Source: an uncultured Bacilli bacterium
Lineage (GTDB): Bacteria > Bacillota_I > Bacilli_A > RF39 > UBA660
Length of the DNA stretch: 36,288 nt
Direction: 5' to 3'
Assembly (NCBI GenBank): GCA_944359085.1
Contig: CALVSQ010000009.1
Coordinates: forward strand, 1-36,288
The position numbers were made by a program, and so were the translations under genes. Below, piece by piece: positions 1 through 36,288 of the stretch. The number at the start of each line of letters is the position of its first letter. Positions within the stretch are counted from its first letter, which is position 1. Below the pieces are notes generated by a model. That model was not told the DNA's origin. It saw only the letters and a list, made by a program, of their open reading frames with translations, and ran no database searches.

Positions 1-92
1 TCATTGTAAACATTCCTTTCAAAATAATCATTCCTTTCATCTACATTTTGTTGTAGAATTTTAGGAATTATTCATAAATAAACTTATAATAG

Positions 93-522
93 GAATTTAT
101 CATAAATTTAAGACAAATATATAATGTAGGTATAGACAAATACATAAAAAACTATTATAATAATGATAAGAAGTTTATCAAAGGTGAAGAAGCATTAATT
201 ATGTTAGATTTGGGTAAACAAAGGATTAGAAGAATTATCGGAAAAGAGTGAGATAGTGAAGAATTTTAAAGAAGAAGTAATAAAAGCTAACAATGATGAG
301 TTTGTAGTGGATTGGATAAGTCGTGAAGAAGAACAAAAACAATATGAAGAAGTAATGTATGAAAAAGGATTTAATCAAGGATTATCTGAAGGAAAATTAG
401 AAGGAATCGAACAAAATAAAATAGATGTAGCAAAAGAAATGTTAGAATTAAATATGGATTTAGATGTAATAAGTAAAGTAACTAAATTAGCTAAAAATGA
501 AATCGAAAGTTTAAGAAATTAA
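93..522 (+). pseudogene. Rpn-family recombination-promoting nuclease / PD-(D/E)XK transposase, frameshifted C-terminal remnant
   Basis: Two adjacent reading frames together give the C-terminal third of an Rpn / PDDEXK_2 family protein. The first, about 93-218, contains FIKGEEALIMLDL. The second, about 216-522, continues with GLEELSEKSEIVKNF and a charged tail containing the repetitive GFNQGLSEGKLEGIEQ segment and a final DLDVISKVTKLAKNEIESL helix. The frames are joined by a one-base shift near 216-222 (AAACAAAGGA). The catalytic N-terminal part is missing and the first frame is closed upstream by a stop at 90-92. The GTG at 256 could open an 88-residue ORF, but it has no convincing ribosome-binding site and starts mid-domain. 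Intact members are multicopy proteins that promote recombination. This copy looks dead. Confidence 0.75.
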
Positions 523-558
523 ACTTTTTTTAATTAATATACTTAATTAGGTGATTAA

Positions 559-1833
559 ATGCTTAAAATAATTGATAGTATTTTATGGGCAATAGCAACA
601 ATCCTAATGGTATATTCTGGTGTTTATTTTACATATAAATTAAAATTTGTACAATTTAATTTTAAAGAAATGTTTAGAAATATAATAAAAAAAGAAAATG
701 ATTCAATATCTCCTTTTGAATCTTTAATGATGGTATTAGGAGGAAGAATTGGTGTAGGAAGTATTGCCGGTATTGCATTAGCTATCTATTTAGGGGGAAT
801 AGGTTCAATTTTTTGGATGTGGATAATCGGTTTTATATCTGCTGCTAACAGTTTTGCTGAAACAACTTTAGGTGTTAAATATCAAGAAAAGGATAATAAT
901 CTATATAAAGGTGGACCTAGTTATTATATTAAAAATGGTTTAAATAATAAGAAATTAGGTAGAATGTATGCTTTTATTATTGTTATCAGTCAAGTATTTG
1001 GATTTTTGAGTATTCAAGCTAATACAATAACAAATTCCATAAATATTAATCCTGTTATAAGTGGTTTGATCATTACTTTAATTTCTTTTATAATCATAAA
1101 TAAAAGTACTAAACAATTATTTAAAATATCTTCTAAATTAGTACCTATTATGACTTTAATATATATATTAGCTTCTATATTTATAATAATAAATAATATT
1201 GACCAAATACCAAATTTGTTTAAAAGTATAATATTTGAGGCTTTTAATTTTAAGTCATTAGGTTTTGGAGTATTGTCATCTTTTATAGTAGGTATTCAAA
1301 GAGGAATATTTTCTAATGAAGCAGGATTAGGAACAGGAGCTATAGCTGCTTCAACTGTTAAAACACAATTTCCCGCTAATCAAGGTTATGTTCAAATATT
1401 AGGTATTTATATAACTACTTTTTTAGTTTGTACAGCAACAGCTTTAGTAATTTTAACTAGTGATATAAATTTTCTAGGAAATAATTTAAATGGTATTGAA
1501 ATAACTCAAAATGCATTTATATATCATTTGGGAAATATAGGAAATATAATAGTTATTTTATCAATAATTCTATTTGCTTTTTCAACTATTTTAGCTGGTT
1601 TTTATGATGCGGAATCTAATTTAAAGTATTTAACAAATAAAACAAATTATTTTAAAATAGTTATATGTGTTGTTTTATTTATAAGTTCAATTATACCAGC
1701 TAAAACAATTTGGGAAATAGTAAATATTTTAACAGCTATACTAGCTATTATAAATATATATGCAATAATTAAATTAAAGAAAGATGTTATATTTGAATTG
1801 AGAAGATATAAAGAATGTGGTAAAATGAAGTAG
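559..1833 (+). CDS. AGCS-family sodium (or proton):alanine/glycine symporter
   Basis: A 424-residue polytopic membrane protein of the alanine or glycine:cation symporter family, importing small neutral amino acids with Na+ or H+. The family signature runs through residues 50-125: SPFESLMMVLGGRIGVGSI, then a GGIGSIFWMW segment, an AETTLGVKY segment and GGPSYYI. A later FSNEAGLGTGAIAA segment (about residues 253-266) also matches the family. About ten hydrophobic helices are visible. The ATG at 559 follows a weak TTAGGTGAT. The usual family motif AATVGTGNIAGV reads GGRIGVGSIAGI here, so this is a divergent branch whose substrate is not certain. The ung gene follows almost directly, suggesting co-transcription. 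Confidence 0.85.
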   Translation: MLKIIDSILWAIATILMVYSGVYFTYKLKFVQFNFKEMFRNIIKKENDSISPFESLMMVLGGRIGVGSIAGIALAIYLGGIGSIFWMWIIGFISAANSFAETTLGVKYQEKDNNLYKGGPSYYIKNGLNNKKLGRMYAFIIVISQVFGFLSIQANTITNSININPVISGLIITLISFIIINKSTKQLFKISSKLVPIMTLIYILASIFIIINNIDQIPNLFKSIIFEAFNFKSLGFGVLSSFIVGIQRGIFSNEAGLGTGAIAASTVKTQFPANQGYVQILGIYITTFLVCTATALVILTSDINFLGNNLNGIEITQNAFIYHLGNIGNIIVILSIILFAFSTILAGFYDAESNLKYLTNKTNYFKIVICVVLFISSIIPAKTIWEIVNILTAILAIINIYAIIKLKKDVIFELRRYKECGKMK

Positions 1834-1842
1834 GTGTTAGTT

Positions 1843-2499
1843 ATGATAAATAAGAATTGGGATATAGTTTTAAAAGATGAATTAAATAAAGATTATTTTA
1901 AAAAACTAGGTGTTTTTGTAAAAAATGAATATAAAAATAAAATATGTTATCCACAGTATAAAGATATTTTTAATGCTTTAAGATATACTGACTATGATGA
2001 AGTAAAAGTAGTTATATTAGGTCAAGATCCTTATCATGGTGAAAATGAAGCTCATGGTTTATCATTTTCAGTTAGAGATGATGTAAAAAGACCACCATCA
2101 TTAAATAATATTTTTAAAGAATTAGAAAGCGATTTAGGTATAAAAAAAACTAACAATGATTTAACTAATTGGGCTAAACAAGGAGTATTATTATTAAATA
2201 GTATTATGAGTGTAGTAAAGGATACACCTTTATCTCATAAAGAAAAAGGATGGGAAATATTTACAGATAATATTATAAAATTACTAAATGAAAGAGAACA
2301 ACCAATTGTGTTTATTTTATGGGGAGGATATGCAAGAAGTAAGAAAAAATTAATAACTAATAAAAATCATTATATTGTTGAATCAGTTCATCCTTCACCA
2401 CTTTCTGCTTATAATGGTTTTTTTGGAAGTAAGCCTTTTTCTAAAACTAATAATTTTTTAATAAGTAAAAATATTACACCAATTGATTGGAGTAAGTAG
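1843..2499 (+). CDS. ung: Uracil-DNA glycosylase (family 1)
   Basis: Removes uracil from DNA as the first step of base-excision repair. The family-1 signature is complete: GQDPYHG at residues 60-66 with the catalytic Asp62, the uracil-pocket segment after it, and HPSPLSA near residue 183 with the catalytic His. The length of 218 residues is normal. I chose the ATG at 1843 over the in-frame GTG at 1834 because TAGGTG lies just upstream of it and MINKNWDIVL is the usual beginning. The gene starts 10 nt after the transporter stop, so the two are probably one transcript. Confidence 0.95.
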   Translation: MINKNWDIVLKDELNKDYFKKLGVFVKNEYKNKICYPQYKDIFNALRYTDYDEVKVVILGQDPYHGENEAHGLSFSVRDDVKRPPSLNNIFKELESDLGIKKTNNDLTNWAKQGVLLLNSIMSVVKDTPLSHKEKGWEIFTDNIIKLLNEREQPIVFILWGGYARSKKKLITNKNHYIVESVHPSPLSAYNGFFGSKPFSKTNNFLISKNITPIDWSK

Positions 2500-2545
2500 T
2501 CTAAAAAATTCTTTTACAAATATATTTTTGTAGGAGGATTTTTTT

Positions 2546-3064
2546 ATGTTAGTAATTATTATTGCGATAAGTCTTAGTATGGATGCTTTTTCTTTAGCTT
2601 TAGCGTATGGTACTTTAAATTTAAATAAAAAAGACATTTATAAATTGTCTTTAGTAGTAGGTATTTATCATTTTATTATGCCTTTATTAGGTTTGTTTTT
2701 AGGTAACATTATATTAAAATATGTAAATAATCCTAATATAATAGTTTTTTTGATTTTATTTATAATTGGTATTGAAATGGTATATGAAACTTTTAAAGAA
2801 GAAGATATTAAAAATATTGTTAGTTTTAAACAAATATTGTTATTTGGTCTAGCTGTAAGTATTGATAGCTTTTCAGTAGGTATTGGATTAAATGTAATTA
2901 GTAATAATTATTTATATTGTTCAACCATATTTTCAATATTTAGTTTATCTTTTACTTATTTAGGTTTAATATTAGGTAAAAAAATAAATAATATTATTGG
3001 TAAAACTTCTACTATTATAGGCGGATTAGTTTTAATTATAATTGCATTTCTATATTTATTTTAA
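2546..3064 (+). CDS. mntP: MntP-family (DUF204) manganese efflux pump or YtaF-like membrane protein
   Basis: A 172-residue protein with six predicted membrane helices built as two related halves. Each half carries the family Asp motif: SMDAFSLALAYG at residues 11-22 and SIDSFSVGIGL near residue 110. In MntP these acidic residues bind and move Mn2+ out of the cell. The sporulation protein YtaF belongs to the same fold family, so the exact role is not settled. AGGAGG at 2532-2537 sits well for the ATG at 2546. The 46-nt gap upstream is too short for the yybP-ykoY manganese riboswitch that often controls mntP. The stop overlaps the convergent sigma-factor gene by 4 nt. Confidence 0.8.
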   Translation: MLVIIIAISLSMDAFSLALAYGTLNLNKKDIYKLSLVVGIYHFIMPLLGLFLGNIILKYVNNPNIIVFLILFIIGIEMVYETFKEEDIKNIVSFKQILLFGLAVSIDSFSVGIGLNVISNNYLYCSTIFSIFSLSFTYLGLILGKKINNIIGKTSTIIGGLVLIIIAFLYLF

Positions 3065-3076
3065 ATAGTTTTTTGA
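3050..3076. terminator. Probable terminator at the mntP / sigma-factor convergence
   Basis: A bulged hairpin (CTAT plus TTTA pairing with TAAATAG) lies over both stop codons and is followed by TTTTTT on the plus strand. It is weaker than the other terminators in the window. Confidence 0.45.
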
Positions 3077-3681
3077 TGTTTTTTAAATTTATCTTTTAAT
3101 CTATTTAATGTTCTTTTTAGGACAAATTGTACACGTTGGGGAGAAACATTTAGTATTTCGCTTATCTCTTTTAATGTATGTCTTTTATTGCCATCAAATC
3201 CAAAATATAATTTTATAATTAATTGTTCATTTTCTTTTAGTTCTTCAACTAATTGTTTGATTATAAGATGTTCTTCTTTTAGATCATAATCATATTCAAT
3301 ATCAACATTATCATCTTTTAATAATTGATCAAAGTTTATAAAATCATTTATAGAAGTAATTATAATTTTTGATTTTTGTTTTTTTAAATGGGCAATTATT
3401 TTCATTCTTGCACAGTGAACTGCAAAAGTAGAAAAATTAACATTTCTAGATAAATCATACTTATCAAAACTTTCAGTAATACCGAGTAATCCAATAGCAG
3501 TTAATTCTTCTATATCATAATAAGGTTTATTAAAATTTTTTAACACTAAATTTATTATTAATTTTATATTATGATTTAAAATTATTTTTTTTGCTTCTAA
3601 ATTTCCTTCTTGGTATTGTTTGTATAAAATTACTATTTGATCTTGACTTAAAGGTTCTGGCAAATTATTTAGTTTTTTCAT
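3061..3681 (-). CDS. Sigma-70 family RNA polymerase sigma factor, sporulation-type
   Basis: A 206-residue sigma factor. Region 2 spans about residues 20-95, with LIINLVLKNFNKPYYDIEEL, then GLLGITESFDKYD and FSTFAVHCARMKI. This resembles the -10-recognition domain of the SigE/SigF/SigG/SigK group. Region 4 (about 135-200) ends in a helix-turn-helix, TLKEISEILNVSPQRVQFVL, that reads the -35 box. The linker is short and lysine-rich and there is no SigE/SigK-like pro-sequence. I cannot say which sporulation sigma factor it is, or whether it is an extra one. AAAAGGAG precedes the ATG at 3681, and TATAAT lies upstream on the minus strand (about 3705-3710), divergent from the fba promoter. Confidence 0.8.
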   Translation of the reverse strand: MKKLNNLPEPLSQDQIVILYKQYQEGNLEAKKIILNHNIKLIINLVLKNFNKPYYDIEELTAIGLLGITESFDKYDLSRNVNFSTFAVHCARMKIIAHLKKQKSKIIITSINDFINFDQLLKDDNVDIEYDYDLKEEHLIIKQLVEELKENEQLIIKLYFGFDGNKRHTLKEISEILNVSPQRVQFVLKRTLNRLKDKFKKHQKTI

Positions 3682-3743
3682 GTTTTTTCTCCTTTTAGCT
3701 TAAATATTATAACATATTTTTGACATATGTAATACAAATAACC

Positions 3744-3772
3744 TTGATTTTATTACAAAAACTATATATAAT
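3744..3772 (+). promoter_or_regulatory. Housekeeping promoter of fba-murA
   Basis: TTGATT at 3744-3749, a 17-nt spacer and TATAAT at 3767-3772. The expected start point near 3779 leaves only about 9 nt of leader before the ATG at 3788, so this mRNA would be nearly leaderless, with GGTGAT right at its 5' end. Confidence 0.7.
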
Positions 3773-3787
3773 TAAATTGGTGATAGA

Positions 3788-4639
3788 ATGTTAGAAAATA
3801 TGAAAGATATGCTTAATAAAGCAGATTGTGGTAAATATGCGGTACCACATTTTAATATAAATAATTTAGAATGGACAAGATTTATTTTAGAAGAATGTCA
3901 AGAATTAAGAACTCCGTTAATATTAGGAGTTAGTGAAGGCGCTATTAAATATATGGGAGGTTATAAAACTGTATCTAATTTAGTAAAATCTTTAATTAGT
4001 GACCTAAATATAACAATTCCAGTTGCCTTGCATTTAGATCATGGAAGTAGTTATGAAAGTTGTGTTAAAGCTATTGATAATGGTTTTACTTCAGTAATGA
4101 TTGATGCTTCAAAATATCCTTTAGAGGAAAATATAGATATAACAAAAAAAGTAGTGGAATATGCAAAAGACAAAAATGTAACAGTTGAAGCAGAAATAGG
4201 AGCTGTTGGAGGAGAAGAAGATGGTGTTGCTAATGAACTAGCTTATGCTAAAGTAGAAGATGCAGTAAAATTAGTAAGTGAAACTAATATTAATTTCTTA
4301 GCGCCTGCTTTAGGAAGTGTTCATGGAATATATAAAGGTGAACCAAAATTAGATTTTGAAAGAATGGTTAAAATTCATGATTTAGTTAAATTACCTTTAG
4401 TATTACATGGTGGTTCTGGTATACCAGATCAATTAATAAAAAAAGCAATTAGTTGTGGCATTACTAAAATAAATATTAATACTGAATTACAAATTGCTTG
4501 GTCAAAAGCAGTAAGAAATTTTTTAAATGAAAATGATAAAGTATATGACCCACGTAAAATAATTAAAGGTGGAGAATTTGCTATGAAAGAAATGATTAAA
4601 GAAAAAGTAATTTTATTTGGAAGTAATGGCAAAGCCTAA
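3788..4639 (+). CDS. fba: Class II (zinc) fructose-1,6-bisphosphate aldolase
   Basis: Cleaves fructose-1,6-bisphosphate to dihydroxyacetone phosphate and glyceraldehyde 3-phosphate in glycolysis, and catalyses the reverse reaction. The 283-residue class II fold is complete: HLDHG at residues 82-86 (catalytic Asp84, zinc His85), the EAEIGAVGGEEDG segment, LGSVHGIYKGEP, LVLHGGSGIPD with zinc and phosphate ligands, and ININTELQ near the end. Related tagatose or ketose aldolases share this architecture, but length and motifs favour FbaA. murA starts 31 nt downstream with no terminator between, matching the fbaA-murAB neighbourhood of Bacillus. Confidence 0.92.
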   Translation: MLENMKDMLNKADCGKYAVPHFNINNLEWTRFILEECQELRTPLILGVSEGAIKYMGGYKTVSNLVKSLISDLNITIPVALHLDHGSSYESCVKAIDNGFTSVMIDASKYPLEENIDITKKVVEYAKDKNVTVEAEIGAVGGEEDGVANELAYAKVEDAVKLVSETNINFLAPALGSVHGIYKGEPKLDFERMVKIHDLVKLPLVLHGGSGIPDQLIKKAISCGITKININTELQIAWSKAVRNFLNENDKVYDPRKIIKGGEFAMKEMIKEKVILFGSNGKA

Positions 4640-4670
4640 TTAATTACATACAAATATAGTGGAGGAAGTT

Positions 4671-5924
4671 ATGAAAAAAATTAAAATAAATGGAGGAAAA
4701 GAATTAAAAGGGACAATAAAAATAAGTGGAGCTAAAAACAGTGCTGTAGCTTTAGTTCCAGCATCACTTTTATCAGATGGTATTGTGACAATAGATAATG
4801 TTCCCAATATATCTGATATCGATGCGTTAAATGAAATATTAGAATATTTAGGAGCTAAAGTTAAAAGAGAAGATAATAAGATGATTATTGATCAAACTAA
4901 TATAGAAAATAAAGAAATATCAGAAGCAAAAGCAAAAAAATTAAGAGCATCATATTATTTTATGTCAGCTTTATTAGGAAAATATAAACATGTTGAAATG
5001 TATTTTCCTGGTGGTTGTTCAATTGGGGCAAGACCAATTGATCAAACTTTAAAAGGATATCGTGCGTTAGGAGCAGAGGTAGTTGAAGAAGGTAATAAAT
5101 TTGTAATTACAGCTAAAGAATTGGTTGGTAATGAAGTTAGTCTTGATATGCCAAGTGTAGGTGCTACTATCAACACTATTTTGGCTGCGGTAAAAGCAAA
5201 GGGTACGACAACGATTTTAAATGCCGCTAAAGAACCGGAAATTGTAAATGTCGCTACATTTTTAAATAATATGGGAGCTAAAATAAGTGGTGCAGGGACT
5301 AGTGAAATAACTATCAAAGGTGTTTCTAAATTAGGTGATGGCTTTGCAGAAGTAATACCTGATCGAATTGAAGCTGGAACTTATGTTATAGCTGGAGCTT
5401 TAGTTGGAAATAAATTAAAAATAGAAAATATAATACCAGATCATATTGAATCTTTAACATCAAAATTAAAAGAAATGAGTGTTCCAATAGAAATACATGA
5501 TGATTATTTAATTGTTTCTAAAGTAGATAAGATGAAACATGTAACAGTTAAAACATTAGGTTACCCTGGTTTTCCAACCGATTTACAACAACCTATGACT
5601 ACTTTATTAGTAGGTTGCACTGGCAAATCAACTTTAGAAGAAACAATATATGAAAATAGATTTCAAAATGTACCATTTTTAAATGAAATGGGAGCAGATA
5701 TTATTGTTGATAAAAGAAAAATATATATAAATGGACCAAAAAATTTAATAGGTAAAGAAGTTATTGCTACTGATTTACGAGCAGGAGCATGTTTAGTTTT
5801 AGCAGGACTTAAAGCAAGTGGAACAACAGTTATTAAAGATGTTGAACATATTTTAAGAGGTTATGAAAATATTATAGAAAAACTAAAAAATGTTGGAGCA
5901 GATATTGTTTTAGTTGATGAATAA
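4671..5924 (+). CDS. murA: UDP-N-acetylglucosamine 1-carboxyvinyltransferase MurA
   Basis: Transfers enolpyruvate from PEP to UDP-GlcNAc, the first committed step of peptidoglycan synthesis and the fosfomycin target. Visible are ISGAKNSAVALVPASLL at the N-terminus and the catalytic loop PGGCSIGARPID with the active cysteine at residue 116. Late segments TDLRAGACLVLAGL and the HILRGYENI tail are also present. The 417-residue length is normal. The ATG at 4671 follows GGAGGAAG; the in-frame GTG at 4659 would place this ribosome site inside the gene. It is probably co-transcribed with fba and is closed by a strong terminator at 5948. Confidence 0.96.
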   Translation: MKKIKINGGKELKGTIKISGAKNSAVALVPASLLSDGIVTIDNVPNISDIDALNEILEYLGAKVKREDNKMIIDQTNIENKEISEAKAKKLRASYYFMSALLGKYKHVEMYFPGGCSIGARPIDQTLKGYRALGAEVVEEGNKFVITAKELVGNEVSLDMPSVGATINTILAAVKAKGTTTILNAAKEPEIVNVATFLNNMGAKISGAGTSEITIKGVSKLGDGFAEVIPDRIEAGTYVIAGALVGNKLKIENIIPDHIESLTSKLKEMSVPIEIHDDYLIVSKVDKMKHVTVKTLGYPGFPTDLQQPMTTLLVGCTGKSTLEETIYENRFQNVPFLNEMGADIIVDKRKIYINGPKNLIGKEVIATDLRAGACLVLAGLKASGTTVIKDVEHILRGYENIIEKLKNVGADIVLVDE

Positions 5925-5947
5925 TTTAATTAATAAATAATATAATT

Positions 5948-5970
5948 AAGTAGAGCAATCTACTTTTTTT
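5948..5970 (+). terminator. Intrinsic terminator of fba-murA
   Basis: A perfect 7-bp stem (AAGTAGA / TCTACTT) closed by a GCAA tetraloop and followed by a T run to 5970. The next gene's AGGAGG begins immediately after it, so read-through probably supplies the downstream gene. Confidence 0.88.
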
Positions 5971-5982
5971 AGGAGGAAAATT

Positions 5983-6678
5983 ATGAAAAAAATATTAACT
6001 ATAATTATTGTTTTATTATCGGTATTTTTAATTTATTTAGGTTTTAAAGATAAAGAAATATATTATTTTTCAATGGGAGATAGTCTTGCTAATGGAATAA
6101 ATTCTTATAATGCTAAGGATTATGGTTATGCTGATTATATTAAGGATAGTTTAGAAGTTAAAAAATATGTTAGTTTTACTAATAATAATAAAAGAAGTAT
6201 TGATTTCGTAAAAGATATTGAAGATAATATAAAAATAGATGATAAAAATATTCAAAATATATTAATTAAAGCTGATATAATTACTTTATCAGTTGGAATG
6301 AATGATTTATTTAGTAATGTAACTTTTAATAATGATTTTAGTGTTAATGATTTATATACAAAATTTGAAGAAGTAACAGTTGATTTAGAAAATTTATTTA
6401 AATTATTGCGAACTTATTCTAAAGAAGATATAATATATATTGGTATATATAATTGTTTAAAAGAAAATAGTTTAGATGAATTTTTTATATATGCCAATGA
6501 GCAATTAAAAAAACTATGTGACAATTATAAAATAACTTATTTAGATATATATAATGATTTCAATAATACATCTTATTTTGATAATCCTAATAGTTATTTT
6601 CCTAATAAAGATGGATATAAATTGATTTCAAATAAAATAATTGACACAATTATTGAAAAAAACAACAAAAATGCTTGA
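5983..6678 (+). CDS. Membrane-anchored SGNH/GDSL-type hydrolase with an altered catalytic dyad
   Basis: A 231-residue protein with an N-terminal signal or anchor helix (about residues 3-20) and an SGNH-hydrolase fold. Block I is SMGDSLANG with nucleophile-position Ser34, and block III is SVGMNDL. The C-terminal block normally reads D-x-x-H-P-N; here the matching stretch is NSYFPNKDGYKLIS, with Asn and Phe where the catalytic Asp and His should be. The protein may be inactive or use other residues. AGGAGG precedes the ATG. Its last ten codons and stop lie in a 37-nt sequence repeated at 7859-7895. Substrate unknown; extracytoplasmic esterases of this family act on lipids or wall polymers. Confidence 0.75.
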   Translation: MKKILTIIIVLLSVFLIYLGFKDKEIYYFSMGDSLANGINSYNAKDYGYADYIKDSLEVKKYVSFTNNNKRSIDFVKDIEDNIKIDDKNIQNILIKADIITLSVGMNDLFSNVTFNNDFSVNDLYTKFEEVTVDLENLFKLLRTYSKEDIIYIGIYNCLKENSLDEFFIYANEQLKKLCDNYKITYLDIYNDFNNTSYFDNPNSYFPNKDGYKLISNKIIDTIIEKNNKNA

Positions 6679-6683
6679 TTTTT
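6647..6683 (+). repeat. 37-nt direct repeat, copy 1
   Basis: Covers the last codons and stop of the SGNH gene. It matches 7859-7895 at 36 of 37 positions; the single C/T difference falls in an Asn codon and is synonymous. The two copies bracket the unknown minus-strand gene at 6870-7760. Confidence 0.9.
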
Positions 6684-6693
6684 ATCATAACTC

Positions 6694-6726
6694 AAAAAAA
6701 CTAATTTATTTCTAAATTAGTTTTTA
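6694..6726. terminator. Bidirectional intrinsic terminator
   Basis: An A-run, the stem CTAATTTA / TAAATTAG with loop TTTC, and a T-run. It serves the SGNH gene on the plus strand and could also serve the minus-strand gene ending at 6870. It lies just inside the segment bracketed by the 37-nt repeats. Confidence 0.8.
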
Positions 6727-6869
6727 TCAAAGAAGAAAGATTTAAATATATTTTACTTATGGAGCAAGTGTCATAGATGTCTATAACTAATCTTTTAATA
6801 TTTGAAAAAATTTTAAAACCTTTTTGTTTTGATATGTTTTTATAACAAAATTAAAATGAAATTGTTGAT

Positions 6870-7760
6870 TTAATATAACTTTCTTAGAACTTTATTTGAT
6901 TGATATGGTTCTGGTGTAAAATCAATATCATAATTAGCTGAATAATTCATAACATCATCAACGGTAGGTTCAATAATTTCAATTGGACTAAATGTTAATC
7001 TAAATTTGTCTTTTTCAATAAAATCAAGTTTAAACCACATTAAATTAAATTTACCATCTTTACTAGTCAATAATAAATGAGAATAAGTTCCCATTAAAGC
7101 TGGTCCATATATGTTAAAATCTTTAATTTCATCTATTGTTTTTGGTGTAGATGCTTGTTTATAATTTTCTTCATTTTCCAAATTTGGATTGAAAAATTTT
7201 GCAATGTTGTAATTACTAATTCTACTATTAACTTCTCTTTTAACAATTTCTTCATTACTTGGAATTAAGTTTGGGCCAATTTTAAAGTCATCCTTTTTAC
7301 TTTTAATAAATGAAATAAATCCGTTTCTATCCATCATTACCATTATATCAAAATTATCACTATTAAACATTTCATCAATTTCATTTCGACTTAATTCCAT
7401 TATATTTTTAGAAGCATCTCTTTCGTCACAAAATAAAGATTCTTCTAAAACTAAGGCTCTATCATTTTCTTTAAAAAAGTAATTTTTATGAAAACTAAAT
7501 CCTCCTTGACCTCTATAATTTAGATAAACCTTATTATATTCAAATATTTCTGTGAAATGTTGCTGATTGCTCTGTTCTTTGTCGCTAAATGGAAATAAAT
7601 TTCTACTAGGATGATTTGAATACTTATTAATTAAAACTTCTTCTCCAAGTTTCAATAAAATTATTTCATCTGAACTTAATATTAAATGTGTTTCAGCAGT
7701 ACGTGGCATTATTTGAATTAACCCATTTTTGCAATATTTAGAATTAATGGAATATATCAT
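6870..7760 (-). CDS. Unrecognised 296-residue protein, probably acquired
   Basis: I do not recognise a family. The protein is soluble, with no signal peptide or membrane helix. It is rich in Asn, Glu, Lys and Phe, with beta-prone stretches such as THLILSSDEIILLKLGEEVL and FNIYGPALMGTYSHLLLTS. Its N-terminus (MIYSINSKYCKNGLIQIMPR) gives no motif. Expression signals are good: GGGAG before the ATG at 7760 and TATAAT about 45 nt further upstream on the minus strand. It sits reversed between two genes whose relatives are close neighbours in Bacillus, and is bracketed by 37-nt direct repeats, so it is probably an inserted gene. No function is proposed. Confidence 0.65.
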   Translation of the reverse strand: MIYSINSKYCKNGLIQIMPRTAETHLILSSDEIILLKLGEEVLINKYSNHPSRNLFPFSDKEQSNQQHFTEIFEYNKVYLNYRGQGGFSFHKNYFFKENDRALVLEESLFCDERDASKNIMELSRNEIDEMFNSDNFDIMVMMDRNGFISFIKSKKDDFKIGPNLIPSNEEIVKREVNSRISNYNIAKFFNPNLENEENYKQASTPKTIDEIKDFNIYGPALMGTYSHLLLTSKDGKFNLMWFKLDFIEKDKFRLTFSPIEIIEPTVDDVMNYSANYDIDFTPEPYQSNKVLRKLY

Positions 7761-7858
7761 TATAAAAAACTCCCTTCAAATTAATTTTTATGTGAGTATT
7801 ATACTATTTTTTTTTATTGTTTCATAGTCTTTTATATGAATATATATATTTAATTTAA

Positions 7859-7895
7859 CAATTATTGAAAAAAATAACAAAAATGCTTGATTTTT
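7859..7895 (+). repeat. 37-nt direct repeat, copy 2
   Basis: Second copy of 6647-6683, 36/37 identical. Read in the same frame it again gives TIIEKNNKNA and a stop, the exact C-terminus of the SGNH hydrolase, now without its gene. It contains the -35 box of the rpmE promoter. Confidence 0.9.
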
Positions 7896-7916
7896 CTTAA
7901 ATTTATTTGCTATAAT
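7887..7916 (+). promoter_or_regulatory. rpmE promoter
   Basis: TTGATT (7887-7892), an 18-nt spacer and TATAAT (7911-7916). The -35 box lies within repeat copy 2, so before the insertion the rpmE promoter probably overlapped the end of the SGNH gene. Confidence 0.7.
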
Positions 7917-7935
7917 ATATACGCATTAAATTTCT

Positions 7936-7963
7936 ATGACTTTTTTAGTCATGGCGGAAGGAG
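7936..7963 (+). promoter_or_regulatory. Leader hairpin of rpmE, possible L31 operator
   Basis: ATGACT pairs with AGTCAT around a TTTTT loop at 7936-7952, directly before the ribosome site GGAAGGAG. It could mask translation. L31 genes in several phyla have autoregulatory leader RNAs, but I cannot show this one belongs to a known class. Confidence 0.4.
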
Positions 7964-7970
7964 ATAGATT

Positions 7971-8186
7971 ATGAAAAAAGGTATTCATCCAGAATATATG
8001 GAAACTAAAGTTACTTGTGCTTGTGGTAATACTTTTACAGTAAGATCTAATAAAAAAGAATTACATTTAGAAGTTTGTGACAAATGTCATCCATTCTTTA
8101 CAGGTAAACAAGGAACTGTTACAAAAACAGGTAGAGTTGAAAAATTCAATCGTAAATATGGACTTAATCAAGATAAAGCTGCTTAA
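7971..8186 (+). CDS. rpmE: 50S ribosomal protein L31, zinc-binding type
   Basis: A 71-residue ribosomal protein of the large-subunit central protuberance. It begins MKKGIHPEY. The four zinc cysteines of the C+ form are all present: Cys16 and Cys18 in VTCACG, Cys36 and Cys39 in VCDKCHPF. The conserved PFFTGKQ segment follows. In B. subtilis rpmE closes the fbaA-tal-murAB-rho-rpmE block. Here it follows fba-murA, but tal and rho are not between them. It has its own promoter and a terminator overlapping its stop codon. Confidence 0.96.
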
Positions 8187-8199
8187 TTGCAGTTTTTTT
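8175..8199 (+). terminator. rpmE terminator
   Basis: AAAGCTGC pairs with GCAGTTTT (one G-T) around TTAATT and ends in a T-run; the stop codon lies in the hairpin. Confidence 0.8.
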
Positions 8200-8203
8200 G
8201 TTT

Positions 8204-8238
8204 AAAGTGCAGTCTCAAAGTGCAAATTTTGCACTTTG
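8204..8238. repeat. Palindrome with repeated AAAGTGCA half-sites before the Fic gene
   Basis: A perfect 23-nt palindrome at 8216-8238 has 11-nt arms (CAAAGTGCAAA / TTTGCACTTTG) around one T. A further direct copy of AAAGTGCA lies at 8204-8211. There is no T-run after it. It may be an operator for the Fic gene starting at 8294 or a leftover hairpin. Confidence 0.55.
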
Positions 8239-8293
8239 AAATTTGATTTTTAAAATGATTTATAGTATAATGAATATAGTCTGGAGAGTGAAT

Positions 8294-9367
8294 ATGGAAA
8301 AAAATTGGAATTTAGATCTTTCAGAATATATTAAACAAGGAGAACCTAGTAAAGTTGAAAAAACTATAACATGGGAAACAGCAATTGGATTACAAGATGT
8401 CGATGGATTAAAAACTTCAAATTATTTAATTGAAAATGCTAGAGAACACATCGAAGGTAAAATTGATATAAATGAAGTAAAATATCGAATAAATCAATAT
8501 TATAAAGTTAAAAATAATAAAAATAAAGAAAATTACGAGGAAGCAGATAAAGTATCTGTAAGAATAGCAGAAATTTTAAGTGAAAAATCTTTTAATTTTA
8601 ATTATATTGAATTATTAAATATTCATAAAAGGTTGTTTAATGGTATTTATAACCATGCTGGAAAATTTAGGGATTATAATATAACAAAAGAAGAATGGGT
8701 TTTAAATGGAGATACTGTAACTTATGCATCATATGATTCTATAAAATCAGTTTTAGAGTACGACTTTGAACAAGAAAAAAATTTCTTATATAAAAATTTG
8801 TCTCTTGAAGAATCAATAAAACATTTATCTCATTTTACATCAAATATATGGCAAATTCATCCATTTGGTGAAGGCAATACAAGAACAACAGCTGTTTTTA
8901 TAATAAAATATTTAAGAACTTTTGGCTTTAATATTAACAATGAAGTTTTTGCTAATAATTCATTTTATTTTAGAAATGCGTTAGTTAGAGCTAATTACAA
9001 AAATTTTGAAAAAAATATTTTTGAAGATATTTCTTTTTTAGAAAAATTCTTTTACAATCTTTTAGCAAGTACAAATTATGAATTAAAAAATCGATTTACT
9101 CATATTGACTATAATAAAAATAACAATTTAAAAGAACTGGAATATAATGATTGTACTTTAGAGCAATTAGCTATTATAAAAATAATTAAAAGTAATCCTA
9201 CCATTAAACAAGAAGAAATTGCTGATAAGATTAATAAATCATTAAGAACAATTAAAACACGAATGATTGATATGCAAAATAAAGGTTTAATAGAACGAAA
9301 AAATGGTAAAAGAAATGGGGAATGGATAGTGTTAAATAGAAAGACTCTTATAATAAAGACTAGATAA
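8294..9367 (+). CDS. Fic-domain protein with C-terminal winged helix
   Basis: A Fic enzyme, likely an AMP-transferase that modifies target proteins. The active loop HPFGEGNTRTTAVF has catalytic His189. The second Gly-Arg of the textbook HPFxxGNGR is Thr-Arg, as in the common HPFxEGNTRT subfamily. Residues 20-70 (ITWETAIGLQDVDGLKTSNY and IENAREHIEGKIDINEV) resemble a fused VbhA-type antitoxin or inhibitory region. About 290-350 is a winged helix (IKQEEIADKINKSLRTIKTR), so the protein may bind DNA and regulate itself. The ATG at 8294 follows TGGAGAG; the longer in-frame start at 8243 has no ribosome site. It stands alone, with no separate antitoxin gene beside it. Confidence 0.88.
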   Translation: MEKNWNLDLSEYIKQGEPSKVEKTITWETAIGLQDVDGLKTSNYLIENAREHIEGKIDINEVKYRINQYYKVKNNKNKENYEEADKVSVRIAEILSEKSFNFNYIELLNIHKRLFNGIYNHAGKFRDYNITKEEWVLNGDTVTYASYDSIKSVLEYDFEQEKNFLYKNLSLEESIKHLSHFTSNIWQIHPFGEGNTRTTAVFIIKYLRTFGFNINNEVFANNSFYFRNALVRANYKNFEKNIFEDISFLEKFFYNLLASTNYELKNRFTHIDYNKNNNLKELEYNDCTLEQLAIIKIIKSNPTIKQEEIADKINKSLRTIKTRMIDMQNKGLIERKNGKRNGEWIVLNRKTLIIKTR

Positions 9368-9414
9368 GTTAAAAAATACAAAATTTGGTATAATTAATCT
9401 AGGAGGATGATGTT

Positions 9415-10665
9415 ATGAGAGTAAACGAAAAAATCAAAAGAATTACGCAAGATACTTTGATATGTGGAATAGACATTGGAAAAACAAAGTGTTGTGCAAG
9501 ATTCTGTGATTATAGAGGAATGGAGGTGTATCATAAAGTCTGGTTTGATAGAACAGAAAATCTTGATGCAATTGGTTGTCAAATAACAGCTGCAATGTAT
9601 AAAGAAAATAAAACAGATATAGTGATATCATTTGAACCAACAGGACATTATTGGTTAAATATAGACAAATATTTTAAAGATTGTGGGCAAGAGACGGTAT
9701 TAATGCCAACATATACAGTTAAACAATCAAAGGAACAATACGATCAAAATCCAACTAAGAGTGATCCAAAAGATGCATTGTTAATAGCTAGATTAACAAG
9801 CGAAGGCAAATATGTTAAACCAATAGAAAGAGACGATATATATCAAGATATATATTCAGGTTATCAAATATATGATGATATACAAAAAGAAATAAATAGA
9901 GTTAAAAATAAAATACATGTATGGAATGATAAATATTTTCCAGAGTTAGAACATGTATATAAAATAGATTCTGTAAGCATTAAACCTATTTATAAGAAAC
10001 AATTAATACCTAGCGAAATTAATAATATGGAACTGGAAGCATTTATTGAAATAATGACTGAAAACAATCATTATGCTAAAAAAGAAAATATAAAAAAATT
10101 AAAAGAGTTGTGTAAAAAAAGTAATGCAATAAATATAGATGATTTCAGTAAATATGAAATAAAAAGATTATACGAAAGATATGAAGAATTAGTTAAAGAG
10201 TTAGAAGAAGTAAAAAGTAAATTAATAGAATTAGCAAGTCAAATAGACTATGTAGAAAAACTAGTTGAAATATCTGGAGTAAATTATATAAGTATAGTTG
10301 GGATTATTGCAGAAACAGGAGATTTAAGAAATTACGATCATGCAAAACAAGTGATAAAGATGAGTGGTTTAAGTTTAAAAGAAAGTTCAAGTGGGCAAAA
10401 AAAAGGAAAGAAACATATTTCTAAACGAGGACGTTCTAAATTAAGACGTAACTTAAAACAAATCGGAATCGCCCTTGTAAAAAATAATAATTTCTTTCTG
10501 CAATTGCATACTTATTATACCACAGAACGCGACAATAAGTTAAGTAAATTAATATCAATAAATGCAATAATACGAAAATTTACATATATAATGATGTCAA
10601 TAGTAAAAACAGGAGAATCATTTAGTGTAGATAAAGCAATAAAAGAAAGTTGTATATTTAATTAA
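9415..10665 (+). CDS. IS110-family DEDD transposase (RNA-guided recombinase family)
   Basis: A full-length 416-residue transposase. The N-terminal RuvC-like domain has the DEDD set: Asp20 in GIDIGKTK, Glu74 in SFEPTG, and Asp117/Asp120 in KSDPKDALLIARL. A lysine-rich coiled-coil middle follows (about 130-280). The C-terminal Transposase_20 domain has ISGVNYISIVGIIAETGDL and a serine cluster at 324-326 before GQKKGKKHISKRGRSKLRR; a serine here is the proposed recombinase nucleophile. AGGAGG at 9402-9407 fits the ATG. TATAAT at 9389-9394 sits near the left end. No frameshift, so the element may be active. Confidence 0.92.
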   Translation: MRVNEKIKRITQDTLICGIDIGKTKCCARFCDYRGMEVYHKVWFDRTENLDAIGCQITAAMYKENKTDIVISFEPTGHYWLNIDKYFKDCGQETVLMPTYTVKQSKEQYDQNPTKSDPKDALLIARLTSEGKYVKPIERDDIYQDIYSGYQIYDDIQKEINRVKNKIHVWNDKYFPELEHVYKIDSVSIKPIYKKQLIPSEINNMELEAFIEIMTENNHYAKKENIKKLKELCKKSNAINIDDFSKYEIKRLYERYEELVKELEEVKSKLIELASQIDYVEKLVEISGVNYISIVGIIAETGDLRNYDHAKQVIKMSGLSLKESSSGQKKGKKHISKRGRSKLRRNLKQIGIALVKNNNFFLQLHTYYTTERDNKLSKLISINAIIRKFTYIMMSIVKTGESFSVDKAIKESCIFN

Positions 10666-10954
10666 TAATATCATTAATACTAGTTTGGTGAATTAAGATA
10701 ATAAGTAAATATTTGTTATTTTAATTCACTAAACTAGAAATAGATTAGTGATATTATATGAAGTGGAATTTGGTAAAATCTTCCATGGGACGTAGATCTA
10801 GCGAGAAAGAATAACCAAGGCCAATTTCATATAATGCCGTATTAAAGAGTTTAGGTAGATAATGTTTAATTATCAATACAGAATGAAATGAGAGGATAAG
10901 CATATATGGAAATATTGTTGGTCAGTAGTCTACTTAATTATAATAATAATTAAG
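10665..10954 (+). ncRNA. Candidate bridge/seek RNA region of the IS110-family element
   Basis: The >300-nt stretch after the transposase has no gene but is strongly folded. A 14-bp outer stem (10665-10678 with 10744-10757, one G-T) encloses a 17-bp stem (10680-10696 with 10721-10737, one G-T). TTATATGAA at 10754-10762 then pairs with TTCATATAA at 10826-10834, enclosing a loop-rich domain of comparatively mixed base composition. Next come a GATAAT/ATTATC hairpin near 10860-10880 and a perfect 9-bp CTTAATTAT/ATAATTAAG hairpin at 10933-10954. IS110-family recombinases use such non-coding RNAs to choose target and donor. That this is the guide RNA is inference. From 10955 to 11120 I see nothing but AT-rich spacer. 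Confidence 0.55.
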
Positions 10955-11120
10955 TTAACAAATTAAAAAAATCATATGTGTTAACAATTTTCATTATGCC
11001 TAAATATAAATAAAAGGAATCAAAATCAGTTAAAAAAATAACTGAAATAAATAAAAAAATAAAAAATTATAAAGTTTTGTATAGAAAATACTTGACTTTA
11101 TTATGAGAGGAAGATTCAAA

Positions 11121-11549
11121 ATGAAAATAGGAATAGCAAGTGATCATCGAGGCGTTATTTTAAAAGAAAAAATTAAAAACTATTTAAATAATAGATATCA
11201 AATAATAGATTATGGAACTAATTCAATAGAAAGTGTAGATTATCCACAATATGCTTATAAAATAGGTGAAAGTGTAAGAGATAATAAAATTGATTTAGGT
11301 ATATTAATTTGTGGAACAGGAATAGGTATGAGCATAGCTTGTAATAAGGTAAAAAAAGTAAGATGCGCTAAGGTAACTACTAAAGAAGAAGCTTTTTTAG
11401 CAAGATCTCATAATAATGCTAATGTTATTGCATTAAGCGAAAATATTACTAATTATAAAGAAATAATTGATACTTTTTTAACTACTGATTTTTCAAATGA
11501 AGAAAAACATATAAGAAGAGTAGAAATGATAGATAATTATGACAATTAA
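11121..11549 (+). CDS. rpiB: Ribose 5-phosphate isomerase B
   Basis: Interconverts ribose 5-phosphate and ribulose 5-phosphate in the pentose phosphate pathway. MKIGIASDHRG opens the protein, LICGTGIGMSIACNK holds the catalytic Cys region, and RSHNNANVIALSE gives the sugar-ring-opening His and substrate loop. At 142 residues it is a normal RpiB; LacA/LacB-type isomerases are similar but usually paired. I chose the ATG at 11121, preceded by GAGAGGAAG, rather than the in-frame ATG at 11103. It overlaps the next gene by 11 nt, implying translational coupling. No clear promoter is visible between the IS element and the gene. Confidence 0.9.
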   Translation: MKIGIASDHRGVILKEKIKNYLNNRYQIIDYGTNSIESVDYPQYAYKIGESVRDNKIDLGILICGTGIGMSIACNKVKKVRCAKVTTKEEAFLARSHNNANVIALSENITNYKEIIDTFLTTDFSNEEKHIRRVEMIDNYDN

Positions 11550-11730
11550 AACAATTTTATATTTAATTATTTTACCATTTTCAATTCTTGCTTTAGATAG
11601 TATAAATATAAATAATGTTTTTAAAAAAAATAGATATTATCAATCAAGAATTTTATATATGTTTCTTGCAATGGCTTTGTCGTATTTAGTCGTTAACTTT
11701 TTTTACGATTTCTTTATTTCAGTAGTATAA
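11539..11730 (+). CDS. ywzB: DUF1146 (YwzB-like) small membrane protein
   Basis: A 63-residue protein with two hydrophobic helices (about 5-20 and 38-60) separated by a basic loop, FKKNRYYQSR. The pattern YLIILPFSILALDSININ, then R.LYMFLAMALSYLVVNFFYDF, matches the DUF1146 family. In B. subtilis the member ywzB lies between the ATP synthase genes and murAA-spoIID, so its place just before spoIID supports the call. The function is unknown. Translation is probably coupled to rpiB, whose end it overlaps. Confidence 0.8.
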   Translation: MTIKTILYLIILPFSILALDSININNVFKKNRYYQSRILYMFLAMALSYLVVNFFYDFFISVV

Positions 11731-11742
11731 TTTAATATAGAT

Positions 11743-11788
11743 AGCAGTATTTTAATAATGGAGATGATATTATGAAAAAAATACTGCT
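11743..11788 (+). promoter_or_regulatory. Inverted repeat enclosing the spoIID ribosome site and start codon
   Basis: AGCAGTATTTT (11743-11753) is an exact 11-nt complement of AAAATACTGCT (11778-11788). The 24-nt loop holds GGAGATGA and the ATG at 11772. Folding would present or hide the ribosome site, a plausible translational control of spoIID. Confidence 0.5.
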
Positions 11789-12677
11789 TTTAACATGCAT
11801 AATTATTTTTATTCCTTATATCATTGTTAATTTATTCATAAAAGATGAAGAAATAAAATTTAAATATACATCTAATATGATGGTAAGAGTAAAACAAGAT
11901 GATGAAATAATAAAAGTACCTTTTGAAGATTATATTGTAGGTGTTTTAGCTGGTGAAATGCCAGTATCATTTGAATTAGAAGCTTTAAAAGCTCAAGCAG
12001 TTGCTGCTAGAAGTTATGTCATGAAAAAAATTGAATACAATAAAGATAAAGAATACGATGTTGTAGATACCGTTATGAATCAAGTTTATTTAGATGATGA
12101 ACATTTACAAGAAGTATGGAAAGATGATTATACTAATAATATTAATAAAATAAAACAAGCTGTTATGGAAACATTTAATGAATATTTGGAATATAATGGT
12201 AAAGTAGTTGATGCAATGTTTTTTTCAACTAGTGTTGGATATACTGAAAATAGTGAAGAAGTATTTACTAGTAAAGTACCTTATTTAAGAAGTGTAGAGT
12301 CAACTTGGGATTCAATTTCTCCAGTTTATGAAGTAAATTATACATTTAGCTTAGAAGAATTTTATAATAAATTAAATTTAAATTATAGTGAAACACTAAA
12401 TATTGAATTATTAGATACTACTAGTACAGGAAGAGTTAAAAAATTAAAAATAAATGGTGTTACATTGGAAGGTAATACAGTTGTAACTAATTTAAAATTA
12501 AAATCAAATCATTTTACAATAAAATTAGATAATAATAAAATTTATATTACAACTAAAGGATATGGTCATGGTGTAGGAATGAGTCAATATGGAGCGCAGG
12601 CAATGGCTTTAAATGGATATAAATATGATGAAATATTGAAATATTATTATCAAGGAGTCGAAATTAAAAAAATTTAA
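11772..12677 (+). CDS. spoIID: Stage II sporulation protein D, lytic transglycosylase
   Basis: The membrane-anchored peptidoglycan lytic transglycosylase of the SpoIIDMP engulfment machine, acting with SpoIIP and SpoIIM. An N-terminal helix (4-22) anchors it. The catalytic segment LAGEMPVSFELEALKAQAVA has the general acid/base Glu at residue 62. The C-terminal signature GYGHGVGMSQYGAQAMA is complete. The 301-residue length is close to normal. It is followed by spoIIQ and spoIIID, as in the Bacillus order. The start codon lies in the loop of an 11-bp inverted repeat. I could not identify a SigE promoter with confidence. Confidence 0.95.
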   Translation: MKKILLLTCIIIFIPYIIVNLFIKDEEIKFKYTSNMMVRVKQDDEIIKVPFEDYIVGVLAGEMPVSFELEALKAQAVAARSYVMKKIEYNKDKEYDVVDTVMNQVYLDDEHLQEVWKDDYTNNINKIKQAVMETFNEYLEYNGKVVDAMFFSTSVGYTENSEEVFTSKVPYLRSVESTWDSISPVYEVNYTFSLEEFYNKLNLNYSETLNIELLDTTSTGRVKKLKINGVTLEGNTVVTNLKLKSNHFTIKLDNNKIYITTKGYGHGVGMSQYGAQAMALNGYKYDEILKYYYQGVEIKKI

Positions 12678-12725
12678 TGTATAAAATTTTCATATTTGAG
12701 CAAACTTATTTTAGAGGTGAAAAAT

Positions 12726-13349
12726 ATGAAAAGAAGATTAAAAAAACCAGTTATCTATGCTTTATATGCTTTATCTTTTGTAACTATTATTGGAACAATT
12801 TATATGTTAGAAATGATTTCTAGTCCTTCTAAATTAGATGATAATTCAATTTATGTTGATGATGTTATAATTGAAGATGAGGTACCAGTTGTTAATACAA
12901 GAAACATTATATCTCGTCCTTATTTGGTTGATGATATTATTATTGCTAGACATTTTTATGATTATCAAGGAACAGAAGAAGAACAAAAAAATTCATTAAT
13001 CTATTATGAAAATACTTATATTCCAAATAGTGGAGTTGATTATCAAAGTAAAGAAACATTTGATGTTGTTTCAATATTAGATGGCAAAGTAACTAAAGTA
13101 GAAGAAAATAATTTATTAGGTAAAATAATCGAAGTTACACATGAAAATAATTTAATAAGTGTTTATCAAAGTTTGAGTGAAACATTAGTAGTTGAAGGTG
13201 ATAATGTTTTACAGGGTCAAATAATTGGTAAAAGTGGTGAATCTAATATTTCGACTGATTTAGGCAACCATCTTCATTTTGAGTTAATTCATAATAGTAA
13301 AAATGTTAATCCAGAAGATTATTATGATAAACAATTAGGAGAGTTGTAA
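12726..13349 (+). CDS. spoIIQ: SpoIIQ-like M23/LytM protein, degenerate metal site
   Basis: A single-pass membrane protein (helix about residues 8-29) with a LytM/M23 domain at about 70-205. SpoIIQ is made in the forespore and pairs with SpoIIIAH to zip the membranes during engulfment. The M23 motif HxGxD reads NSGVD at 101-105, so the first metal His is Asn. The last motif HLHFEL is intact. B. subtilis SpoIIQ is also missing a metal ligand, which suggests a structural rather than enzymatic role. The ATG at 12726 follows GAGGTGA; the upstream in-frame TTG at 12696 does not. Its place right after spoIID supports the name. Confidence 0.85.
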   Translation: MKRRLKKPVIYALYALSFVTIIGTIYMLEMISSPSKLDDNSIYVDDVIIEDEVPVVNTRNIISRPYLVDDIIIARHFYDYQGTEEEQKNSLIYYENTYIPNSGVDYQSKETFDVVSILDGKVTKVEENNLLGKIIEVTHENNLISVYQSLSETLVVEGDNVLQGQIIGKSGESNISTDLGNHLHFELIHNSKNVNPEDYYDKQLGEL

Positions 13350-13361
13350 CAACTCTTTTTT
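13340..13361 (+). terminator. spoIIQ terminator
   Basis: AGAGTTG / CAACTCT, 7 bp, with the spoIIQ stop codon TAA as the entire loop, then a T-run. Confidence 0.85.
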
Positions 13362-13409
13362 AGGTATATTTATTTAATTAATAGATATATTTAATTAGAG
13401 GTGTTTATA

Positions 13410-13655
13410 TTGAATAAAAACATTATAAAAAGAGTTTTAGAGGAAGCTAATTATATGATCAAAACAGGTAGTACTGTAAGAGAAATGGCGCTTATTTTTA
13501 ATGTCAGTAAAAGTACAGTTCATAAAGATTTACATGAACGTTTATTAGATATAGATAATAGTCTTTATTTAGAAGTTGAAAAGATATTAAAATATCATAC
13601 AGATGTTAGACATATAAGAGGTGGACAATCAACTAAAAGAAAGTATTTAATGTAA
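13410..13655 (+). CDS. spoIIID: Sporulation transcription factor SpoIIID
   Basis: A mother-cell DNA-binding regulator that switches the SigE regulon. Helix-turn-helix at about residues 17-50: GSTVREMALIFNVSKSTVHK. The C-terminal basic region VRHIRGGQSTKRKY is the typical second DNA contact. Length is 81 residues. I chose the TTG at 13410 because GAGGTG lies 6 nt before it; the GTG at 13401 is part of that ribosome site. It precedes mbl, as in Bacillus. Confidence 0.93.
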   Translation: MNKNIIKRVLEEANYMIKTGSTVREMALIFNVSKSTVHKDLHERLLDIDNSLYLEVEKILKYHTDVRHIRGGQSTKRKYLM

Positions 13656-13704
13656 AAAAATGGTAAAAACATGATATAATAAATTAAGAAATGAGAGTGA
13701 TAAA

Positions 13705-14694
13705 ATGTTTGCAAAAGATATTGGAATAGATTTAGGAACAGCTAATGTATTAATATATGTTAAAGGACAAGGAATAGTATTAAATGAGCCATCTGTTGTT
13801 GCTATGGATTCAGAAACTAAAAAACCTCTTGCTGTTGGTAGCGAAGCAAGAGAAATGTTAGGAAGAACGCCTGGATCAGTAGTTGCTATAAGGCCAATGA
13901 AAGATGGTGTTATTGCTGATTTTGAGATAACAGAAATTATGCTAAATCATTTTATAAGAAAAATAAATGGTAAAAGTTTTTTATCACGTCCTAGAATATT
14001 AATATGCTGTCCTTCAAATATTACTCAGGTAGAAAAAAATGCAATTAAAGAAGCAGCTGAAAGAACTGGAGCTAAAAAAGTATTTATTGAAGAAGAACCT
14101 AAAGTTGCGGCAGTTGGAGCTGGTATGGATATATCTAAACCAAGTGGGAATATGGTAATCGATATTGGTGGTGGAACTACTGATATAGCTGTTTTATCAT
14201 TGGGTGGTATTGTTACAAGTTCCTCAATTAAAATAGCAGGTAATGTATTTGATAATGACATTATGAAATATATTAAAGATAAATATAAATTATTAATAGG
14301 CGATAGAACTGCTGAAGAAATTAAAATGAGTATAGGTACAGTTTATAGCGGTAATAAAAATGACAAAATGGAAGTAAGAGGAAGAGATTTAGTAACAGGA
14401 TTACCTCATACAATTACAATGTGCTCAGATGAAGTAGAGGAAGCATTAAGAGAAAGTGTTTATATTATAATTCATACTGCTAAAAATGTATTAGAGCAAA
14501 CTCCACCAGAATTAGCAGCTGATATTATTGATAAAGGTATTGTTATAACAGGTGGTGGAGCATTAATTGATGGATTTGATCAATTATTATCTCATGAATT
14601 AAAAGTTCCAGTATTTGTAGCTGAAAGTCCTTTAACTTGCGTTGTTGAAGGTACTGGAGTATTATTAGATAATATTCATTTAATAGATAAATAA
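13705..14694 (+). CDS. mbl: MreB/Mbl actin-like rod-shape protein
   Basis: A bacterial actin that organises lateral cell-wall synthesis. ATP-site motifs are clear: DIGIDLGTANVLIYVKG (phosphate 1), VIDIGGGTTDIAVLSLGG (phosphate 2) and a late ITGGGALIDGFDQLL adenosine loop. Glutamates in VFIEEEPKVAAVGAG form the connecting region. 329 residues is normal. The spoIIID-mbl adjacency is conserved in Bacilli and favours Mbl over MreB. ATGATATAAT at about 13671-13680 could be its own extended -10 promoter. GAGAGTG precedes the ATG. Confidence 0.94.
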   Translation: MFAKDIGIDLGTANVLIYVKGQGIVLNEPSVVAMDSETKKPLAVGSEAREMLGRTPGSVVAIRPMKDGVIADFEITEIMLNHFIRKINGKSFLSRPRILICCPSNITQVEKNAIKEAAERTGAKKVFIEEEPKVAAVGAGMDISKPSGNMVIDIGGGTTDIAVLSLGGIVTSSSIKIAGNVFDNDIMKYIKDKYKLLIGDRTAEEIKMSIGTVYSGNKNDKMEVRGRDLVTGLPHTITMCSDEVEEALRESVYIIIHTAKNVLEQTPPELAADIIDKGIVITGGGALIDGFDQLLSHELKVPVFVAESPLTCVVEGTGVLLDNIHLIDK

Positions 14695-14722
14695 AATCAC
14701 GATTTCTTTCGTGATTTTTTTT
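14694..14722. terminator. Bidirectional terminator between mbl and the XRE gene
   Basis: A 9-bp stem AAATCACGA / TCGTGATTT with a six-base loop and a T-run. The minus-strand gene's stop codon (14697-14699) lies inside the stem. Confidence 0.85.
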
Positions 14723-14918
14723 CATCTGATAAACCAACAATATAATCAATGCTTACATTATAAAATTTAGCTAATGTAATAAGATGTTCAGTTGGAATTG
14801 TAAAATTACCTAATTCGTATTTTGAATAATACTGTTGTGATATATTTAATGTATTTGCAATATCCTTTTGCAAATAATCATTATCGATTCTTAAATCTTT
14901 CAATCTTTTAAAATACAT
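14697..14918 (-). CDS. Small XRE-family (Cro/C1-type) transcriptional regulator
   Basis: A 73-residue protein that is almost entirely one XRE helix-turn-helix: LQKDIANTLNISQQYYSKYE, then IPTEHLITLAKFYNVSIDYI, ending in a basic KKSRKKS tail. It should bind DNA as a dimer; the target is unknown. I chose the ATG at 14918 because GGAGGTAG precedes it; an upstream ATG at 14954 has no ribosome site. It is a stand-alone gene with no partner toxin beside it. Its stop is inside the terminator shared with mbl. Confidence 0.85.
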   Translation of the reverse strand: MYFKRLKDLRIDNDYLQKDIANTLNISQQYYSKYELGNFTIPTEHLITLAKFYNVSIDYIVGLSDEKKSRKKS

Positions 14919-15068
14919 ACTACTACCTCCATCTTTATAATTAAAATAACACAAAAGTAATTATATTTTTTATCTCACGTAATAACTTATGTAGGCGATA
15001 AGTGTACAAAAATAAATGAATATTTTTTTATAAAATATGTTATAATTGTTTTGTAAGGATGTGAAGTT

Positions 15069-15500
15069 ATGGAAAGAGAATTTTGTGCTTCTGTATTTGT
15101 TGTAAATCCAGTAGATTCTAAGATTTTATTATGTCATCATAAAAAGTTTAATCGTTGGGTTCAACCAGGTGGCCATATTGAAAAAAATGAAACTCCGGAG
15201 GAAACAGCTTTAAGAGAAACATATGAAGAAACAGGTGTTAGAGTTAAATTAATTGGTGATAGATTTCCTAGAGAAGACGATTTTATAAGACCTTTAGGAA
15301 TTCAACGCAATAGAGGTAAAGATGGCTCATTACATGTAGATATTACTTATGTTGGAATTCCTTTAAATCAAGATAATGTAATCGAAGATGATGAAATAGA
15401 TCGTTGTGCTTGGTTTTCATTTGAGGAACTAAATGATATCGAAGTATTTCCTGATATCAAAATTAGTTTTAACCATATATTAAATAATATACTTAAGTAA
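15069..15500 (+). CDS. Nudix hydrolase
   Basis: Cleaves nucleoside diphosphates linked to another moiety, using Mg2+. The full Nudix box is present at about residues 36-58: GGHIEKNETPEETALRETYE followed by ETGV, with the REUxEExG core as RETYEETGV. Length 143 residues. CASVFVVNPVDSKILLCHH is the usual first strand pair. The substrate cannot be told from sequence. TATAAT near 15041 and AAGGATGTGA precede the ATG. The next gene starts 15 nt downstream, so the two are probably an operon. Confidence 0.9.
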   Translation: MEREFCASVFVVNPVDSKILLCHHKKFNRWVQPGGHIEKNETPEETALRETYEETGVRVKLIGDRFPREDDFIRPLGIQRNRGKDGSLHVDITYVGIPLNQDNVIEDDEIDRCAWFSFEELNDIEVFPDIKISFNHILNNILK

Positions 15501-15515
15501 AGGAGTTTGTGGGGG

Positions 15516-16523
15516 ATGGTAAATACTATATATGATGCATGTTATGATGTTTTGGAATTAACAATAAATACTATTGAAAATATTTATGGAGAAAATATAA
15601 ATAAGATAACTGATGAACTATTGAAGTTTTTAACTACTGATTCAAGTAAATATGAAGAATTATTTGGTCAAATAAAATATACAAACTTAATAGAAAATAA
15701 ATCATTTTATAAAAAAATTATGATGTTAATTATTGTTAGTACTTTTTATAAGGTAAATTTGTACTATACAGAAAAAGGTATGGATATTGATTATGAAGAG
15801 CAATCTTTATTAGAAGAAAAGAATTATAATCAAATAATTGACGATTTTAGCGATTTAGAAGATAATCCATATATATTCCAAGCAATTGCTTGCTTTTGTG
15901 AGTTTTTAAATAGAAGCTATATTTTAAAAAATAATTGTATGGAAGAAATTATTGCTCAAGATAAATTAGATATTATTATGGAAATAAATCCATTTGAAAT
16001 ATTAAATTTTACAAATTGTATTAATCCAAATATGTTTTTAGAAACTGAAAAAATGATTCAAGATTTTATTGATTTATATGATTGTTCCCAAAATGGTGAC
16101 TGTGAAGATGAATATGAGATTATAGATATATTTAAAGAAAAAATAGATGAACATTTTGATAATGATCAACAAAAAATACTAATATTTTATAAATATATTT
16201 TTTCAAATGTTTATGAAAGTATTATTACTAAATGTAAAAATAATAGACCACTTAAGAGTAGGTATAAATATTTGATTAGAGAATTTTCAAATAATGATAT
16301 AAGTTTTGATGAATTATATGATAAATTTTCAAATGATTATCAATTTGCTGATGAGTTAATTAATTTCTTTTTAACAGCTAATGATGACTTATTAGAAAAT
16401 GATTTAATAGAAAGAAGAAGTTATTTTAAAACAATAGGGAATGTTGGTTTATTAAAAAGATTAAATCCTTTTTACGATAAAGAAGAAAAAATTTTTGAAA
16501 AAAGAAAAAGATATCATAATTGA
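15516..16523 (+). CDS. Unrecognised acidic helical protein
   Basis: A 335-residue cytoplasmic protein that I cannot place in a family. It is very acidic and helical, with many Asp/Glu/Asn, no signal peptide and no clear catalytic motif. Cysteines cluster at IACFCEFLNRSY and in YDCSQNGDCED. The ATG at 15516 is used; AAAGGAG lies at 15499-15505, and a G-rich stretch directly precedes the ATG. It is cotranscribed with the upstream Nudix gene, so the pair may share a role. Its stop codon lies in a hairpin shared with the convergent cotJC. Confidence 0.7.
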   Translation: MVNTIYDACYDVLELTINTIENIYGENINKITDELLKFLTTDSSKYEELFGQIKYTNLIENKSFYKKIMMLIIVSTFYKVNLYYTEKGMDIDYEEQSLLEEKNYNQIIDDFSDLEDNPYIFQAIACFCEFLNRSYILKNNCMEEIIAQDKLDIIMEINPFEILNFTNCINPNMFLETEKMIQDFIDLYDCSQNGDCEDEYEIIDIFKEKIDEHFDNDQQKILIFYKYIFSNVYESIITKCKNNRPLKSRYKYLIREFSNNDISFDELYDKFSNDYQFADELINFFLTANDDLLENDLIERRSYFKTIGNVGLLKRLNPFYDKEEKIFEKRKRYHN

Positions 16524-16532
16524 TGTCTTTTT
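16505..16532. terminator. Bidirectional terminator, cotJC convergence
   Basis: A 12-bp stem, AAAAAGATATCA with TGATGTCTTTTT (one T-G), around a TAAT loop. It overlaps the plus-strand stop (16521-16523) and reaches the minus-strand stop (16531-16533). Confidence 0.8.
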
Positions 16533-17091
16533 AATTATTAAATTTATTTAAATAATAATCTCTTAATTCTTTAAATCTATTATAATGAACAACTTCTCTT
16601 TGTCTTAAAAATGATAAAGGGCCTAAAACATCTGGATCATTAGTTTGATTCATTAACTTTTCATAAGTTACTCGTGCACGTTGTTCGGCGGCCATATCAC
16701 TTTCTAAATCTGCCCAGTAATCACCTGTTGCTTCAATGTATGCACTAGTAAAAGGAACACCATTAGTATCTATAGGAAAATTAGCATCTTTATGTTGTGT
16801 ATAATAACCTATTAATCCATTTTCTTTTAATTCATTTAATGTAGCACCTTTCATTAATTGTTGAATCATAGTAGCTATCATTTCAAAATGAGCTAATTCC
16901 TCAGTTCCTATATCAGTTAATAAAGCAAATCCTTTTTCATCAGGCATTGTATATCTTTGATTTAAATACCTTAAAGCAGCTCCTAATTCAGAATCAGGTC
17001 CACCATATTGAGCCATCATACTTTTAGCTAAACTTAAATCTTTTTTATTAATATTTATAGGGTATTCTAATTTTTTTTCATATTTCCACAT
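16531..17091 (-). CDS. cotJC: Spore coat protein CotJC, manganese-catalase-like
   Basis: A 186-residue spore-coat protein with the ferritin-like manganese-catalase fold. Metal-site residues are recognisable: Glu35 in GPDSELGAALRYL, Glu64/Glu65 and His68 in TEELAHFEMIATMI, Glu in AAEQRARVTYEKL, and Glu/His in QREVVHYNRF. It opens MWKYEKKLEYP like other CotJC proteins. It may protect the spore from peroxide. TAGGAGGT precedes the ATG, and it begins 9 nt after the CotJA-CotJB gene, forming the cotJ operon on the minus strand. Confidence 0.95.
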   Translation of the reverse strand: MWKYEKKLEYPININKKDLSLAKSMMAQYGGPDSELGAALRYLNQRYTMPDEKGFALLTDIGTEELAHFEMIATMIQQLMKGATLNELKENGLIGYYTQHKDANFPIDTNGVPFTSAYIEATGDYWADLESDMAAEQRARVTYEKLMNQTNDPDVLGPLSFLRQREVVHYNRFKELRDYYLNKFNN

Positions 17092-17100
17092 AATAACCTC

Positions 17101-17532
17101 CTAATTTTCCCAAGGCCAAGGCTTATTATCCCACATCCAAGGCATATTGTTTAAAGAATCACTATTTAATAAAATTGGTCCATATTCATTTTGATAGGCA
17201 TGTAATAATTCATTTTGTTCATTACGATATTTATTAAATAATTCAATTGCATTTTTATCATCTGGATAAACATCCAAATAAAGATTTAAATCAATTAAAG
17301 CAAATTCTAAACTATCAATGTCAGTTAACATTTTAGCTTGATCATTCATGGGTTTTATAGCATATGGTTTTTGATTTTTATATGGATCATATATATTTTT
17401 AAATAAATTTCCTCGTATTAATCCTTCATAAGGATTGAATAAATTATCATTTTGATAATAATTATTTTTTTGATAATTTCTTAAATTATTTCCATCAAAG
17501 TAAAAATTTGGTGGATAATTATAATTGTACAT
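17101..17532 (-). CDS. cotJB: CotJA-CotJB fusion spore coat protein
   Basis: A 143-residue protein joining two parts that are separate genes in B. subtilis. Residues about 35-60 (PYEGLIRGNLFKNIYDPYKN) are the CotJA core. Residues about 65-143 match CotJB: DSLEFALIDLNLYLDVYPDD, a charged helix, YGPILL and the Trp-rich end PWMWDNKPWPWEN. The first 30 residues are Tyr/Asn-rich. The ATG at 17532 follows GGGAGGAAA. On the minus strand, CATAATAT about 20-30 nt upstream resembles a SigE -10 box, but I could not define a -35. CotJC follows. Confidence 0.85.
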   Translation of the reverse strand: MYNYNYPPNFYFDGNNLRNYQKNNYYQNDNLFNPYEGLIRGNLFKNIYDPYKNQKPYAIKPMNDQAKMLTDIDSLEFALIDLNLYLDVYPDDKNAIELFNKYRNEQNELLHAYQNEYGPILLNSDSLNNMPWMWDNKPWPWEN

Positions 17533-17618
17533 AGTTTTTCCTCCCAATTTATATTATGTGTATATAGGCATTTAGTTTGGGTAAAATAACTATATTTAAA
17601 CAAAATAATTAAAAAGTG

Positions 17619-17647
17619 TTGCAAAAGTATGAAAAATTTGTTAATAT
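17619..17647 (+). promoter_or_regulatory. Possible tRNA-His promoter
   Basis: TTGCAA (17619-17624), a 17-nt spacer and TAATAT (17642-17647), about 30 nt before the tRNA. Confidence 0.45.
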
Positions 17648-17677
17648 TATATGTGTCAACTATTTTTGTTGATATAT

Positions 17678-17754
17678 GGCGCAATTGGTGAAGGGGTTAA
17701 CACGGCGGATTGTGGTTCCGTTATGCAAGGGTTCGAATCCCTTATTGCGCCCCA
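17678..17754 (+). tRNA. tRNA-His (GTG anticodon)
   Basis: A complete cloverleaf. The acceptor is GGCGCAAT / ATTGCGCC, where the first G is the extra G-1 pairing with C73, the identity element of histidine tRNA. The anticodon stem is GCGGA / TCCGT with loop TTGTGGT, giving anticodon GTG at 17712-17714. The T arm contains GGTTCGAATCC. The 3' CCA is encoded at 17752-17754. Confidence 0.96.
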
Positions 17755-17792
17755 TAATGAAATTTACACACACCTTTGTGTGTTAAATAAGT

Positions 17793-17827
17793 AAAAGTTC
17801 GTAATACTTGGTATTATGGACTTTTTT
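17793..17827 (+). terminator. Terminator downstream of tRNA-His
   Basis: A 15-bp stem with two wobbles (AAAAGTTCGTAATAC with GTATTATGGACTTTT), loop TTG, then a T-run. A shorter ACACACA/TGTGTGT hairpin precedes it near 17767-17784. Confidence 0.8.
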
Positions 17828-17853
17828 CTTTGCAAAGGTGGTGATTTTATAAA

Positions 17854-18144
17854 ATGAATGTGTCCATAGAACTTTTAGAATTTCCTTTGTACATAAAAAA
17901 CAAAATATTAAGAATTAAAAACATTACAAAACTTAACATAAAATATATTGCAGGTAAAAATATTGTTTTTAAAAATAGTAATTTAGGACTGCATGAACCA
18001 CATAAAATTTTTATAAGTAATGGTAAAGAAGGCATTATATTACTAAATTATGATAATGACTCAAATGTTTATAATGAAAATTTAACTAGAGCTATTACAA
18101 TGAATGAATTAACACATTTAGTAAATAAACTATTAAAAAAGTAA
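17854..18144 (+). CDS. Hypothetical 96-residue protein
   Basis: I do not recognise this small basic protein. It has a beta-prone middle (KILRIKNITKLNIKYIAGKN) and a C-terminal helix, TMNELTHLVNKLLKK. AAAGGTGGTGA lies 9-10 nt before the ATG. It lies between the tRNA-His terminator and the serine recombinase and may be an accessory gene of that element; the position is the only support for this. Confidence 0.5.
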   Translation: MNVSIELLEFPLYIKNKILRIKNITKLNIKYIAGKNIVFKNSNLGLHEPHKIFISNGKEGIILLNYDNDSNVYNENLTRAITMNELTHLVNKLLKK

Positions 18145-18219
18145 CTTTGCATTTTACTTTCATAAAAAAATGTGGTATTATGCTAGTATAGGTAATTTGT
18201 AAATGCTTATATATTTTAA

Positions 18220-20031
<1,812 letters not shown>

Positions 20032-20062
20032 AATATGATAAAATAATATTAGGTGATTACTT

Positions 20063-20668
20063 ATGCAAAAAGTATTTTTATACTTATATCCAATTGAAGA
20101 ATATACTAAAGTGTTTGAAAATGATAATTCTTTAGCAGTATTAAATGAATGTATCCAAAAAAGATATAGAGAAAAAGGATATCAAGTTATATTTGCACTA
20201 TATCCTGATAAAAATTTATATGGAATTATACCTCAACCAAATGATAGAATAATATATACTGATATTACTTTTAAAGAAGCCAGTGGATATAATGAAGATG
20301 GAACTAAAAAAGAAGAGAAAGATATAAAATATCCAAATGAACAATATTTAATTAATCAACTTGGTTTTGTAGATAAAATTGTTATTGGAGGATATCATGC
20401 ACAGGATTGTGTTAAAAGAGTTTGTGAATACGCTTTAGATTGTGGAATAAATTCTATTATAGACTTAGATATGACAGACTTTTTCTTCCATCTATACAAA
20501 AATAAAGATTATTTTAAAGTTGAAGAATATAGTCCAATTAGATATAGAGATTATATGATTAATAAAATGAATAAGTATGGTGATGAATTCGCAGGAAGTA
20601 TTTTTAATAGAAATTATTCCAGTCCTGCTTATGGATTTAATAAAGAAGAAAACAAGAAGATGAAATAA
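20063..20668 (+). CDS. Hypothetical 201-residue protein
   Basis: I do not recognise this protein with confidence. It looks like a soluble alpha/beta protein with strands MQKVFLYLYPIEEY and VIFALYPDKNLYGIIP. A central segment, VDKIVIGGYHAQDCVKRVCE, then YALDCGINSIIDLDMTDFF, has the rhythm of an isochorismatase-like hydrolase, but the catalytic residues cannot be assigned. AGGTGAT precedes the ATG. It is the first of three closely spaced genes with an NTF2/ParB-like fusion and a RdgB/HAM1-like enzyme (gaps of 12 and 29 nt). Confidence 0.6.
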   Translation: MQKVFLYLYPIEEYTKVFENDNSLAVLNECIQKRYREKGYQVIFALYPDKNLYGIIPQPNDRIIYTDITFKEASGYNEDGTKKEEKDIKYPNEQYLINQLGFVDKIVIGGYHAQDCVKRVCEYALDCGINSIIDLDMTDFFFHLYKNKDYFKVEEYSPIRYRDYMINKMNKYGDEFAGSIFNRNYSSPAYGFNKEENKKMK

Positions 20669-20680
20669 GGTGATTATTTT

Positions 20681-21406
20681 ATGAATAAAGAATATGTAGA
20701 AAATTGGTTAAATAAATTAAAAAAATATTGGTTTGATAAAGATATTGATAATGCTGTTTCATTATTCAAAAACACAACATATTATCAAGAAACACCGTTT
20801 ATGAAACCTTATACTACTTTTGAAGAAATAGTTAAAGAATGGCAACATGTTAAAGAAGAAAATATACAAAACATAGAAATCAATTTACTTGCTATTGATA
20901 GATATACAGTTATTGCAGAGTGGATTTTGAAACAAAATGATGTAAACTATGATGGGATTTATGAAATTAAATTTAATGACAAGCTAGAATGCATATATTT
21001 TAAAAGTTGGGAGATGAATGATAAAATAATAATTCCTGAAAGTGTTTTAGAATATGGATTTGATTTTGATTGGAATGAAGAGGATGTTTGGAAATTAAAT
21101 TATCCAACTCAAGAAATAGCTCTAGAAATATTAGAATGGCATTTTAATATTCCATTTTGGAATTGGAACAACGAGTGGTATGTTTTAAAACCTATTGATG
21201 TTATAAATAATCCTCAAAAATATAAATTACAATATGATAGAGTTATGGCATCTGATATATCTTATCCAATAGATGTTATGGTTAATAAAGAAAGATTAGT
21301 TATTTTAGATGGTCTTCATAGACTTGTAAAATGCAAATTATTAGGGATGAATAAAGTTAAAGTAAGAATAATACCTAGAAAAGAAATTCCTAATATTTCA
21401 AAATAG
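20681..21406 (+). CDS. NTF2-like (SnoaL) domain fused to ParB/sulfiredoxin-like domain
   Basis: A 241-residue two-domain protein. Residues about 1-112 look like an NTF2/SnoaL fold: VENWLNKLKKYWFDKDIDNA, then AVSLFKNTTYYQETPF, ending FKSWEM. Residues about 135-241 resemble stand-alone ParB-like proteins: WHFNIPFWNWNNEWYVLKP, then SYPIDVMVNKERLVILDGLH and RLVKCKLLGMNKVKVRIIP. The DGLHR motif corresponds to the ParB nucleotide-binding box, which in this superfamily binds CTP or ATP. Function unknown. AAGGTGAT precedes the ATG. The preceding gene ends 12 nt before it. Confidence 0.65.
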   Translation: MNKEYVENWLNKLKKYWFDKDIDNAVSLFKNTTYYQETPFMKPYTTFEEIVKEWQHVKEENIQNIEINLLAIDRYTVIAEWILKQNDVNYDGIYEIKFNDKLECIYFKSWEMNDKIIIPESVLEYGFDFDWNEEDVWKLNYPTQEIALEILEWHFNIPFWNWNNEWYVLKPIDVINNPQKYKLQYDRVMASDISYPIDVMVNKERLVILDGLHRLVKCKLLGMNKVKVRIIPRKEIPNISK

Positions 21407-21435
21407 AATTATACTAGAAAGAAGATGAGAAATAA

Positions 21436-22056
21436 ATGAAATTATTTTATGCAACAAACAATAATTCTAAAGTTCATAATATGCGAAGAAGATTAGAAGG
21501 ATTACCTATCGAATTGTTAACACCAAAAGATTTTGGAATTAAAGTAGATGTTATAGAAGATGGAACAACAGCAATAGAGAATGCTATAAAAAAAGCATAT
21601 GCATATTATAATATAACTAAATTGCCGACAATAGCTGGCGACTCAGGATTATTTATTGATGGAATTCCAAATGATAAACAACCTGGATTGTTTGTAAGAA
21701 GAGTTAATGGAAAAGTTTTAACTGATGATGAAATGATAGAATATTATAAAAAGCTTATTGAATCTATTGGTGGAAAAACTACAGGATATTATGTAACTGG
21801 GTTAGCATTAATTACTGAACAAGGGTTATTTACTACGGAAATAAGTGAGGATAAATTTATTTTATCATCTACAATATCAAAAAATAGTCACCGTGGAAAT
21901 CCTTTAGATGTAATGACTATTGATCCTGTTTCACAAAAATTTTATACTGATATGACTGATGACGATTTTAAAAAACTAGGACACATATTTGATAAAGAAT
22001 GCGTTGCCTTTTTAGAGAAAAAAATGTTAAATAAAAATCGAACACTAAAGCGATAA
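21436..22056 (+). CDS. RdgB/HAM1-like non-canonical purine NTP pyrophosphatase
   Basis: Likely hydrolyses ITP, XTP or their deoxy forms to monophosphates, keeping damaged purines out of nucleic acids. The family pattern is clear: LFYATNNNSKVHNMRRRLEG for the substrate loop, TIAGDSGLFIDGIPNDKQPG with the metal-binding Asp, then LFVRRVNG. The motifs diverge from housekeeping RdgB (for example SGLFIDGI for SGLEVDAL), so substrate choice may differ. 206 residues. It is the third gene of the set starting at 20063. A weak terminator follows at 22130. Confidence 0.8.
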   Translation: MKLFYATNNNSKVHNMRRRLEGLPIELLTPKDFGIKVDVIEDGTTAIENAIKKAYAYYNITKLPTIAGDSGLFIDGIPNDKQPGLFVRRVNGKVLTDDEMIEYYKKLIESIGGKTTGYYVTGLALITEQGLFTTEISEDKFILSSTISKNSHRGNPLDVMTIDPVSQKFYTDMTDDDFKKLGHIFDKECVAFLEKKMLNKNRTLKR

Positions 22057-22129
22057 TATTAAAAATTTTTATAATAATTATGAAAATAATATAAACAAAA
22101 TTAAAGATATACTTAATTAATAAAATTTT

Positions 22130-22154
22130 GAATACAAAAATGTGTTCTTTTTTT
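22130..22154 (+). terminator. Intrinsic terminator
   Basis: GAATAC / GTGTTC (6 bp, one wobble), loop AAAAAT, seven Ts. It separates the 20063-22056 gene set from the next. Confidence 0.65.
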
Positions 22155-22176
22155 ATTGCCCAAAATTTGAAAGGAG

Positions 22177-22383
22177 GTGAAATTTATAAATTATTTCTTT
22201 GAAATAGTTGTGCCACAATTGTTAGAGTATTTTAAAGAAAATGCAAAGGATATACCTTATTCTTTGCTTTCTAAAGCATTAATTAATAATAAGAACTATG
22301 AAAAAGAAGTGAAAGAAATGATTGAAAAATCTAATGAGGTTAGCAAAAAATATATAGAAAAAAATAAAACTGTCGGAGACTAA
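22177..22383 (+). CDS. Small hypothetical protein with unclear start codon
   Basis: A frame of up to 68 codons giving an amphipathic helical protein: IVVPQLLEYFKENAKDIPYS, then KEMIEKSNEVSKKYIEKNK. A perfect ribosome site, AAGGAGGTGA, sits at 22171-22180, but the only in-frame codon at normal spacing is ATA at 22186. The formal GTG at 22177 lies inside the ribosome site itself. Either ATA is used, which is rare, or the start has been mutated and the gene is decaying. I do not recognise the family; such short acidic helices occur in mobile elements. Confidence 0.45.
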   Translation: MKFINYFFEIVVPQLLEYFKENAKDIPYSLLSKALINNKNYEKEVKEMIEKSNEVSKKYIEKNKTVGD

Positions 22384-22386
22384 TTA

Positions 22387-22474
22387 TTAGGGTTTTAGGG
22401 AATAATCCCTAACAAGTGGACGGGTGTGTATACACCATGCTTGATAGATAAAATTTTTATATTACATTACCCGT
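22387..22474 (+). promoter_or_regulatory. Switch-like structured leader before the two-repeat DNA-binding gene
   Basis: TTAGGG occurs at 22387-22392 and 22395-22400 and either can pair with CCCTAA at 22407-22412. ACGGGT at 22420-22425 can pair with ACCCGT at 22469-22474. Alternatively, GGTGT (22423-22427) pairs locally with ACACC (22432-22436). The last two options share bases and exclude each other. AAAGGAG for the next gene follows at about 22489. No known riboswitch class is recognised. Confidence 0.5.
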
Positions 22475-22502
22475 TCTTTAACTTTTAGAAAGGAGATATT
22501 TT

Positions 22503-23054
22503 GTGTGTGAAGAATTGATAGATAGAAAACAAGTTCAAGAGATGTTTTCATTAACTACAAAACAATTCGGCAGAATTATGAGAAATATAGAAAGAAGACA
22601 CCCTTTAGATTCTTGGATAAAAAGAATAAAAGAAAATAATAAAGAAAGAGTTTATATAAAACAAGAATGTGTTGATTGGTTAAAAGAAGTTTATTTTAAC
22701 AAAGAAGAACATTATTTAATTTCTGAGATAAGATTTTATAAAAAGAAGATTTTTGATTTAGAAAACGAATTAGGAATAGATCATAAAAGAAATAAGTATG
22801 AATCTTTTTCATTAAGATTTTTACCTTACTTGTTTGGTAAAAGTGTAAGTTCTATTCATGTAGCACTTTATAGGATGAAACAAGTCTTTCCTTATCCTAT
22901 AACATTTGAAAATGATGGGGTTATATGTGTTAAAGAAGAAGGAGTTAAATGGTTGTATGAAAATTATTTTAAACGAGATTATTTAAAAGAATTAGAAGAA
23001 TATAAATGGAAATTAGAATTAAGAAAAAATCAAAAGATATGTAGTAATATGTAG
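22503..23054 (+). CDS. Putative DNA-binding protein with two repeated domains
   Basis: A 183-residue basic protein built from two related halves. Residues 4-75 read LIDRKQVQEMFSLTTKQFGR with VYIKQECVDWLKEVYF. Residues 98-165 read SLRFLPYLFGKSVSSIHVAL with VICVKEEGVKWLYENYF. Each looks like a winged-helix unit with a terminal WLxExYF helix. DNA binding and regulation of the adjacent kinase genes is inference. The GTG start at 22503 is chosen because AAAGGAG lies 7 nt before it. The same sequence TAGAAAGGAGATATTT precedes the kinase gene. Confidence 0.6.
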   Translation: MCEELIDRKQVQEMFSLTTKQFGRIMRNIERRHPLDSWIKRIKENNKERVYIKQECVDWLKEVYFNKEEHYLISEIRFYKKKIFDLENELGIDHKRNKYESFSLRFLPYLFGKSVSSIHVALYRMKQVFPYPITFENDGVICVKEEGVKWLYENYFKRDYLKELEEYKWKLELRKNQKICSNM

Positions 23055-23082
23055 AATTATCTGATATAATAAACTTAATTTT

Positions 23083-23126
23083 AAAGGGCTAGTACAGACT
23101 TTAATAGTTTTGTACTGGTCTTTTTT
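23083..23126 (+). terminator. Leader terminator (attenuator) of the kinase gene
   Basis: GGCTAGTAC / GTACTGGTC, nine pairs with two wobbles, extended by an AAA/TTT flank and followed by TTTTTT. TATAAT at 23065-23070 is only about 15 nt upstream, so a transcript from it would begin with this hairpin. Confidence 0.7.
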
Positions 23127-23141
23127 AGAAAGGAGATATTT

Positions 23142-24032
23142 ATGAAAGAAAAAATAGAAGAATTATTAGGGCAAGAAGAAATAGTAATGCAAGATGTTAT
23201 AGGCGATGGTGGTCAAAAAGATGTTTTTTTGATTAATTATAAAAATCAAGAATGTCTTCTAAAGATTATTCCTCTTATTCCAAAGTATATAGATATTACT
23301 AACATGAGTGATGAAGAGAAAGAATCAATTGAAGATCAAGTTCAAGCAAGATTAAAACGTGAAATAAAATTAATGAAACTATGTTCAGAAAGAATTCCAA
23401 AGATACTTTTTTTAGATGATTATTTAGTATTTAATTTTAATAATAAAAATTATGCTTTTTATTTTGAAGAATATATTAATGGTTTGAACTTAGATGAAGT
23501 TATGAAAGAGAAAGGCGGATACTCAATCGATGAAATAATTATCTTTTTAGAAAAGATGGTATTAAATTTAAAATGTTTACAAAAAAATGATATTGTTCAT
23601 AGAGATATAAAACCAGCAAACATTATAACTTACAGCAATGATTATTTTTTAATTGATTTAGGATTATGTAGACAGACCTATGAAGATGAAACATTAACAA
23701 TATCATTTCAAACTCTTGGTACACAGAGTTATTTATCACCAGAGCAACGGAAGGGTGTAAAAACGGATTATCACTGGGATTTCCGTAATGATCTATATGC
23801 AATAGGACTCGTTGCAATGGAAATGTACTTACCATCAACTAGAGTGATTAGGACTGAAAATGTAAATTTAAATAATTTAAGACAGTTATGGTATATGAAT
23901 TCAAATGATCAAAAGAGCAAAACGTTTTTTAATGAGATTATTACTAAATTATTAGCTGAAAATAGATTTGCAAGATTTAGAACAATTGATATGATGGAAG
24001 AAGCAATTAATAAGATAAAGGAGGTTAAATAA
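23142..24032 (+). CDS. Hanks-type serine/threonine protein kinase
   Basis: A 296-residue soluble kinase with all main subdomains: Gly loop IGDGGQKDVF (20-29), ATP lysine Lys41 in LLKII, helix C Glu74, catalytic loop HRDIKPANI with Asp155, metal-binding Asp172 in IDLGL (DLG in place of DFG), and activation segment GTQSYLSPEQ. The DFRNDLYAIGLVAMEM helix follows. It lacks the membrane anchor and PASTA repeats of PrkC/StkP, so it is not the housekeeping wall kinase. The next gene starts one base after its stop, so the two products probably act together. AGAAAGGAG precedes the ATG. Confidence 0.92.
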   Translation: MKEKIEELLGQEEIVMQDVIGDGGQKDVFLINYKNQECLLKIIPLIPKYIDITNMSDEEKESIEDQVQARLKREIKLMKLCSERIPKILFLDDYLVFNFNNKNYAFYFEEYINGLNLDEVMKEKGGYSIDEIIIFLEKMVLNLKCLQKNDIVHRDIKPANIITYSNDYFLIDLGLCRQTYEDETLTISFQTLGTQSYLSPEQRKGVKTDYHWDFRNDLYAIGLVAMEMYLPSTRVIRTENVNLNNLRQLWYMNSNDQKSKTFFNEIITKLLAENRFARFRTIDMMEEAINKIKEVK

Positions 24033-24033
24033 A

Positions 24034-25236
24034 ATGATATACTTTCAATATGGTGCTCGAGGAGTAAACTTATTAGAAAAATTTATAAATGATGATTTAA
24101 TCAATGGTATAATTTGGGATCCAAGATTTTCTCATAAAGATTTAATTGAACAACGAAAAAAAATATTTACTAAAAAAATGTCATGTTTATTTGATCCTAA
24201 ATTCTTTTACTATGAGTATGAAACTCCAGTATTAAAAAACTTAGAGAAACTTGATTTCAATCCAACTGAAAAAATAACAAGAAAATATTTAAATGATCAA
24301 TCAAAAATGAGCAAATATTTTGATGGTCTGATTCAATATCAGCTTCAAATAGATACGGAAAATATTATGGCTCCTTCTTTGAGAATAGAATCTTTTGATA
24401 GTGTTAATAGTGAAAGACAGTTGAATTTACTAGATAACTTCAATGATTTCATTTCACAAAAAAATATTGAAAAAAATAAATGTATAAATTTGACTATTGA
24501 CGAAGGAGCATTTAATAATACAGATAAAATGAATGATTTTATTAGTAGTCTTGATGAATTAAGGGAATACTTTTCTGATATATATTTAACAATTATTAGA
24601 AATCAAGAATCTAACAATAAGTTAAGCTTTAATCAAAAATGTTTGGAGAATATCTTAAATTTTATATATTTCCTTAATTATATAGGATATAAGGTAACTG
24701 TTGGATATACTGGGTTAGAAGGTATCTTATATTTTGCAGTAGGTGCAACAAATATTGGTACTAATATTTCACAATCATTAAAAAGATTAGTTATTGATAA
24801 AATTGGATTAACTGGCAAAATAAATGATCAAGGTGGATCCCAAGCCAAAAGTCACTATACAAGTATTCCTTTGTTAAATTATTTAAAGTGCGATTTATTT
24901 TTAGATCAAATTAGAGAAAGTGACAGAGAAAAATTATTTCAATTAATTTTAAGTGATAGTCAACTAGATAATGAAATCAAAACTGGAAAGAAAAGCTTTG
25001 AATATACATTAATTGATACTCAGTATCAATATATGGAAGCATTGCATAAGTTCATAAGTTCTTTAGAAAACAGATCATTAAAAGATAGGATTGATTATGT
25101 TATTAACTCAATTAATTTAGCAATCGAAAAAACTAATGAATATAATGAATTATTTCAAATTGCAAATTTACCAGCTAATCACTTGACTGAATGGAAAAAT
25201 GCACTTACTTCATTTAAAGAAAAAAATATCTATTAG
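24034..25236 (+). CDS. Unrecognised 400-residue partner of the kinase
   Basis: I do not recognise a family. The soluble protein has alternating strand/helix segments, MIYFQYGARGVNLLEKFIND, then IIWDPRFSHKD, MAPSLRIESFDSVN, INLTIDEGAF, IYLTIIRNQ, and VTVGYTGLEGILYFAVGATN. The rhythm suggests a beta/alpha barrel, but this is only a visual impression. The kinase stop and this start are separated by one base, with GGAGG at 24020-24024. Function is probably tied to kinase signalling, as substrate, sensor or effector. Its stop lies in the terminator shared with the convergent wHTH gene. Confidence 0.7.
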   Translation: MIYFQYGARGVNLLEKFINDDLINGIIWDPRFSHKDLIEQRKKIFTKKMSCLFDPKFFYYEYETPVLKNLEKLDFNPTEKITRKYLNDQSKMSKYFDGLIQYQLQIDTENIMAPSLRIESFDSVNSERQLNLLDNFNDFISQKNIEKNKCINLTIDEGAFNNTDKMNDFISSLDELREYFSDIYLTIIRNQESNNKLSFNQKCLENILNFIYFLNYIGYKVTVGYTGLEGILYFAVGATNIGTNISQSLKRLVIDKIGLTGKINDQGGSQAKSHYTSIPLLNYLKCDLFLDQIRESDREKLFQLILSDSQLDNEIKTGKKSFEYTLIDTQYQYMEALHKFISSLENRSLKDRIDYVINSINLAIEKTNEYNELFQIANLPANHLTEWKNALTSFKEKNIY

Positions 25237-25259
25237 CACTTTGCTAATAGATATTTTTT
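25222..25259. terminator. Strong bidirectional terminator
   Basis: A 16-bp perfect stem (AAAAATATCTATTAGC / GCTAATAGATATTTTT) around ACTTT, with A-run and T-run flanks. Both convergent stop codons (25234-25236 and 25233-25235 on the other strand) are inside it. Confidence 0.92.
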
Positions 25260-25907
25260 GTATTGATAAATTATAAATTTATTAAGTGAAACAATATAAG
25301 CAGAGTTGTTTAAAATTTTGTTATTATTTCGTTTTGCTTTTAATATTATTCTAGTTTTTCCGTTCGTATTTAAGGACAAAATACCTATTCCGTATTCATT
25401 ATATAATTTTATGGTTTCATCTTTTAAGTTATCACAGACTTCCTTTGGCAAAACAACCCATGAAAAAGTTGAAAATTCTAAATTTTTAATTGCTTGAGAA
25501 AGGGCTTTTTTCCAATCCTTTAACTTTAATTCATAAGAGTCAAATATTATTTTTGGATAAACAAAATTTTTGTGTAGATAATAACAATTTTCATCCTTGA
25601 AAACAATTTTTTCGTTTATTAGTCTTTTTAAAATACTTAATTGTATAGTTCTTGAATAACCAGTTTTTCTCATTAAATAATCTAATGTTCTTTTACTATT
25701 CTTATGTAAGAAAGAAACTGTAAATGCAAACCTTTGCTGAGATAATAATAATGCTTGTTCATTTAAAATATTATTATTATTCATTTTAACTTTTACAATA
25801 TCAACATTTCCAAATCTTCCATTAAATTCCTTTAAAACAATGTTTTTGGGATTACTTTTATATTTTTTATATAATAATTCTTGCATATCTATTTCTCTTT
25901 CAAACAT
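25233..25907 (-). CDS. Winged-helix protein with C-terminal PD-(D/E)XK-like domain
   Basis: A 224-residue protein. Residues about 72-112 form a winged helix: LDYLMRKTGYSRTIQLSILK with the wing KDENCYYLH. Residues 120-195 resemble a PD-(D/E)XK restriction-fold domain: FDSYELKLKDWKKALSQA supplies Asp, Glu-x-Lys and the following helix Gln, then STFSWVVLPKEV, and YGIGILSLNTNGKTRIILKA. Similar proteins are usually regulators of unknown signal. GGGGTGATG precedes the ATG at 25907, and TATAAT lies upstream on the minus strand near 25933. It is divergent from a small-RNA promoter, with an 8-bp palindrome between. Confidence 0.65.
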   Translation of the reverse strand: MFEREIDMQELLYKKYKSNPKNIVLKEFNGRFGNVDIVKVKMNNNNILNEQALLLSQQRFAFTVSFLHKNSKRTLDYLMRKTGYSRTIQLSILKRLINEKIVFKDENCYYLHKNFVYPKIIFDSYELKLKDWKKALSQAIKNLEFSTFSWVVLPKEVCDNLKDETIKLYNEYGIGILSLNTNGKTRIILKAKRNNNKILNNSAYIVSLNKFIIYQYKKYLLAKC

Positions 25908-25962
25908 ATCATCACCCCATAACTATATTAATATTATAGCATATATTAAATTATATTCTACT

Positions 25963-25982
25963 AACAATTTTTGTAAATTGTT
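25963..25982. promoter_or_regulatory. Inverted repeat, candidate operator between divergent promoters
   Basis: AACAATTT and AAATTGTT separated by TTGT. It abuts the -35 box at 25981 and lies upstream of the minus-strand winged-helix gene, a good place for autoregulation. Confidence 0.5.
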
Positions 25983-26009
25983 GAAATTATGTAAATTAAA
26001 TGCTATAAT
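25981..26009 (+). promoter_or_regulatory. Strong promoter of a candidate small RNA
   Basis: TTGAAA (25981-25986), a 17-nt spacer and TATAAT (26004-26009). Confidence 0.75.
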
Positions 26010-26015
26010 TAATTC

Positions 26016-26115
26016 GTCAAGTATTATTAAATACTTTTACTACTTGAGTGCAAAACTTGTTAGTTTATTGCCCCAGTTTGTATTGTAAATTCATAAGAAA
26101 TTATGAATTTTTTTT
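26016..26115 (+). ncRNA. Candidate ~100-nt small RNA of unknown class
   Basis: It begins about 7 nt after a near-consensus promoter and ends in a textbook terminator: 10-bp stem AAATTCATAA / TTATGAATTT, GAAA tetraloop, T-run. Inside, TCAAGTA (26017-26023) pairs with TACTTGA (26041-26047), and GCAA pairs with TTGC around an AACT/AGTT stem. No start codon with a ribosome site is seen. It could be a free RNA or the attenuated leader of the collagen-like gene at 26203. It does not resemble 6S, SRP RNA, tmRNA or a riboswitch I know. Confidence 0.5.
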
Positions 26116-26202
26116 GTTTAAAATTAATAAAAACTTTAATATTTTTAAATTTTATTAATGAACTAATAAATCTTTATTTTTACATTTATAAAAGTAAATA
26201 GT

Positions 26203-27021
26203 ATGTCATGTATGCGTATTTATCATGTTCCGGGACCTCAGGGGCCAACAGGTCCAACCGGGCCTGCAGGTAGTAATGGTTCTATAGGTCCAACAGGTCC
26301 AACCGGAACTGTAGAACCCAATACATACAATTTATTTGTTCAATCTACTGCTGCCCCAAATGGTGATGGAAGTCAAGCTAGACCTTTTCAAGCAATAGAT
26401 GAAGCTTTAGCTGTGGCTGAATCTAATGGAATTATAAATGTTTTACAAGGAACCTATCCTATAACACAACAAATTTCTTTGAATATTCCTGGATTAACAA
26501 TAAAAGGTAGAGCAGGATCATTAATTTTACTTCAAGCCCCAATAGTACCATTTTTGTGCAATGATGATAATATTACGATTGATGGGCTTACAATGACTAG
26601 TGATCAACCATATCCAGTTGAATTTATCCAAATAGGAGGAAATGGTAATCAAATTCTAAATTGTCAGATTTATGGTCCAAATCAAGCAGGAGATTCATCA
26701 ACTTGGGTAGTAAATAGAGGATTTGTATCACAGCTTAATATTACAAATTTATTAGTAAGAAATAATATATTTCACACTTTAAGACAACCAGCTTATTTAA
26801 ATCCTAATTCTATGGGAACTATTATGGATGATGTTGTGTATAATACTCGTGGATATGTTGTTGATCGAGCTTTATTTATATTTTCTGGAAATTCTTTGGG
26901 TATACCAGAAAATGCAGTAGATATTGCATTACTTGCAGGAACTACAACAGGAGCACCATATGATCCGCTTTCAGCTTTAGAAGCTAGTAATAGTTCTGCA
27001 ACAATAAGTGATCAACGTTAA
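26203..27021 (+). CDS. Collagen-like repeat plus beta-helix surface protein, probably spore exosporium
   Basis: A 272-residue protein. After MSCMRIYHVP comes a short collagen-like run of G-x-y triplets (GPQGPTGPTGPAGSNG and GPTGPTGT). Residues 45-250 look like a right-handed beta helix: PNGDGSQARPFQAIDEAL is a typical cap, followed by turns such as ISLNIPGLTIKG, ITIDGLTMTSD and ILNCQIYGP. BclA-like spore surface proteins of Bacillus combine collagen repeats with a globular domain, so a spore-surface role is inferred. There is no signal peptide and no good ribosome site before the ATG. The triplet region is richer in G and C than its surroundings, as its Gly/Pro codons require. Confidence 0.7.
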   Translation: MSCMRIYHVPGPQGPTGPTGPAGSNGSIGPTGPTGTVEPNTYNLFVQSTAAPNGDGSQARPFQAIDEALAVAESNGIINVLQGTYPITQQISLNIPGLTIKGRAGSLILLQAPIVPFLCNDDNITIDGLTMTSDQPYPVEFIQIGGNGNQILNCQIYGPNQAGDSSTWVVNRGFVSQLNITNLLVRNNIFHTLRQPAYLNPNSMGTIMDDVVYNTRGYVVDRALFIFSGNSLGIPENAVDIALLAGTTTGAPYDPLSALEASNSSATISDQR

Positions 27022-27133
27022 AAATATTAATAAATATAACTTATGACTTAAATTTTATCAATTTGACTAAATCATAAAAATATGGTAAAATTGAAGACGT
27101 TTTCCCAAATTTTTATGAAGAGGTGAAAAAATT

Positions 27134-27694
27134 TTGAAAACAAAGCTGTGCGTTTTTCTTGGTTTATTTGTAGTAAGTAATTTTATGAATGTAACTGTAG
27201 AAAAGCCAACTATAATAGAGCCTAAACAAAATTTATTAGCGGAATCTACTGTTCAAGTTACTGAAGAAGTAGAAGAAATAGTATATGATGGATTAACAGA
27301 ACAACAATTGATTGATAAAATTAATAGATTCTTAAATTCTGATTTAGAAAACAAAGGGGAACTATATGTTACATATTCTTTAGAAAAAGGTGTCGATCCT
27401 TATTTAGCGGTAGCAATTTCAATGCATGAAACAGGATGTAAATGGAATTGTAGTACGTTAGTTAAGAAATGTAACAATGTTGGTGGTCAAGTTGGAGGCC
27501 CATCATGCAATGGTGGATCTTATATGAAATATGACACTTTAGATGAAGGAATTAAAGGATTTATTGATAATATTGCTAAAAATTATGTACAAAAAGGTTT
27601 AACAACAGCCGAAGAAATGAATTCTAAATATGCTGCTGATAAAAGTTGGGCTAGTAAAGTTAATAAATATATTGACGAAATAAAAGAAAAATAA
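27134..27694 (+). CDS. Secreted glucosaminidase/lysozyme-like wall hydrolase
   Basis: A 186-residue exported protein. The signal peptide spans about residues 1-20 (TKLCVFLGLFVVSNF), followed by a low-complexity acidic linker. The domain at about 70-180 reads KGVDPYLAVAISMHETGCKW, with a catalytic-type Glu in HETG, then KCNNVGGQVGGPSCNGGSYM and DTLDEGIKGFIDNIAKNYV. This layout matches GH73-like glucosaminidases that cleave peptidoglycan. Four cysteines may form disulfides. The TTG at 27134 is chosen: GAGGTGAAAAAATT precedes it. It ends in a terminator that begins at the stop. Confidence 0.75.
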   Translation: MKTKLCVFLGLFVVSNFMNVTVEKPTIIEPKQNLLAESTVQVTEEVEEIVYDGLTEQQLIDKINRFLNSDLENKGELYVTYSLEKGVDPYLAVAISMHETGCKWNCSTLVKKCNNVGGQVGGPSCNGGSYMKYDTLDEGIKGFIDNIAKNYVQKGLTTAEEMNSKYAADKSWASKVNKYIDEIKEK

Positions 27695-27717
27695 TTGTAA
27701 TTCGCAATTATTTTTTT
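27688..27717 (+). terminator. Terminator of the wall-hydrolase gene
   Basis: AAAATAATTG / CAATTATTTT, 10 bp, loop TAATTCG, T-run. The stop codon is within the stem. Confidence 0.85.
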
Positions 27718-27745
27718 GTGATATAATTAATAAAAGGAGTTACTT

Positions 27746-28780
27746 ATGGCGAGAAAAAAATATTATAGAAATAATGATGAAGATTTTTTTGCGGGTTTAA
27801 TAGTATTGTTTGTTTTTGGACTAATTTATTCTTTTATAACAAAATATTGGCTAATCATATTAATAATTTTATCCATTGTATTATTATATTTTTTAATTAT
27901 ATATATTATTGATTTAGATTTGTTTTCTAAATTAAAAAAACCAATTTTATATTATAAGGGTAAGAGTAATGATAATAATTTAGATAATCTAAAATTAGAT
28001 GAAGTTACTAATGGATATAAAATAAATTGTTTACAAAAAGGAATGATTGGCGAAGAAAGATTAAATTATAATTTAATTAATTCAAGAATTCCTATGTATA
28101 TATTGCATGATTTAATGCTTACTTGTGACAATAAAACTGCGCAAATCGATTTTATATTAGTTACTAAAAGAAATATGTATATATTAGAGTCAAAAAATTT
28201 AAATGGTAATGTTGATATTGAAAAAGATGGAACATTTACTAGAAGAATGGGAATGTATAAAAAAGGAATTAAAAATCCTTTAACTCAAAATGCTGAACAT
28301 GAAAATATACTTAATGAAATATTAAAAAAAGAGAAAATGAAATTAAAATATGAATCATTGGTAGTATTAACTAATGATAATACATACTTAAATTTTAAAA
28401 AAAGTGATAAAGATTATAAAAATTTAATAATTAGAAATGACAAAATAGTAGAAGTATTATTGAAAAAAGAAAAGAAAAAACATATAATACGTGATGAAGA
28501 AAAAATAAAAAAAATATGTGATAAGTTATTAAAATATGAAAAATATTCATTTGATGTAGAACAATTAAAAATAAGATTAAAACAATATCGAAAAGAAAAA
28601 TCTAATTATGAACAAATTCAACCTTATATGATATTCAATGATCAAACATTAGATGATTTGATAAAAAAAATACCTCAATCTTTAGAAGAATTAAAATTAA
28701 TAAGTGGATTCGGAGAATATAAGGTTAATAAATATGGAAGCGAAATAGTTAATATTATAAAAAATGAGGTGAATAAATGA
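27746..28780 (+). CDS. Membrane NERD-domain nuclease-related protein with C-terminal HRDC domain
   Basis: A 344-residue protein. Two membrane helices (about 15-32 and 35-55) are followed by a NERD domain (about 95-210): KGMIGEERLNYNL, AQIDFILVTKRNMYILESK with Asp and Glu-x-Lys of the PD-(D/E)XK fold, then the NPLTQNAEHENIL helix with the conserved Gln. Residues 295-340 match HRDC: IFNDQTLDDLIKKIPQSLEE, then ISGFGEYKVNKYG. Proteins of this kind are thought to process nucleic acid, but the role is unknown. AAAGGAG precedes the ATG. The stop overlaps the SDR gene by 4 nt (ATGA). Confidence 0.85.
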   Translation: MARKKYYRNNDEDFFAGLIVLFVFGLIYSFITKYWLIILIILSIVLLYFLIIYIIDLDLFSKLKKPILYYKGKSNDNNLDNLKLDEVTNGYKINCLQKGMIGEERLNYNLINSRIPMYILHDLMLTCDNKTAQIDFILVTKRNMYILESKNLNGNVDIEKDGTFTRRMGMYKKGIKNPLTQNAEHENILNEILKKEKMKLKYESLVVLTNDNTYLNFKKSDKDYKNLIIRNDKIVEVLLKKEKKKHIIRDEEKIKKICDKLLKYEKYSFDVEQLKIRLKQYRKEKSNYEQIQPYMIFNDQTLDDLIKKIPQSLEELKLISGFGEYKVNKYGSEIVNIIKNEVNK

Positions 28781-29499
28781 CTATAGTTATAACAGGAGGA
28801 ACTAGGGGAATAGGAAAGGCAATTGCTTTAGTATTAGCTAAAGCTAAACATAATTTAGTTTTAACTTATGTAAACGATGATAAAAATGCTTTACAAACTA
28901 AGGAAGAATTAGAAAAATATACTAATGTGTTAGTTTTAAAAAGTGATGTATCAAAAGAAGAAGAGGTAATAAAATTACTAGATAATACAATTTCCAAATT
29001 TGATTCAATTGATGTATTAATTAATAATGCAGGAATAGCTATTGATACTATTTTAGAAGATAAAACTGTGGATAATTTTAAAAGAATATTAGATATTAAT
29101 TTAATAGGTCCTTTTTTAACTAGTAAATATATTGGTGAATATATGTTTAAAAATAAAAAAGGTAAAATAATAAATATTTCTTCTACTAATGGTATTGATA
29201 CATATTATAAGGAAAGTTTGGATTATGATGCATCTAAAGCGGGATTAAATTCAATTACTCATAATTTCGCTAATATATATGCACCATATGTAACAGTTAA
29301 TGCTATAGCATGTGGTTGGGTTGATACTGATATGAATAAAGATATGGATATTGAATTTAAAAATAAACACTTAAACAAAATATTATTAAATCGATTTGCT
29401 AATCCAGAAGAAATAGCTAATGTAGTAAATTATTTAATAAATGATACTTATATTAATAGTACAATAATAAGAGTCGATGGTGGTGTTAAAAATGATTGA
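28777..29499 (+). CDS. Short-chain dehydrogenase/reductase, FabG-like
   Basis: A 240-residue NAD(P)H-dependent oxidoreductase. Cofactor loop TGGTRGIGKAIAL, NNAG motif in VLINNAGIA, catalytic Ser in IINISSTNG, Tyr and Lys in YDASKAGLNS, and the C-terminal RVDGGV. The Rossmann fold is complete. It resembles 3-oxoacyl-ACP reductase FabG, but the setting between a NERD protein and a YnbB-like lyase has no fatty-acid genes, so the substrate is unknown. It overlaps both neighbours (4 nt upstream, 8 nt downstream), indicating coupled translation. Confidence 0.88.
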   Translation: MTIVITGGTRGIGKAIALVLAKAKHNLVLTYVNDDKNALQTKEELEKYTNVLVLKSDVSKEEEVIKLLDNTISKFDSIDVLINNAGIAIDTILEDKTVDNFKRILDINLIGPFLTSKYIGEYMFKNKKGKIINISSTNGIDTYYKESLDYDASKAGLNSITHNFANIYAPYVTVNAIACGWVDTDMNKDMDIEFKNKHLNKILLNRFANPEEIANVVNYLINDTYINSTIIRVDGGVKND

Positions 29500-30700
29500 T
29501 GAATTAGAGCGTGATTGTTTAGAACAATTTAAATTAATTGATGATATATGTTTTTATAATAGTGAAAAAGTTTTAAAAGCTTTTCAAGAAAATAGTGTAT
29601 CAGAAACACATTTTAATTCAACTACTGGTTACGGTTACAATGATAGTGGTAGAGACACTATTGAAAGTATTTATTCTAATATATTTAAAGCAGAAGATGC
29701 TATTGTTAGAAATCAGTTTATATCAGGAAGTCATGCTTTAACTGTTACTTTATTTGCACTTCTTAGACCTAATGATGTTTTACTTAGTATTACTGGTAAA
29801 CCATATGATACTTTAGATGAAGTAATAGGTATTGTAGATAACCCTAGTTCTTTAAAATCATTTAATGTTAATTATGAACAAATTGATTTAATTGATAATG
29901 ATTTCGATTATAAAAAAATAGAAGAAGTATTAAAAAATAAAAAGATAAAAGTTATTGAAATTCAAAGATCAAAAGGATATTCTACTAGAAAAAGTATTAC
30001 AATTGATAAGTTAGAAAAAATTATAAAATTTATTAAAAATATTGATAAAGAAGTAATAATTATGATAGATAATTGTTATTGTGAGTTTGTGTCAACTAAA
30101 GAGCCAATTGAAGTAGGTGCGGATATTGTAGTAGGATCTTTAATTAAAAATTTAGGTGGAGGAATTGCTCCTAATGGTGCTTATGTGGTTGGTAGAAAAG
30201 ATTTAATTAAGTTAGTCGGTGAACGTTTAACTTTACCAGGAGAAGGTAAAGAAGTAGGCCCTAGTTTAGGTGTTAATAAATATATATTACAAGGATTATT
30301 TTTTGCTCCTAGTGTTGTGGCTAGTAGTTTGAAAACAGCTATTTTAGCTAGTAAAGTGTTTGAAAGTTTAGGTTATGAAGTAGAGCCTAAATATGATGAA
30401 GAAAGAGCAGATATTGTTCAAAATATTATTTTTCATGATAAAGACAAATTAATTAAATTTTGTCAAGGTATTCAAGCTGGTTCACCGATTGATTCATATG
30501 TTGAGCCAATACCTTGGGCTATGCCAGGTTATCAAGATGAAGTTATAATGGCAGCAGGGACATTTACACAAGGATCTTCAATTGAATTATCATGTGATGG
30601 TCCAATAAGAGAACCATATATAGCTTATTTACAAGGATCTTTAATGTATCCTTATGGTAAATTAGCAATTATGAAAGCATTAGAATATATAAAAAAATAG
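29492..30700 (+). CDS. ynbB: YnbB-like methionine gamma-lyase family PLP enzyme (aluminum resistance protein family)
   Basis: A 402-residue pyridoxal-phosphate enzyme of the family represented by B. subtilis YnbB. Typical segments are STTGYGYNDSGRDTIESIYS, QFISGSHALTVTLFALLRP, IMIDNCYCEFVS, and the PLP lysine in VGSLIKNLGGGIAPNGAYV. The C-terminal part has MPGYQDEVIMAAGTFTQGSS. The biochemical role of the family is unclear; the aluminum resistance label is historical. The ATG at 29492 lies inside the SDR gene's end, with GGTGGTG upstream. The stop is in a terminator shared with clpB. Confidence 0.9.
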   Translation: MIDELERDCLEQFKLIDDICFYNSEKVLKAFQENSVSETHFNSTTGYGYNDSGRDTIESIYSNIFKAEDAIVRNQFISGSHALTVTLFALLRPNDVLLSITGKPYDTLDEVIGIVDNPSSLKSFNVNYEQIDLIDNDFDYKKIEEVLKNKKIKVIEIQRSKGYSTRKSITIDKLEKIIKFIKNIDKEVIIMIDNCYCEFVSTKEPIEVGADIVVGSLIKNLGGGIAPNGAYVVGRKDLIKLVGERLTLPGEGKEVGPSLGVNKYILQGLFFAPSVVASSLKTAILASKVFESLGYEVEPKYDEERADIVQNIIFHDKDKLIKFCQGIQAGSPIDSYVEPIPWAMPGYQDEVIMAAGTFTQGSSIELSCDGPIREPYIAYLQGSLMYPYGKLAIMKALEYIKK

Positions 30701-30717
30701 ACATTAGTCTATTTTTT
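30692..30717. terminator. Bidirectional terminator between the ynbB-like gene and clpB
   Basis: AAAAAATAGAC / GTCTATTTTTT, 11 bp, loop ATTA. The plus-strand stop (30698-30700) is in the stem and the clpB stop (30704-30706) falls across the loop and stem. Confidence 0.9.
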
Positions 30718-32812
30718 GTATGTATAAATTATCATCAACATCAATTGTAATTGTAGAATTATATTTTACTTCATTGTTGATAATTTCATTAGCAATTAAA
30801 TTTTCCACAGTTTTAGTTACAAATCGTTTAATTGGACGAGCTCCATATCTAGAATCATAAGAGTTTTCCACAATATAATTTTTAGCTTTGTCAGTTAAAA
30901 TTATTTTTAATTGCTTATCGCTTAATCTTTTTTCAATATCTTTAATAATTTTATCTAAGATTTCATAAATAACATTTTTATCTAATGATTTAAATACTAT
31001 TATTTCATCGATACGGTTAATAAATTCTGGCTTGAATGTTTGTCTTAATTCATTCATAACTAATTCATGAGAATTTTCTATATTTTCTAGAATGTATTCA
31101 CTACCTAAATTAGATGTCATAATAATAATAGTATTTTTAAAATCAACTGTTCTACCTTGTGAATCAGTAATTCGACCATCATCTAATATTTGTAATAAGA
31201 TATTAAATACATCTTTATGAGCTTTTTCTATTTCATCAAATAAAACAATACTATATGGATTTCTTCTAACTGCTTCGGTTAATTGTCCACCATCATCATA
31301 TCCAACGTATCCTGGAGGAGATCCAATTAATCTAGCTACAGAATGACTTTCCATATATTCACTCATATCAATTCTAATCATGTGTCTTTCGTCATCAAAT
31401 AATTCATAAGCTAAAGTTCTAGCAACTTCAGTTTTACCAACCCCAGTAGGACCTAAAAAGATGAATGAACCAATTGGTTTATTAGGATCTTTGATACCAG
31501 CTCTAGCTCTTATAATAGCATCACTAACTAATTTAATTGCTTCATCTTGTCCCTTTACTCTTTTTTTCATATTTTCATTTAATTTAAGTAATTTGTCTTT
31601 TTCACTATCAACTAATTTGTTAATAGGAATATTAGTCCATTTAGATATTATTTTAGCAATATCATTGTCATCAACTGTATCACTTAAAATATCAGATTTA
31701 TTTTTACTATTTAATTCAGCTAATTCTTTTTCTAATTGAGGCAATATACCATGTCTTAATTTAGCAGCTGTTTCTAAATCATATTCATTTTCCGCTTTTT
31801 CTAATTTATGTTTAGTACTATCAATTTCTTCTTTTTTCTTATTGATTAAATTATTAATTTCTTTTTCTTCTTCCCAATTTTTTCTTAATTTAGATTCTTT
31901 TTCTTTTAAAGATTCAATTTCTTTATCAATTTCTTCTTTACGATGTTTTGATAAGTCATCTTTCTCTTTTTTCAATGCTTCTTTTTCAATTTGTAGTTGC
32001 ATTATATGTCTTGTTAAAGTATCTAATTCAGTTGGTACTGATTCCATTTGTACTTTAATAGTAGCACAAGCTTCGTCTATTAAATCAATTGCTTTATCAG
32101 GTAAGAAACGATCAGTTATATATCTATCTGATAAAGTGGCAGCTGCAATTAAAGCTTTATCTTTAATATTAACACCATGATATACTTCTAGTTTTGGTTT
32201 TAATCCTCTTAAAATAGTAATAGTATCTAAAACAGTAGGTGGATTGACTAAGATTTTTTGAAATCTTCTTTCTAAGGCACCATCTTTTTCAATATATTTA
32301 CGATATTCATTTAAAGTAGTTGCTCCAATACAATGAATTTCTCCACGAGCTAACATTGGTTTTAACATATTACCAGCATCCATTGCTCCCTCTAAAGCAC
32401 CCGCTCCTACTATCATATGAATTTCATCAATAAACATAATGATATCACCGTTAGAATCTTTTACTTCTTTTAATACAGCTTTTAATCTTTCCTCAAATTC
32501 ACCACGGTATTTAGCTCCTGCTATTAAAGCTCCCATATCTAGTTCCCAAATTGTTTTGTTTTTTAAACTGTTAGGAACATCTCCTTTAACAATACGAGTT
32601 GCTAATCCTTCAACAATAGCAGTTTTACCAACACCAGGTTCTCCTATTAAAACTGGATTGTTTTTAGTTTTTCTAGATAAAATTCTAGTTATACTTCTTA
32701 TTTCATCATCACGACCAATAACAGGATCAATTTTATTATCTTTCACTGCTTGGGTGATATCTCGTCCATATTTTTCTAAAACATTTTCAAGATTTTCTTG
32801 GTATGGATTCAT
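30704..32812 (-). CDS. clpB: Disaggregase ClpB lacking the N-terminal domain
   Basis: A 702-residue Hsp100 ATPase that resolubilises aggregates with DnaK. Two AAA+ modules: GEPGVGKT and MFIDEIHM, then GPTGVGKT and [11 protein letters not shown] long coiled-coil M domain lies between (about 265-380), which marks ClpB rather than ClpC or Clp[10 protein letters not shown] is the second pore-loop region. The usual 140-residue Clp_N domain is absent; the protein begins almost directly at [20 protein letters not shown], like the short ClpB of mycoplasmas. Upstream are a consensus-like promoter and a CIRCE operator, so HrcA repression and heat induction are expected. GGAGGG precedes the ATG. Confidence 0.95.
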
Positions 32813-32833
32813 ATTTTATCCCTCCTTTTTAAT

Positions 32834-32852
32834 GTTGATTATTTTAATCAAC
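32834..32852 (-). promoter_or_regulatory. 5'-UTR hairpin of clpB
   Basis: GTTGATT / AATCAAC, 7 bp, five-base loop, between the promoter and the ribosome site of clpB. It may stabilise the mRNA or tune translation. Confidence 0.4.
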
Positions 32853-32858
32853 GATAAA

Positions 32859-32887
32859 AGTATATCACTTGTTTTAGCACTTGTCAA
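32859..32887 (-). promoter_or_regulatory. clpB promoter
   Basis: On the minus strand TTGACA (32882-32887), 17 nt, TATACT (32859-32864). The -35 box lies inside the CIRCE element. Confidence 0.85.
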
Positions 32888-32900
32888 TAGTTAGTGCTAA
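32874..32900. promoter_or_regulatory. CIRCE operator (HrcA binding site)
   Basis: TTAGCACTT - nine bases - TAGTGCTAA. This is the CIRCE consensus (TTAGCACTC-N9-GAGTGCTAA) with one change in each arm. It covers the clpB -35 box and ends 2 bp before the -35 box of the divergent gene. Confidence 0.9.
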
Positions 32901-32902
32901 AG

Positions 32903-32931
32903 TTGTTAAAAAATTTATTTTATGCTATAAT
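32903..32931 (+). promoter_or_regulatory. Promoter of the membrane protein - superoxide reductase pair
   Basis: TTGTTA (32903-32908), 17 nt, TATAAT (32926-32931). It lies next to CIRCE, so HrcA could also affect it. Confidence 0.7.
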
Positions 32932-32950
32932 CATAAGGCGAGGTAATTTT

Positions 32951-33709
32951 ATGAGATTAACAGAAATATTTTTATTGTTTATTATATATGCTTTTTTGGG
33001 GTGGATTGTTGAAATTATTAACAATGTAGTTGTCTTTAAAAAATTTGTTAATAGAGGTTTTTTGATTGGTCCATATTGTCCAATTTATGGTGTAGGTGGA
33101 TTAATAGCAACCATATTTTTGACAAAATATAAAGAAAGTATAATAGTATTGTTTGTTATGTCGATGTTTTTATTTGCTTTATTAGAATATTTTACTAGTT
33201 ATTTAATGGAAAAATTATTTAAAGCAAGATGGTGGGATTATACAGATTATCGTTTTAATATTAATGGTCGTATTTGCTTAGAAACATTAATACCTTTTGG
33301 ATTATTAGGGTGTTTTGCTATTTATGTAGTTAATCCAATAATATTTTCAATATTTAATATGACTAACATAGTTGTTTTAAGAATAATAGCTTTAATAATA
33401 TTTATAATATTTATTATTGATTTTACACTTTCATTAAAAATAATTAATAGTTTTAAAGATACAGCTGTTAAATTTTTAAAGAAAGATAATACTGAAGAAA
33501 TAACTAAAAAAGTCAAAGAAATATTACTTTCTAAATCTGTTTGGACAAAACGTTTAATTGAATCATTCCCTAAAGCTAAGGCGGTTATTACTAATAATAT
33601 TGATTTAATAAGAATGAAATTTGAATTAAAACAAACAAAAAAAGAATTAAAACAAACAAAAAAAGAATTAAGAAAAGAAAGAAAAGCTAATAAAAAATTA
33701 AGGAGGTAA
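32951..33709 (+). CDS. CmpB-type putative ABC transporter membrane protein (PF06541-like)
   Basis: A 252-residue membrane protein with about five helices. The N-terminus LFIIYAFLGWIVEIINNVV, then NRGFLIGPYCPIYGVGG and the RWWDYTDYRFNINGRICLE segment, are signatures of the PF06541 family. Despite the name, a transport role is not shown for the family. The C-terminal 60 residues are cytoplasmic and strongly basic, with a tandem ELKQTKK repeat forming a coiled coil. The ATG at 32951 follows GCGAGGTAA. The superoxide reductase starts 3 nt after its stop. Confidence 0.8.
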   Translation: MRLTEIFLLFIIYAFLGWIVEIINNVVVFKKFVNRGFLIGPYCPIYGVGGLIATIFLTKYKESIIVLFVMSMFLFALLEYFTSYLMEKLFKARWWDYTDYRFNINGRICLETLIPFGLLGCFAIYVVNPIIFSIFNMTNIVVLRIIALIIFIIFIIDFTLSLKIINSFKDTAVKFLKKDNTEEITKKVKEILLSKSVWTKRLIESFPKAKAVITNNIDLIRMKFELKQTKKELKQTKKELRKERKANKKLRR

Positions 33710-33712
33710 ATT

Positions 33713-34039
33713 ATGAATTTTTATAAAGGCTTAGGTATTTTAGAATCTTTAAATGAAGTAGGAGATTTAATAAAAGTAAATAGTGTGGATGCTAGTGTTG
33801 AAAAACATGTACCTTTTTGTGAAATAAAAGATGATAAGGTATACGTTACAGTAGGAGAAGTAGTTCATCCAATGGAAGAAGATCATTATATAGAATGGAT
33901 AGCAATGGTTAAAGGTAATAAAATTGTAAAATATTTATTAAAATCAAATGATGAACCAAAAGCAGTATTTGATTATGAAGAGAATAGTACAATTTATGCT
34001 TATTGTAATAAACATGGATTGTGGAAAAAAGAAATTTAA
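33713..34039 (+). CDS. Superoxide reductase (neelaredoxin/desulfoferrodoxin C-terminal type)
   Basis: Reduces superoxide to peroxide in anaerobes without releasing oxygen. The mononuclear iron site is complete: His32 in EKHVP (with Glu30 and Lys31), His52 in HPM, His58 in DHYIEWI, Cys98 and His101 in YCNKHGLW. At 108 residues it lacks the N-terminal rubredoxin-like domain of desulfoferrodoxin. It is cotranscribed with the membrane protein upstream and points to an anaerobic, oxygen-sensitive host. AGGAGGT precedes the ATG. Confidence 0.9.
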   Translation: MNFYKGLGILESLNEVGDLIKVNSVDASVEKHVPFCEIKDDKVYVTVGEVVHPMEEDHYIEWIAMVKGNKIVKYLLKSNDEPKAVFDYEENSTIYAYCNKHGLWKKEI

Positions 34040-34060
34040 GTCTATAATTAGACTTTTTTT
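34038..34060 (+). terminator. Terminator of the superoxide reductase operon
   Basis: AAGTCTA / TAGACTT, loop TAAT, T-run; begins in the stop codon. Confidence 0.88.
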
Positions 34061-34083
34061 CATACTATTTTATAGGTGATTTT

Positions 34084-34254
34084 GTGAAAAAGTTGTTAAT
34101 TTTATTATTATTAATACCAATAAATATTAAAGCTTATTCTAGTAGTGCCACTAGTACAGTTTTAATGGATATGGATAGCTTAAATGTTATATACTCTAAT
34201 AATATGAATGAGATTAGAAGTATAGCTTCAATATCTAATATTATGACTACATAG
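34084..34254 (+). pseudogene. Truncated D-alanyl-D-alanine carboxypeptidase (DacF-like, S11) remnant
   Basis: A 56-codon GTG-started frame after AGGTGAT encodes a signal peptide (KKLLILLLLIPINIKAYS) and the start of an S11 carboxypeptidase: STVLMDMDSLNVIYSNNMNE, then IASISNIMT. The active-site SxxK reads SISN, so the catalytic Lys is Asn. The frame closes with three consecutive in-frame stops, TAG TAA TGA. The rest of the enzyme (over 300 residues) is missing. A weakly related stretch may persist to about 34350. The remaining bases to 34375 show no gene. D,D-carboxypeptidases trim peptidoglycan stem peptides; this copy is dead. Confidence 0.8.
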
Positions 34255-34374
34255 TAATGAATTCAAAATATATAAGAAATACTAATAATTTATTTCAAAT
34301 AAACTATAAAATGTATTATGAAATTGTAGTTCATATAATAACAAAAATATAGTTAAATTTTAACAATGAGTTTG

Positions 34375-34403
34375 TTGAAGCATTTATCGTAAAATGATAT
34401 AAT
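34375..34403 (+). promoter_or_regulatory. Promoter of the Nudix gene
   Basis: TTGAAG (34375-34380), 17-nt spacer, TATAAT (34398-34403). Confidence 0.7.
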
Positions 34404-34421
34404 TACTATGGAGGAAGTACA

Positions 34422-34829
34422 ATGAAAAAAATGAATGTTATTGTAGTATTTGATAATAAACTAGAAAATACATTAATGTGTAAAAGAACAAAAGAACCAT
34501 ATATGGGAATGTATAATTTAGTAGGTGGAAAAATAGAAAAAGAAAATGATGGATTAAATGAAGCATATAGAGAATTAGAAGAAGAAACTAATATTAAGAA
34601 GAAGGATATAGATTTAATTCATTTTATGAATCTTACTTATACTAAATGGAATAAAGAATTAGAAGTTTATTATGGAATATTAAAAAATGAAGTAGAACTA
34701 ATCGAAGAAGTAAATAAACTAGAATGGATAAGTGTTAACGATAATTTCTTTGATATGAACAGATATGCAGGAGAAGGAAATATAGGACATATTATCGAAG
34801 AAATTAAAATAGATTTGAAAAGCAACTAA
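34422..34829 (+). CDS. Nudix hydrolase, MutT-like
   Basis: A 135-residue Nudix enzyme with the box GGKIEKENDGLNEAYRELEE followed by ETNI. Strand segment NVIVVFDNKLENTLMCKR and the length suit a MutT/8-oxo-dGTPase-like protein, but the substrate is not fixed by sequence. GGAGGAAG precedes the ATG. It is followed by its own terminator and then by the guanylate kinase-methyltransferase fusion, so nucleotide chemistry may link the two. Confidence 0.88.
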   Translation: MKKMNVIVVFDNKLENTLMCKRTKEPYMGMYNLVGGKIEKENDGLNEAYRELEEETNIKKKDIDLIHFMNLTYTKWNKELEVYYGILKNEVELIEEVNKLEWISVNDNFFDMNRYAGEGNIGHIIEEIKIDLKSN

Positions 34830-34846
34830 CAAATAGTTGTTTTTTG
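34818..34846 (+). terminator. Terminator of the Nudix gene
   Basis: AAAAGCAACTA with TAGTTGTTTT (one G-T), loop ACAAA, T-run; overlaps the last codons. Confidence 0.8.
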
Positions 34847-34905
34847 TTTGGAAAAAAACGGAATTTATGCTATAATACAAGGCAATTCAAGGGGGAGATA
34901 TATTT

Positions 34906-36276
34906 ATGAATATAGTTTTTAGTGGACCTAGCGGTGCTGGGAAGGGAACATTAACAGAAATGTTCTTGAAAGATAATAACTTTAAAAAATTTACAACATG
35001 TACAACAAGGAAACCACGTGAAGGAGAGAAAGATGGTTTCGATTATTATTTTTATGACAAAGAAATATTTTTACAAAAGGTAAATGCAGAAGAAATGTTT
35101 AATGTTAAAGAATATGGTGGTAATTATTATGGTAGTTTAGAAGAAGATATGGATAATATTCAAACTATGAAAAATGTAATATTTCAAATAACACCAGATA
35201 GAGCACTTGAAATGAAAGAAAGAAATCCTAATACATGTATGATATTAATAATTCCACCAAGAGCAGAATCATTAATCAACAGAAGAAAAGACCGTTCAGA
35301 AGAAAGAATAAAAAATGACATTCAAAATTTAGAAACAGCTAAAAAATTTGATTATGTAATAGTGAACGATAATATAGAACAAGCATATGAAAATATTAAA
35401 TTATGCATTCATCATTTTATATATGGTGGAGAATGTGAATTCTTAGTCAAAGACAATATTGGATTGATAGAAAATTTAATAAAAGGATTAAATACAAGTA
35501 TTGAAGGAAAAGGCGTAGAAAAAGTATTTAATAGTGAAATTGCAAAAAAATGGGATCAAAAAGCAGAATATGTTACATATTATGGTGTAAAAAATCCAAT
35601 AACAGAAGAAGTGATGTCTTCAGCAAATAATGGTTTAAAAATTGCAGATATAGGTTGCGGAACAGGAAAGATTTTACAAAAATTAGATGATAAATATATA
35701 GATTGTAATCTAACAGGATTAGATATAAGTAGTGATATGATAGCAGTAGCACAAACAAGAAACTTTACAGGAAGAAACAATATAACTTTAGTCAATAATG
35801 ATTTTATGGAATATGATTTTAAAGATTATTATGATATAATTATATTCAGTTATGTATTACACCATATGGATAATCCAATTGAAGCACTAAAGAAAGCAAA
35901 AGATATGCTTACGGATAGAGGAAAAATATTATTTTCAGTACCAGGAAAGGCATATCTATCTGAGGTTTTTAGTGATGATAAGAGTGTAGGAAGATTTAGT
36001 GTTGAAGAAATGGATGACATAGTAATGGGTGCTGGATTATATCCTTTAAAAGCAAGTAGAAATAGATTTATGATGTCATTTAATTCATATGAAATGTTCT
36101 TAAAATATTTAAAAAGTATTGGAACATATCAAAAAATTATGGGATATTCTAATCAAAATTGGTCTAAAGAATTCTCAGATGAAATTTTGAGAAAATTTGA
36201 CTCTACTGCATTTATAACAGGTGAATATTTGACATATAATTGTGAAAATCTTCAAAGAAAATTAAGGAGGAAGTAG
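34906..36276 (+). CDS. Guanylate kinase-SAM methyltransferase fusion protein
   Basis: A 456-residue two-domain enzyme. Residues 1-175 are a guanylate-kinase-like domain: P-loop GPSGAGKGT (7-15), the GMP-binding TTRKPREGEKDGFDYYF (33-49) and GGNYYGS (71-77), and the lid arginines RRKDRSEERI. Residues about 210-390 are a class I SAM methyltransferase: IADIGCGTGKIL (246-257), GLDISSDMI, and FSYVLHHMDNPIEALKKA. The final 60 residues are helical. TATAAT at 34871-34876 and GGGGGAG precede the ATG. Stand-alone GMK is about 200 residues, so this is not the housekeeping enzyme. A nucleotide or nucleotide-derived substrate that is both phosphorylated and methylated is inferred. Another gene begins 2 nt after it. 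Confidence 0.88.
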   Translation: MNIVFSGPSGAGKGTLTEMFLKDNNFKKFTTCTTRKPREGEKDGFDYYFYDKEIFLQKVNAEEMFNVKEYGGNYYGSLEEDMDNIQTMKNVIFQITPDRALEMKERNPNTCMILIIPPRAESLINRRKDRSEERIKNDIQNLETAKKFDYVIVNDNIEQAYENIKLCIHHFIYGGECEFLVKDNIGLIENLIKGLNTSIEGKGVEKVFNSEIAKKWDQKAEYVTYYGVKNPITEEVMSSANNGLKIADIGCGTGKILQKLDDKYIDCNLTGLDISSDMIAVAQTRNFTGRNNITLVNNDFMEYDFKDYYDIIIFSYVLHHMDNPIEALKKAKDMLTDRGKILFSVPGKAYLSEVFSDDKSVGRFSVEEMDDIVMGAGLYPLKASRNRFMMSFNSYEMFLKYLKSIGTYQKIMGYSNQNWSKEFSDEILRKFDSTAFITGEYLTYNCENLQRKLRRK

Positions 36277-36277
36277 T

Positions 36278-36288
36278 ATGATTTTATA
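36278..36288 (+). CDS. Start of a further gene, cut by the window edge
   Basis: ATG at 36278 after GGAGGAAG, one base after the previous stop. Only three codons are visible (Met-Ile-Leu), so no call is possible except that it belongs to the same operon as the kinase-methyltransferase fusion. Confidence 0.6.

Follow-up and report, generated by a model that had tools for sequence, protein, structure and literature searches.

A guanylate kinase-fold and methyltransferase fusion as a putative accessory of a mobile nuclease-helicase module in gut Bacilli

Close to the right end of the 36,288-nucleotide stretch of DNA analysed here (hereafter the window), which derives from an uncultured Bacilli bacterium, a guanylate kinase (Gmk)-fold domain and a class I S-adenosylmethionine (SAM) methyltransferase domain are encoded as one polypeptide. 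We tentatively propose that this fusion may be the small-molecule-modifying accessory of a mobile, defence-type module of three genes, which encode a Nudix hydrolase, the fusion itself, and a PD-(D/E)XK nuclease-helicase (referred to below as the trio).

The fusion gene and its two domains

The fusion gene (34906..36276, + strand) starts with ATG and encodes 456 amino acids without an internal stop; its assignment draws on the open reading frame, Pfam and NCBIfam profiles, complete orthologues, and a dN/dS of about 0.1. A GMK-fold kinase domain (aa 3-169) is followed by a linker (about 170-205) and the class I SAM methyltransferase domain (about 206-446). The Pfam model Guanylate_kin matched residues 3-169 with 96.6 bits (cut-off 25.2; E = 1.8e-27), several class I methyltransferase models from Pfam matched residues 241-350 with E-values down to 4.7e-21, and the NCBIfam BioC model TIGR02072 covered residues 244-446. 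Because the BioC profile extends to residue 446, the methyltransferase domain reaches its C-terminus. An earlier note on this DNA had described two complete domains in a single polypeptide, which agrees with the intact reading frame and with the profile matches to both domains; a break at residues 180-210 was sought, and the frame of the fusion in the window is unbroken. The contig ends 12 bases past the stop of the fusion gene, and the assembly is readable no further than position 36288.

Complete copies in one frame were found in four relatives (L024, 95% identity; L025, 85%; G083 from another genus, 55%; and G427), and two further copies are truncated by contig ends alone (G005 and G924). 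The expectation that the same fusion occurs in other genomes was thus borne out, and the four complete copies refute the possibility, also raised in the earlier note, that it is found only here. The source organism groups with gut Bacilli assemblies, the named relative of which is Candidatus Faecisoma merdavium. Every intact fusion copy comes from a metagenome assembly, all of them within a single bacterial family, in which only a few genomes contain the fusion. At E 1e-45, no fusion was detected beyond the family in a class sample of 395 genomes and a phylum sample of 392 genomes. Collections of phages, plasmids and viral contigs yielded no full fusion, and a search of the open-access literature found no report of a kinase-methyltransferase fusion. 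The fusion gene is under purifying selection, with dN/dS values of 0.104 between the window and L024 and of 0.097 between the window and L025 that were low in both domains; values of 0.2-0.4 were obtained for the distant copies, in which synonymous sites are near saturation. Intact relatives and dN/dS together rule out an assembly artefact or a chance fusion.

Several other copies are decayed. Frameshifts or stops break the fusion in G006, G001, L028 and G424, deletions affect it in G008, G014, G012, G016, G009 and G296, and a 3' remnant persists in G065. The joined state is not universal, because the break is located close to the domain boundary in L028 (near residue 160) and in L068 (between residues 173 and 186). 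With a break this close to the boundary, both domains might be produced separately in L028 and G424.

The GMK-fold domain (34912..35412, +) was aligned with the other fusion copies, with canonical Gmk domains of related genomes and with PDB 3tau. Pocket residues were read from these alignments; an AlphaFold model based on a shallow alignment gave a pLDDT of 40 and was set aside. The P-loop GPSGAGKGT and residues R35, R38, Y47, Y74 and Y75 are retained in the window and are nearly invariant across all copies. In contrast, N66, Q94 and T96 occupy, in every fusion copy, the three positions at which acidic residues read guanine; the canonical Gmk of relatives has E, E (in rare cases V or I) and E/D at the equivalent positions. 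By alignment we take these columns to be E69, D98 and D100 of the yeast enzyme, residues that read the guanine base; guanine reading by these positions is established for yeast and human guanylate kinase. The Gln-Gly that follows the guanine-reading positions is replaced by D98-R99 in the fusion, the lid of which is about 10 aa shorter than the canonical Gmk lid. With 132.9 bits, the fusion also remained under the cut-off of 160.45 of the Gmk equivalog model TIGR03263. Since the guanine-reading residues are replaced although the P-loop and the phosphate-binding arginines are kept, GMP is probably not the substrate of the kinase domain. GMP or dGMP, which had been put forward as likely substrates, thus find no support, as the replacements occur in all members. 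The same genome encodes an ordinary Gmk separately (C18:16291; 36% identical to the domain of the fusion), and the kinase domain of the fusion is therefore an extra, divergent one. That the fusion is itself an ordinary Gmk is ruled out by the replaced guanine contacts and by this second, normal gmk.

Other GMK-like proteins were observed alongside. A free-standing paralogue of 205 aa with a short lid and a partly altered base pocket (G023, L052:6097-6714) is encoded by a gene that runs into the beginning of a HAM1/RdgB-type nucleotide pyrophosphatase gene (6711-7298). At L054:4451-7360 in G014, a Maf nucleotide pyrophosphatase gene lies near the gene of a 502-aa protein that has a GMK-like domain at its N-terminus and whose C-terminal part matched no Pfam model.

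The SAM methyltransferase domain (35629..36273, +) was delimited by Pfam, NCBIfam and the comparison of copies. It features motif I (ADIGCGTGK), an acidic residue (D273) and a VLHHM motif IV region. Motif I reads ADIGCGTGK in four of five fusion copies and ADVGCGTGK in the remaining one, and the C-terminal blocks SIGTYQKI and ITGEYLTY are invariant among the fusion copies. The Pfam model Methyltransf_12 matched with 75.8 bits (cut-off 30), and the BioC model TIGR02072 with 79 bits, which is under its cut-off of 184.95. Judged by motifs and profiles, the domain is a methyltransferase of the BioC/UbiE-like small-molecule type. A DNA methyltransferase of a restriction system was rejected as an identity for this domain: no such family was among the Pfam/NCBIfam matches, and the PADLOC profile MTase_II matched weakly.

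Conserved neighbours and mobile carriage

Upstream of the fusion, the window encodes a Nudix hydrolase of 135 aa (34422..34829, +; Pfam NUDIX, E = 3e-10), in which the catalytic RELEEE cluster is present and which confirms the neighbouring Nudix gene noticed earlier. This hydrolase is a conserved partner of the fusion and was found at most module loci. Its gene precedes the fusion in the window, L025 and L028; in G083, G427 and G296 it follows the helicase. At several loci the position beside the fusion holds a truncated Nudix gene or none, and the fusion is likewise broken there.

Promoter-like sites with an extended -10 element precede both the Nudix gene (TTGAAG-17-TATAAT at 34375..34403, +; 10 of 12 consensus positions) and the fusion gene (TTGGAA-17-TATAAT at 34848..34876, +), but sites of the scanned kind were about equally frequent in shuffled sequence and are thus weak evidence for separate units. 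A hairpin with a 12-bp stem, followed by a T-run, lies between the two genes (34817..34846, +; z = -1.92 for a 101-nt stretch). It was not flagged in a G+C-based terminator scan and is possibly an AT-rich terminator. Because of the individual promoter-like sites and the hairpin with T-run between them, a Nudix-fusion operon is doubtful, and the two genes may be separate transcription units. Of the modified-nucleotide operon that had been suggested for this region, the neighbouring genes are real, while a shared operon with the Nudix is doubtful and the surroundings are mobile and defence-like, unlike those of a biosynthetic pathway.

Behind the fusion, the contig end cuts a further gene, of which the window itself holds only the first 11 bases (ATGATTTTATA, encoding M-I-L-Y; 36278..36288, +). 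These bases open the helicase reading frame at the same spacing in L024, L025, L027, L028, L029 and L031. In all relatives in which the sequence continues, the fusion is followed by a gene, whole or split, for a protein of about 616-619 residues. This protein combines a PD-(D/E)XK-like domain at its N-terminus with a helicase domain of Schlafen group 3 (PF09848), which was matched with E = 2.9e-96 in L031. The closely spaced next gene is thus present as described before, but it encodes a PD-(D/E)XK nuclease-helicase and no metabolic enzyme. All 52 helicases compared, the nine of the trio among them, share residues D79, E97 and K99 of the PD-(D/E)XK motif as well as GTGK and DE.H without exception, and the same applies to most Walker A/B positions. 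The PADLOC profiles PDC-S41, Nhi and AbiO gave weak, partial matches to these helicases (about 45-71 bits).

At nine loci the fusion was lost and the helicase remained intact. As the helicase persists in many loci with a destroyed fusion, it is probably independent of the latter, and its frequent retention after fusion loss indicates that the fusion is an accessory and not a core part. Such frequent loss beside an intact helicase fits a costly accessory. Intact fusions and intact helicases seemed to exclude each other (1 and 2 against 9 and 0; Fisher's exact test, p = 0.045), but this pattern is not pressed here because of the shared ancestry of the loci. It is further weakened by the position of both helicase splits near the nuclease-helicase boundary, as in L096 and L106. 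Splits of the helicase gene near this boundary were observed in L025:4055-5911, L069:5546-7410, L096 and L106, and may represent natural gene fission, not decay.

According to the sequence contexts of its copies, the module is carried by several unrelated mobile elements. The trio was kept together in at least four different element contexts, in the order Nudix-fusion-helicase or fusion-helicase-Nudix; L050 is a locus at which every gene of the trio is intact. In the window, the 5' piece of a D-Ala-D-Ala carboxypeptidase gene (34085..34254, +; Pfam Peptidase_S11 and comparison with intact copies) is cut just after the active-site SxxK region, and the left boundary of the island, with an ATGAC core, lies at about 34247. 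The 3' part of the carboxypeptidase resumes in L031 from position 9881 onward, after a large serine recombinase, and the gene is uninterrupted in L027, L029 and L055. By this comparison, the module of the window sits in a serine-recombinase island that interrupts the carboxypeptidase gene. Here a D-Ala-D-Ala carboxypeptidase gene, cut beside its SxxK motif, is the integration site of a large-serine-recombinase island. Two further copies in G270 (L025 and L028) are located in other islands near serine recombinases, the G083 copy shares its contig with a tyrosine-integrase-like gene (read from sequence), and the G424/G296 copy adjoins uvrB.

Related MazG-helicase pairs

The same helicase family was present in 38 of 295 sampled phylum genomes, and also on plasmids of bacteria and archaea. 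A small MazG-like pyrophosphohydrolase was encoded close by in 31 of the 43 helicase loci used for the phylogenetic tree. These MazG-helicase pairs have variable extra genes, such as those for an HNH endonuclease and a DpnII/MboI-type nuclease in L119 and for AbiH in L092. The nine trio helicases formed one clade (support 100/99), and MazG was absent from every trio locus, where the Nudix is found instead. The simplest reading of the tree would be one replacement of MazG by Nudix along with the gain of the fusion.

Small MazG-like proteins paired with a PD-(D/E)XK Schlafen-group-3 helicase (L080-L121, L073, L075, L078 and L079) form a widespread and apparently undescribed combination. It was seen in Bacillota and relatives, Bacteroidota, Halobacteria and a Microcystis phage, and its accessory genes vary. 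A search of the open-access literature yielded no report of a MazG-DUF2075 pairing or of its counterpart with the Nudix.

Proposed function and comparison with known systems

The fusion is constantly accompanied by the nuclease-helicase, the module is mobile, the genes next to the related pairs vary, and the occurrence is patchy with frequent decay. Taken together, these traits suggest that the module is of a defence type, which we consider likely. With more reserve, we propose that the fusion may modify a small, nucleotide-like molecule that is not GMP, and that the Nudix may be the counter-enzyme. The kinase domain would phosphorylate this non-GMP substrate and the methyltransferase domain would methylate the same molecule. 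The product could then signal to, or be sensed by, the nuclease-helicase, which would degrade nucleic acid during phage infection. The Nudix, in a position equivalent to that of MazG in the related pairs, would hydrolyse the product or its precursor and thereby prevent activation in healthy cells. It is rather doubtful that these parts amount to a new nucleotide-signal defence system, in which a phosphorylated and methylated messenger from the fusion is erased by the Nudix and switches on the nuclease-helicase in infection. The basis of our proposal at the sequence level is the gene order, the fused reading frame, purifying selection and a kinase domain of which the base pocket is altered but the phosphate site intact, together with the intact SAM-binding motifs, the nuclease and helicase motifs that are intact in relatives, and the unrelated mobile elements.

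If the module works as proposed, one polypeptide chain would both phosphorylate and methylate a nucleotide-like molecule that is not GMP. To our knowledge, no such one-chain kinase-methyltransferase chemistry is known from described phage-defence systems. Furthermore, the widespread MazG-helicase pair would be able to swap its pyrophosphatase (MazG to Nudix) on gaining an enzyme. Even if the messenger idea is set aside, the gene neighbourhood of the nuclease-helicase is conserved and its partner logic can be tested.

Kinase, methyltransferase and Nudix all suit small-molecule chemistry, the methyltransferase is BioC-like, and GMK-like paralogues of the same bacterial family are encoded close to HAM1 and Maf pyrophosphatases. 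These features would also agree with a housekeeping or salvage role, in which fusion and Nudix handle a rare modified host nucleotide and the helicase, as a passenger, shares their element. We consider such a role unlikely, however, as it poorly fits the nuclease-helicase linkage across unrelated elements, the small number of genomes and the repeated gene decay. It is quite unlikely that the fusion makes a methylated nucleotide which blocks phage polymerases and is cleared by the Nudix, with an independent helicase. A kinase and a SAM-dependent enzyme acting on a nucleotide would parallel prokaryotic viperins, which come with nucleotide kinases, and the retention of the helicase without the fusion suggests that the two may be independent, but no radical-SAM family was among the Pfam matches of fusion or Nudix, and the fusion is closely linked with the helicase. 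Finally, the altered guanine-reading residues and lid recall the regulatory use of GMK folds in MAGUK proteins, yet it is likewise quite unlikely that the domain is a kinase-inactive nucleotide- or protein-binding sensor which controls a methyltransferase with protein, lipid or nucleic acid as substrate, because the P-loop lysine and the phosphate-binding Arg/Tyr are kept in nearly all copies, unlike in most MAGUK domains, and no DNA-methyltransferase family was among the Pfam/NCBIfam matches.

The fusion shares with Gmk (TIGR03263, PDB 3tau) the fold by profile, the P-loop, the phosphate-binding Arg/Tyr and about 36-38% identity, but it differs by N66/Q94/T96 in place of the acidic guanine contacts, the shortened lid, the fused methyltransferase and the mobile context. 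Like BioC/UbiE-type class I methyltransferases, it matches nearly the whole BioC profile and has a small-molecule-type motif IV; unlike BioC, it scores far under the cut-off and has its own invariant C-terminal blocks, and biotin genes were not seen nearby. The likeness to prokaryotic viperin with its nucleotide kinase is an analogy only, confined to the idea of a kinase with a SAM-dependent enzyme, as the fusion has a class I methyltransferase domain where viperin has a radical-SAM domain. The PADLOC profiles of Nhi, AbiO and PDC-S41 match parts of the helicase, and do so weakly. The MazG and DUF2075 (Schlafen-group-3) pairs resemble the trio in their homologous nuclease-helicase (about 40-47% identity), the adjoining nucleotide pyrophosphohydrolase and the variable extra genes, whereas the trio has a Nudix instead of MazG and, in addition, the kinase-methyltransferase fusion.
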